Origin: a virus
IMG/VR virus record: IMGVR_UViG_3300048672_000354
Location: 1 to 44,068 of that record
Length of the DNA: 44,068 bases
Direction: 5' to 3' (one strand)
The notes under the pieces are model-generated. The model was given only the letters and a program-made list of their open reading frames with translations. It searched no databases and was not told the DNA's origin. Numbering within the stretch: the first letter of the stretch is position 1; each line of letters begins with the position of its first letter. Both the position numbers and the translations under genes were made by a program. Positions 1 to 44,068 of the stretch are shown here, one piece after another.

Positions 1-47
1 TCCCTATATTGCAATCACATATTTTAAGGAGTGACCCAATATAGGGA
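1..47. repeat. 10-bp inverted repeat (CCCTATATT motif), possible operator or stem
   Basis: TCCCTATATT (1-10) and AATATAGGGA (38-47) are perfect inverted copies separated by 27 nt. In the right-hand copy the arms extend to 11 bp (43873-43883 and 43911-43921). The element lies between the 55-aa junction gene and the 218-aa leftward gene, in the 5' leader of the latter. The same CCCTATATT nonamer recurs at 42924-42932 beyond that gene. A binding site for a phage regulator, or an RNA stem in the leader, are both possible. Confidence 0.5.
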
Positions 48-195
48 GAGAATCTAATATTCTCAATGCTTCGCGATAAGTTTTCCAGTTTTATCCCATG
101 CTCTAGCAGAATATCCGGAATTTTGCAGTGCTGATTTTAATTCGAGACTCACAATCTTTTGCGGGTGAGTCACTGTAACCAATTGGTTAGTATGC
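1..195. repeat. Left copy of 195-bp terminal duplication
   Basis: Bases 1-195 are repeated at 43874-44068 with one difference: position 68 is G and 43941 is A. The copy is collinear, so the window ends overlap as a circular or terminally redundant genome would. The copy holds the 3' part of a 55-codon leftward gene and an inverted repeat at 1-47. It could be a true direct terminal repeat, a circular assembly overlap carrying a population variant, or a sequencing error at one end. The sequence alone does not decide between these. Confidence 0.95.
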
Positions 196-230
196 ACAGT
201 GAGGGGAACAATGTAAGTAAGTTTGTACAT
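63..230 (-). CDS. Hypothetical 55-aa protein spanning the genome junction
   Basis: Unrecognised. The 55-codon frame starts at ATG 230-228, preceded by AGGA at 6 nt, the same kind of leader as other leftward genes, and stops at TGA 65-63. Because it runs into the terminal duplication, most of it is repeated at 43936-44068. The single mismatch between copies falls in its last codon (His55 here, Tyr in the other copy). The protein is basic and soluble with no clear motif. If the ends are joined it is the first gene of the leftward early operon. A short near-palindrome (GAGAAT and ATTCTC, 48-64) overlaps its stop. Confidence 0.55.
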   Translation of the reverse strand: MYKLTYIVPLTVHTNQLVTVTHPQKIVSLELKSALQNSGYSARAWDKTGKLIAKH

Positions 231-354
231 GATGAATCCTAACCTTTATCTATTTCCTAGAATCTCTAGGTTTTGGTGTTTGTGGACCTATATTATCTCC
301 CGTTTTCTCACAGGTAGCATCAGGGTAAACCCTAGGTTTTGTACTTTTCTACCC

Positions 355-385
355 TTGTCAACCTACTTTTACAGTCTGTTACAAT
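355..385 (+). promoter_or_regulatory. Candidate rightward promoter with extended -10
   Basis: TTGTCA (355-360) and TACAAT (380-385) are each one mismatch from sigma70 consensus, and the -10 has the extended TGn element (377-379). The 19-bp spacer is longer than ideal; an extended -10 can compensate. It would give a leader of about 330 nt before the first late gene. A perfect TTGACA also lies here on the minus strand (361-356) but without a good -10. Confidence 0.35.
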
Positions 386-458
386 ATACACAATTACTTA
401 CAATCTCCCAGGTTCACAGGTTCACAGGCTAGGATTACACTCCAGTTAATATTCTCCA

Positions 459-485
459 TTATACATCCCACCTTATACATCCCAC
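459..485. repeat. Tandem 13-bp direct repeat
   Basis: TTATACATCCCAC occurs at 459-471 and again at 473-485, a 14-bp period, about 235 bp upstream of the first late gene. The spacing is more than one helical turn. It could be a regulator site upstream of the late operon; no function is shown. Confidence 0.5.
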
Positions 486-719
486 ATCAATCATATCCCA
501 TCAAACATATAACATGGGTGGGGGTAGGGACCTTTTTAGGTTGTTGGGCTGCGTATATCCTAAAGAGCTCCTCATAATTTTCTAAAAAATTTTAAACTCA
601 TCTCCCTAAGAATCAATCTTCTCAATTCTTTCAATTCCTCTCAATCTTCCTGACCCCAATAAAATTATTCCATCTCACCAACTATACTCATACCAAGTAC
701 AGAATTCCTGGAGTTCACA

Positions 720-1304
720 ATGGCTTCACAATCTACAGATGAGCGGGCGCTCACACTTTTGGGACAGGGCATTGAACCATCCACAGTTGCCTCTGCAATA
801 GGGGTATCACCATCCTACATTTCACAACTTATGTCAAATAAGGAATTTGAGGCAAAAGTTGTAGAGTTGCGAGTTGAGAATCTTGTAAAGCATTCTGAAA
901 GAGACTCAGCATATGATCGCATAGAGGAGTCTTTGCAAGGGCGACTTGAAAAAATGATTCCCATGATGTTCAAACCCATGGAAGTTGTTAAAACTCTGCA
1001 AGTAATTAATGCGGCCAAAAGGAGAGGACCAGGCTCACCTGATTCCATCACACAGACTCAGGAAGTTATTTCTCTTACTCTCCCAACCACAATTATAAAT
1101 CAATATATGATTACTCCCAAGCTTGAAACTAACTCATTAAATCAAGTTATCAAAGTAGGCGAACAGGATATAATCACTGTGCAATCTAATCGCATGGAAG
1201 ATTTACTCTCAAATCAGAAATCTTCTCAACTTAAGGAACTTCCCTATGTGCTACCAGAATCCACTAATGCAAAAGAACTTGCAAATGACAGAAACTCAGG
1301 CTGA
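720..1304 (+). CDS. Small terminase-like protein with N-terminal helix-turn-helix
   Basis: 194 aa. GGAG six bases before the ATG fixes the start. Residues about 17-45 form a helix-turn-helix (PSTVASAIGVSPSYISQLM), followed by a charged helical segment (about 46-100) and a low-complexity C-terminus. First gene of the late operon, and separated from the large terminase only by a 40-codon gene, the usual place of the small terminase subunit, which recognises packaging sites and hands DNA to the motor. The assignment rests on position, size and the HTH; there is no family signature I can name. A DNA-binding regulator of late genes is the alternative. Confidence 0.65.
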   Translation: MASQSTDERALTLLGQGIEPSTVASAIGVSPSYISQLMSNKEFEAKVVELRVENLVKHSERDSAYDRIEESLQGRLEKMIPMMFKPMEVVKTLQVINAAKRRGPGSPDSITQTQEVISLTLPTTIINQYMITPKLETNSLNQVIKVGEQDIITVQSNRMEDLLSNQKSSQLKELPYVLPESTNAKELANDRNSG

Positions 1305-1407
1305 GAAACTTAAGCAACTTGAGGATAAGAATCGTGAGGCGGCACGGAAATTGCTTCTGCAAGTACAGTTGCAACTTTCTCGACAATCTATACAAAGGAA
1401 GCTCTGA
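1285..1407 (+). CDS. Small coiled-coil protein (40 aa) between terminase genes
   Basis: A 40-codon frame starting at ATG 1285, overlapping the previous gene by 20 nt and sharing the TGATG stop/start with the large terminase (stop 1405-1407, next ATG 1407-1409). The product is almost entirely charged helix with heptad-like Leu spacing, then a basic C-terminus. No strong SD precedes it, so translation probably depends on coupling with the upstream gene. It may be a third packaging component, or simply carry ribosomes to the terminase start. Real by architecture; function unknown. Confidence 0.55.
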   Translation: MTETQAEKLKQLEDKNREAARKLLLQVQLQLSRQSIQRKL

Positions 1408-2954
1408 TGACTTGGAGAGATAAGTTAGGTATTGGATATCCAGACCGCGGCGAAATTCCTGAAACTCCCGTAGAGCCAGAATTCAAAGAAGCTGGATTCA
1501 GAGCACATGAAGTTGAAAAGCTCGCCAAGAATGATGCCAACTTCTTGGCAGCTTTATTCATGCCTGCAGTTTTTAAATACCTCTTCCCAGCAATATTTAT
1601 TCAGATCTGGAACTGGCTTGTACATCATGCCCACAAAGTTAGAGATTTCTCACAACTTGCAATAGGCTTGCCGCGCGGATTTGGTAAGACAATGCTTATC
1701 AAAGTGTTTGTGGGATACTGCATACTCTTTACAAACAAAAAATTTATCCTCATCATTTGTGGTACCCAAACTAAAGCCAATAATATTCTCACCGATATAT
1801 TTTCCATGCTCTCAGAAAGTAATGTGTTGAGAGTGTTTGGTAACTGGAAGATTGGCGTAGAAACCGACAGACAAGATCTTAAGCGATTTGGATTCAGAGG
1901 TCGCACAATTATTGTGATGGGCGCCGGCGCTCAATCTGACATTCGAGGAATCACACTTGAAAATGAGCGGCCAGATGTTATAATCTTTGATGACATACAA
2001 ACTCGCGAAGAGGCAGATTCTGAACAGGTATCTTCCAATCTGGAAACTTGGATGTATGGTACAGCAATGAAAGCAAAGTCCCCTCATGGATGTTTGTTCA
2101 TTTTCATTGCCAACATGTACCCAACTAAGAACTCACTTCTTAGGAAAATCAAATCTAATCCTGCTTGGACCAAAGTTATTGTAGGTGGGATACTTTCCGA
2201 TGGTACATCACTTTGGGAAGATCTCCAACCGATCAACCAGCTACTTAAAGAATTTGAGAATGACCTACATGCAGGTAAACCTGAAATCTTTTTCTCAGAA
2301 GTTCTGAATGATGAGAATGCATCTGTAAACAACCTGGTAGATCTATCCAAGCTTCCAAAACTAGCTTTCGCGCCCGGCGACATTCACCAAGGTAATTTTA
2401 TAGTTATTGACCCCTCAGGTAACAAATCCACTTCTGATGCAGTCTCAGTGATGTATTTTGAAATCTACGACTCAGTTCCAATATGTAGGAAACTTAAAGA
2501 AGGTAGGATGTCCCCAGGTGATACAATTCGCACAGCACTTATAATGGCACTCGAACATAATTGTTGTGTGATTGCGATTGAATCAAATGCCTATCAAGCA
2601 TCTCTATGTTACTGGTTCAATTTCATAACAACACAGCAAGGCATCCAAGGGATTCATCCAGTAGAAATTTACTCAGGAGCCAATTCTAAGAATTCTCGCA
2701 TCCTTACAATGTTTAAACAACTTAAGGCGGGCGAAATCGGGATAGATTCCGAGTGTCTTGCGGCGGTCTCACTGCAAGTTGTATCTTTCAATCCACTTAA
2801 AACCAATAACACAGATGGATTGCTGGACTGTCTTGCATATGCGCCGAAAGTTATGGAACTGTATATGGATCTAATAATTTCTTCTCTTACAATTGAGAAT
2901 CAGGAGTTTTCTAAGATTAGGATTCCTGAGGCAATTGAGAATTCACCATTCTAA
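1407..2954 (+). CDS. terL: Terminase large subunit (packaging ATPase-nuclease)
   Basis: 515 aa, usual size for the family. It drives ATP-dependent DNA packaging into the prohead and cuts the concatemer. Residues 87-95 (GLPRGFGKT) form a variant Walker A, 190-196 (DVIIFDD) the Walker B with a trailing acidic residue, and 173-181 (AGAQSDIRG) the coupling-type motif seen in this family. The C-terminal RNase H-like nuclease begins near Asp335 (FIVIDPSG), with a further acidic cluster near the CVIAIES segment. AGGAAG lies within the upstream 40-codon gene just before the ATG. The packaging strategy (cos, headful or terminal repeat) cannot be read from the protein alone. Confidence 0.95.
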   Translation: MTWRDKLGIGYPDRGEIPETPVEPEFKEAGFRAHEVEKLAKNDANFLAALFMPAVFKYLFPAIFIQIWNWLVHHAHKVRDFSQLAIGLPRGFGKTMLIKVFVGYCILFTNKKFILIICGTQTKANNILTDIFSMLSESNVLRVFGNWKIGVETDRQDLKRFGFRGRTIIVMGAGAQSDIRGITLENERPDVIIFDDIQTREEADSEQVSSNLETWMYGTAMKAKSPHGCLFIFIANMYPTKNSLLRKIKSNPAWTKVIVGGILSDGTSLWEDLQPINQLLKEFENDLHAGKPEIFFSEVLNDENASVNNLVDLSKLPKLAFAPGDIHQGNFIVIDPSGNKSTSDAVSVMYFEIYDSVPICRKLKEGRMSPGDTIRTALIMALEHNCCVIAIESNAYQASLCYWFNFITTQQGIQGIHPVEIYSGANSKNSRILTMFKQLKAGEIGIDSECLAAVSLQVVSFNPLKTNNTDGLLDCLAYAPKVMELYMDLIISSLTIENQEFSKIRIPEAIENSPF

Positions 2955-2963
2955 GGAGTTACC

Positions 2964-3206
2964 ATGTATTATTTAATTCATTCTCAAGAAGTACTTGAAG
3001 GATATTTACAGGTAGATCTATTTAAAAACTTGACCTGTAAAATTGGTGATGAGCTAGAGATTGCTAATTGCAAGTCCACTGTTATTCACATTGATCAATT
3101 TGAGTTTCACAGAGAAGCTATAAGTAAGCTGTTAAAGTATAGGACAGACTACTGTAAACTAAATTGTGATGTAGGTAATTACATTCCAAGATCAGAGCGC
3201 AACTGA
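2964..3206 (+). CDS. Hypothetical 80-aa protein between terminase and portal
   Basis: Strong SD (AAGGAG, 6 nt before ATG) and tight 9-nt spacing after the large terminase support a real gene. No recognisable domain. The product is mixed alpha/beta in character with four Cys and no signal peptide or membrane segment. Its position suggests a head or packaging role, but nothing in the sequence shows one. Confidence 0.75.
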   Translation: MYYLIHSQEVLEGYLQVDLFKNLTCKIGDELEIANCKSTVIHIDQFEFHREAISKLLKYRTDYCKLNCDVGNYIPRSERN

Positions 3207-3263
3207 GGGAATGTCACCATAGCGACGGAATACTTTAGTAGTTAATTTTAACCAAGGATTTAT

Positions 3264-5276
3264 ATGGCAGGCGCAACACCTCTTAAGATTAAAGATGATT
3301 CTCAGGAAGCTCTAATACAGTTCCATAAACAGTGCTATTCAATGCTGAATCAGCAGTGGAATGTTCGTGAGCAGATGAGACAAATTGATCTTGCCTATAT
3401 TAGAGAAACTGACTGGACTGTAGAACATCAGCGAGCTAAACTTGCTAACCGCTATGGCGATTCTACTAAATTTCAGAATGTAACTGTACCAATTGTGATG
3501 CCTCAAGTTGAGGCTGCAGTTACATATCAATCTTCAGTATTTCTTACAGGTAACCCACTTTTTGGTTGGGTAGCTCCACCTGATCAACAAGATTCTGCTT
3601 TGCAATACCAAGCAATTGTAGAAGAGAACTCTATTCGCGGTGGCTGGATTCGCCAGTTTATGATGTTTTTCCGTGATTGTTTTAAGTACAATCTTGGACT
3701 TGTAGAGGTATGTTGGGACCGTCAAATTACTCCTGCCATTGAGACTGATATTGGATTTTCAATGTCTCAAGGTAAGCCTAAAGAAGTTGTTTGGGAAGGC
3801 AATAAAGTAAAGCGACTTGATCCTTACAACTCATTCTGGGATTCTAGATATCCTCCAACTGAGCTGTATAAAAATGGAGAATTTGTAGGTTCCACAGAAC
3901 TTATGTCGAGAGTTCACCTGAAGAAGTTCATTGCAGAACTTCCAGATAAGATGGTTTCAAATATCAGAGCTGCATTTGAGTCTGGTATGGGATCTGCATC
4001 TATGGGAGCTGGAGGTATAGAATCTTATTACCTCCCAATGATCAATCCAGATGCATTGATTACTAAAGATCCTAAGAGATCTACAGATTGGATGTCTTGG
4101 GCAGGGATTCTAGATAGGCCGGCAAATGAGATTATTTATAAAAATCTGTATGAAGTAACAACTCTCTATGCTCGCATAATTCCGCAAGATTTTCGTCTCA
4201 ATGTTCCATCTGCAAATACTCCACAGGTGTGGAAGTTTATCATTGTAAACCATCAAATTCTTATTTACGCAGAGCGTCAGACTAATGCCCACAATTTCCT
4301 ACCTGTTCTTTTTGGTCAGCCAAATGAAGATGGTTTGGCCTATCAAACTAAGGGGCTTGCCCAGAATGCTAAAGTGTTCCAAGATATTGGGTCAGCTTTG
4401 GTAAATTCTGCAATGGCTGCAAGACGTAGAGCTATCTCAGACCGAGGTATCTACAATCCTCTACTTATTTCTGCTGAGCACATAAATAATGATTCTCCAA
4501 CCGCTAAGATTCCAATGCGACCGGCAGGATATAATAAGGCTCCATCTGAAGCTTACTTCCCAATTCCTTACAGAGATGATCAGTCTCAGGTAGCTTTCCA
4601 GGAACTTGGAGTTATTCAACAATTTGCCAATGACGCAAACGGCCAGAATAAAGCCAAGCAAGGTCAGTTTGTAAAGGGTAATAAAACTTTGCATGAATTT
4701 GATACTGTCATGGCAAATGCTAATGGTAGAGATCAAATAACTGCTATGATGTTTGAATCTCAAGTATTTACACCTCTAAAAGAGATTCTTAAAATCAACA
4801 CAATGCAGTATCAAGCTGGAGTTTCTATCTATTCTCCATCTCAGAATCAAGTTATCAAAGTTGATCCAGTTGCTTTGCGTAAGTCTTTTGCAACATACAA
4901 AATTTCTGATGGCCTCACTCCAACAGATAAGGTAATTTCAGGAGATGAGTTTGCTGTGGCTATCCAAACTATTGCATCCTCTCCACAGATTGGACAAGGT
5001 TACAATCTGGCTCCCATGTTCTCTTATCTTATGAAAACTAGAAATGTGGAGCTTAAAGCTTTTGAGAAATCTCCTCAGCAACTAGCTTATGAGCAAGCAG
5101 TTGGAGCTTGGCAACAGACTGTTATGGAAATGTCTAAGAGCTCTGAAATTACTCCAGATAAATATCCCCCACAACCTAAGCCTGCTGACTATGGATATAA
5201 TCCTGGAGCTCCAGCAACTCAGCAAGGTCAAGGACAGTCCGCAACTAATCTTACTGAAGCTTCTCAAGGGAGATAA
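3264..5276 (+). CDS. Portal (head-tail connector) protein
   Basis: 670 aa, typical of podovirus portals. It would form the dodecameric ring through which DNA is packaged and ejected. Evidence is its place directly after the terminase genes and before scaffold and capsid genes, its size, its N-terminal charged helical region, a central domain with DPYNSFWDSRYPP (about 186-198), and a Gln/Pro-rich C-terminal tail. GGA precedes the ATG by a short AT spacer. The next gene starts 2 nt after its stop. Confidence 0.88.
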   Translation: MAGATPLKIKDDSQEALIQFHKQCYSMLNQQWNVREQMRQIDLAYIRETDWTVEHQRAKLANRYGDSTKFQNVTVPIVMPQVEAAVTYQSSVFLTGNPLFGWVAPPDQQDSALQYQAIVEENSIRGGWIRQFMMFFRDCFKYNLGLVEVCWDRQITPAIETDIGFSMSQGKPKEVVWEGNKVKRLDPYNSFWDSRYPPTELYKNGEFVGSTELMSRVHLKKFIAELPDKMVSNIRAAFESGMGSASMGAGGIESYYLPMINPDALITKDPKRSTDWMSWAGILDRPANEIIYKNLYEVTTLYARIIPQDFRLNVPSANTPQVWKFIIVNHQILIYAERQTNAHNFLPVLFGQPNEDGLAYQTKGLAQNAKVFQDIGSALVNSAMAARRRAISDRGIYNPLLISAEHINNDSPTAKIPMRPAGYNKAPSEAYFPIPYRDDQSQVAFQELGVIQQFANDANGQNKAKQGQFVKGNKTLHEFDTVMANANGRDQITAMMFESQVFTPLKEILKINTMQYQAGVSIYSPSQNQVIKVDPVALRKSFATYKISDGLTPTDKVISGDEFAVAIQTIASSPQIGQGYNLAPMFSYLMKTRNVELKAFEKSPQQLAYEQAVGAWQQTVMEMSKSSEITPDKYPPQPKPADYGYNPGAPATQQGQGQSATNLTEASQGR

Positions 5277-5278
5277 TT

Positions 5279-5560
5279 ATGCCTCAACCAAAAGCATCTC
5301 AATTCTCAGCTTACGCATTTACGGAGGAAGAACTACTTCAAGCATCAATACTTTCACCAACTCAAATCCAACTTATCCAAACCGATATGGCTCAGATTGC
5401 AGAGAACATTCTAGCTCTGGAATTTGATCCAACCCACCCTCAAAAGTTTGTGCAGAATGATGCTCACCTAAAAGGGCAACTTGCTGCATACAGATATCTT
5501 CTATTGCGCTCAGAAGAATCTGTAATTCAACTTAAAATGCGCAATTCCCAACCCAACTGA
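5279..5560 (+). CDS. Hypothetical 93-aa head-region protein
   Basis: Unrecognised. It begins 2 nt after the portal stop, with AAGGGAG inside the portal end as SD, and ends just before the scaffold-like gene. Mostly helical, acidic in the middle, with no membrane segment. The portal-scaffold position suggests an assembly factor or a minor head component. Confidence 0.75.
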   Translation: MPQPKASQFSAYAFTEEELLQASILSPTQIQLIQTDMAQIAENILALEFDPTHPQKFVQNDAHLKGQLAAYRYLLLRSEESVIQLKMRNSQPN

Positions 5561-5572
5561 TAGGATTCCATC

Positions 5573-6361
5573 ATGTCTATTTTTGATATCTTCAAGTCTT
5601 CGCAACCTCAACCTGCTCCTTCCACACCTCCAGTTACTCCTCAACCTGGAGTTCAAAATCCTGGACAACCTTTGCCAGGTACCCATTCTTCTGCATTTAC
5701 AGCTCCTAATGGTGTGGTTCCTACTCAGACATCTCAGAATCCTGCAACTCCGCCAACTCCACAAACTCAACTGGATCCTAATGCGTCCCCAATGGATGCC
5801 TTTAAGGATATTTGGCAAACTCCTACCACTACAGATCCAAACCAGAACGCTCCAATGTTCGCAAATTTGGATCCTAAGAAATTGATGGAATCTGCTAAAA
5901 CTGTAGATTTCTCAAAATCTCTCAATGCAGAAACCCTGCAAAAGATTCAGGCTGGTGGAGCAGATGCAGTTGCTGCTTTGACTGAATCTCTCAATACTGT
6001 TGCACAAACTGTGTATGCTCAAAGTGCTTTTGCTACAACTAAAATTGTTGAGCAAGCTCTTGAAAGACAGCAAACTCAGTTGGCTGCACAACTCCCCACC
6101 ATGGTCAAATCTCAGCAAGCTTCTGAGAATCTGATGGCCAACAATCCAGTTTTTAACAATCCTGCAGTTCAGCCTCTTGTGCAAGCTGCCAGAGAGATGA
6201 TGATTAGAAAGTTTCCCCAAGCTACATCTGCGGAAATTTCTAACCAAGTTGAGGGATACTTTAAAGCCCTTGGCTCATCTTTGGCTCCAGCTCCTACTCA
6301 AGCTTCTACAGCTAAGAGTTCTCAAGATATGGATTGGGATAAGTTTTTGGCTGGGAATTGA
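5573..6361 (+). CDS. Probable capsid scaffolding protein
   Basis: 262 aa. Residues about 9-75 are rich in Pro, Gln and Thr (likely disordered), followed by Ala/Gln/Leu-rich helices (about 105-225) and a short charged C-terminal helix after another flexible Ala/Pro linker. This composition, the lack of Cys, and the place between portal and major capsid genes fit a scaffolding protein that directs prohead assembly and is then lost. No scaffold family signature is named, so the call is by context and composition. Confidence 0.7.
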   Translation: MSIFDIFKSSQPQPAPSTPPVTPQPGVQNPGQPLPGTHSSAFTAPNGVVPTQTSQNPATPPTPQTQLDPNASPMDAFKDIWQTPTTTDPNQNAPMFANLDPKKLMESAKTVDFSKSLNAETLQKIQAGGADAVAALTESLNTVAQTVYAQSAFATTKIVEQALERQQTQLAAQLPTMVKSQQASENLMANNPVFNNPAVQPLVQAAREMMIRKFPQATSAEISNQVEGYFKALGSSLAPAPTQASTAKSSQDMDWDKFLAGN

Positions 6362-6395
6362 ATCCTTTAATTATCTAACCTCTTAGGAGATTACT

Positions 6396-7076
6396 ATGTC
6401 TTTGGTTAAAAATCTTATTCAAGATCCTACAGGTCCTAGCAGAATTGCAGTTGCTGGAGATATTATTTGCACTAATGAAGTTGTACCTGCTGCAAATACA
6501 TCCACTGCGCTGACATTCACAGGTGCAATGCTTAGCTCACCTATCTTTCTTTCCAATCCTGGCGGCGCAGCTACTTACACTTTGGATACTGCTGCAAACA
6601 TTCTGGCAGCTTTGGCTCCCCAATTTATTTATAATGCCAATGCAAGCAACACTGCTGGTACGGCAGTTTTCCAAGGTATTGAACCTGGCACAGCTTGGAG
6701 AATTAAGATTGTGAATGCTTCGGCAAACGCAATCACTGTTGCTGCAACTGCAAACACTGGTATCGTTGTTAACCGCGGCTCTGTTGCAGCTTCAGTTTCC
6801 AGAGATTTCTTGGTGACTGTTAAAGCTGGAGCTCAGGCACAAAGTTATGCTCCAACAAGTACTAGTGGTTCTGCAGTCTTGTATGTAACTCCAGCTCAAG
6901 CTGCAACTTTGGTTCCAGGTATGATTGTTACTAATGCAGTTCTTAACTTGCAAGGTCAGACAATCATCTCTGTGAACACAACTTCTGGCGCAGTTACTAT
7001 GTCTGGCAATGCTAATGCAACTGGCAGCTCAGTTTTTGTGAACTTCTCTCCAGTTGTTCAGATTGACGGTCTGTAA
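6396..7076 (+). CDS. Probable capsid decoration or stabilisation protein
   Basis: 226 aa, rich in Ala, Thr, Val and Asn with alternating hydrophobic residues, so beta-structured. It has TTAGGAG as SD and sits between scaffold-like and major capsid genes, where head decoration proteins usually lie. Residues about 165-220 (TLVPGMIVTN..., then a second strand pair) resemble the ILPGMILQV segment inside the neighbouring major capsid protein, so the two may share a small beta domain. Abundant in predicted strands and free of Cys, as expected for an exposed capsid protein. A minor structural protein is the alternative. Confidence 0.6.
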   Translation: MSLVKNLIQDPTGPSRIAVAGDIICTNEVVPAANTSTALTFTGAMLSSPIFLSNPGGAATYTLDTAANILAALAPQFIYNANASNTAGTAVFQGIEPGTAWRIKIVNASANAITVAATANTGIVVNRGSVAASVSRDFLVTVKAGAQAQSYAPTSTSGSAVLYVTPAQAATLVPGMIVTNAVLNLQGQTIISVNTTSGAVTMSGNANATGSSVFVNFSPVVQIDGL

Positions 7077-7119
7077 GTCACTCACATAATCTTTAAGTTT
7101 TCAATTTTAGGAGAATATT

Positions 7120-8343
7120 ATGTCCGCAGGTATCTTTACCACTGGCCAACTTACTCAAGATCTGGCTAAGAAATCGTTTGCTTCCATGATTACCAGACTG
7201 ATGCCGAATGGTACGGCACCACTGTTTGGGTTGACTTCCATGCTGTCTTCGGATACTGCAGTGCAAACTGAGCACGGCTTCTTTACCAAAACAATGTTGT
7301 TTCCAGAAGTCACAATTGGCGCAGGCGGCCAAACTTCCGGTGATACAACTTTTACTGTTGCATCTACCAACAACATTCTGCCTGGCATGATTCTGCAGGT
7401 TTCCAGCACTCTGGAGAATGTGATTGTTAATGCAGTTGTTTCCTCTACTCAACTCACAGTTACTCGTGGCTTGGGTTCAACTGCTGCAGCTGCAATTTCT
7501 GCTGCTGTTAAGCTTTACCAAGTTGGTAATGCTTACGAAGAAGGTTCGCTGCGTCCGCAATCTTTGATCATCAACCCAGTTCGTATTACTAATCTGACTC
7601 AGATTTTCCGTAATACCTGGGCAATCACTGATACTGTTCGCGCAACTATGATGATTGCAGGCGATACAAACGTTGCCGAATCTCGTCAAGATTGTGCAGC
7701 CTTCCACGCAGCTGATATTGAGAAAGGTTTGATCTTCGGCCAGAAATCTCAAGGTACTCGTAATGGCCAACCTTTCCGTACAATGGATGGTTTGATTTCC
7801 ATTACTTCCAATCTGTCTTACTATCCTTCGTATTACGCTGCAGCTAACGTGAACACTGCAGGTTCTACTACCAATTATACCCAACTGGAAACCTATCTGG
7901 ATCCGATGTTTAACCAAACAACTGATCCCAAGGTTGCTAATGAGCGTGTTTTGTTTGTTGGCGGTACTGCTCGTAAGGTGATCAATAACATTGGCCGCCT
8001 GAATGGTACTTACTACATTGTGGATGGTCAGACTTCTTATGGTCTGCAATTCTCCACATTTAAAACTTCTCGCGGCACTTTCCGTATGATTGAGCATCCT
8101 CTGCTTAATTCCAATGTTACTTGGTCTAAGATGGCAGTTGGTGTTGATCTGTCTTCTTTCCGTCTTGCTTATCTTGGTGATCGTAAGACCCAGAATAAGG
8201 AATTCAACCAAGATGGTACGGAAGCTAATGACAATGGTATTGACGCAGTTGGGGGTACTTTGACAACTGAACTTACCACTGTTGTTAAGAATCCTCCTGC
8301 AAACTCAGTTATCTATAATCTGACTGCTGGCGCTAACGGTTAA
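7120..8343 (+). CDS. Major capsid protein, SU10/DUF5309 type
   Basis: 407 aa. The N-terminal FTTGQLTQDLAKKSFASMI helix, the central strand-helix region with SLIINPVRITNLTQIFRN, and the C-terminal MIEHPLL...DLSSFRLAYLGDRKT segment match what I know of the SU10 major capsid family (DUF5309, HK97 fold). An inserted beta domain lies at about 65-125, including the LPGM motif. Codon use is shifted to CTG, CGT and GGC compared with its AT-rich neighbours, consistent with very high expression. Strong SD (TTTAGGAG). A stem-loop follows the stop at 8362-8399. Confidence 0.93.
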   Translation: MSAGIFTTGQLTQDLAKKSFASMITRLMPNGTAPLFGLTSMLSSDTAVQTEHGFFTKTMLFPEVTIGAGGQTSGDTTFTVASTNNILPGMILQVSSTLENVIVNAVVSSTQLTVTRGLGSTAAAAISAAVKLYQVGNAYEEGSLRPQSLIINPVRITNLTQIFRNTWAITDTVRATMMIAGDTNVAESRQDCAAFHAADIEKGLIFGQKSQGTRNGQPFRTMDGLISITSNLSYYPSYYAAANVNTAGSTTNYTQLETYLDPMFNQTTDPKVANERVLFVGGTARKVINNIGRLNGTYYIVDGQTSYGLQFSTFKTSRGTFRMIEHPLLNSNVTWSKMAVGVDLSSFRLAYLGDRKTQNKEFNQDGTEANDNGIDAVGGTLTTELTTVVKNPPANSVIYNLTAGANG

Positions 8344-8361
8344 GCTCCTGTGGTGGGAAGA

Positions 8362-8399
8362 GTTAGGGGGATCTCTTTAAAATCCCTCACCCACCTAAC
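8362..8399 (+). terminator. Stem-loop after the major capsid gene
   Basis: GTTAGG (8362-8367) pairs with CCTAAC (8394-8399), and GGGAT (8368-8372) with ATCCC (8382-8386), leaving a 9-nt loop and a 7-nt bulge. No U-tract follows, so it is more likely an mRNA-stabilising or partially terminating structure that sets capsid mRNA level above that of downstream genes. Confidence 0.4.
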
Positions 8400-8414
8400 C
8401 AATTGGATTTTATC

Positions 8415-8846
8415 ATGCCTGAAATCAAAACTCTTCATTGCTTTTTTTCCTCCATTCCTTCAATTAATTTTATTTTGAAGAATGGTAAACAGTGCGCTTT
8501 CGTAGACGGTGCATATTACACAGATTCACCTGCTGAGATTGAGGAACTTACCACAGAAATTTCTGCTGGCCATCCTCATCTGTATATTAAGAAAGAGCAA
8601 GAAACTATTGAATCCAATCTTCTGGATCCTATGGAAGCTTTGAAGGCTAAGTTCTTCGCTGAATTTGCTGCTCAGCAAGCTGCTGCAACTGAAGATCCTA
8701 CCCGTGATATGGGTGAATCTGAAACTCAGAAGTTGCAACCTGGCAATACAAACAACATTGCAGAAGCTGCCGCTGGTGGTTCTGGTGCCGCAAGACTGTT
8801 GGCAATGGCACAAGGTTCCCAAGCAAAAGTGATTTCTGGAGGTTAA
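8415..8846 (+). CDS. Capsid-associated hypothetical protein (143 aa)
   Basis: Begins at ATG 8415 after TTGGATTTTATC; an in-frame TTG at 8403 is a weaker alternative. The N-terminal half is a small beta-rich unit (IKTLHCFF..., then FVDGAYYTDSPAEIEEL), ending HPHLYI at about residue 56. The C-terminal half is Ala/Gln-rich and flexible with an acidic DPTRDMGES segment. From memory, similar short proteins follow major capsid genes in other podoviruses and stay hypothetical. It stops just before the adaptor gene. A minor head or head-completion role is inferred. Confidence 0.7.
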   Translation: MPEIKTLHCFFSSIPSINFILKNGKQCAFVDGAYYTDSPAEIEELTTEISAGHPHLYIKKEQETIESNLLDPMEALKAKFFAEFAAQQAAATEDPTRDMGESETQKLQPGNTNNIAEAAAGGSGAARLLAMAQGSQAKVISGG

Positions 8847-8847
8847 T

Positions 8848-9438
8848 ATGTCACTAGCCGAACTGGTCCAAGAAGTTTATAATTTGACAGGCCGACCAGA
8901 TCGAGTTGCAGAGACTCTTTCGGCGGTCAAAGCTGCAACTCTTAAAGCTCACCAATCAGATTTTTATTGCAAAGATCTTAAAGAAGTTGCAGTAGCTTTT
9001 AACTCAGCCGCTTTTATTCAGGCTCTAGATTACAAAGCAGTTCTACCTCTGTGGAGAGCTGTTAAATACTTCAGAAAATATGACCTTTCTACGGACACTC
9101 CTGGAAAGGTTTTGACACTTGTAGAACCTGCAAATGTATTTGATAAGTATGCTTTGCAAAAGCAAGATATTTATTATGTTGCAGGGGCTTACGTACAAAT
9201 TAATTCTTCTACTCAAGAGCAGTACTATCTAATTGGATACTACTCTAATCCAGATATCACGCAAACTGGGTACACTTCTTGGGTAGCTTCTGATCATCCA
9301 TTCTGTATCATATACGACGCAGCTGCTACAGTATTTAAAAGTATTGGTAAGGATGATGAATCAGCTAATTTCAGAAATCTATACGCAGAGCAGATTGCTC
9401 AACTAAAACTTTCCAACATCCAAGCTAATGGATATTAA
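8848..9438 (+). CDS. Probable head-tail adaptor protein
   Basis: 196 aa, starting immediately after the previous stop with GGAGG as SD inside that gene's end. N-terminal helices (LAELVQEVYNLTGRPD..) lead into a beta region and a C-terminal helix. Size and helix content resemble podovirus adaptors (P22 gp4-type), which sit under the portal and bind the tail nozzle. No decisive motif, so the assignment depends on gene order. Confidence 0.55.
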   Translation: MSLAELVQEVYNLTGRPDRVAETLSAVKAATLKAHQSDFYCKDLKEVAVAFNSAAFIQALDYKAVLPLWRAVKYFRKYDLSTDTPGKVLTLVEPANVFDKYALQKQDIYYVAGAYVQINSSTQEQYYLIGYYSNPDITQTGYTSWVASDHPFCIIYDAAATVFKSIGKDDESANFRNLYAEQIAQLKLSNIQANGY

Positions 9439-9447
9439 GGAGTTGGT

Positions 9448-11169
9448 ATGACATCTATATTTGGCGGCAGCCAGACAGTTAATGTGAATGTGAATGGTAC
9501 TTTAGTACCTCAAAGTTTCACTGCAACTGCTGGTCAAACTGTTTTTAATATCACGAATTTCTCTTACACACAAAATACAAATTCTCTGCTGGTATTTATT
9601 AATGGAGACAAACAAGGTTCAGGTAAAGATTTTGCTGAAACCTCCTCTACAAGTTTCACACTCACTGAAGCTTGTTTGGGGGGAGAGACTGTCGAAGTAA
9701 TTGGGTTTCCGCAAATAGATCTTACTGCTGTAAATGCGGGAGCAGTGAATATTGGAGGAACTTATTCTCTGGCTCAGTATCTAAATGATTCAGTTATCAA
9801 TGTAAAAGCTTACCCATATCTTGCTAAAGGTGATGGAGTAGCTGATGATACAGCAGCTATTCAAGCTGCTATTAATTCTTTTGCTGGTAATCCTGGCTGC
9901 GTACTATTTCCAATCGGTGAGTATAAAATTTCAGAGTCTTTAGTACTAAAAGATTTTGTAGCTTTGCAGGGGGAGGCTCATATAGTTTCGCCAGGATACT
10001 ATTTTAAACGTGGAGCTACAATTGTAGGTAATTTTACGGGGCCTTTGATTAAATACGAAGTATCCTTAGCTTTGCAGCCACTTGAAAATGGATTTTATAT
10101 CTCAGACTTAATGCTGAACGGCAGCAACGTTTGCACAAGTGGAATATATCTGCAAAGATTTAGAAGTGTGCATTTACATAGAGTTGTTGTAAAGGACTGC
10201 AAAGATTACGGTATCTGGCTCGATGAACAAGAAGCTCAGTCTTCTAATACAGCAGTTATCGAAGATTGCTACGTCAATAATTCTTTTATTGCGGCTTACA
10301 GAGTTTGTGGGCAGTGGGCAAAAATTCATAGGTGTATTTCAGATGGCGGATTTAACAGTCTAATTCTTGATAAGACAGCTAGTGGAGCAACAGTCACTGA
10401 CTGTCACTTTGAAGCAGCTTATGATGTGGCCATCAAAATTACTGGAGGTGGTGGTAATAAGATTGCCAATAATAATCTATTCTTATATAGGTATAAGATT
10501 GCTGATGGTACTCATGGAACTACCCCCTATCCTGCTCAAGCTAGACAAGTTGGCATACTAATAGATGCCACTAGTGGAGGTTGGTATAATCAAATTAGTG
10601 GCAATCAAATTCGTTATAGTACAGATGGACTTTCTCCGTCGGCGCCTTCTACTAATATTAGAGGTATTTCAGTTACTAATAACATAAGTCATATTAATGT
10701 TATAACTGGAAATGTTATTTATGGGGTTGAGTATGGAGTATGGCTGTCTGGAGACAAGAATACTTTACAAGGAAACTCCATTTCTTCTGGGAAAGCAGGA
10801 ATTTATATTGAGTCAAATAGTAACACAATTTCTGGCGGATTTATAGAAATCTATCCTCCAGCAGCAGGAACCTATTGTGTTGTAAGAGCCTCAGGAAGTT
10901 TGAATACTGTATATGGTATAAGTACTTCTGAGCCTTTCTATAATATATCCCCAACTGGACATCTCACAAGTACTGGAATTTTAGTTACTGCTGCGCCCCT
11001 AACTTTGATTAATTACACTGTAGCAACATTACCTAGCGCAGCTTCTTCAGTTTATTCTAGGGCGTTTGTTTCGGATGCTACAGTTACTAGTGCAGGTACA
11101 GTAGTTGCAGGTGGAGGTAGCAACAAAGTACCTGTGTACTCAGACGGAACTAATTGGCGAATTGGATAA
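9448..11169 (+). CDS. Tailspike-like protein with beta-helix domain
   Basis: 573 aa. Residues about 10-85 form a beta-sandwich-like virion-binding region (SFTATAGQTVFNITNFSY, then a FINGDKQ turn). The pectate-lyase-type entry GDGVADDTAAIQAAI lies at about 128-142 and opens a right-handed parallel beta-helix (about 150-500) with repeated Asn/Gly turns. The C-terminal cap ends in VPVYSDGTNWRIG. Such spikes bind and often cleave host surface polysaccharide. No catalytic residues can be assigned by eye. Its position between adaptor and nozzle genes suggests it is attached to the tail. SD is TAAGGAG. Confidence 0.8.
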   Translation: MTSIFGGSQTVNVNVNGTLVPQSFTATAGQTVFNITNFSYTQNTNSLLVFINGDKQGSGKDFAETSSTSFTLTEACLGGETVEVIGFPQIDLTAVNAGAVNIGGTYSLAQYLNDSVINVKAYPYLAKGDGVADDTAAIQAAINSFAGNPGCVLFPIGEYKISESLVLKDFVALQGEAHIVSPGYYFKRGATIVGNFTGPLIKYEVSLALQPLENGFYISDLMLNGSNVCTSGIYLQRFRSVHLHRVVVKDCKDYGIWLDEQEAQSSNTAVIEDCYVNNSFIAAYRVCGQWAKIHRCISDGGFNSLILDKTASGATVTDCHFEAAYDVAIKITGGGGNKIANNNLFLYRYKIADGTHGTTPYPAQARQVGILIDATSGGWYNQISGNQIRYSTDGLSPSAPSTNIRGISVTNNISHINVITGNVIYGVEYGVWLSGDKNTLQGNSISSGKAGIYIESNSNTISGGFIEIYPPAAGTYCVVRASGSLNTVYGISTSEPFYNISPTGHLTSTGILVTAAPLTLINYTVATLPSAASSVYSRAFVSDATVTSAGTVVAGGGSNKVPVYSDGTNWRIG

Positions 11170-11183
11170 TTTAAGGACTCATC

Positions 11184-12443
11184 ATGACAACCAAAGCTCA
11201 AGGTATTACTCTTCCTTTTAGAAAAGATGCTCCATCTCTTAGGGATTATAATATAGATTCCACTGGAGCTACTGATGTAACAGCCTCCATTCAAGCTCTT
11301 CTGGATACTTGTACCTCTCTTATAATTCCAGAAGGTTTGTACAAGATTACTGGACTAGAGATTAAATCTACTTCTCCATTGAGAGAACTCATCACAGAGG
11401 GATTCCCAAAGTTTGTGCTTACCTCAGCTTTAAACTCTGTGGCTCTTAAGGTTTCCAAGCCGCAGTTTTTGGACATTGGCGACTTAGAACTTACAGCTAC
11501 CGGGACAAGTACTGATGGGCTTAATACAGTAGGTATAAGCTTACCAGCTGAATCTTATGTAAATCTTGGTAAGATAAGAGCCACAAATTTTTCATCTAAA
11601 GGATTGTTAAGTACTGCAAGTGTCTTTATTGGAATAAAAGAATTTACTTGCAGCTCTTGCGCAGTAGGACTAAGTTTACAAAAGTCAGGAGTTGGTACTC
11701 CAAACACTGTAATTAGTATCGGTAGAGCTTACATTTCTGGATGTAATAGAGGCTTTGAATCTGACGGCACGGTTGCTCTCGATGTTGGGCTTTTAGTTCT
11801 AGAATATTCAGGGAATGCTACTACTCCAGACGGGGCTTTGCATCTTACAGCTACAACTGGGATTATTAAATCTCTGTATTTTGAAGCCAATAATAGAAAT
11901 AAAGTTCTTACAGATTCCACAGTTGTTATTGGAGCTAAATATGAGCTTGCCGCAACGGCTGCAGATGTTATCTCATATGTAGGACTGGCGTTTTCTGATA
12001 GAGGATACACCCAAACTATTGGGAATACAATTAAAACTAGATTTCTCAAGCCAGATGATTTGGGATCCCAAGACTTACAAATTGGATCTAATTTAGTTGC
12101 TCCCCTTGCTGGAACTTCAGTTAAGTTTGGGGATGTTACTACAGAAACTCTCAAAGGTACTGTGCCTAATGCAACTTGGACAACCGTAAAAGCTTTGGTT
12201 GGACAATCTGGGGCTGGAGAATCTAGACAATCTTACAGGTACGCAGTGTATGCAGGTCAAGCTGGGTCTACTACAGGATACGATTCTGGTTACATTCTAA
12301 ATGGTATAATCTACAGTGACTCAGGCGCTGTACCTGCTTGGCTAAGAATTAATGCAGGTAACTTGCAACTTAATATAACATCTGCTGGCGTTGGTTTGAA
12401 TTATGGTTGCACTCTGGTTATCTATAACGCAATTGGTGCGTAA
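11184..12443 (+). CDS. Second beta-helix tail fibre or spike
   Basis: 419 aa. The N-terminal segment (PSLRDYNIDSTGATDVTASIQALLDTC) is the entry motif of pectate-lyase-3-like beta-helices, followed by strand-rich turns to about residue 280. The C-terminal domain (about 310-419) is a separate beta domain with the TTGYDSGYILNGIIYS stretch. It lacks the N-terminal virion-binding region of the preceding spike, so it may bind that spike in a branched assembly. Receptor or polysaccharide recognition is inferred. Confidence 0.72.
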   Translation: MTTKAQGITLPFRKDAPSLRDYNIDSTGATDVTASIQALLDTCTSLIIPEGLYKITGLEIKSTSPLRELITEGFPKFVLTSALNSVALKVSKPQFLDIGDLELTATGTSTDGLNTVGISLPAESYVNLGKIRATNFSSKGLLSTASVFIGIKEFTCSSCAVGLSLQKSGVGTPNTVISIGRAYISGCNRGFESDGTVALDVGLLVLEYSGNATTPDGALHLTATTGIIKSLYFEANNRNKVLTDSTVVIGAKYELAATAADVISYVGLAFSDRGYTQTIGNTIKTRFLKPDDLGSQDLQIGSNLVAPLAGTSVKFGDVTTETLKGTVPNATWTTVKALVGQSGAGESRQSYRYAVYAGQAGSTTGYDSGYILNGIIYSDSGAVPAWLRINAGNLQLNITSAGVGLNYGCTLVIYNAIGA

Positions 12444-12452
12444 GGAGTTCCT

Positions 12453-13970
12453 ATGTCTCAGATAGTTTATGGTGCAAACCTATCAGCTAAATCATTCCCA
12501 TTTCTATCTGAGAACTGGGGCAAAACTGTTATTGTAAAGGGGCCTGATAATGTATTCAATGCACAGGTAGCAGCTCGGGAGGATTCTGACAAAGATGTTG
12601 GAATCCCTCAAATCTATTATGTGCACAATGTATTACCTACAGACGCTGGATTTCAATCTGTCGGGTACTCTCAGATTACATCCTCAGTTCCAGGTAAAAC
12701 TTTTATCTCTCAAACTCTTCTCAGAGATGCTGCGGATAATAAGGTGTACATGGCAATTACTTCCGCAGGTGAGGTGTATTTAAATTCAGGGAGTTCTTGG
12801 GTATATAAAACTACATTCACAGGAACTTATTCAGCTCTTACAACTGCCTATGTGTCAGGAGTTACCTATATCTGGATTCCAACTGTAGGTTGCTATAAGT
12901 ATGACTTCGGAACTTCTGCTTTTGTTTCTGTAACTCTCACAGGTTTGGATATTCCAACCACTCTTGGTATCTGCCCTTCGTATGGTTATCTAGTTGCTTG
13001 GACTAAAGATTCTATTGCTTGGTCATCAACTATAGATCCAACTGACTTTGTGCCAGATCTTGTAACTGGCGCAGGTGGTGGAGCTGTGGAAGGTATACGA
13101 GGTGCAATTACTTTCTGTCTACCTCACACACTTGGCTTTATAATCTATACTACGGCTAACACAGTTGCAGCACTGTTCTCAGGTAATACCCGGTTCCCAT
13201 TCAATTTCCGGGAGATTGTGAATTCGGGCGGCGTGGCTTCTCAAGAAATTGTGTCTTGGGATTCCAATACTGGTAACCATTACGCATACACAACTTCTGG
13301 ACTTCAACTTATATCCACATCCCAATCTCAAACAATATATCCAGAACTTACAGATTTCATCTCAGGTTTACGCTTCGAAGATTTTGACGAAACCTCTTTA
13401 GTTTTTACAACTACTGCACTAACATCTGTTATGCAGAAGAAGCTCACAGTTGTAGCAGATAGATATCTTGTTATATCCTACGGAGTAACTTCCCTAACTC
13501 ACGCATTAGTATTTGATATCGCTCAGAAACGTTGGGGCAAGCTTAAGATTCCTCACATAGATTGCTTTGAATTTCAGCTTTCCAACCCAGGCGTGTATGA
13601 AATCCCAAAGCAATCTCTGGCTTTTATGCAAGTAGATGGAACCATTAAAGTTGTGGACTTCCGCGCAGATAATCCTTCGGCGGCCGGAGCTATATTGCTA
13701 GGTAAATTTCAGTACGCAAGATCAAGACTTTTGCAACTCGATACTATAGAAGTTGAGAATGTCTACAATACTACATTCGCCTGTAAAGTATTGTCTTGTT
13801 TAGATGGCAAACAGGGAACTTGGAGTACTCCTTACGACGCCTCAACAGTTGGCTCACTAAGTAAGAAATATCTTACAAAGCTTATAGCTCTCAACCATTC
13901 AATCCTTTTCACAGGCTGCTTTAAACTTGATTCAGTTGTGCTTACATTTAACATTCATGGGAAGCCATAA
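12453..13970 (+). CDS. Tail hub / nozzle protein (beta-propeller-like)
   Basis: 505 aa, with repeated blades of the type KVYMAITSAGEVYLN, TYIWIPTVGCYKYD, YLVAWTKDSIAWSSTIDPTDFVPD and FIIYTTANTVAALFSGN. That pattern fits a beta-propeller tail nozzle such as P22 gp10 or T7 gp12, the tube at the tail tip. SD is TAAGGAG. Its stop TAA shares the A with the next gene's ATG at 13970, so the two are translationally coupled. Confidence 0.72.
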   Translation: MSQIVYGANLSAKSFPFLSENWGKTVIVKGPDNVFNAQVAAREDSDKDVGIPQIYYVHNVLPTDAGFQSVGYSQITSSVPGKTFISQTLLRDAADNKVYMAITSAGEVYLNSGSSWVYKTTFTGTYSALTTAYVSGVTYIWIPTVGCYKYDFGTSAFVSVTLTGLDIPTTLGICPSYGYLVAWTKDSIAWSSTIDPTDFVPDLVTGAGGGAVEGIRGAITFCLPHTLGFIIYTTANTVAALFSGNTRFPFNFREIVNSGGVASQEIVSWDSNTGNHYAYTTSGLQLISTSQSQTIYPELTDFISGLRFEDFDETSLVFTTTALTSVMQKKLTVVADRYLVISYGVTSLTHALVFDIAQKRWGKLKIPHIDCFEFQLSNPGVYEIPKQSLAFMQVDGTIKVVDFRADNPSAAGAILLGKFQYARSRLLQLDTIEVENVYNTTFACKVLSCLDGKQGTWSTPYDASTVGSLSKKYLTKLIALNHSILFTGCFKLDSVVLTFNIHGKP

Positions 13971-14539
13971 TGGGACAGCAATACTCAACTAATCTTGGAC
14001 TGTCTCAACTTCCAGAGATAGATGAGAAACAATTTGGACAGGTATATGCAGAACTATTACGGATGCGCAATGCACTGAAAGTTCTGCAGTCTGCTTTAGA
14101 TGTATATACTGGAGCACTGGGAGAAACTGAATCAAGTTACTGGGATCAAACACCGGCTTATGCTTATCTAAGACTGCAGAACATTTCAAGAGTTTACAGG
14201 AAAGCCACTGAAACTATCTCAGCAGGCAGACTTGTAAACTTCTATAATTCTGCTGGAGAACTTGTAGCTAGGAATGCTAATGCTACAGATGCAACAAAGC
14301 CTGTAAGAGCTTATGCACCTAAGGAAGTTCTAAGTGGAGAGTTTGGAGAGTTTGTTATTCTGGGACTTATGCCCTCAGTTGGATTGACTCCTGGAAGTTT
14401 ATACTATCTCACAACTACAGCAGGTGCATATTCAGCTACTGCTCCAGCAGTCCCAGGAAATCTTAAGCAAGAAATTGGGTGGGCTTATTCTGACAATCTT
14501 ATGGTATTCAACCCAATATTAAATCCTGCTGTAATCTAG
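13970..14539 (+). CDS. Tail protein (189 aa), coupled to the nozzle gene
   Basis: Starts in the stop codon of the nozzle gene. An N-terminal helix (LPEIDEKQFGQVYAELLRMRNALKVLQSAL, split at Q23-V24) probably trimerises or anchors the protein, and a C-terminal beta domain (about 75-189) has the SAGRLVNFYNSAGELVARNA and GLTPGSLYYLTT features seen in small capsid or tail decoration domains. A tail-tip or fibre-anchor role is inferred. It is the last tail gene before the lysis genes. Confidence 0.6.
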   Translation: MGQQYSTNLGLSQLPEIDEKQFGQVYAELLRMRNALKVLQSALDVYTGALGETESSYWDQTPAYAYLRLQNISRVYRKATETISAGRLVNFYNSAGELVARNANATDATKPVRAYAPKEVLSGEFGEFVILGLMPSVGLTPGSLYYLTTTAGAYSATAPAVPGNLKQEIGWAYSDNLMVFNPILNPAVI

Positions 14540-14630
14540 TGACCCTACTGTATAACTTTCCCCCTAGAATGTAATATAGTAAAAGTCCAAATCTAACATT
14601 CCAGGGACAAACTTCTAAAGGATGTTCCAA

Positions 14631-14945
14631 ATGACCCCCACGCATATATCAAAGACAACTAACGGAGCCGTAATCATGGTTGGTACAGAAGACTTTGCTA
14701 GACTTGAGGATAAGGTAAACAGCATAGCTGATGCGCTAAATAAACTCATTCTAGTTGAAGAGCGACAACTTACTCAAGGTGAGCGCATAGGTAAGCTAGA
14801 AGCTGAACTTGCTGCCACTAAAGAGAAACTTGCGCTCACTAAAGAAAATCTTGATCGTTGGGTAAACCGAGGCATTGGAGTTTGGGTAGCTGTTGGAGTT
14901 ATTGCAGCTTCGTATCAATTTGGAATTCAAGTATTCCACCAGTAG
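14631..14945 (+). CDS. XhlA-like coiled-coil membrane protein, probable lysis accessory
   Basis: 104 aa from ATG 14631, which has AAGGA 8 nt upstream. An ATG at 14622 overlaps the SD itself, and a third at 14676 has its own GGAG. A long coiled coil (from EDFARLEDKVNSIADALNKL) is followed by one C-terminal membrane segment (GIGVWVAVGVIAASYQFGIQ). This is the layout of XhlA/HhlA-type holin partners. It directly precedes a 3-TM holin. Two usable starts could give two products; whether both are made is unknown. Confidence 0.65.
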   Translation: MTPTHISKTTNGAVIMVGTEDFARLEDKVNSIADALNKLILVEERQLTQGERIGKLEAELAATKEKLALTKENLDRWVNRGIGVWVAVGVIAASYQFGIQVFHQ

Positions 14946-14954
14946 GAGTTTATT

Positions 14955-15383
14955 ATGGCTGCAGCAGATCCACTAACCGCTGTACTTAATATAGGTAACT
15001 CAATCATTGAGCGTATTTGGGAAGACCCAGCTAAGCAAACTGACGCAAAGCTTAAGCTTCTATCAATGGCTCAAGCTGGGGAGCTGCAAATAATTTCTGA
15101 TCAGTCAGCAGTTATTCAAGCAGAAACTAAGTCAGATAGCAAACTTACCCAAGCTTGGCGCCCAATTACAATGCTTTGCTTTGTAGCTATCATTGTAAAC
15201 AATTATATAATCTATCCGTATCTGTCTCTATTTTGGCACGCTGCTCCTCAACTTCCACTGCCTGCAGATCTTTGGGAATTGCTTAAGATTGGTATTGGAG
15301 GTTATGTTGTTGGTAGAAGTGCCGAGAAGATCACCGGCCCAATACTGGAAACCATCTCAAAACTTAAAACTTCTAAGGACTGA
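14955..15383 (+). CDS. Holin, GTA-type 3-TM family
   Basis: 142 aa with GGAG as SD. N-terminal amphipathic helix (LTAVLNIGNSIIERIW), an acidic/helical segment, then hydrophobic spans at about 69-90 (PITMLCFVAIIVNNYIIYPY) and 108-122 (ELLKIGIGGYVVGRS). The AWRPITML motif before the first span is typical of the holin family first described in gene-transfer agents (PF11351). It would form holes in the inner membrane at the end of infection. No endolysin gene follows. Confidence 0.8.
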   Translation: MAAADPLTAVLNIGNSIIERIWEDPAKQTDAKLKLLSMAQAGELQIISDQSAVIQAETKSDSKLTQAWRPITMLCFVAIIVNNYIIYPYLSLFWHAAPQLPLPADLWELLKIGIGGYVVGRSAEKITGPILETISKLKTSKD

Positions 15384-15385
15384 TC

Positions 15386-16534
15386 ATGGCAATTCAACAA
15401 AACAATCTACCGGCGCTTATAGAAGCGCTAACCAAGGGAGCTACAGCTCTCAATGGATCTAAGACAACTGAGACCACATCTTCCAATATATCCAAGGAAG
15501 GTGTGTCAGCTTTGCTATCTCAGATTCTATCTGGTACGCAAGGTTTGGCTTCAGTTGCAGGTGGTCAAAGATCTGCTGGTTTGTATAATTCAACAGTTAA
15601 TCAACAGCTTATTAACGATCTTCTGACTCGTACAAGTGCTGCAACTGCTTCCCAACAATCTGGAACTACCAGAACTGTACAACAAGCTCCAGCAATTTCT
15701 GTAGGTAAAGCAACTAGCTTGGCTGCACAACTTCAAGCACTTTCCACAGCTAAGAATGTTCTAGGACCTTTGACCAGTAAAGCTGGACAAAAACTTGGCA
15801 TTGGTTCAACTGAGGATATGAGTCAGAAACTAGCTGACTTTATTTTTGGTACTACACCTTTGCCAGATGTCAGCCCTTCTATGGGATTCCTAGGCGCAGA
15901 TGCTCCAGCAGCTAGTTTTTCTGAGGCAGTATCTGGACAAGTTGGAGGCAATTTGGATCTCTCATCTGCGCTAGATAGTTTTGCCTCTCTGTTTGCCTCC
16001 CCTTCTTCTGTGGATGTTGCATCTTTGGATCTATCTTCCAGTGCTCCAGATGTTGGAACTAATGCAGATGGAAGCATGAAGTTTGATTTTTCAAATTTTT
16101 CGAGTGATGCAAACTCCGCCGGTGCATCCTCAACTTCAGGCGGTACAGATATTAATTATCTAAAGATTGCTCAGTATGCTGACAATCCTGAGTCATTTAA
16201 GAATATATATGATTTCTCAGATGGAGATTGGAAGGATGATGTGTCTGATATAACAGATGCAGCCTCAGTATTCTTTCCTCCAGCTGGAGCAGTTAGGCCT
16301 GGATTGAACCAATTAGATGGAAACTTTAAATCACAAAGAAGTTTCTTTGACAATCCTGGCCAGTGGTTTGAAAACCTTATGTCTGGAGATGACCCATTTG
16401 TTAACGCAAACATAGACCTTGTCAAAGGTGTGGGTAAATCTATAGAATCAACTGCGGACATGATTGGCCGCGCAGGAGAAACAATTGGAAACGCAACAAA
16501 CGACGTCATTGACCAAGTCTTCAGCTGGTTTTGA
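15386..16534 (+). CDS. Internal virion / DNA ejection protein (382 aa)
   Basis: Begins 2 nt after the holin stop with AAGGAC as SD. Ala, Ser, Gln and Thr rich; the stretch ASVAGGQRSAGLYNSTVNQQ at about 56-75 resembles ejection proteins of other podoviruses. Middle residues are low-complexity (SSPSSVD.., NADGS), and the C-terminus has Gly/Ala-rich amphipathic helices. Its 3' end overlaps the next gene by 50 nt in another frame. It would be packaged in the head and ejected ahead of the DNA. By composition and neighbourhood; no enzymatic motif. Confidence 0.65.
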   Translation: MAIQQNNLPALIEALTKGATALNGSKTTETTSSNISKEGVSALLSQILSGTQGLASVAGGQRSAGLYNSTVNQQLINDLLTRTSAATASQQSGTTRTVQQAPAISVGKATSLAAQLQALSTAKNVLGPLTSKAGQKLGIGSTEDMSQKLADFIFGTTPLPDVSPSMGFLGADAPAASFSEAVSGQVGGNLDLSSALDSFASLFASPSSVDVASLDLSSSAPDVGTNADGSMKFDFSNFSSDANSAGASSTSGGTDINYLKIAQYADNPESFKNIYDFSDGDWKDDVSDITDAASVFFPPAGAVRPGLNQLDGNFKSQRSFFDNPGQWFENLMSGDDPFVNANIDLVKGVGKSIESTADMIGRAGETIGNATNDVIDQVFSWF

Positions 16535-18215
16535 TCTTGATAAGTATGCAGGCAAACAAGTTCCTCTTCCTAATTCAAGTCTAGATGTTGCCAGCCTTTT
16601 GAGAAATACTCAAACAATCCAAGGTTCTCAAGCTGGGTTGAATTCTCAACTTCAGGATACTCTTAGAGCTGCAGGAGTTTCAACTCAAAAAGCTGCAGAT
16701 CTTAATATAGATCTTGGAGCTAATGCAGCTTTGATTGAGCAGGTTAAGCAAGCAGGAGAACTTGAAACTCAAGCTGCTAGAGACAAAGCTGCCGCAGATT
16801 TGGGTACAGATTATAGATTGCAAAGCCAAAAGCTTACAGCTCTAGCAGATGAGATTGCAGCTACTAAAGCTCGCATGGATGAGGCTTCTGCTAAGATTCG
16901 TGATAAGCAATCTGTAAGCTTTCTAGATAATCCACTTGGTTGGCTATTTAATCAGGTATCTGTGAACGGAGATATTGAGGAATATAACCTTGCCGAGGAA
17001 GACTCCAATCGAGCAATCAAACAGTACCAAGCAATTAACACACTTACTCAGTCTGCTGTAGCTACTCAGAATGCAATCACTCATTCTATATCTGAAGCTT
17101 CAGCTAAGGCAGCCACAGATAATATTGCATTGATTGCACAACAGAAGCAACTTGAGCAATCTGCCAAAGCCATTGGTTACAATGCTCAAGCTATTGAAGC
17201 TGCCTACAATATGGGCACTCAAAAGCTGCAATATGAATTCAATACATTTAGTGCTCAAAAAGCCGAGCAGCAAAACAGAATTGCTTTAGCTCAGTTGCAA
17301 CTTTCTAAAGATGAGGCAGCTGTCAGAGTTTCTGAGCGAGCTAAGAAAGAGGGCGCGGAGTCTGATATCATTGCTACAATCAATGAAGGTATCAAAATTA
17401 GACTTGGGGAGGACGCTAAGCTTATTAGATTTGGAACGCCTGAAGCTAATAAAATTGTGGAGCTAGTTAAGTCTAACTCTCCTCTAGCGAAGCAATATAT
17501 TAATGATTACTTTTCTGGCGAAAAATATCAAGCCTCTGGAATTAAAAATATCTCTCCAAGTCCTGCAGATTTTGTAGAGCTGGCTCACAGCAAAGTTCCT
17601 ATCAATGCTCCAGGATCTGAGAAGGTACAAGAATTTATAATGGGTATAAAAGATAAAATCGCTGCAGAGGCCTTAAAGTCTGGAATCACTAAGCCTGAAG
17701 TTATTAAAAATGCCTTGAATAAGAATGTTGAAGCTGAAGTTAGCCGCATGAGTAAGAATGTAGACTGGAGCTCCCAAAAAAATCTGTTTAATCTACCTAA
17801 CTATGCTGACTATATAAACTCTCCAGGAATTAAGGAACTGCCAGTAGTGCAAAAAGTTATAGCTCCTATTGTACAATCTGGAGGCGACCTTAGTGATCCT
17901 AATAAACTACTAGCTGTAGTAGCTGCAGGAATTTCAGCTAAGAAGATTACTTACGGTGAGGCTCTTGAGACTACAACTCTCATACAGAAAGGCGTAACTA
18001 TTAATGCAGCCCAAAAACAGTTTATGGCTTTCGGTATAGTTCCTCCAAGATCTTGGAATGTAGAGGTTAAGTCTGGTAATAGCTTATTCGGTAGATCTGA
18101 TGTAGTTGATCTTACTAAGCCAGACCAATTTGGAAGAGCTTTAATTAAGTATCAACTTGGAGGAGGTAATTTTGACACTCTTCTAGAACTTAATAAGGCC
18201 GGAGCCTTTAAGTAA
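16485..18215 (+). CDS. Internal virion protein, coiled-coil (576 aa)
   Basis: The best start is TTG 16485, with AGGAG six bases upstream inside the preceding gene; an in-frame TTG at 16464 lacks an SD. No ATG is near the beginning. Long helical, Ala/Gln/Lys-rich segments (about 50-150 and 180-300) are likely coiled coils, followed by a more globular C-terminal half. Position between two other ejection-type proteins and composition fit an inner-core or ejection protein. The non-ATG start and overlap suggest translational coupling and a fixed ratio with its neighbour. Confidence 0.68.
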   Translation: METQQTTSLTKSSAGFDLDKYAGKQVPLPNSSLDVASLLRNTQTIQGSQAGLNSQLQDTLRAAGVSTQKAADLNIDLGANAALIEQVKQAGELETQAARDKAAADLGTDYRLQSQKLTALADEIAATKARMDEASAKIRDKQSVSFLDNPLGWLFNQVSVNGDIEEYNLAEEDSNRAIKQYQAINTLTQSAVATQNAITHSISEASAKAATDNIALIAQQKQLEQSAKAIGYNAQAIEAAYNMGTQKLQYEFNTFSAQKAEQQNRIALAQLQLSKDEAAVRVSERAKKEGAESDIIATINEGIKIRLGEDAKLIRFGTPEANKIVELVKSNSPLAKQYINDYFSGEKYQASGIKNISPSPADFVELAHSKVPINAPGSEKVQEFIMGIKDKIAAEALKSGITKPEVIKNALNKNVEAEVSRMSKNVDWSSQKNLFNLPNYADYINSPGIKELPVVQKVIAPIVQSGGDLSDPNKLLAVVAAGISAKKITYGEALETTTLIQKGVTINAAQKQFMAFGIVPPRSWNVEVKSGNSLFGRSDVVDLTKPDQFGRALIKYQLGGGNFDTLLELNKAGAFK

Positions 18216-18236
18216 GATTTAAATTAAGGAAATATT

Positions 18237-21200
18237 ATGGCAAGCTTTATGGGCATTGAAGAGGATCAAACTCCTCAAGAATCAGAAGCTCCAGCTTGGT
18301 TGGTTGCTGCAGATAACCACAATCTGGGCAATCTCCAAGGTGGGTCTTGGTTTGATTCTGAAACTTGGGGCCAAAAGTTTGAAAATGCTGGTTACATGAT
18401 TGCATCTGGAATGCTTTCTGGAACCAATAGTTTCTACAATACTGGTATCACAGTAGCTAACTGGTTTGGTGCGGAGGCAGAATTGAGAGATAACCAGGAA
18501 TGGATTTCATCTTTTGATTCTGATATGGGAGAGTATTACTCTCAGAACCGGCAAGCTGCTGACCTTCTAGGTTTTGTGGCAGGCTCAATTATTCCAGGTT
18601 TGGCCGGCGTTAAACTACTTAATGCAGGGCAAGCTGCTCTCAGAACTGCTTCAGCTACAGGTTTGATTGGAGAAAATCTTGCTGTAGCTACTGGGCTTAA
18701 GATCCCAACTGTAGCTAAGTTTGCAAGGTTGGCCGCTGATGATATCTTGAATGCACAGGCTACATTCTCAGCCATTAATGCAAATGGTATCAGAGCTCTT
18801 ATTGCAGGTGTAGGTCAAAATGTTCTTGAAGGTGTAGCATTTGAAACTGCTGTGCAAGCTACAATGTTTAAGTCTCCCATACTTGAAGACCAAGATGGCT
18901 GGGACATTGTAAAGAATATTGCAGTAGGTGGAGCACTTGGTGGAGTTATTGGCGGAGCTTTTGAAACTGCCACTACTCTAGGTGCCATTAAAAAGATGGT
19001 AGCTAAAGGGGAGGAAAGTATCAAAGCCTTCTCTTCTAGAACTATAGCTCAAGAAGGTGCATCGCCTGCAGAAAAGATTATCCTTATGACTGAGGATAAA
19101 GAACTTTCCATGCCCCGGCTTATTGAAGCAGACTATGATGCAAAACTAAAAGCTTGGCTAGATAGAAACCGCCGCACTGATGATGCCATTCGTACAGAAG
19201 TTCATACTATGATTCCAGGTTCGGATCGGGAACTTGGTAATATGGTAGCAGATTCCATATATGGGTTGGATAAGAAAACCACTTTCAATAATCTCTTCGG
19301 CGCCGACCAAGTTGCAAGATTCAATCAGGTTACTAAAGTAGAAAAACAACTTGCAGATAATATTAAAACTGGCGTAGTGGATGATACTCTCTCAGTGTCT
19401 TATGTAAAACTTCATGGCGAGCGAGCTGGTGTTGTGTCTGATACTCCGCCTGGAGTTATTAATCTTGCCGATAGAGTTGCACCAGCAGGTAAGGAAACTA
19501 CTGAAGAGCTTGTAAAAGCTGAAGTAAAAGGATTCAAGTTCTCGCCTGGAGATAACTGGAGTATTAAATCTCTATCTCCTAAGCGTGGACATTTCGAGGC
19601 AGAAGCCAGATTTATTTACGCATCTGAAATTCTTAAGGAATTGAAACCTGGTACGGAAATCAATCTATTTGATATTCCGATGCTTGAGCGTGCACTTAAG
19701 GATGGTATTACAGATATCAAAATTACTGACAACGGTGGTAAGGTAATTAATAAGTCTTTCACATCTGTGAGAGATTTGGAAAAGTTTGTAATAGAACAGA
19801 AAACTAAGGCTGCAGAAGATCTCATGAAACGGTGGGTTCTTGAAGGCTCAGAGATTCAAGAAGTTGGCACAGCTGCAATTGCTAAGATTACCAACGTAAA
19901 AATCTCTAGACTTGAAGGAACACTTGGAGCACCTGAAAAGGATTTCTTCGCTTGGCAATCTGCTAAGGAAGATTACTCCGCTATGTTGAAGTCCAAAGGA
20001 TTGCAAACTCCTGCGGCCGAACATGCAGATCCTAGATTCCTTCCATCAGTTGCGAAGGTTACCAGAAAAGCTGAGGATGTAAAAGATCTGGATGGTAATG
20101 TAATTGACGGCATGACTTACATCAAGCTCAAGCAGAAATTGCTTCAGCAAGATATGGATCGAGTTGTTGCTAAGTCGGCCGGCGAGTTGTTTGACCAACT
20201 TCCAGAACTTACAGACTCTCACTTGTTTCAATCTAATAGATATGGATCAGGTGCTGGAGTTGCAAGTTTTGCTAATGGTGGTTACGGATCTTTGGAATCT
20301 ATTACCCAGCAGGTTGGATCAGTCACTCAAAGACTTAAGCAACAGTTTAGAAAAGAGACTGCAGATGCATTTGATGGGGCACTTGTATCTGTTGGTAATA
20401 AGCAAGAAGCTGCAATTGAATTCAGTACAATAAATCAAAAAGTCTCTCGTATGGGTAAGCAAGTAGTTAGATATACAGATCCAGATGATGGGGCGGAATA
20501 CCTTGTTACCAAAGATGCACTGAGGAAATATGCAGATGAAGAATCTGGAGCACTCGACATTGATGCCTTGAGTGCAGAAGTTCCTGAAGAGCTTATTAAT
20601 ATTCGTAATCCAGAAGTTGCGAGTCTGGTAGATCTTCACATTGCACGCTCAGGTTCCAGAACTCAGTCTTACAGAGAACTCCGCGCAGTCCAAGGTTTTG
20701 AAGATGTAAAGGATCCTGAAGTATTTAGACCTATCCGACCTAACCCAAATGATTACCAATTCTTTGCATTTGTAAAGGATCCTTCAGTAACTGGCCAAGG
20801 TCACACGACTATGATCTTTGCAGAATCAGATAAGAAGCTTGCAGAACTTATTGGTAAGGTACCAAGTAAGTATAAGGTATTCACCAAGAGAGAGGTGGAT
20901 GAATTTAAGAGAGCTAGAGATGAGTATGAATATTCTAGAACTCTAAATGAAAGTTACATAAACTCTGAGCTTAAAAATCGTGGTATCATGTCTGAGTTCT
21001 TTACAAAGACTGACCCACAAAAAATTGTCAATGATTTCTTGCAGCAACATCTGCGAGAAGATGATGTATTGGCAATGGAACTTATCAGAGGAAAGTATCA
21101 GAAACAATTTGATTGGCTTGAAGATCAAGGTAACGCATACACTAAAGTCTCAGCTTCTAAGTTTGGTTCCTACTCTGATAGAATTGAGAAAGCTGGTAAG

Positions 21201-23093
21201 AATCCTTATCTGGATTACATTAAAACCTCGCTTGATATTTCTAAAGCCTCTGAGAATGTGCTGCTATATAGTTTCAATAAGTTCCTGGATTCTGCAGTTT
21301 CGCGCGCAGTAGGTAACATATCAGATGCTTGGAAGGAGTGGAAATCTCCTCACGATGAAGCTGCAATGGTTAAGATCAATAAGCTTCTTGATGAACATGG
21401 AATGAATACTGGGTATAGAGATGCAGCTACAGATCTGCTAGCAAATCATACTGCGCCCAAAGGAGAACTTACCAAGTTCATTCGCGGTGCTAACACTATT
21501 CTTGCAAAACTGACTCTTGGCTTGGATCCGCTGAATGCTTTGAATAATGCAATTGGCGCAAACATACTGAGAGGAACTGAACTGAAACAGCTTACTGATG
21601 CAATTCGCGCAGGTGACACACAACTGGCAGGTAAACTAGGTGAGCTTGCAAAGATCAAGTTGCCGGGAGTTGGAGATGAAATTCTGTCTCCTACTAAACT
21701 TGTATCCTCAGCTCTTAAGAACTTTGCAACAGATGACCATAAATCTGTAAATGGGCTGTTCCAAAGATACAGATCTGTTGGACTTATTAAAGACCAAGCA
21801 ACTCAGTTCAGAGATATCCTTGAAGACTTCACCCTCAAAGGAACTGAGACTGTTGGAGAACTTAATTCCAGACTATCTAAAGCTTTCCAAAAGGCTAAGG
21901 ATCTTACAGATAAAGGTGAGCAGATTACTGGCAATAAGCTGGCAGAAGAATTCAATAGATTCATATCTGCAGATGTTATTAGACAGCTTACAGATCCTGC
22001 AGTTGAGAAAGGTTTGATAACCGAGGCTGAACAATTAGCTTACATGAATACATTTGTAAATCGTGTAGAAGGTATTACGATTGCATCTCAAAGACCTCTG
22101 ATGTTCCAAGGTCCTATTGGTCAAGCTGTTGGATTGTTTCAATCTTATCAGTTTAATCTCATGCAGCAGATGTTTAGATATGTTGCAGAAGGTACCAAAA
22201 AAGATGCTGCAATGCTGTTGGGTTTGCAAGGTACATTCTATGGGATTCAAGGTTTGCCTGGATTCCAATTCATGAATCAACACATCATCGGCACAGCAAG
22301 TGGGAATAAGAATCATACTGACCTGTACGATGCAACCTATGGTATAGCTGGTAAACAAGTTGGCGATCTATTGATGTACGGCTTGCCATCTAATATCCTG
22401 CAATCCAATCTATATTCGCGAGGTGATATCAATCCGCGGCAGGTTACAATCATACCTACAAGTATTCCTGACCTTCCGTTTGTTGGAGCTTTCGGTAAGT
22501 TTCTCGGCACACTTAAAGAGACTGCCGGAAAGATTTCGATGGGTGGCAATGTTTGGGAATCTCTACTTCAAGGAATTGAACACAATGGACTATCTAGACC
22601 TCTGGCTGGACTGGCACAAACATTACAAGCAACAACTGGAAATGGGGTTGCATATTCAACAACTAGCAAGGGAAACATTCTATTCTCGAATGACTTACTA
22701 TCTCTCGCTACTTTGACAAGATTGGCCGGCGGTAGACCTTTGGATGAGGCAATCATTAATGATGGAGTTTATAGAATTCAAGCCTACCAACAGTATGATC
22801 GCGCCAGACTCCAATCGTTCGGTGAAGGTGTGAAGTCTACAATGATTGAAGGTCAGACACCTACACCTGAGCAAGTTGATAAGTTTGCAACTAAGTATGC
22901 AGAACTTGGCGGTAAGCAAACTGGATTCAATAAGTTTATGATGGCTAAGTTTAAAGAAGCTAATACATCTCAAGCTCAAGCTATTGTAAGTCAATTGAAG
23001 AATCCTTTCACTCAAAAGATGCAAACATTGATGGGCGGCGGATCTGATGCTATACAGTCTTTGAGAACTCTTTCACAACCTACAGAAGAGTAA
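18237..23093 (+). CDS. Giant internal virion protein (1618 aa)
   Basis: Largest gene in the window; SD AAGGAAAT. Several Gly/Ala-rich hydrophobic stretches (LLGFVAGSIIPGLAGV near 104-119; VGGALGGVIGGAFETA near 229-244; and a segment near 1300-1345) could insert in membranes, separated by long charged helical regions. This fits an ejected protein like T7 gp16 (1318 aa) that helps build a channel across the cell envelope. I see no lytic transglycosylase motif at the N-terminus, unlike gp16. Last of three consecutive internal virion genes. Confidence 0.7.
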   Translation: MASFMGIEEDQTPQESEAPAWLVAADNHNLGNLQGGSWFDSETWGQKFENAGYMIASGMLSGTNSFYNTGITVANWFGAEAELRDNQEWISSFDSDMGEYYSQNRQAADLLGFVAGSIIPGLAGVKLLNAGQAALRTASATGLIGENLAVATGLKIPTVAKFARLAADDILNAQATFSAINANGIRALIAGVGQNVLEGVAFETAVQATMFKSPILEDQDGWDIVKNIAVGGALGGVIGGAFETATTLGAIKKMVAKGEESIKAFSSRTIAQEGASPAEKIILMTEDKELSMPRLIEADYDAKLKAWLDRNRRTDDAIRTEVHTMIPGSDRELGNMVADSIYGLDKKTTFNNLFGADQVARFNQVTKVEKQLADNIKTGVVDDTLSVSYVKLHGERAGVVSDTPPGVINLADRVAPAGKETTEELVKAEVKGFKFSPGDNWSIKSLSPKRGHFEAEARFIYASEILKELKPGTEINLFDIPMLERALKDGITDIKITDNGGKVINKSFTSVRDLEKFVIEQKTKAAEDLMKRWVLEGSEIQEVGTAAIAKITNVKISRLEGTLGAPEKDFFAWQSAKEDYSAMLKSKGLQTPAAEHADPRFLPSVAKVTRKAEDVKDLDGNVIDGMTYIKLKQKLLQQDMDRVVAKSAGELFDQLPELTDSHLFQSNRYGSGAGVASFANGGYGSLESITQQVGSVTQRLKQQFRKETADAFDGALVSVGNKQEAAIEFSTINQKVSRMGKQVVRYTDPDDGAEYLVTKDALRKYADEESGALDIDALSAEVPEELINIRNPEVASLVDLHIARSGSRTQSYRELRAVQGFEDVKDPEVFRPIRPNPNDYQFFAFVKDPSVTGQGHTTMIFAESDKKLAELIGKVPSKYKVFTKREVDEFKRARDEYEYSRTLNESYINSELKNRGIMSEFFTKTDPQKIVNDFLQQHLREDDVLAMELIRGKYQKQFDWLEDQGNAYTKVSASKFGSYSDRIEKAGKNPYLDYIKTSLDISKASENVLLYSFNKFLDSAVSRAVGNISDAWKEWKSPHDEAAMVKINKLLDEHGMNTGYRDAATDLLANHTAPKGELTKFIRGANTILAKLTLGLDPLNALNNAIGANILRGTELKQLTDAIRAGDTQLAGKLGELAKIKLPGVGDEILSPTKLVSSALKNFATDDHKSVNGLFQRYRSVGLIKDQATQFRDILEDFTLKGTETVGELNSRLSKAFQKAKDLTDKGEQITGNKLAEEFNRFISADVIRQLTDPAVEKGLITEAEQLAYMNTFVNRVEGITIASQRPLMFQGPIGQAVGLFQSYQFNLMQQMFRYVAEGTKKDAAMLLGLQGTFYGIQGLPGFQFMNQHIIGTASGNKNHTDLYDATYGIAGKQVGDLLMYGLPSNILQSNLYSRGDINPRQVTIIPTSIPDLPFVGAFGKFLGTLKETAGKISMGGNVWESLLQGIEHNGLSRPLAGLAQTLQATTGNGVAYSTTSKGNILFSNDLLSLATLTRLAGGRPLDEAIINDGVYRIQAYQQYDRARLQSFGEGVKSTMIEGQTPTPEQVDKFATKYAELGGKQTGFNKFMMAKFKEANTSQAQAIVSQLKNPFTQKMQTLMGGGSDAIQSLRTLSQPTEE

Positions 23094-23139
23094 GTTTGAG
23101 TTAGTAAGTTTGATTCAGTAACCTACTTAGGAGATTGAC

Positions 23140-25728
23140 ATGAGTAGCAATATGATTACTGCAAATTATCCTGCAGTATTTATTGGAGCCACAGTTTATG
23201 ATGCTCCAGAACCTACAGGTGCGGATGACACAGATCTGATTCAACAGATCATAGATCTGAAGAGCTCGGAAGCAACTGTGACAGGCATTCCAGTTATAGT
23301 TAAACTGGCTTTCCAACAGTTGTACCTTGTAAAAGGTATAGCTCTGAAAAATAATGTTCTTCTGGATCTTAATCAATCCACACTTAAGAAAACTTTAAAT
23401 GCAAATGGGGATAGATTTACCAGCCCTTACACTTCAGTTGTTAGAAGTTTGTGGATACTTAAAAACGGGAGCTGGTATGGATCGTGTAAAAATTCTGGAC
23501 TTATCAACGGTACTATTGATGCAAACAATAAAGACCATATAGGTATTTTGGAGTTTCTAAATGTAGAAAATTTCACTCTGAAAAATCTTACGATCATAAC
23601 CTCAACTTGGTCTTGTAATTGGTCTGTGGTTCTTGGAGGCAGAAATGTATCTTTTACAGATAGTCAAATTCTTGGAGCAACAAGAGTATTCCAGGATGGC
23701 TGTCACTTCGTATTTGGTGATGGAGTTGTAGCAAACAACCTCTATATTGAATCTGGAGACGATGTTTTTGCTGCAGGCAATGATGATTTTAGAGGCGGAG
23801 TAGCTGTATATTTTGACGATCAAGAGCTTAAGAATTTTTCAGCTACTAACATTAAAGCCCTATCAACTAGAGGCTTTGCGGCCAAGATCTACAACTCAGG
23901 AACATTTAATTACGGGTACACAAAAGCTTTAAAAGTATTTAATGGCTATGTTCAAGTTGTTGGTAAGGCTGGGATGCTAAGAAACGGCGGCGTACAGTTT
24001 GTTCATGGAGGGGCTGCAAGTATTCGGGATCTTAATAACATTAAAAATGTAGCTGTGAATGCCAACATTGAGATTGGCACAGATGGTACAGCAATCTATT
24101 CTGCAACCGCTGGAACTTTGGTAGGATCTCCTACAGCAGTTAGTAAAGCTACCTCAGCTCAAGTATCTTTGGCAGGTCACGGACTCACTGCAGGAACTGT
24201 TGTGGCTTTTGTAAACATAGCTGTCGGAGGTATGACTAACTTACAAGGTGTATATCAAGTAAGATCTACTAACCTTGCTACCAATACTTTTGAACTATCT
24301 GACACAGCCTACAGAAATAACATTGGACTAAACTCTACTGGCTTCAATACTTGGACATCCGGAGATCTTATCGAGTGTTCTTCTGGTAATGGTTATGTGG
24401 TTGGAGATATGCTATATCCGTCTGGAGGTACAGCTATAGAACGAGCTTCCTTTAGAGTTACTCAAGTTGGCCCAAATGGAGAAGTTGAAGCTGTCATTCC
24501 AGTTAATAGAGGAAACTATAGTGTTCTTCCTAGCACTCCTAACTCTGCAACTGGAGGATCTGGTACAGGTTGCACGCTTTTCTTGGAACTGGCTCACAGT
24601 GGTGTAAATGCTTATGGCTGTAATAGCACAGGTTCAATGAATTGCAGTATAGAAGGAAGTCTTAAGATTAATGATACATCTGGAGCTGCAACCAGATTTT
24701 TGGGTGGGTATATTGCTGACTCCCAAAATTTCAGATTCTTGGCAGATCTTCCCTACGTTCCTGCTAATGGAGGTGTGCAAGTGCTAAATGAAGCAGTAAG
24801 CTTGAAATCTAGGGATAACATAATTAACTGTCATATGACCGGCAATCCTAATATATCTACATTTGTTGGATATGTCATGGGATCAAATAGTTATAACACT
24901 CAGATAAGTGGTGTGTTTGACGAAATGCCAACCAATGTCCCAGCAATTAGAGGCCTTATTGCAGGCAACCAACTGGATGGAAAAGCTGTTACTGCTATCA
25001 GTGCAGCAGACCCAGCGGTTGTTACTATAAACGCCCATGGAAGAGCTGTAGGAGAGTTTGTTACATTCTCAGGCAATGTACTGACGGTAGGAGATATAAA
25101 TAATATTGTCTATAGAGTTAGAACTATAAGTGATGCAAATAATATCATTCTAGAAACTTTGGATGGCAACGTACTTACAATAGCTCCCGCAACTGTAAGC
25201 ACTGGAGGCACTCTATATCTATCTATGAATACTATGGATGTAAGTAAAGCTCTATTTAGAAAAGCTGCAGGAGTTGCAGGGACTATTGCGTTTAATAATG
25301 CATCCTCTAATCCCCACAGACTGACATCACTTAGAGTTAGGGACTGTGATTGTACTGCTGTAGATAATGTGTTTGCATCAGTTATGTCAATTATACCAAA
25401 CTTCTCAGCTGAAAATATTCTAGGCTACACGAAAGAAGCTTCAGAGTATAGATCCATTAACATTACTCATGATGCGCTGGTTTCTTCTAACGTGGTAATT
25501 AGGCTCTCAGGTAATACTACATTTAATGCACCTACAAATCCTAGAAAAGGTCAAGTACTTAATCTTACTTTGATTCAACCAAGTTCTGGTGGACCCTACA
25601 CTGTTACTTATGCAGGAGTTTTTTCCAAGGTAGCAGATGGTGCAGGCTTGGCGTCACAGAAAGGAAGCACACAGTTTATCTATGATGGAACAAGCTGGGT
25701 GCAAACTGCAGGGCTTGTATTTAAGTAA
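23140..25728 (+). CDS. Tailspike with GH28-like beta-helix and FCCH-like inserts
   Basis: 862 aa. A beta-helix begins near residue 20 (TGADDTDLIQQIID). Residues 185-188 (QDGC) and 204-210 (ESGDDVF, Asp207/Asp208) resemble the NTDG and GDD catalytic motifs of glycoside hydrolase family 28 (polygalacturonase-like), suggesting cleavage of acidic polysaccharide. Two stretches (about 324-408 and 613-695) look like FCCH-type domains: a xVSLAGHGLTAGTVV or VVTINAHGRAVGEFV entry, then a YxVR hairpin. The C-terminus ends in a TQFIYDGTSWVQ cap. Last late gene, set apart from the other spikes, and followed by the bidirectional terminator. SD is TTAGGAG. Confidence 0.78.
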   Translation: MSSNMITANYPAVFIGATVYDAPEPTGADDTDLIQQIIDLKSSEATVTGIPVIVKLAFQQLYLVKGIALKNNVLLDLNQSTLKKTLNANGDRFTSPYTSVVRSLWILKNGSWYGSCKNSGLINGTIDANNKDHIGILEFLNVENFTLKNLTIITSTWSCNWSVVLGGRNVSFTDSQILGATRVFQDGCHFVFGDGVVANNLYIESGDDVFAAGNDDFRGGVAVYFDDQELKNFSATNIKALSTRGFAAKIYNSGTFNYGYTKALKVFNGYVQVVGKAGMLRNGGVQFVHGGAASIRDLNNIKNVAVNANIEIGTDGTAIYSATAGTLVGSPTAVSKATSAQVSLAGHGLTAGTVVAFVNIAVGGMTNLQGVYQVRSTNLATNTFELSDTAYRNNIGLNSTGFNTWTSGDLIECSSGNGYVVGDMLYPSGGTAIERASFRVTQVGPNGEVEAVIPVNRGNYSVLPSTPNSATGGSGTGCTLFLELAHSGVNAYGCNSTGSMNCSIEGSLKINDTSGAATRFLGGYIADSQNFRFLADLPYVPANGGVQVLNEAVSLKSRDNIINCHMTGNPNISTFVGYVMGSNSYNTQISGVFDEMPTNVPAIRGLIAGNQLDGKAVTAISAADPAVVTINAHGRAVGEFVTFSGNVLTVGDINNIVYRVRTISDANNIILETLDGNVLTIAPATVSTGGTLYLSMNTMDVSKALFRKAAGVAGTIAFNNASSNPHRLTSLRVRDCDCTAVDNVFASVMSIIPNFSAENILGYTKEASEYRSINITHDALVSSNVVIRLSGNTTFNAPTNPRKGQVLNLTLIQPSSGGPYTVTYAGVFSKVADGAGLASQKGSTQFIYDGTSWVQTAGLVFK

Positions 25729-25763
25729 AGTGTCATATAAATTAAGTCTGAAGTAGAAACAAA

Positions 25764-25798
25764 AAATCCCCACTCTGGTATTATCCAGGTGGGGATTT
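25764..25798. terminator. Bidirectional intrinsic terminator between the arms
   Basis: AAATCCCCAC (25764-25773) pairs with GTGGGGATTT (25789-25798), extended inward by CTGG/CCAG (25775-25778, 25785-25788) around a 6-nt loop with a single bulged T. An A-rich run precedes it and a T-rich run follows, so it has a U-tract in both directions. It lies between the last late gene (ends 25728) and the last leftward gene (ends 25817). Confidence 0.92.
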
Positions 25799-25816
25799 CT
25801 TTTGCCTACTTACAGG

Positions 25817-26182
25817 CTATTGAATAAGTCCAGCTTCCTTAGCTTGAAGTGGGGAGTACATCCATACAGCTTTTAGTGCAGGGTCAGTCCAAGGATCTTT
25901 ACCAAACTGTAATGCAGGCACTGAAGGATTTCTTATCCAAGCATATGCAGCTTTTCGGGCAGTAGTTGAGTTACAGTATTTAGCTTGGGCTACTGCTAGA
26001 TATCTCTTACCTGTCTCCTTTTTCCACGTAACCCAACAGCCTTTAGGATTCTCAGCCATGTAAGCATCTGAACCGCACCCATGAAGATTTGCTGGAAGAT
26101 TTGGGATACAATTCTGAGCTTGACAGATCCCGAGCTCAACAATTAATCCCAGCGCAATTAGAAACTTTCGCGCGATGATCAT
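25817..26182 (-). CDS. Secreted Cys-rich protein of unknown function (121 aa)
   Basis: Start ATG 26182 with AAAGG eight bases upstream; a TTG at 26197 is less likely. Residues 1-23 are a signal peptide (MIIARK basic head, FLIALGLIVELGI core, probable cleavage after CQAQ or nearby). The mature part has Cys at several spaced positions (NC, GC, GC, YC), suggesting disulfides in the periplasm, and a Trp-rich stretch (CWVTWKKETGKR; later WIRNP, DPWTDP, AVWMY). Last leftward gene, so probably made early or throughout infection. No known fold recognised. Superinfection exclusion or a cell-wall enzyme are possibilities without evidence. Confidence 0.75.
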   Translation of the reverse strand: MIIARKFLIALGLIVELGICQAQNCIPNLPANLHGCGSDAYMAENPKGCWVTWKKETGKRYLAVAQAKYCNSTTARKAAYAWIRNPSVPALQFGKDPWTDPALKAVWMYSPLQAKEAGLIQ

Positions 26183-26193
26183 GATAGGGCCTT

Positions 26194-26535
26194 TCAATTC
26201 AAAAGTATGTTCTGACTCTGTGGCATCTCTCGTAGGACTTCTAATCTACCTGCAAGAATAAAGCATAGTTTATCCCGCTCTTCAATTGTATAGGTTCCAT
26301 CAAGAACTACTCCACAGTATCCAGCAATCTCAGCAATCTTAATTTCAGTCTCAGTCACTGGATGATTTGCAAGGAGTTTTTCAAGCTTTGGGTGCAAGCC
26401 AGTTGATAGTTCCTTAGATAGTGCAATATGGCCTGGAGGAAAGAACTCAAATTTAATCTTACCATTACTGTAGGTTTCTCCTTTACCTATATCATCAGGA
26501 AGTTGAGACAGTATATCTGATAAAGGTGCACTCAT
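26194..26535 (-). CDS. Hypothetical 113-aa protein
   Basis: SD AGGT seven bases before ATG, and 3 nt after the exonuclease gene. The C-terminal half (IKIAEIAGYCGVVLDGTYTIEERDKLCFILAGRLEVLREM) is predicted helical and conserved in style, as in small phage adaptor proteins. No catalytic motif. Operon position with the exonuclease, MazG-like and helicase genes suggests a DNA metabolism accessory. Confidence 0.75.
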   Translation of the reverse strand: MSAPLSDILSQLPDDIGKGETYSNGKIKFEFFPPGHIALSKELSTGLHPKLEKLLANHPVTETEIKIAEIAGYCGVVLDGTYTIEERDKLCFILAGRLEVLREMPQSQNILLN

Positions 26536-26538
26536 TAG

Positions 26539-27096
26539 TTATACCTCGCGGATAGGTAGGTCCAATCCAAGATATAGAAAGGCCTCACTGAGTTGTTTAA
26601 TCTGAGCAAAACAATCTTCCAAAGCATTGTGCGAGGCTGGATACCTTGGAGCACTTGTAATCTTAAGTACAGTTCTCAAGTCTCTAGCAGAGTTATATTT
26701 CCAAGGAACGTCAATTCCACACTGCTTATAAGCATGCTCAAGCATTGCCATATCAAACTGAGGACCTTTACACCAAATAACTGGGGTAGTCCCAGTTGAG
26801 TGCAGTTCAATAAAATTACTTAGATCCTCCAAAGCTGCTGGAAGGCTCATAGAGTCTGGAGTATCACCTGGAATTTTAGCCCGAGTATTAGATACCTGAT
26901 CAGTCCACCAGCGAACCGTATCCATTGAAACTGTTCGATCTTGAGTCTTTGTATTAAGCTCCATATATAGATGTGGCGAACTGGTATTGGCTACAAAATC
27001 TGTACCGAATTTTACGCATCCGACACTGAGAATAATGGAATCATTATCCGTACCGAAGGTTTCAATATCAAGCATGAAATTAGAAAGTTGCTTCAT
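26539..27096 (-). CDS. DEDDh 3'-5' exonuclease
   Basis: 185 aa from ATG 27096, chosen because GGAG lies seven bases upstream; the longer frame adds 11 residues without an SD. Asp10 and Glu12 (MLDIETFG) form motif ExoI, Asp115 (PQFDMAML) ExoII, and His156/Asp161 (SHNALED) ExoIII, giving a DnaQ-like DEDDh nuclease. The MLDIETFGT opening resembles phage exonucleases of the Rv2179c type. Likely roles are trimming 3' ends of DNA or RNA in replication or host degradation. The family A polymerase in this phage has its own exonuclease domain, so this one is not needed only for proofreading. Confidence 0.88.
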   Translation of the reverse strand: MKQLSNFMLDIETFGTDNDSIILSVGCVKFGTDFVANTSSPHLYMELNTKTQDRTVSMDTVRWWTDQVSNTRAKIPGDTPDSMSLPAALEDLSNFIELHSTGTTPVIWCKGPQFDMAMLEHAYKQCGIDVPWKYNSARDLRTVLKITSAPRYPASHNALEDCFAQIKQLSEAFLYLGLDLPIREV

Positions 27097-27109
27097 TTCA
27101 ATTCTCCTA

Positions 27110-27565
27110 TTAAGCAGTCTTATCTGCACGTTTAGCAGCTTGGATGGAATTAAATCTTAGTTTGTTATATCGAGCTGACAACTTATTTGCATTGTGTTGC
27201 AACAACTCCATTTCAGAAACTCCGTAGAGATTCATAACAGCTTGAATGTAGAATCTCAGATCACCAAGTTCTTCAACCAGGTTAGTTCTATCAAGCTCAT
27301 GACCATAGTGAATCTCTTTCTTAATACAATCTGCTAACTCACCAGCTTCACCGCAAACTCCCAAAACTGCGTGGTTACACATTTGGGCGCGCGTATCAGC
27401 TTTCAAAAGTAGAGCTACAAAGTTATCATAACGAAGAGTTGAAAGTAGAGGCTGACCAGTTTCTTCGTTCAATACAACATTACCAGATGCAGGATCAATT
27501 ACTGGAATATTTACCCAGCCAAGTGCTGTCGAGCAAGAAATATTTTCAGGTGTAGGGGTACTCAT
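27110..27565 (-). CDS. MazG-like nucleotide pyrophosphohydrolase
   Basis: 151 aa. GEAGE (72-76) and EELGDLRFYIQ (98-108) carry the Glu/Asp ligands of the all-alpha MazG-type fold, which hydrolyses (d)NTPs to monophosphates. The N-terminal 45 residues are an extra segment. Its start overlaps the stop of the upstream helicase gene (ATGA at 27562-27565), so the two are translationally coupled. In phages such enzymes are thought to remove damaged nucleotides or lower host alarmone levels. Confidence 0.88.
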   Translation of the reverse strand: MSTPTPENISCSTALGWVNIPVIDPASGNVVLNEETGQPLLSTLRYDNFVALLLKADTRAQMCNHAVLGVCGEAGELADCIKKEIHYGHELDRTNLVEELGDLRFYIQAVMNLYGVSEMELLQHNANKLSARYNKLRFNSIQAAKRADKTA

Positions 27566-28812
27566 AATTTCATGTTTCTTTCTTCCTCTGTCAAAAATGA
27601 GTGGTCAATCATAGAGGAGTCTGACTGATCAACAGCTTTCTTCTTGGGAAGAAAACCTAAGCCACCTTTGACAGCTTGAATTTTATCCGCTGCCATAAGA
27701 TTTTGTAGTAGGGTTGCAAGATCTGTTTGCTTATCTAGATCATTTGAGACACATTTCCATATAGCTTTGAATTCAACAACTCCTGTAGAGCTTTCAATGA
27801 ACTGTACAATCTTGTGTGATACGTCTGAGTGTTTTGATTTTCCAAACTCTCCAAGTGCCTTTGGCATAAAATGTTCAGTGTGGCTGAGAATTGTATTTGC
27901 GTGGACAACATCTTTTTCAGATATCTCTCTTGAGCACCTAGCTGCTGACATAATGAGACACAACTTGAGTAGATGGGAAAACCGTCTCGTTGCAAATGAT
28001 TCAAATCTGACATCTTCAGGTCCTCTAGCTTGTCCGTATATTTTTTCAAGAAGTCTCTTTGCAGTTGGATGGAGTTCAGCAATTCCGTAAGCACTTGATT
28101 TGATACATTGGAGGTAGTCTGAAATTGCCTTTGTATGTTCAGGATCGGGCGGCTCTGGGAATGCAATTCGTTTTCCATTTGATTCTCCGTAGATTAAAAG
28201 AAGTCTTGAAAAGAAACCTTGGCCAATAACTTCTGGAGGAAATGCTAGTGCAAGATTGGTTGGAGTATTACCGCCAAGGATTGAGATTGTTGGATTAGAT
28301 ATTGAAATTGATTTACCATTTTTAATTCTATTTGTGTATGTGCCATTAAAATCCCAGAGTTCTCCGAGGATTGAAATGAATTCTATGTTACCATTACCTA
28401 TGAAATTATTGAACTCATCTGCCATCACAAACATTTCGGCATCTGAGGTCTCAGTTCCAAAGATATTTTGATCTAGGAAATCTTCAGCTGATTTAGTTTC
28501 ACCTTCACCTAACTCTCCAGCTAGGTCCATCAGGAACTTTTCTTTAGTTGTCTTACTTGCTGCAATTTTATTGTATCCAGAATCTGACAGTAATTTCTTC
28601 ATTAACTTAATTGCCGTAGATTTCCGAGTTCCAGGAGTACCTACAAGCATGGTATAAAGATTAGGGTGCAATTCAAAGTGGCCATGATGTATGTAATATT
28701 GCCGGCCCAAGAATGCACCTATACCAGTAATAGCAGACCACCTATGAAAACAAGCAGGCGATTCAGTATTACTGGTATAGTCAAGGTAACTGGAGAAAAA
28801 ATTATCCTCCAT
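27562..28812 (-). CDS. DUF3987-type replicative ATPase (helicase/primase-like)
   Basis: 416 aa. Walker A at 58-66 (GTPGTRKST), Walker B at about 127-133 (MFVMADE), and the NLYTMLVGTPG and GQGFFSRLLLIYGE stretches are typical of DUF3987 proteins, phage replication ATPases often acting as helicase or primase partners. SD AAGG lies eight bases before ATG. No zinc ribbon or primase catalytic motif is present at the N-terminus. It sits between the polymerase block and the MazG and exonuclease genes, in the replication cluster. Confidence 0.82.
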   Translation of the reverse strand: MEDNFFSSYLDYTSNTESPACFHRWSAITGIGAFLGRQYYIHHGHFELHPNLYTMLVGTPGTRKSTAIKLMKKLLSDSGYNKIAASKTTKEKFLMDLAGELGEGETKSAEDFLDQNIFGTETSDAEMFVMADEFNNFIGNGNIEFISILGELWDFNGTYTNRIKNGKSISISNPTISILGGNTPTNLALAFPPEVIGQGFFSRLLLIYGESNGKRIAFPEPPDPEHTKAISDYLQCIKSSAYGIAELHPTAKRLLEKIYGQARGPEDVRFESFATRRFSHLLKLCLIMSAARCSREISEKDVVHANTILSHTEHFMPKALGEFGKSKHSDVSHKIVQFIESSTGVVEFKAIWKCVSNDLDKQTDLATLLQNLMAADKIQAVKGGLGFLPKKKAVDQSDSSMIDHSFLTEEERNMKL

Positions 28813-28822
28813 ACAATGTACC

Positions 28823-29044
28823 TTATTTTTGCGAAGAGTAATCTTGCAAGACTTTCCCCTCAGTTAAAAGATCCCCAAGTTCTTTAAGCTCAGGGTGCGC
28901 GTCTGGAAAACAATTTAGAGCTCTGTTAATGAGGCCTACAAATTGAGGGAGAATTTCTTTGGATATTTCAATGGAGGAAAGTCCTGAAGATGATTTAATG
29001 AGCTGTAGGTTTTTAGAAGAAGTGTGATTAAATTGTAGGGACAT
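28823..29044 (-). CDS. Hypothetical 73-aa protein in the replication cluster
   Basis: Strong SD (ATAGGAAACTATC before ATG, the leader type also used at 32428). Small mixed helical protein with an acidic middle and no Cys pairs or membrane segment. Close spacing to both neighbours shows it is in the operon. No function can be read. Confidence 0.72.
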   Translation of the reverse strand: MSLQFNHTSSKNLQLIKSSSGLSSIEISKEILPQFVGLINRALNCFPDAHPELKELGDLLTEGKVLQDYSSQK

Positions 29045-29056
29045 GATAGTTTCCTA

Positions 29057-29275
29057 TTAAAATTTAGCCAGCTTAATTGCACCAGTAGAATTCTCAGTAG
29101 AAAAGACGTCCACTCTAACAAGTACAGTTAGAGTTTCAGTGCCTCTACCTGTGTGTCTAGTTACTACCTGCGAAATTTCCCATCCAAAGTCTAGCTTAGA
29201 TTTGACAAGTCCAGAGTCTGGAGAGTCAAATATCACATCAGTTGAGATATTAGTTTGAAAAGCTAGTCTACTCAT
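29057..29275 (-). CDS. Hypothetical 72-aa protein downstream of DNA polymerase
   Basis: SD AATAGGAAACATC precedes ATG, and the gene follows the polymerase stop by 8 nt. Strand-rich, with segments GTETLTVLVRVDVFS and ISTDVIFDSPDSG that could make a small beta barrel. No known family. It may be a polymerase or nucleic-acid accessory, by position only. Confidence 0.7.
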   Translation of the reverse strand: MSRLAFQTNISTDVIFDSPDSGLVKSKLDFGWEISQVVTRHTGRGTETLTVLVRVDVFSTENSTGAIKLAKF

Positions 29276-29283
29276 GATGTTTC

Positions 29284-31713
29284 CTATTCAGTTTCTGACC
29301 AATAAATTGCACGCTTAAGTTCCCCAGTTGCCTTATCAATCTTACCAAGTTTTAAGGCTGCTGGGACTGTGAAGGTTCTATAAGTTCCAGATACATCGCG
29401 GATTGTAATAGGAATCTCCATATATTCTCGCACTCGTTCTGCCAGATAATGCGATCCTGGTTTGTAAGAGAAAAGGATGGAATCATGAATCTGCGCATGA
29501 AGTCTGAATAAAGTGGGGTTTGGTAACGCAACATTATAAAACACCTTTAGATACGCTTCGTTGAGAGTTCTTGCATTAAGTGATTGAGGGCAATGAGCGA
29601 CGTAGCTATTGAGGTCAGATTTATTTCTATCAGGCGATCCGAAACAATATCGTGTCCAGTCTCCACACTCGATGTAGTCTTTAATAGCCGGATTGTATCT
29701 AAGGTTATACGATGTATGATGGTATGCTCGCGATGTAAGGCGTCCAGTAATCGCAATCTCTCGCTTAACTGACTCATAATAAGCTCCTTTAATCTTTGGG
29801 TACGTTTTGTGAAACTGTGCCAGAAGATACTCAGCGATCTTTTTAGGGTCAGAGATATTTAATCTAAGGAGCCTAGCAGCTTCCCATATTTTATCTAGTC
29901 CCATTGTATCAACTAAGACGCCAGGACCCATGTTATAATTAGCTCCGTGATTAACCCGTTTCGCAAGGTCTCGAAGTGGCTTATCTTTAGTCTTTCCGGC
30001 GGCATCATCGTAGATACTTTCGTAAGGAACGCCGAAAAATGCAGCCGCATTGATTGAATGAAAGTCCCTGACTCCTGAAACTGCTGCAATGAGATTTTCA
30101 TCTCCTGATATATTTCCCGTGTCTCTGGATTCAGCTTGTTCAAGATCGCACTCTCCAAGGTTAAATCCATCAGCACATCTGAGGGTTTGTTTAACGGAAA
30201 AATCCCTGGGGATGTTTTGAATTTGTAGCCCACACCAGAAGTGGTGCTCTCTACTTGCCAACCTACAGGTGTCTGTTCCATGCGGATTGAGTGCGTACAA
30301 AATTGTTCCATTTAATTCTTTCGCTCCACCTTCTCCATCAGCTTTGGCATCCTCTGCTGTACGAAGATAGGTAGACTTAAGTTTTCTCCAGCCCCGAATG
30401 TTAAGAACAGCGTTTAGAATTCTTGCATTCAGTGGGTGACGAATCTTGGCTTTGTTAATATCTTTTTCATTAGATGAGGTGATATCTCCGCAGCCAAGTA
30501 CCTTGAGTAATGTCTTAACTTGTGGAGGCGATCCAGGATTGAAGTCAGCCTTACCTACCATAACTCTAACCGAGTTCAATTCCTTCGTCTCAAGTTCCAC
30601 AAATTCCGCGCGAGCCTTCTCAATTATTTCCATATCTCTTTGGATACCAGTCATCTCAGATAGAAGACATGGATATACCATTGGAAACTCTAATGTATAG
30701 TTGTGTCTTGCCCAGTCGGGTAGCTGTAGAATTTGTGAGATCCAGACATTTGCTGTTGCCCAAGTGTCAAGTGCGTTATATTTGTAGTACTCATAAAGGT
30801 CTGAAGTCTCTGCGAGATCTTTCCAATATACCACTTCTCGTAGATAGAAGGCATTAAGGAAAGCAAGATCCTTTGGTAGCTCGGAATAGTGTGAGTGTGC
30901 GAGATTAATAGTATCCCAGAACCAGTTTCTTGGTACAGCGTTATAGCGTAGCAGGTAGGAGTTGTCATACTTACCATTCTGAAATATCTTATCAGGTGAG
31001 AGTTCATTGATTACTCTCATTACACCTAATGCCCAGACTGAATCCATGGGCAATACATAAGACTTAGTAGAAATATTACCAACAGAGTCCACAAAAACGC
31101 CAGTATACCCAATGCAACGTATCGCCAGGTTTCTCTTAAAGGTTTCAATGTCTGTTGCAATTGCGATTGCGGAGTCCAGTTCATTTACTACCTCCTTCCA
31201 GTTATCTGGAGTTAAGAGTTCCCACGTGAATTTTGTCGCAGAGCGCCAAGTGTTCGGGGAAACAACTTTTGAAATGAATCTGCCGGCAATAAACTTACCG
31301 TAGGAGACTGTAAACAATTGCGAGAGTGGACTAATGAATACGATTTCTAAGCCCTGATACTTAAAGAAGGAGCCCTGATAATTTGATAGCGATGGGCTAC
31401 CTTTAGGATTACCAGATAACTCCAGAAGCTTGCGGAGAACTGCTGTGTTGGTGGATACAACCGATGAAATTCCTCTCTTGTCACAGTACAGTTTGAGGTG
31501 TGAGAGGAGTTCAATTCTTTCGAGACAGACATAAGTATTCTTTCCACCAAACATTGGTTTCAGATGAGGCAAGTAGTCTTTGTCTTCTGGAGTACCAAGG
31601 AATAAACAATTGCCCGTACCTACAGAAGTTGCAGATACAGGCACAGGAATGTTAGCTGATTGTACAGTTGAATGCTGAACCTTAAGTAAGGCTAGCTTAT
31701 CTTTTAGATTCAT
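29284..31713 (-). CDS. DNA polymerase, family A, with 3'-5' exonuclease domain
   Basis: 809 aa. The exonuclease domain has Asp188/Glu190 (ATDIET), Asn246/Asp250 (QNGKYD) and Tyr312/Asp316 (YNALD). The polymerase domain has motif A Asp523 (CDLEQAESR), motif B with Arg581, Lys585 and NHGANYNMG (588-596), and motif C His743/Asp744 (QIHDSI). Motif B has an insertion-free T7/PolI-like layout. No 5'-3' nuclease domain. No SD is visible before the ATG (TTCTTCCTACT); the mRNA begins just after the tRNA region, so tRNA processing may define its 5' end. This is the phage replicase. Confidence 0.95.
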   Translation of the reverse strand: MNLKDKLALLKVQHSTVQSANIPVPVSATSVGTGNCLFLGTPEDKDYLPHLKPMFGGKNTYVCLERIELLSHLKLYCDKRGISSVVSTNTAVLRKLLELSGNPKGSPSLSNYQGSFFKYQGLEIVFISPLSQLFTVSYGKFIAGRFISKVVSPNTWRSATKFTWELLTPDNWKEVVNELDSAIAIATDIETFKRNLAIRCIGYTGVFVDSVGNISTKSYVLPMDSVWALGVMRVINELSPDKIFQNGKYDNSYLLRYNAVPRNWFWDTINLAHSHYSELPKDLAFLNAFYLREVVYWKDLAETSDLYEYYKYNALDTWATANVWISQILQLPDWARHNYTLEFPMVYPCLLSEMTGIQRDMEIIEKARAEFVELETKELNSVRVMVGKADFNPGSPPQVKTLLKVLGCGDITSSNEKDINKAKIRHPLNARILNAVLNIRGWRKLKSTYLRTAEDAKADGEGGAKELNGTILYALNPHGTDTCRLASREHHFWCGLQIQNIPRDFSVKQTLRCADGFNLGECDLEQAESRDTGNISGDENLIAAVSGVRDFHSINAAAFFGVPYESIYDDAAGKTKDKPLRDLAKRVNHGANYNMGPGVLVDTMGLDKIWEAARLLRLNISDPKKIAEYLLAQFHKTYPKIKGAYYESVKREIAITGRLTSRAYHHTSYNLRYNPAIKDYIECGDWTRYCFGSPDRNKSDLNSYVAHCPQSLNARTLNEAYLKVFYNVALPNPTLFRLHAQIHDSILFSYKPGSHYLAERVREYMEIPITIRDVSGTYRTFTVPAALKLGKIDKATGELKRAIYWSETE

Positions 31714-31751
31714 AGTAGGAAGAATATAAGATGGTGGGAGAGATTGTAAGA

Positions 31752-31826
31752 TGGTAGGCCGTAAGAGAATCGAACTCTTATTAAAGGATTATGAGTCCTC
31801 TACTTTTACCAATAAGTTAACGGCCC
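31752..31826 (-). tRNA. tRNA with CAU anticodon, probable tRNA-Ile2 (AUA)
   Basis: Full cloverleaf on the minus strand: acceptor GGGCCGT/ACGGCCT with G1-U72 wobble, U8-A9, D stem ACTT/AAGT, anticodon stem GAGGA/TCCTT with loop CTCATAA, T stem AAGAG/CTCTT with TTCGATT loop, discriminator A, and an encoded CCA. It lacks the C1-A72 mismatch and three G-C pairs of initiator tRNA. C4-G69 and C5-G68 are those reported as determinants for lysidine synthase in E. coli tRNA-Ile2, and differ from elongator Met. So it probably reads AUA after lysidine modification. Elongator Met is the alternative. Confidence 0.9.
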
Positions 31827-31833
31827 TGAATGT

Positions 31834-31910
31834 TGGCCTCGCCTACAAGAATTGAACTTGTAACCTATTGCTTAGAAGGCAATTGCTCTATCCAGTTGAG
31901 CTAAGGCGAG
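31834..31910 (-). tRNA. tRNA-Arg(UCU)
   Basis: Clean cloverleaf on the minus strand: acceptor CTCGCCT/AGGCGAG (7 bp), D stem GCTC/GAGC, anticodon stem ATTGC/GCAAT with loop CTTCTAA (anticodon UCU), T stem ACAAG/CTTGT, discriminator G and encoded CCA. It reads AGA and AGG; AGA is common in the late genes here. It is 7 nt from the other tRNA gene and shares its transcript. Confidence 0.95.
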
Positions 31911-31932
31911 CTGAAACTTATATCTTAAGTAT

Positions 31933-31984
31933 CTAATTATTGAGCCCTCAGAATCTTGTGAACTCTAAAGGCTCAAGGGATTAG
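31933..31984 (-). terminator. Stem-loop between SSB-like gene and tRNAs
   Basis: TTGAGCC (31940-31946) pairs with GGCTCAA (31970-31976), with an outer CTAAT/ATTAG pair (31933-31937, 31980-31984). It sits just after the SSB-like stop and before the tRNA genes on the leftward transcript. The loop is long and no U-run follows, so it may be a 3' stabiliser or a tRNA-processing boundary rather than a full terminator. Confidence 0.4.
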
Positions 31985-31993
31985 ATTCCTAAA

Positions 31994-32428
31994 TTACAGG
32001 AAAGCAATCTCAATCAGATTTGTGTAGTAAGCAGTCTTATCTTTGTTAGCCCGCAGGCTGGTAACAATTGCAGCTTCAGCATTTTGAATATCTGCGATCA
32101 GCTCACGATTACTCTTGGCACCGAACTTTTCAGCTGCAGCCTTGAGAACATTCTTAAGGCCACCTTGACCATACTCATTATCAAGAATGAAAGCAACTGA
32201 AGCTTGAGCACCTGGAGCAAGTGGAGTATCTTCACCTGGGTTAGCAAGCTCAATGGTTTCAACAGCCTTAAAGTTAGCTTCAAAAGCTGGCTTATTATTG
32301 ATAGGCTTTTGTACCAAAGTAAGGATTACCTTATGAGTACCTGCAGGGTAAGGACGAAATTCTGGAGCATCAGCCAGATCATCCAAAGTACCGTCAAGCA
32401 GAGTGTCAAGATTGAAGTTTTCAGACAT
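31994..32428 (-). CDS. Probable single-stranded DNA-binding protein
   Basis: 144 aa from ATG 32428 (SD AAGGAAACTATC); a longer frame to 32524 has no SD. The acidic N-terminus (FNLDTLLDGTLDDLADAPEF), then strands YPAGTHKVILTLVQKPI, AFEANFKAVETI and ASVAFILDN, suggests a small beta barrel. In other phages a protein of this pattern lies with Sak4-like recombinases and acts as SSB. No SSB family signature is certain, so the function is by context. Higher use of optimal codons suggests good expression. Confidence 0.55.
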   Translation of the reverse strand: MSENFNLDTLLDGTLDDLADAPEFRPYPAGTHKVILTLVQKPINNKPAFEANFKAVETIELANPGEDTPLAPGAQASVAFILDNEYGQGGLKNVLKAAAEKFGAKSNRELIADIQNAEAAIVTSLRANKDKTAYYTNLIEIAFL

Positions 32429-32520
32429 GATAGTTTCCTTAGAAACAGAAAAGAGATTTGAAAGATAGAAAGAATGTAGAGGATTGTATTTACAATCTGA
32501 GGATGTGAATGGATTATGTA

Positions 32521-33033
32521 TCATTTCATGTCTTGAGTTCCTTTATAAATGTGTTGACGATCATCACAATCTGCACGATGTTGCAATCCAAGAATAAACA
32601 TACAACAACACATCGCATGGGCAATATGAGAAAGTCCAGTCTCTGGATCTTTATCTTCACCACCAAGATATGCAAATGTATGTCTTAGCAAAGCTGCAAT
32701 CAATCGTGAAGTTGCAATACCTTTTCTCCAATTGTGTGCAGCATATTTGTTAGCTCCAAACTGGAGAACTTTTGCCAGCTCTGTGATTGCTACTGGATCA
32801 AGAAGATCCATTGGAGGTTTAGCTGAGTCAAACTTTACTCCAGAAAGTGTTGATTGTATACCAGATACCTGAGCTGTGTCAAGCTGTACAGGGTTAGTTT
32901 TGTTTTCAGCTTTGAGTTGTTGAGCATCTCTGTACATTTTCTCATACATCTGTCTATAATCAAGTGGAGGAGTTGCAGGTTCTTGTGCATCACACATATC
33001 AATTCCAATCAGATAAAAATGTTGAGGATTCAT
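32521..33033 (-). CDS. DUF5664 (dATP/dGTP diphosphohydrolase-like) protein
   Basis: 170 aa. The core GVKFDSAKPPMDLLDP..., LAKVLQFGANKYAAHNWRKG and RHTFAYLGGEDKDPETGLSH (about 66-140) match what I recall of the DUF5664 / dATP-dGTP diphosphohydrolase N-terminal family. It would adjust purine deoxynucleotide pools. N-terminal 50 residues are extra and may be linker. It lies 9 nt after the Sak4-like gene. A PurZ gene is absent, so this is not evidence of 2-aminoadenine DNA. Confidence 0.72.
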   Translation of the reverse strand: MNPQHFYLIGIDMCDAQEPATPPLDYRQMYEKMYRDAQQLKAENKTNPVQLDTAQVSGIQSTLSGVKFDSAKPPMDLLDPVAITELAKVLQFGANKYAAHNWRKGIATSRLIAALLRHTFAYLGGEDKDPETGLSHIAHAMCCCMFILGLQHRADCDDRQHIYKGTQDMK

Positions 33034-33042
33034 TTTACTTAC

Positions 33043-33912
33043 TCACTTAGGTCCCATCTTAGCTTTGAGTGCAGCAAGTCCTGTAAGCGCTGCTGTTGCT
33101 GGAGTATTTGAAGTAGGTGTTTGAGTTGGTACAATTTCTCCCTTAAAAATTGGTATAAGGCTGGCTTCAGTTGCTGCTTCCAGTACTGCTCCAGTTCTTG
33201 ATCCAGTAAGGATGTTCCCATTGTAAAGTGTTGAGGAGGCAGCAATGTGGCGTTTATTTTTGACCTCACAATATACGACTTCGTCAAAGTATTTAGCTGT
33301 ATTTCGTGAGAAGTTTCTAGTCCCGGCAGTTGGTACAAGTTTGTTTTTTCCATCTTCCATCTCCGCTTCGGTTTCGTGAGAGATACAAATTACATTGAAT
33401 GGAGCTTGCTGAACATGAGATAGGAAAGTATCCATCAACTTACCAAGATTCCCCCAGTCATCATAGTTCAGCTTGTAATCATCAGGTTGGCCGCGTGTTA
33501 TATGTGCAATTGCTGAGTTAGTAAGTTGAGTAAGAGAGTCGAAAACTACAATGGTATCTTGAGGGAGAGAGTTAAGCTCTACTTCAATCATCGGTCTGGA
33601 ATCTTTCTTACAGATGGGACAATCCCATTTGCCGTGAGCTTCACAGATCTTACCTTTAGTTCCCTTAATCATCTTAAGGCAGGTTTCAATTGCAATAGGA
33701 TATGATCTTGTATCTGGCAGACTGAGGACTTCAATACGCTCTTTCTGTTCTTCAGGAAGTTTAAGTAGTGTATCAATACCATTCTCAAGATCAACCCACA
33801 AAAGATTGAATTCTTTAGATGTCTCACCTGCTAGTTGAGTCTTACCTGATTTAGGTGGACCAAAGAGTAGAACTCTATGAGATTTAGATGCTGTGCGTTG
33901 TGAGAGTTTCAT
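33043..33912 (-). CDS. Sak4-like recombination ATPase (RecA-fold)
   Basis: 289 aa. Walker A GPPKSGKT (18-25), Walker B IVVFDS (121-126, Asp125), and a RecA-type core with TSKEFNLLWVDLENGID. Cys90, His93, Cys98 and Cys101 form a small zinc-binding loop inserted between them (CEAHGKWDCPIC). The C-terminal tail is Thr/Pro-rich. The Sak4 family catalyses single-strand annealing or exchange with SSB. Its start overlaps the nuclease stop by 4 nt. Together with the nuclease upstream and SSB-like protein downstream it makes a recombination set. Confidence 0.8.
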   Translation of the reverse strand: MKLSQRTASKSHRVLLFGPPKSGKTQLAGETSKEFNLLWVDLENGIDTLLKLPEEQKERIEVLSLPDTRSYPIAIETCLKMIKGTKGKICEAHGKWDCPICKKDSRPMIEVELNSLPQDTIVVFDSLTQLTNSAIAHITRGQPDDYKLNYDDWGNLGKLMDTFLSHVQQAPFNVICISHETEAEMEDGKNKLVPTAGTRNFSRNTAKYFDEVVYCEVKNKRHIAASSTLYNGNILTGSRTGAVLEAATEASLIPIFKGEIVPTQTPTSNTPATAALTGLAALKAKMGPK

Positions 33913-34961
33913 ACTTGCGCCTTTCTAAGTTGAGTGTCTAATAGATCTTCAAACGAAATGGATACCTGATATTCAGTTCTATCTTCTTCAGCAGGTGTAC
34001 AAGGTTTGGTGAGATACTGAGTAGAGAGTGTGCAGGATTGGAAGTATTCACACTCACGAAAGAATGAGAAACAACTCTCACCTCTCATTGGGTATACTTC
34101 AGCTTCCTCATACATTTTAATTGTTTCAACATCAAGAAGTAGTTCACGAATCCAAAGTGCTCGCTGAAGGAATGTCTTAGTGAATGGGATTGTAGTATAC
34201 TCTTTAGATTTAGTTTGATATACTAGATATAGGACTTGGTAAGAAGATAGGTCAGGAAACAGGTGGTCAAGAACAATACTGTAACCAATCGCTTGAGCAG
34301 AGTTCTTATATGTTGCGGAACTAATAGATTGTGAAGCGGTAGTTTTGCATTCGAGAACAATGATTTCTCCAGTATGCTTATTGCGTAGTACAGCATCAAC
34401 AAAACCCCGCAGCCTAAACCCATCAGGAAAGTTGATAACAAAGCTAAGTTCACAAGCAGGTTTGGATTCATAATATACCAGGTCATAGTCATCAAGAAAG
34501 CCTACAGATCGCATGAAGAAGATCTTTTCAATTGCCACAGCAGCATGCCAAAATGATTTCTGATCCTTGTCTTCTACAGCAAACAATTCTGCATGCCACA
34601 TCAGAAACATTTTGAATAGAGTTTCTTCATAACTTAGTCCTTGGAAACAGAGTTGGATACCTTCGCCAACAACATGTCCAAACGCGAACGTGATTGTTGA
34701 TCTGAGGGATTCTTCTGCTTTATGTGTTGATCTGAGTCTGTTGAGTTGGAATTTACGCGGGCAGGAATGGAGAGTATATAGCGAGGAATATGACAGTTGG
34801 CGAATCCGGTAATCAATTGTTCCTTCATATCCAGATTCTCTGAATCCGCCAACCGTTCCTTCAGATTTCTCTGTTCCAACAATGACAGATCGCAAAGAAT
34901 CATTCCCACCATCTGATTGATCTGATAAAAATGTGTCGAGGTTGAATTCAGTGGAAGACAT
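33909..34961 (-). CDS. PD-(D/E)XK nuclease, Cas4/RecB-like, likely Fe-S
   Basis: 350 aa. The N-terminal SYSSLYTLHSCPRKFQLNR (58-76) is the classic RecB-family start. Catalytic residues: His96, Glu171, Asp189 (GFVDAVL) and Glu204-x-Lys206 (LECKTTA), with a following QAIGY motif. Cys67, Cys296, Cys303 and Cys309 are placed as the four iron-sulfur ligands of AddB/Cas4-type nucleases. It would resect DNA ends for the adjacent Sak4 recombinase. Weak SD (GAGA) before ATG. No Cas1, Cas2 or CRISPR array is in the window. Confidence 0.85.
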   Translation of the reverse strand: MSSTEFNLDTFLSDQSDGGNDSLRSVIVGTEKSEGTVGGFRESGYEGTIDYRIRQLSYSSLYTLHSCPRKFQLNRLRSTHKAEESLRSTITFAFGHVVGEGIQLCFQGLSYEETLFKMFLMWHAELFAVEDKDQKSFWHAAVAIEKIFFMRSVGFLDDYDLVYYESKPACELSFVINFPDGFRLRGFVDAVLRNKHTGEIIVLECKTTASQSISSATYKNSAQAIGYSIVLDHLFPDLSSYQVLYLVYQTKSKEYTTIPFTKTFLQRALWIRELLLDVETIKMYEEAEVYPMRGESCFSFFRECEYFQSCTLSTQYLTKPCTPAEEDRTEYQVSISFEDLLDTQLRKAQV

Positions 34962-35069
34962 GATAGTATCTCAGTAAGTAAAGGTGTGTATACTTCTCTA
35001 CAAAAACTTAAAGGCTCACATTGGAGCCAGTCTCGTAAGAGTTTATACTCTGAGTAAGTCAGTTTGTAT

Positions 35070-35228
35070 TTAAGTGTTAGGATTAGAAGTTGCTGGCGTA
35101 GTAGTATGTTTGTTAGTGTATCCGTAGATTTCCCAATATCTAAAGAGGTTTGCAACATACATAGGTAGGAATTTAGGTTTGGAAATTCGTGCTGGGATAC
35201 GAGAATTAAGTATTGGATGATTGCGCAT
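35070..35228 (-). CDS. Possible 52-aa protein in a gap, doubtful
   Basis: In the 284-nt gap 34962-35245 a 52-codon frame runs from ATG 35228 to TAA 35070, with GAG before the ATG as weak SD. The product is basic and aromatic-rich (PKFLPMYVANLFRYWEIYGY). Another frame starting at 35158 looks protein-like (LTYSEYKLLRDW) but runs on into the nuclease gene on the same strand. Neither is convincing. The gap could be the remains of a gene. GGCTC/GAGCC form a 5-bp hairpin near 35013-35028. Confidence 0.3.
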   Translation of the reverse strand: MRNHPILNSRIPARISKPKFLPMYVANLFRYWEIYGYTNKHTTTPATSNPNT

Positions 35229-35245
35229 AATGATACTCAGAGGGT

Positions 35246-35548
35246 TTAGAATGCTGATGAGCCGAGAGATTTAATCTTCGCGGTCAGTGAAGGTTGAGAT
35301 TTCTTAGTGGTTGTAGAAGTAGCAAATTCAGTTTGAGTCTGTACCTTAAGACCATTTACAATCACTTGAATCTCTTCCTCAGAAAGTGTAGCTACATTCT
35401 CAGGATACTGACGTAGTGTTGTATGAATATCTCTCAGAAGATTCGGCATAAACGGATGCTTCTCAAGTAGTTTATCTTTGAGAGAAGCAATTTTAAGCTT
35501 GAGTTCAAATCCTTCTGGATTATTTTGAGCTGTGATTTCAGTGCTCAT
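35246..35548 (-). CDS. Hypothetical 100-aa protein
   Basis: Strong SD (AAGGAG) and overlap with the preceding gene's end support it. Predicted helical: LKLKIASLKDKLLEKHPFMP then LRDIHTTLRQYPENVATLSEEEIQVIVNGLK, with a Thr/Lys-rich C-terminal tail. The helical core resembles small phage proteins of unknown function seen in replication regions. No further assignment. Confidence 0.75.
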   Translation of the reverse strand: MSTEITAQNNPEGFELKLKIASLKDKLLEKHPFMPNLLRDIHTTLRQYPENVATLSEEEIQVIVNGLKVQTQTEFATSTTTKKSQPSLTAKIKSLGSSAF

Positions 35549-35801
35549 TTAAAACTCCTTCAATAATGCGTTTGATTTTATAAAACAGATTTAGTTGTTT
35601 ACAGGTAAACTCCAGCGCATTACCGTTCAAAGGGCCACCAACACAGATAAGTTTTTTATGTATTGCATCTAAGGTTGCACGCTGATCCCCAACAGCCTGC
35701 TTAAGTTTTTCAAGCTCTATTTGCTGCTTACCTATCAAAGCTAAAAATTGGCTGAGCGCCACAGAATCAGTAGGGTCTGTAGAAGATGTTGAGGTAGACA
35801 T
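35538..35801 (-). CDS. Hypothetical 87-aa protein
   Basis: Starts after AAAGGACTCATTTAA (SD about 11 nt from ATG) and overlaps the next gene by 11 nt. Ser/Thr-rich N-terminus, a coiled-coil segment (LIGKQQIELEKLKQAVGDQR), and a C-terminal basic part with two Cys (LICVG and FTCKQ). Unrecognised. Confidence 0.68.
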   Translation of the reverse strand: MSTSTSSTDPTDSVALSQFLALIGKQQIELEKLKQAVGDQRATLDAIHKKLICVGGPLNGNALEFTCKQLNLFYKIKRIIEGVLNEH

Positions 35802-35802
35802 T

Positions 35803-36030
35803 TTAAATGAGTCCTTTCTCTTTCAGCAACCATTCAGCAACTACAAGTGTATCATTCCCAGTTGAGTTCGGATCAAAGAACATCTTTTCAATCTGAGATA
35901 CTGGAAACCAGTGTGTAGTTTCTTTCTCAACTGGATGGTCAGATACCTTAGTTATTGAGAACTTAATTGCTTTACCAGTATCGGCCAGTTTAGTTCCAGT
36001 AATTGTTCGGAAAGTTTTCATTCGGCTCAT
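35803..36030 (-). CDS. Hypothetical 75-aa protein
   Basis: Start ATG 36030 with AAGGA eight bases upstream; the longer frame to 36081 lacks support. Small beta-rich protein with THWFPVSQIEKMFFD, a pattern I recall from short hypothetical proteins of other phages. It is followed after 1 nt by the 87-aa gene. No function seen. Confidence 0.72.
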   Translation of the reverse strand: MSRMKTFRTITGTKLADTGKAIKFSITKVSDHPVEKETTHWFPVSQIEKMFFDPNSTGNDTLVVAEWLLKEKGLI

Positions 36031-36080
36031 AGTAGTTTTCCTTGGTAAGATGTGGTGAGTTGGATAAAAGAATGATCGCA

Positions 36081-36329
36081 TTAGAAATCCTCTGGAATAA
36101 AATCAAATACAAGTTTGAATGTGAGGATTGAATTATTTCTTTCATGTACTAGCATAGCTTCCCTTGGATTAGTTGCTTTGTATGCAAAGTCCATATACTT
36201 TTCTTTCTTAACTGCTTTTATAATTCTTCTATGTAAAACTCTTGGGGCAGTAATAGCTATTCCGACAGTCTCAGCTTCGGATTTGGAGAGAGATTTTAAT
36301 CTAATCCATATAGGTTCGTACTGTCTCAT
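36081..36329 (-). CDS. Hypothetical 82-aa basic protein with structured leader
   Basis: Starts at ATG 36329, inside the 3' arm of a 14-bp stem (36328-36341 pairs with 36421-36434 on the leftward transcript). No SD is visible; the bases before ATG are GTGTAATCCTGT. The product is Lys/Arg/Ile rich (APRVLHRRIIKAVKKEKYMDF) and could bind nucleic acid. The stem would hide the start codon, so translation may depend on a structural switch, or on the product binding its own leader. No known family. Confidence 0.6.
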   Translation of the reverse strand: MRQYEPIWIRLKSLSKSEAETVGIAITAPRVLHRRIIKAVKKEKYMDFAYKATNPREAMLVHERNNSILTFKLVFDFIPEDF

Positions 36330-36434
36330 ACAGGATTACACATATATAACACCAACACTAAAGCGGTTTCAGTACCTTCAATGCAGCCCAACCTAACTGC
36401 GTCTTGGAAAGTATTGTATAGTGTAATCCTGTAT
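36328..36434 (-). ncRNA. Multi-branched RNA-like element closed by a 14-bp stem
   Basis: ATACAGGATTACAC (36328-36341) and GTGTAATCCTGTAT (36421-36434) are perfect inverted copies 79 nt apart. Read on the minus strand the interior folds further: 36407-36413 with 36373-36379 (7 bp, one G-U), 36397-36400 with 36383-36386 (4 bp), and 36367-36373 with 36357-36362 (6 bp and one bulge). This gives a closing stem with two arms, as in a riboswitch or structured leader. The 3' arm covers the start of the 82-aa gene. No known riboswitch motif is recognised; a protein-binding DNA palindrome is the alternative. Confidence 0.5.
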
Positions 36435-36550
36435 AAAACAAACTGAGCCTTTTAACCTCATGCTCGGGAGGGATTAGTGATACACTTAATCTGCAACTAT
36501 CGAACCAGCATAGCCAGAACCTTACTTAGTTGCCAAGTTCCTGCAGGATC
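36435..36550 (-). other. Structured intergenic stretch before the 14-bp stem element
   Basis: No gene. Two further hairpins: GATTAGTG (36472-36479) with CACTTAATC (36483-36491), one bulge and ATA loop; and GCAACTA (36493-36499) with TAGTTGC (36527-36533). A palindromic TCCTGCAGGA lies at about 36539-36548. On the leftward transcript these follow the 212-aa gene and precede the 36328-36434 element. They may terminate, stabilise or process the abundant mRNA of that gene. Confidence 0.45.
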
Positions 36551-37189
36551 TTACAGATTTGCAATCAGCTTCTGCACATCATTCGATGCCAGATACTCAT
36601 CACACTTCTTAATCAACAGTTCCAGAACATCCATGTAGTTCTCAGCATCTTGCGAGTGTTGCAGATACAGAGCAAGTTGTTCCTTCAGCTTACCAAGAGA
36701 AGTCTTGTCAGTCTTAATGTCGCGGAACTTACGAGTGTAGACATAAATTGCAGCTTGCAATTGTTCCACAGTCTTGTTGGCAACAGAAGGCATAACCTTG
36801 ATGTAGTCTTCTGCAAAACCCTTCCACTGTTCTTCTGGAATAGAAGATGCACGACGATCTTCGCGCGGCTGATTTGCAATACCTTCGAAAGAATACTTGG
36901 GATAGGTATTATCACCAACCTTCAGTTCGGCTGCATTGTAAGTATTCTGATCGAACTTTTCATCCTCTGATACATCAGAAGCAATAGCAGTACGAATGCC
37001 ATCATAAACAAGTTCTTGCAGAAATTCCAAAGCCTTGCCACCAGAATTAATGATGTGCAACAGACCTTCCTTAGAAGGAATCAAGCCAACAATTTCAACG
37101 GTAGCACGCTTATTACCAAGCTTATCCTTCTTAAAACCAAACTTGAAGTTAGAAGTTTGAACAGAAGGATCAATAGTAGTTTCAGTCAT
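36551..37189 (-). CDS. Abundant early protein of unknown function (212 aa)
   Basis: ATG 37189 is fixed by AGGA six bases upstream; a TTG at 37240 is rejected because it falls in the leader. The gene has its own near-consensus promoter (-35 TTGACA, -10 TATACT) about 70 nt upstream and a shift to optimal codons, both pointing to high expression. Residues about 15-60 (NFKFGFKKDKLGNKRATVEIVG..) are beta/charged, and the C-terminal half is helical (LKEQLALYLQHSQDAENYMDVLELLIKKC). A stoichiometric DNA-binding or host-takeover protein would fit, but no family is recognised. Confidence 0.85.
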   Translation of the reverse strand: MTETTIDPSVQTSNFKFGFKKDKLGNKRATVEIVGLIPSKEGLLHIINSGGKALEFLQELVYDGIRTAIASDVSEDEKFDQNTYNAAELKVGDNTYPKYSFEGIANQPREDRRASSIPEEQWKGFAEDYIKVMPSVANKTVEQLQAAIYVYTRKFRDIKTDKTSLGKLKEQLALYLQHSQDAENYMDVLELLIKKCDEYLASNDVQKLIANL

Positions 37190-37259
37190 GGGGAATCCTA
37201 TAAAAGATTGGAGGTTTGTGGGATAGTTTTCTGCAGACAATCCCTAACTGCTGAGAGCA

Positions 37260-37288
37260 AGTATACCAGGGGGTGGGAGTGATGTCAA
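37260..37288 (-). promoter_or_regulatory. Strong sigma70-like promoter for the 212-aa early gene
   Basis: On the minus strand: TTGACA (37288-37283), 17-bp spacer, TATACT (37265-37260). The -35 is perfect and the -10 has five of six consensus bases (TATACT versus TATAAT). Predicted start near 37253, giving a leader of about 65 nt. The upstream flank ATCAGGTGGGGC is nearly the same as that of the promoter at 42740-42769. Confidence 0.85.
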
Positions 37289-37327
37289 GCCCCACCTGAT
37301 AATCTTAGTTATGCTTACAAATTATAT

Positions 37328-39043
37328 TTATAGCAGTGTTTCATCAAGCTTTCCTTTAAAGAATTCAGCCTTCTCAGCCAAAGTATTTCCTTTAACTTTC
37401 TGTGACATGATACCATTCGTAAACGACTCAGGTTCACATATGATATATAATTCCTCCTTCGCCCGGGTGATCCCAGTATACAACAATTCTCGTTGAATCA
37501 TTGTTGCATGAGACTGGTGAAGAACTAAGAATACTTTTCTCCACTCAGAACCTTGAGACTTATGGAATGTGAGAGCATATCCTAGCATCATTGTATTCAT
37601 TGCAGATGCAGTGTCTACTTTGATGTTAACTCCAGAATCCTGCATTTGTAGAGTAATTGTGTGGGAAGATTTTCTTACTCTATCTTCCACCTCTCTACCT
37701 GCTGACATAACTGCTGCCAAAAGAATGTCAGTTTGCTCATCAGAATTTGCTAGGTTAGGATCATCAGGATTTGGATTAAATCCCCAGTAATCCATTGTCT
37801 TAGATGCAGGTTGAGGAATCTTACCAGTGTATCCTACAGTTGGAGAGATTTCTACAATGATTGCCTCTTCCTTATCATACAATACTCTATCACCTACAGA
37901 GTAGTAATGTTTATTGAATCCTGCAATGATTTCATATACTTCTTCAAATCTTTGCCGGGCCAGATGTTGTGCAATGTGTTTGTTTAGCTCATCAGTTCCA
38001 AAAGACTTATTGAATGGAACGAGAATGATATCATCTTCTGGATTGTACAAGTTAGCATCTAATGCACGAGTAAAGAATAGTGCCGCAGTTGATAGAGCTT
38101 CTTCTGCACCAATCTTCTTTTTCCAGGGATGAATTGTTAGTTTATTCTCATGTTTCCAATCTGGGAATTCTTTAACTGGGATAGGCTTACCAGACAGAGC
38201 CCGGTGAGCTAGAGAAATAATAGGAGATTCTAGAGCTTGCCGGTATACTTCAGTTAGCTCAACTACAGGCAGCTCTAGAAGTTTGAACCCTAGAATAGAG
38301 GACCCAAAAACTGGCGGCAACTGTTGAATATCTCCAAGAAGAATTTCTTGTGGCTCATGAGGACAGGCAGCTTTTACTTTGTTATATAGCGGCACATCCA
38401 ACATTGAAGTTTCTTCGTAAATGATTGTATGGATTGTGGAGGGTAGAGGATTCATCTCATTTCTGCGCGGCCTGAATACCATTTTCTTCTTGGTTTCTCC
38501 AGATACCGGATCGATAACTTCCTCAAAATCCGGCTCATATTCTAGGAGTTTGTGAATTGTAATACAGTTAGCTTTCAAATCCGCTGGCATATTCTTGCGG
38601 ATATTAGCAACTGCGCGGCGAGTATAAGCAACAATTACAATTCCAGGAGTTCCAGAAGTTAGATACTTATGACCACCTGCATCCAATACACCTGCAAAAC
38701 CTGATGAGATAAGTCTAGAAGCTCCACCTTGCTGACAAGTAGTTTTACCTGTACCTGCTGCACCAATAAGTACACAGGATTTACCTGAGCCAACCAAAGA
38801 TACAAATTCCATTTGTTTGGAATTAAGAGTAATGATATTACCGTATCGGTCGATTACTTGGTTATCTTGGAGGAACTCAGATTGAGGGATAGATTGAGAG
38901 ATAGGTTGGGGGAGAGCTTGAGAAATCTGAGTAGGTTTTGGAAGTGAATCTACTGGATCAACTCCAGTTTTTTGTTCCAGTTTATGCTTTGCCAGCATAG
39001 CTAACAGTTTAGCTCGATTAGCTGAGATAGATTGAGAGGTCAT
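37328..39043 (-). CDS. SF1B helicase, RecD/Dda-like
   Basis: 571 aa. Walker A GAAGTGKTT (94-102), Walker B IIYEETSML (about 210-218), motif III LLGDIQQLPPVFGS (about 237-250), motif V near YALTFHKSQGSEWR (about 503-516) and motif VI LLYTGITRAKEELY (about 531-544). N-terminal 60 residues are Gln/Pro-rich and flexible. A 5'-3' DNA helicase for replication initiation or recombination, like T4 Dda. It starts 2 nt downstream of the 127-aa gene. The SD (GGAG, 11 nt from ATG) is distant. Confidence 0.93.
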   Translation of the reverse strand: MTSQSISANRAKLLAMLAKHKLEQKTGVDPVDSLPKPTQISQALPQPISQSIPQSEFLQDNQVIDRYGNIITLNSKQMEFVSLVGSGKSCVLIGAAGTGKTTCQQGGASRLISSGFAGVLDAGGHKYLTSGTPGIVIVAYTRRAVANIRKNMPADLKANCITIHKLLEYEPDFEEVIDPVSGETKKKMVFRPRRNEMNPLPSTIHTIIYEETSMLDVPLYNKVKAACPHEPQEILLGDIQQLPPVFGSSILGFKLLELPVVELTEVYRQALESPIISLAHRALSGKPIPVKEFPDWKHENKLTIHPWKKKIGAEEALSTAALFFTRALDANLYNPEDDIILVPFNKSFGTDELNKHIAQHLARQRFEEVYEIIAGFNKHYYSVGDRVLYDKEEAIIVEISPTVGYTGKIPQPASKTMDYWGFNPNPDDPNLANSDEQTDILLAAVMSAGREVEDRVRKSSHTITLQMQDSGVNIKVDTASAMNTMMLGYALTFHKSQGSEWRKVFLVLHQSHATMIQRELLYTGITRAKEELYIICEPESFTNGIMSQKVKGNTLAEKAEFFKGKLDETLL

Positions 39044-39045
39044 GA

Positions 39046-39429
39046 TTACAGAATCTCCATATTAAATGCACGTACAAGTGCAAAACCAAAAGGATCAGAT
39101 TGATTGAGTTTCCGAAAAGATATTGCAACCCGGTTGGCTGCAAGAACTGGCCGGCAATCTCCACCATACCAAAGAATACAATACTTAGAACCTTGATGTT
39201 CAATCATTGCACCTTGGGAATAGTATAGTTTTTGGAAGTAATCTCCAGTCCAGTGTAGAAGATAGTATTTGTGGAATTCAGATCGTAGTGAGGTTGGAAC
39301 ATCCCAAGTTGTTGAAGCATGTTTTAGAAGAACTTCATTATGAGATGAATTAGAAGAGAGTGAAGAATCTAGAGTATAGATTTGATGGATTGGGAGGGTA
39401 GGATTAGAAGTAGAGTTTTGAGAGTTCAT
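39046..39429 (-). CDS. Hypothetical 127-aa protein
   Basis: SD GGAG six bases before ATG. Ser/Asn-rich N-terminal 40 residues, then a compact aromatic-rich domain (HKYYLLHWTGDYFQKLYY, SKYCILWYGGDCRPVLAANRVAISF) that looks beta-rich. Between the helicase and the 339-aa gene. Unrecognised. Confidence 0.72.
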   Translation of the reverse strand: MNSQNSTSNPTLPIHQIYTLDSSLSSNSSHNEVLLKHASTTWDVPTSLRSEFHKYYLLHWTGDYFQKLYYSQGAMIEHQGSKYCILWYGGDCRPVLAANRVAISFRKLNQSDPFGFALVRAFNMEIL

Positions 39430-39430
39430 A

Positions 39431-40450
39431 TCATTCTCCAGTTTTCTGCGCAGATTTCTTAGCCAAATCCCACTTCATTTTCGCTTTCATATAAGCAAAT
39501 TTAGTTGGATAGGATTCCGGCTTAGGTTCCTCAGTTGGCGCAGATTGAATCATTGCAGAAAGATTTGCAGATTCTACTGTATCTGTTGGAGACAGGAAAG
39601 CATAGGTTGATTTTGTAATATCCTGATCACCTAAGCCAAGGAAATTCTTTTTCTTTTCCTTAGTATCTCTCAGAAGTTTAAATAGAAGGTGTGAATGTAT
39701 TGATCCAGCCGGAATGCTTGTCTCACAGTGTTCCAGTAGTTCATCAATATCTGCAAGAATCTGATTTGTTGCAAACATAAGTCCAATATCTTTACGAGCA
39801 CACCTAGAGATTATATCTTTCCAGTATGAATCACAAGAAATTGAAAGTCCTGTAAACGGGGAAGTAACCAGAAATTTCGGGAAATCTCCTGCAATTGCGG
39901 CCCAATCTGCAAGAATACCTGAATACTCAGAAATTGGCTTATGGGGATTCTTAATCAGTCTTTCTAGTGCATGTTCCCGATGTTGCAATTTCTGCCATGA
40001 ATTTCTCTGATCAATGAATTTAGACTGTGAGGCAGAATATTCAACAAATGATTCTTCCCAATTTGTAATCCAGTATTGCACATTATCTAGATATTTTGTA
40101 TCTGGAGAGATTACATAGTTAGGAAAGATACGCTCAGGGGAGGAAACAGAATTGAGTTTGCATAGAATCTTTGCAAGGGATTCCATATTACATGCAACAA
40201 TGGAATCAGTTTTAGGTGACCTTGCAGCAGGTACGCGAAAATTTACGAGATCAGATGATTTAAGGAGAGCTAGAAATAGGAGGTAAGAATCAGTTGGTGT
40301 GAGTTCTTGATGGGACCATTTGTGGAGATAACCAAGAAGTTTCTTTTGTGGGAGACAGAATATTGGATGGTAGAATTCGCGGGAGGTTAGAGAACCCGGG
40401 AAATGTTCTACATTGAATTCGATTGATGAATATGCGCATAGTATCTTCAT
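39431..40450 (-). CDS. Conserved phage protein of unknown function (339 aa)
   Basis: SD GAGGTGA before ATG. The opening MKILCAYSSIEFNVEHFPG and the FYHPIFCLPQKKLLGYLHKW stretch resemble, from memory, hypothetical proteins that accompany replication genes in podoviruses. A basic/helical middle and a low-complexity C-terminus (PTEEPKPESYPTKFAYMKAK) follow. No catalytic motif visible. Placement upstream of the helicase suggests a replication or loading function, by context only. Confidence 0.72.
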   Translation of the reverse strand: MKILCAYSSIEFNVEHFPGSLTSREFYHPIFCLPQKKLLGYLHKWSHQELTPTDSYLLFLALLKSSDLVNFRVPAARSPKTDSIVACNMESLAKILCKLNSVSSPERIFPNYVISPDTKYLDNVQYWITNWEESFVEYSASQSKFIDQRNSWQKLQHREHALERLIKNPHKPISEYSGILADWAAIAGDFPKFLVTSPFTGLSISCDSYWKDIISRCARKDIGLMFATNQILADIDELLEHCETSIPAGSIHSHLLFKLLRDTKEKKKNFLGLGDQDITKSTYAFLSPTDTVESANLSAMIQSAPTEEPKPESYPTKFAYMKAKMKWDLAKKSAQKTGE

Positions 40451-40509
40451 TTAGAATCACCTCATAAAATGTAAGAGGATTGTATGGAGGAATCTGGGAA
40501 TCTAGAATC

Positions 40510-40764
40510 TTAGAGGTCAGAGTAGCTTTTTAGATAGCTCTGCAATTCCTCTTCTGTAAGACTTGCAAGAATGTGGGTATACATTTGTACCAGTTTATGG
40601 TACTCTGAAGAAGTTAATGTATTACAATGGTTATATAAAGAGTTAAAATGTCTTAGTCTTTGTTTTATTGGTATAGGATATAATGTGCAGACTATATCTG
40701 TAAGCTTAAGTTTATTTTTATAAAACTCTGCTGCCTCTATTAAATTAGCTGATTGTCGATTCAT
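40510..40764 (-). CDS. Hypothetical 84-aa helical protein
   Basis: ATG 40764 is supported by AAGGA six bases upstream; the longer frame to 40788 lacks that. Mostly helical, with two Cys (DIVCTLY, NHCNT) and a C-terminal LTEEELQSYLKS helix. Unrecognised. Confidence 0.7.
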   Translation of the reverse strand: MNRQSANLIEAAEFYKNKLKLTDIVCTLYPIPIKQRLRHFNSLYNHCNTLTSSEYHKLVQMYTHILASLTEEELQSYLKSYSDL

Positions 40765-40793
40765 AGTATATCCTTTCAATATTTTCAATAGTT

Positions 40794-41045
40794 TTAGTAC
40801 TTACATTCAGGAGCTTTAATTAATTCTCCTTTTGGATTACCTAAGCGTGCAGATTCTTTTAGTTCTTCTGGTGAGGGAGGAGATTGAGTAAATAGAAGAT
40901 TGAGAGAATATATAATAAGAGCGAAGAATACAGTATAGATTATTGTGAGGAGAGTTTTATGGATGGTAGGTTTCATGGTTGTATTCCAGAAAATGATATA
41001 TGAAGGAGAGGTTGAGATAGATTGGAAGATTCTGGAGAATCTCAT
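40794..41045 (-). CDS. Small single-pass membrane protein (83 aa)
   Basis: Starts at ATG 41045 with AAGGA eight bases upstream, and its ATGA overlaps the stop of the 129-aa gene. A second ATG at residue 24 has a weaker SD. Residues about 29-51 are one membrane span (TLLTIIYTVFFALIIYSLNLLF), then an acidic/polar tail with Pro and a Cys at the end. Early small membrane proteins in phages may act in exclusion or membrane takeover; nothing specific here. Confidence 0.7.
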   Translation of the reverse strand: MRFSRIFQSISTSPSYIIFWNTTMKPTIHKTLLTIIYTVFFALIIYSLNLLFTQSPPSPEELKESARLGNPKGELIKAPECKY

Positions 41046-41431
41046 TTTTGAGTTCCTTTCATGAGAGACTGAACATAATCAGTTTCTTCGTCCTCATCCA
41101 TCTGAGAATTCTCAAACCTGTATTCTTTAAGAATTTTAATCTCAGGAATACTGAATCCAATATAACATTTATTAATTGTGTAAAGATTTATGAGGGTTAG
41201 AATATCCCTAGTTCCTGGGTCTGGAGGGGTTGAGGAGAATCCTAGGGATTCTGTAATTGTAGGTTTGAGTGTATGATTTACTGCGCGCAAACCTGATTGA
41301 ATATCTGAAGAATACTTTTCTAGATATTTCAGTAGATCAAGTGAGATATGATCGTTGCGAAGTTTGATAGATTCTATGAGATACTGAATCTCAGAGAGTG
41401 TGAGATATGGTCGGTATTTTTTAGTAGACAT
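41042..41431 (-). CDS. Hypothetical 129-aa protein
   Basis: ATG 41431 follows GGAG at six bases; an ATG four codons earlier lies in the SD itself. Helical, with an N-terminal segment YLTLSEIQYLIESIKL and an acidic C-terminus (NSQMDEDEETDYV). Its stop overlaps the next gene's ATG (ATGA). Unrecognised. Confidence 0.72.
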   Translation of the reverse strand: MSTKKYRPYLTLSEIQYLIESIKLRNDHISLDLLKYLEKYSSDIQSGLRAVNHTLKPTITESLGFSSTPPDPGTRDILTLINLYTINKCYIGFSIPEIKILKEYRFENSQMDEDEETDYVQSLMKGTQK

Positions 41432-41442
41432 AAGAATCTCCA

Positions 41443-41595
41443 TTAGATTATTTGGGCTGCATAATCAATATTATAATCAAAACATATTATAAATGTTATT
41501 TCATCATACATACCAAAGGTTGACATTGAGAAAGCATACCCAGTATTAAAACTAAACCAATCTGCATCTTGATAATCATTGCCAAAGTCATCCAT
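41443..41595 (-). CDS. Hypothetical 50-aa acidic protein
   Basis: ATG 41595 with GGAG eight bases upstream; the longer frame to 41655 would run through a 13-bp hairpin and is rejected. Asp- and aromatic-rich (DDFGNDYQDADWFSFNTGYAF), with no basic cluster. An acidic, DNA-mimic-like composition is noted without further support. Confidence 0.6.
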   Translation of the reverse strand: MDDFGNDYQDADWFSFNTGYAFSMSTFGMYDEITFIICFDYNIDYAAQII

Positions 41596-41609
41596 ATTAG
41601 AATCTCCTA

Positions 41610-41645
41610 TTATATATTCTCTTACACAATTGAGAGAATATATAA
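41610..41645 (-). promoter_or_regulatory. 13-bp perfect hairpin in the leader of the 50-aa gene
   Basis: TTATATATTCTCT (41610-41622) and AGAGAATATATAA (41633-41645) pair perfectly around a 10-nt loop. On the leftward transcript the stem ends just before the TAGGAG SD of the 50-aa gene. AU-rich, so weakly stable; could set SD access or be a processing site. Confidence 0.5.
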
Positions 41646-41653
41646 AGTGAGAC

Positions 41654-41673
41654 AACCCGGACGATGCCGGGTT
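41654..41673 (-). terminator. GC-rich hairpin after the Cys-repeat gene
   Basis: AACCCGG (41654-41660) and CCGGGTT (41667-41673) form a 7-bp stem with a 6-nt loop, 21 nt past the stop of the Cys-repeat gene on the leftward transcript. The following TTGTCTCACTTT is only partly U-rich, so a partial terminator. Confidence 0.55.
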
Positions 41674-41693
41674 CTTAAGATGGGAGGGATATT

Positions 41694-42248
41694 TTATTGG
41701 CCCTCCCAGAAACTTTCTGGAATCCTATCAATGACTCCCCGAATAAGATCACCGTAACAAATCAAAAATTCTTTAGATTTATTACCATCTAGACTGCTTA
41801 ATTTATCCCAAGTGAAGGATTTCCAATCATCAATGCAGTAATCTTTACAACCTATTTTCATTGTTTTATTTTTTCTAATTGTGATAATGTAATGATATAG
41901 GTTTAGTTGGATTGGTTGAGAGCCACAATTTATACAATTTGTACAATTTGTGCAAAATGTACATTTTGTACAATATCTACAATCTGTACATTTTGTACAA
42001 TATCTACAAATTGTACAATCTGTACATTTTATACATTTTGTACAATCTGTACAAAATGTACAATTTGTGCAAAATCTACAATTTGTACAATTTGTACAAT
42101 TTGTACAATCTGTACAATCTGTGCAATCTGTGCAATCTGTGCAAAATGTACAAAATGCTTCATCGCAATCAACCAAAAATACTATGTTGTGGTGAGAATT
42201 TCCGGTTTCAGGATTTATCCATTGAATTTGTAAGTCTTGAAAAAACAT
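41694..42248 (-). CDS. Cys-triplet repeat protein (184 aa), function unknown
   Basis: Residues 33-108 carry 26 Cys at an exact spacing of three, as CTD, CTN, CTF, CTK, CRY and CIK triplets. The N-terminal 32 residues (FFQDLQIQWINPETG...) and the C-terminal 75 (about 110-184, from GSQPIQLN to FWEGQ) are ordinary globular-looking segments. No known family is recognised with confidence. The Cys register would place all thiols on one side of an extended or three-residue-per-turn helix, suiting metal binding, redox storage or a beta solenoid. An internal ATG (MKIGCKDY) starts the C-terminal part. SD is a weak GTGAGA. The coding repeat is a 9-nt DNA repeat. Confidence 0.8.
   Translation of the reverse strand: MFFQDLQIQWINPETGNSHHNIVFLVDCDEAFCTFCTDCTDCTDCTDCTNCTNCTNCRFCTNCTFCTDCTKCIKCTDCTICRYCTKCTDCRYCTKCTFCTNCTNCINCGSQPIQLNLYHYIITIRKNKTMKIGCKDYCIDDWKSFTWDKLSSLDGNKSKEFLICYGDLIRGVIDRIPESFWEGQ
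41930..42163 (-). repeat. 9-bp tandem repeat encoding the Cys triplets
   Basis: About 26 imperfect copies of a nonamer (on the plus strand TGTACAATT, TGTACAATC, TGTACATTT and variants). Around fifteen contain the palindrome TGTACA. All three plus-strand frames are also open here, which is a property of the repeat and not evidence of genes. Variation among copies is mostly at the third residue of each triplet, while the Cys codon is always kept, which argues for selection on the protein. Slippage would change the length in steps of three residues without a frameshift. Confidence 0.95.
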
Positions 42249-42289
42249 ATTAATCTCACTTTCTGAGGATTAGGAAGAGAATTTGGGTT

Positions 42290-42439
42290 TCAGTATTGGG
42301 GAATCCAAGGTACTGAGAGAGTATCAATAAATTTCCAATTGATATATTCCTGAGATTCATCGAATCCTAGATAACCTATTGGGGAGCAGGTGAAATAGAA
42401 TTGAAGAATTGAATCAATGATGATGGCAATTTCGGGCAT
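42290..42439 (-). CDS. Hypothetical 49-aa protein
   Basis: Short frame from ATG 42439 to TGA 42292-42290, preceded by GAAAGTGAGATTCT, the same leader as the Cys-repeat gene downstream (CTCAGAAAGTGAGATT). Hydrophobic/aromatic (IAIIIDSILQFYFTC, WKFIDTLSVPWIP). It fills the gap between the Cys-repeat and zinc-ribbon genes on the same transcript. Unrecognised. Confidence 0.55.
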   Translation of the reverse strand: MPEIAIIIDSILQFYFTCSPIGYLGFDESQEYINWKFIDTLSVPWIPQY

Positions 42440-42488
42440 AATAGAATCTCACTTTCTCAGGTTGTAAAGAAGAATTGAAAAGATTGTA

Positions 42489-42686
42489 TTATATCGGCTT
42501 AGGATTAAATGTGGCATCCTTAAGCCAGTCAGGATCAACACAAGTTTTACACAGTACCATTTGTTTATGGTTTGGAGTAATTACGTACCAAACTAAATTA
42601 AATTGTTTCTCTTCTAAACAATCAGTACAAGTATAGTTTGCTCCATCATTTTTAACTGGACGATAGATTTTATCTTTGTTTAACAT
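42489..42686 (-). CDS. Small zinc-ribbon-like protein (65 aa)
   Basis: Clear SD (AAGGA, six bases before ATG). Two CxxC pairs, CTDC (about 20-23) and CKTC (about 46-49), separated by 22 residues with aromatic strands, make a zinc ribbon. It is the first gene after the promoter at 42740-42769. A small nucleic-acid- or RNA-polymerase-binding protein is plausible. The first CTDC recalls the triplets of the Cys-repeat gene two genes downstream, but relatedness is not shown. Confidence 0.75.
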   Translation of the reverse strand: MLNKDKIYRPVKNDGANYTCTDCLEEKQFNLVWYVITPNHKQMVLCKTCVDPDWLKDATFNPKPI

Positions 42687-42739
42687 AACATTTCCTTTTT
42701 AGGATCTTAGAAACTCGAAATGTAGACTGCTAGACCGCT

Positions 42740-42769
42740 AGACTATCACCCCGGCGGGTGCCATGTCAA
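42740..42769 (-). promoter_or_regulatory. Sigma70-like promoter for the Cys-rich gene cluster
   Basis: On the minus strand a perfect TTGACA (42769-42764) is followed by GATAGT at 16 bp (42747-42742) or TAGTCT at 18 bp (42745-42740). The flank ATCAGGGGGCAC matches the 37260-37288 promoter's ATCAGGTGGGGC closely. The spacer holds a palindrome CACCC-GCCG-GGGTG, a possible operator. Predicted start is about 50 nt before the zinc-ribbon gene. Confidence 0.7.
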
Positions 42770-42930
42770 GTGCCCCCTGATGATATAGAATATAGTGATC
42801 TTAGGTAAACTATACCTAGAATCCATCTCATATCTATATTAGGTGAAGTGTATGTAGAATCCATAAGTGTATCTCCACGGTGTGTTTTTGTACCCCCACA
42901 GAAAAATTTATATATCAAATATACCCTATA

Positions 42931-43025
42931 TTACATAATATATACACACTATATATCACACCTATATATCCTATAGATACCTGATGGGAATATGTATTGT
43001 GTGGGAAAGTGTATATATTATGTAA
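42931..43025. repeat. 17-bp perfect inverted repeat, 61-bp spacer
   Basis: TTACATAATATATACAC (42931-42947) and GTGTATATATTATGTAA (43009-43025). The spacer includes CACACTATATAT and CACACCTATATAT near-repeats. Could be extruded as a cruciform or bound by a dimeric initiator. Confidence 0.9.
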
Positions 43026-43062
43026 TCTGCACCCATCCGGTAGTATCCGTGTGGAGGGGTCA

Positions 43063-43086
43063 ACAGTCTGACAGTCTGACAGTCTA
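43063..43086. repeat. Three tandem 8-bp repeats
   Basis: ACAGTCTG at 43063-43070 and 43071-43078, then ACAGTCTA at 43079-43086. The last unit leads into CAGTCTACATTT (43080-43091), repeated in inverted form at 42718-42729. Iteron-like. Confidence 0.85.
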
Positions 43087-43113
43087 CATTTTGAAAATTA
43101 GTTTTGGAAAACT

Positions 43114-43154
43114 ACACATGATACTACAGTGTTTTATGCTGCAATATCATGTGT
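43114..43154 (-). terminator. Long hairpin after the 218-aa gene
   Basis: ACACATGATA (43114-43123) pairs with TATCATGTGT (43145-43154), extended by six pairs inside. The inner mismatches on the plus strand (C-A, A-C) become G-U pairs on the minus strand, giving 16 continuous pairs in leftward RNA. It lies 15 nt past the stop of the 218-aa gene, followed by AGTTTTCC. A terminator or 3'-end protector is likely. Confidence 0.6.
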
Positions 43155-43168
43155 ATGAGATAACTCAT

Positions 43169-43825
43169 TTACAGTGCAAAAACAGCGCGGTCATTTTCGA
43201 TCTTTTTCCGCATTGCAATGAGCCGATTATTCAGTTTTTGTGATGTATCATCATCCACCGCACACACTTCCAATGCACGCAAAACACCATTAATTTGATC
43301 CATTGGGAGCAGGGTTTTTCCACCTGAGAGGGAAGAAATAATCCCCTTATATTGTGAGACATGACCAGAAACAATTGCAATCTGTTCAGGTGTACTTAGG
43401 TCATAATCCAGCTTTTCTGCAATCACCACAGAGAGATTATCTTCCAGATTCTGAGCGAACCATGATTCGAGATATTCTTTTGTGAGTCTTCCACCAGTGG
43501 CTTCAGCTTCCAGATATGCGATACATGCATCCACCGAAATTTCTTCATCACTCACAGATGATAGTGTACCCTCAGATGTCTCATACAGACTCCGAATGAT
43601 CTTATCCTGTACATCCCCCAAGTATGCTTGCATGTATGTAATCAACCGAGTTGCATCATCAGTTGAAATTTCAACTGGGGGAACTGAAACACAAATAGAT
43701 GGCAGAGGATTCGGGCACTTATCAGTTTTCTTATACCCAATCTTTGCAAGTCGTTGTCCAAACAATGGCGCAGACTTGCCAGATTCAAACAGATTGACAT
43801 TGTGACGGTTGGAAATATTGGACAT
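43169..43825 (-). CDS. Early protein of unknown function (218 aa)
   Basis: ATG 43825 after GAAAG; a TTG at 43840 is less likely. Codons are richer in GC-ending forms than neighbours, hinting at high expression. The N-terminal NVNLFESGKSAPLFGQRLAKIGYKK is basic/Gly-rich, the centre acidic (EGTLSSVSDEEISVDACIAYLE) and the C-terminus helical and charged (KLNNRLIAMRKKIENDR). It is flanked by CCCTATATT motifs on both sides and would be the first large early gene downstream of the junction. Possible major early or origin-binding protein; family unknown. Confidence 0.75.
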   Translation of the reverse strand: MSNISNRHNVNLFESGKSAPLFGQRLAKIGYKKTDKCPNPLPSICVSVPPVEISTDDATRLITYMQAYLGDVQDKIIRSLYETSEGTLSSVSDEEISVDACIAYLEAEATGGRLTKEYLESWFAQNLEDNLSVVIAEKLDYDLSTPEQIAIVSGHVSQYKGIISSLSGGKTLLPMDQINGVLRALEVCAVDDDTSQKLNNRLIAMRKKIENDRAVFAL

Positions 43826-43872
43826 AATAGAATCTTTCAAAAGTTTAGGAGATGGGAGTGAGGCAAAATTAC

Positions 43873-43921
43873 CTCCCTATATTGCAATCACATATTTTAA
43901 GGAGTGACCCAATATAGGGAG
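43873..43921. repeat. 11-bp inverted repeat upstream of the 218-aa gene
   Basis: CTCCCTATATT (43873-43883) and AATATAGGGAG (43911-43921), the right-hand version of the 1-47 element, located about 48 bp upstream of the 218-aa gene start. Possible operator or leader stem for that gene. Confidence 0.5.
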
Positions 43922-44068
43922 AGAATCTAATATTCTCAATACTTCGCGATAAGTTTTCCAGTTTTATCCCATGCTCTAGCAGAATATCCGGAATTTTGCA
44001 GTGCTGATTTTAATTCGAGACTCACAATCTTTTGCGGGTGAGTCACTGTAACCAATTGGTTAGTATGC
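43874..44068. repeat. Right copy of 195-bp terminal duplication
   Basis: Second copy of bases 1-195, with A at 43941 where the left copy has G. It follows the leader of the 218-aa leftward gene, so the leftward transcript from the junction gene runs straight into the early operon if the ends are joined. Confidence 0.95.
43936..44068 (-). CDS. 3' part of the 55-aa junction gene (second copy, truncated)
   Basis: Same reading frame as 63-230, from TGA 43938-43936 to the window end, missing its first 12 codons because the window stops. Its last residue is Tyr where the left copy has His. It is complete only if the ends are joined or terminally redundant. Not an independent gene. Confidence 0.55.
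   Translation of the reverse strand, partial: HTNQLVTVTHPQKIVSLELKSALQNSGYSARAWDKTGKLIAKY

Follow-up and report, generated by a model that had tools for sequence, protein, structure and literature searches.

What kind of protein places a cysteine at every third residue without a single break, and is this pattern kept for the sake of the protein or is it the trace of an expanding DNA repeat? The question is raised by a minus-strand gene of a 44,068-nt virus record (IMG/VR record IMGVR_UViG_3300048672_000354, positions 1 to 44,068; this whole stretch is called the window in the following), whose features are collected in Table 1. A sequence-only reading of this DNA had described 26 cysteines at exact three-residue spacing, built from a 9-nt repeat, and both statements hold: in the translated ORF the series runs unbroken through residues 33, 36, ..., 108, with further cysteines outside the array at 28, 134, 138, and 164, and Tandem Repeats Finder reports a period of 9 nt with 25.4 copies at 41925-42153 (score 234). 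The cysteines of the array are written by 21 TGT and 5 TGC codons. The variation of the two other positions is also as had been described; counted over the 25 true units, the second position is T (20), R (3), or I (2), and the third is D (7), N (7), F (4), K (4), Y (2), or I (1), unit 26 (CGS) forming the edge of the array.

Table 1. Coordinates of the array gene, its modules, and neighboring elements in the window.
Feature	Position	Strand	Basis or remark
Cys-triplet array protein, 184 aa	41694..42248	-	ATG 42248-42246, stop 41696-41694; phrog_15341, E 1.3e-12
N-terminal cap, residues 1-32	42153..42248	-	W-I-N-P-E-T-G-N; alignment with L009, L064, and 29 relatives; modeled strands
Cys-triplet array, residues 33-108	41925..42152	-	26 Cys; 9-nt unit TGT-ACA-AAT
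C-terminal region, residues 109-184, with GC-x-x-x-x-I-x-x-W domain	41697..41924	-	phrog_31567, hhalign, model
Leader CAGAAAGTGAGATT preceding the array-gene start codon	42252..42265	-	a similar copy stands before the ORF that begins at 42439
Perfect 7-bp GC-rich inverted repeat AACCCGG-ACGATG-CCGGGTT	41654..41673	.	about 20 nt past the array-gene stop codon
Zinc-ribbon-like protein, 65 aa, CTDC...CKTC	42489..42686	-	two ORFs upstream of the array gene

The array gene lies in an early region

The ATG at 42248 is supported as the translation start by the leader preceding it and by the copies of this leader at other minus-strand starts. A shorter form, GAGATTC, precedes the starts at 41595, 41431, and 39043, which suggests that the GAGATT(C) element is a common translation or regulatory leader; its position further suggests that the real starts of two small ORFs are those at 41595 and 41431, not the longer TTG or ATG options. 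The inverted repeat downstream of the gene was not reported by the terminator scan. The zinc-ribbon-like CTDC protein noted in the sequence-only reading is indeed encoded on the same strand, and a transcript shared by the two genes is plausible.

The window comes from a tailed phage: its plus strand carries the genes for terminase, portal, head, and tail, and its minus strand encodes a primase/helicase, a DNA polymerase, an exonuclease, and a Dda-like helicase. The array gene lies among these replication genes and further small genes of the minus strand, a cluster whose content marks it as an early region. The IMG/VR phage that is nearest in synteny (L286, with a helicase 64% identical) has no such gene, which is thus accessory. 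PADLOC matched no defense model. In the relatives, the neighbors are small hypothetical genes, Erf, YqaJ/RecE exonuclease, SSB, and repressors, with each recurrent neighbor family accounting for only 2-3 of 78 neighbors; the pentapeptide genes of P22-like phages occupy a comparable early place, where kil, arf, and erf adjoin them and ral or sieB is not far away. From these two settings we infer an early accessory protein.

The array belongs to a widespread phage family

Profile and pattern searches make the array a member of a widespread, unstudied phage family, no isolated oddity. The match to phrog_15341 covers residues 26-110, i.e. the end of a short N-terminal cap and the CxxCxx array following it; PHROGs labels this family as of unknown function, and its members include CPt10_1641 and CP21_192. 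Arrays of this kind are absent from Pfam and NCBIfam, and the protein itself has no match in either (Pfam at E 1). The sequence-only reading was thus right that no characterized family matches, but it had missed phrog_15341 as well as a link of the C-terminal region to pentapeptide and YdcK proteins, described below.

More than 100 viral contigs carry arrays of the form C-[S/T]-[D/G/N/R/Y], as do a few bacterial genomes and isolated Campylobacter phages. Pattern and profile scans of IMG/VR return dozens of proteins that combine the cap WxxDxNGN...A..SL.NC with 6-53 C-x-x units and a variable C-terminal region; the cap motif was required in order to exclude spurious CxxC runs from antisense or simple-repeat DNA (for example CSGCSG in L025, L039, and L041). 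Bacterial arrays were found at 5 loci in GTDB contigs and, within one phylum, in 2 of 398 genomes, seed included; because of this rarity we regard the family as mainly one of phages. Array genes can stand in tandem, two to five per phage: five with differing sequences at L193:7184-9156, three to four in L034, and two each in L129 and L215.

Over 1978 units from 82 members, Ser accounts for 73% of the second residues of the triplet, and 96% of the third residues belong to the set D, G, R, N, Y, S, and H, nearly all from NRY codons; 304 different 9-mers write the C-x-x pattern. The protein of the window has nearly no close relatives, the one locus being L009. Of the full family cap, WxxDxNGN...FGS...A..L..SL.NC, only W10, G16-N17, and L25-V-D-C are recognizable, and the cap profile A2 finds no match in the window; judged by the alignment, the cap is probably a divergent, shortened form of the family cap WxxDxNGN...L-x-N-C. 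The proteins of Campylobacter Firehammerviruses in phrog_15341 (E 1e-70 or better) resemble the protein of the window in having a cap, with DxNNNKW, followed by a long CxxCxx array, but they lack its C-terminal GC..I..W domain. Cysteine at every third residue over 75-150 residues, recurring across unrelated phages, is not among the repeat classes that we found described; the literature searched, which covered few subscription papers, contains no description of a C-x-x class.

One C-terminal domain follows three types of repeat

The C-terminus of the protein matches phrog_31567 with an E-value of 9e-4, and hhalign aligns it, at 96.9% probability, with a phage GC-x-x-H-x-x-x-x-W alignment built without it. 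It thus carries the GCxxHxxxxW domain (phrog_31567 / phrog_1086), whose hallmarks are a β-hairpin, the GC motif, a helix with a conserved W, and a further helix, and which in the structure model has the topology β-β-β-α-α. A scan for this domain (in fuller form HMQIGCQxHxxxxWxxF) yields 42 loci; most of these have genuine pentapeptide repeats (PF00805) before the domain, and two, L222 and L262, have Cys triplets. Among the phage pentapeptide proteins, Caulobacter phage BL94 gp20, Rheinheimera Barba gp43, Salmonella ST64Tp22, and Oslo gp46 all have the same GCQxHxxxxWxxF domain after their rod-like repeats, which follow a five-residue pattern A-(D/N)-L-x-x, unlike the three-residue C-x-x. At two others of these loci (L250:1955-2686 and L257:1934-2653) it is YdcK repeats (PF18836, E 7e-28 and 8e-21) that precede the domain, with an xVxGxA-like pattern and, in contrast to the array, hardly any cysteine. 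The profile comparisons thus establish that one C-terminal domain stands after three repeat types, that is, an exchange of repeat modules.

Pentapeptide repeats are β-solenoids (PMC8145042). The strongest argument that the Cys array is a solenoid as well is that it fills the slot otherwise held by pentapeptide or YdcK β-solenoids. It is not itself a pentapeptide array in disguise, as the protein has a three-residue repeat, no Pfam hit, and no stretch of at least 8 contiguous A(D/N)LXX units; the composition of its triplet positions resembles that of pentapeptide positions i+1 and i+2 moderately (cosine 0.54 and 0.72), which we do not take as proof.

A second candidate for such an exchange, the WHTC..THCRAGW domain, was rejected, since the best 80 of 422 loci were essentially all Cys arrays; exchange is therefore claimed for the GC..W domain only. 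The WHTC..THCRAGW domain is also found, at 61% identity, in the isolated Flavobacterium phage FL-1 (KY421186, 26959-27241; L268).

The structure model is a parallel solenoid

With the protein and 29 relatives as input, AlphaFold yields a model of moderate to low confidence (mean pLDDT 62, pTM 0.41) in which the array folds as a parallel solenoid. A β-bridge forms at each third residue (34, 37, 40, ...), that is, at the residue after the cysteine; pLDDT is about 71-73 over array residues 41-70 and about 69-82 in the C-terminal domain, and the cap contributes β-strands at residues 8-11, 18-22, and 24-26. For a second member, L192, the array was returned without a confident fold. The sequence-only reading had expected all thiols to line up along an extended three-fold structure, which the model does not bear out; a novel solenoid, another of its suggestions, fares best among the three hypotheses it had offered.

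Foldseek found no significant match to the model in the PDB. When its top PDB chains were realigned, the β-helical antifreeze protein of Tenebrio molitor (1ezg) came first, with Z 6.0 and, over 69 residues, an rmsd of 3.5; the chains next in rank were mostly other solenoids. The score may reflect a common arrangement, and 1ezg is likewise rich in Cys and Thr. Homology is not claimed: the antifreeze protein is extracellular and disulfide bonded, with a 12-residue repeat TCTxSxxCxxAx, the insect antifreeze family (PF02420) is not matched by the protein in Pfam at E 1, and a phmmer match to 1ezg (E 6e-4) was attributed to Cys/Thr composition. Among viral models, the significant Foldseek matches are a protein of Campylobacter virus IBB35 (E 4e-4), a phage of a type that itself carries Cys arrays, and, with E 8e-5, a protein from a giant virus that bears the name TNFR-Cys. 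Autocorrelation of the array sequences showed no coil period above 3 residues. If the Tenebrio protein, whose coil has 12 residues, is taken as the analog, a coil of about 12 residues, or four triplets, would be the likeliest.

Replacements in the array point to core packing

Among 119 distinct arrays with 3156 cysteines, the in-register replacements are 16 Ser, 6 Leu, and 1 Tyr, in 21 contexts, some of which share descent and thus stand for fewer independent events; His, Asp, Glu, and Met never occur in their place. Leu is two base changes away from TGY, so that these replacements look tolerated within a packed core, and the restriction to Ser, Leu, and Tyr points to core packing, not to metal ligation.

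This bears directly on the idea, also raised by the sequence-only reading, that the protein binds metal or buffers thiols, its dense cysteines chelating Zn, Cu, or Fe-S clusters or serving as a redox sink during infection. There is something to be said for it in the 26-54 cysteines of the arrays, in their regular CxxCxx spacing, in which CxxC pairs have the classic spacing of ligands, and in the CxxC zinc-ribbon-like protein encoded close by. We nonetheless consider it unlikely, because neither ferredoxin nor metallothionein models nor any other recognized cluster- or metal-binding domain matches in Pfam and NCBIfam, because the replacements are of the wrong kind, and because the same architecture exists with pentapeptide or YdcK repeats that are nearly free of cysteine, so that the C-terminal domain, whatever its task, has no need of thiols.

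Model, module exchange, and replacement pattern together lead us to a solenoid fold with inward cysteines, and it is rather probable that the array is a narrow parallel β-solenoid.

A proposed cysteine-cored rod as an early phage protein

The reading that we favor, by a little over even chances, is that of an early accessory phage protein, a modular, narrow β-solenoid with a cysteine core that would engage a host target early in infection by means of a rigid rod. It would consist of three modules: the N-terminal cap, the narrow parallel solenoid of C-x-x triplets, and the GC-x-x-x-x-I-x-x-W domain. The cysteine sidechains would face inward and form a core of small residues; within each triplet, residue 2 would pair between coils in β-bridges, and residue 3 (D, N, G, K, Y, and others) would lie at solvent-facing turns. 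The rod would be equivalent in role to the pentapeptide and YdcK solenoids that precede the same C-terminal domain in other phages, offering a rigid surface of tunable length to a host macromolecule early in infection; rod and C-terminal domain would probably bind this candidate partner together. More tentatively, it is possible, if rather less likely than the preceding, that the arrays form a new class of exceptionally thin β-solenoid, with about 12 residues and four inward cysteines per coil, which substitutes in phages for the pentapeptide and YdcK rods in engaging a host target, and whose internal column of thiols may have a metal or redox function in addition.

If the array is a minimal β-solenoid whose core consists of Cys alone, it adds to the known solenoid folds, provides a scaffold whose length changes in steps of three residues, and gives structural meaning to hundreds of phage genes annotated as hypothetical. 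With repeats of three types standing ahead of the same C-terminal domain, the function of the module can be tested directly, as the nearly Cys-free versions are natural controls.

The same rod could in principle be stapled by disulfides. The core of the Tenebrio antifreeze β-helix, the closest structural neighbor among the chains compared, is made of disulfides, and the cysteines of the array could pair in the same way in an oxidizing location or in the virion. This is improbable, since no signal peptide is apparent by eye in the protein or in the relatives read, the gene is in that half of the genome which is early and non-structural, cysteine numbers are odd as well as even, and the bacterial cytoplasm is reducing.

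A specific version of the solenoid rod, to which we give an equally small chance, is a DNA mimic or gyrase-binding rod in the manner of MfpA and Qnr, both of them pentapeptide proteins. DNA mimicry is described for the pentapeptide inhibitors of gyrase (PMC8145042, PMC10886550), and the protein shares its architecture with phage pentapeptide proteins and its modeled fold with solenoids, among which MfpA and QnrB appear low in the structural list; the net charge of the array, 0 here and with a family median of -0.09 per unit, is so close to zero that the array is not clearly DNA-like, which argues against simple mimicry.

Selection holds the cysteine register

Across the 25 units of the window, changes at codon positions 1 and 2 affect 0 of 50 sites in Cys codons, as against 23 of 100 sites in the other codons (Fisher p = 3e-5). 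The DNA provides an internal control, as the unit TGTACA is near-palindromic and the plus strand therefore likewise reads C-x-x triplets: in the plus-strand ORF at 41907-42233 the cysteine register is interrupted by Ser and Tyr, because the complementary ACA codon varies, with 5 of 50 sites changed against 0 of 50 (p = 0.028).

Isolated phages with array genes include the Campylobacter Firehammerviruses CPt10, CP21, CP20, CP220, IBB35, and F379, among others, in which they are annotated as hypothetical or 'cysteine rich'; one annotation also mentions weak insect-antifreeze hits together with a signature of TNFR. Each of these genomes has two array loci (L266, L267, L269-L285). At the helicase-phosphoesterase locus, 7 distinct alleles, all of one length, retain every one of the 26 cysteines, even though synonymous variation affects 13 of their codons, while 11 of 56 other array codons show amino-acid changes (Fisher p = 0.011); under simple neutral models, the probability that all 13 changes are synonymous is about 5e-8 or less. 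The cysteines of these relatives are thus under purifying selection, which, together with the codon contrast in the window, upholds the earlier claim of selection on the cysteines.

The sequence-only reading had proposed to compare repeat number in related phages, and had named homologues that keep the repeat but acquire stops as evidence against its view. Such evidence is found in part, as the two loci differ on both counts. At the portal-ligase locus (locus A), intact alleles differ in their longest Cys run (27 to 54), and 3 of 9 alleles have stops or a frameshift, so that repeat number is labile and one locus dispensable; the helicase-phosphoesterase locus is intact in all alleles seen and, apart from a recombinant in phage WX1, constant at 142 aa with 26 cysteines. 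Wherever the array protein is retained in the Campylobacter phages, its cysteine register is retained as well. That the array is low-complexity sequence, expanded neutrally from a 9-nt repeat and without function at the level of the protein, is the least probable reading of all, as the range of lengths and the broken alleles at locus A and the absence of the gene from the nearest syntenic phage are outweighed by a register that persists under synonymous drift, by the one encoded pattern behind the many 9-mers of the family, and by conserved cap and C-terminal domains on both sides of the array. The exception in WX1 is a chimera at the helicase-phosphoesterase locus, which suggests that arrays recombine.
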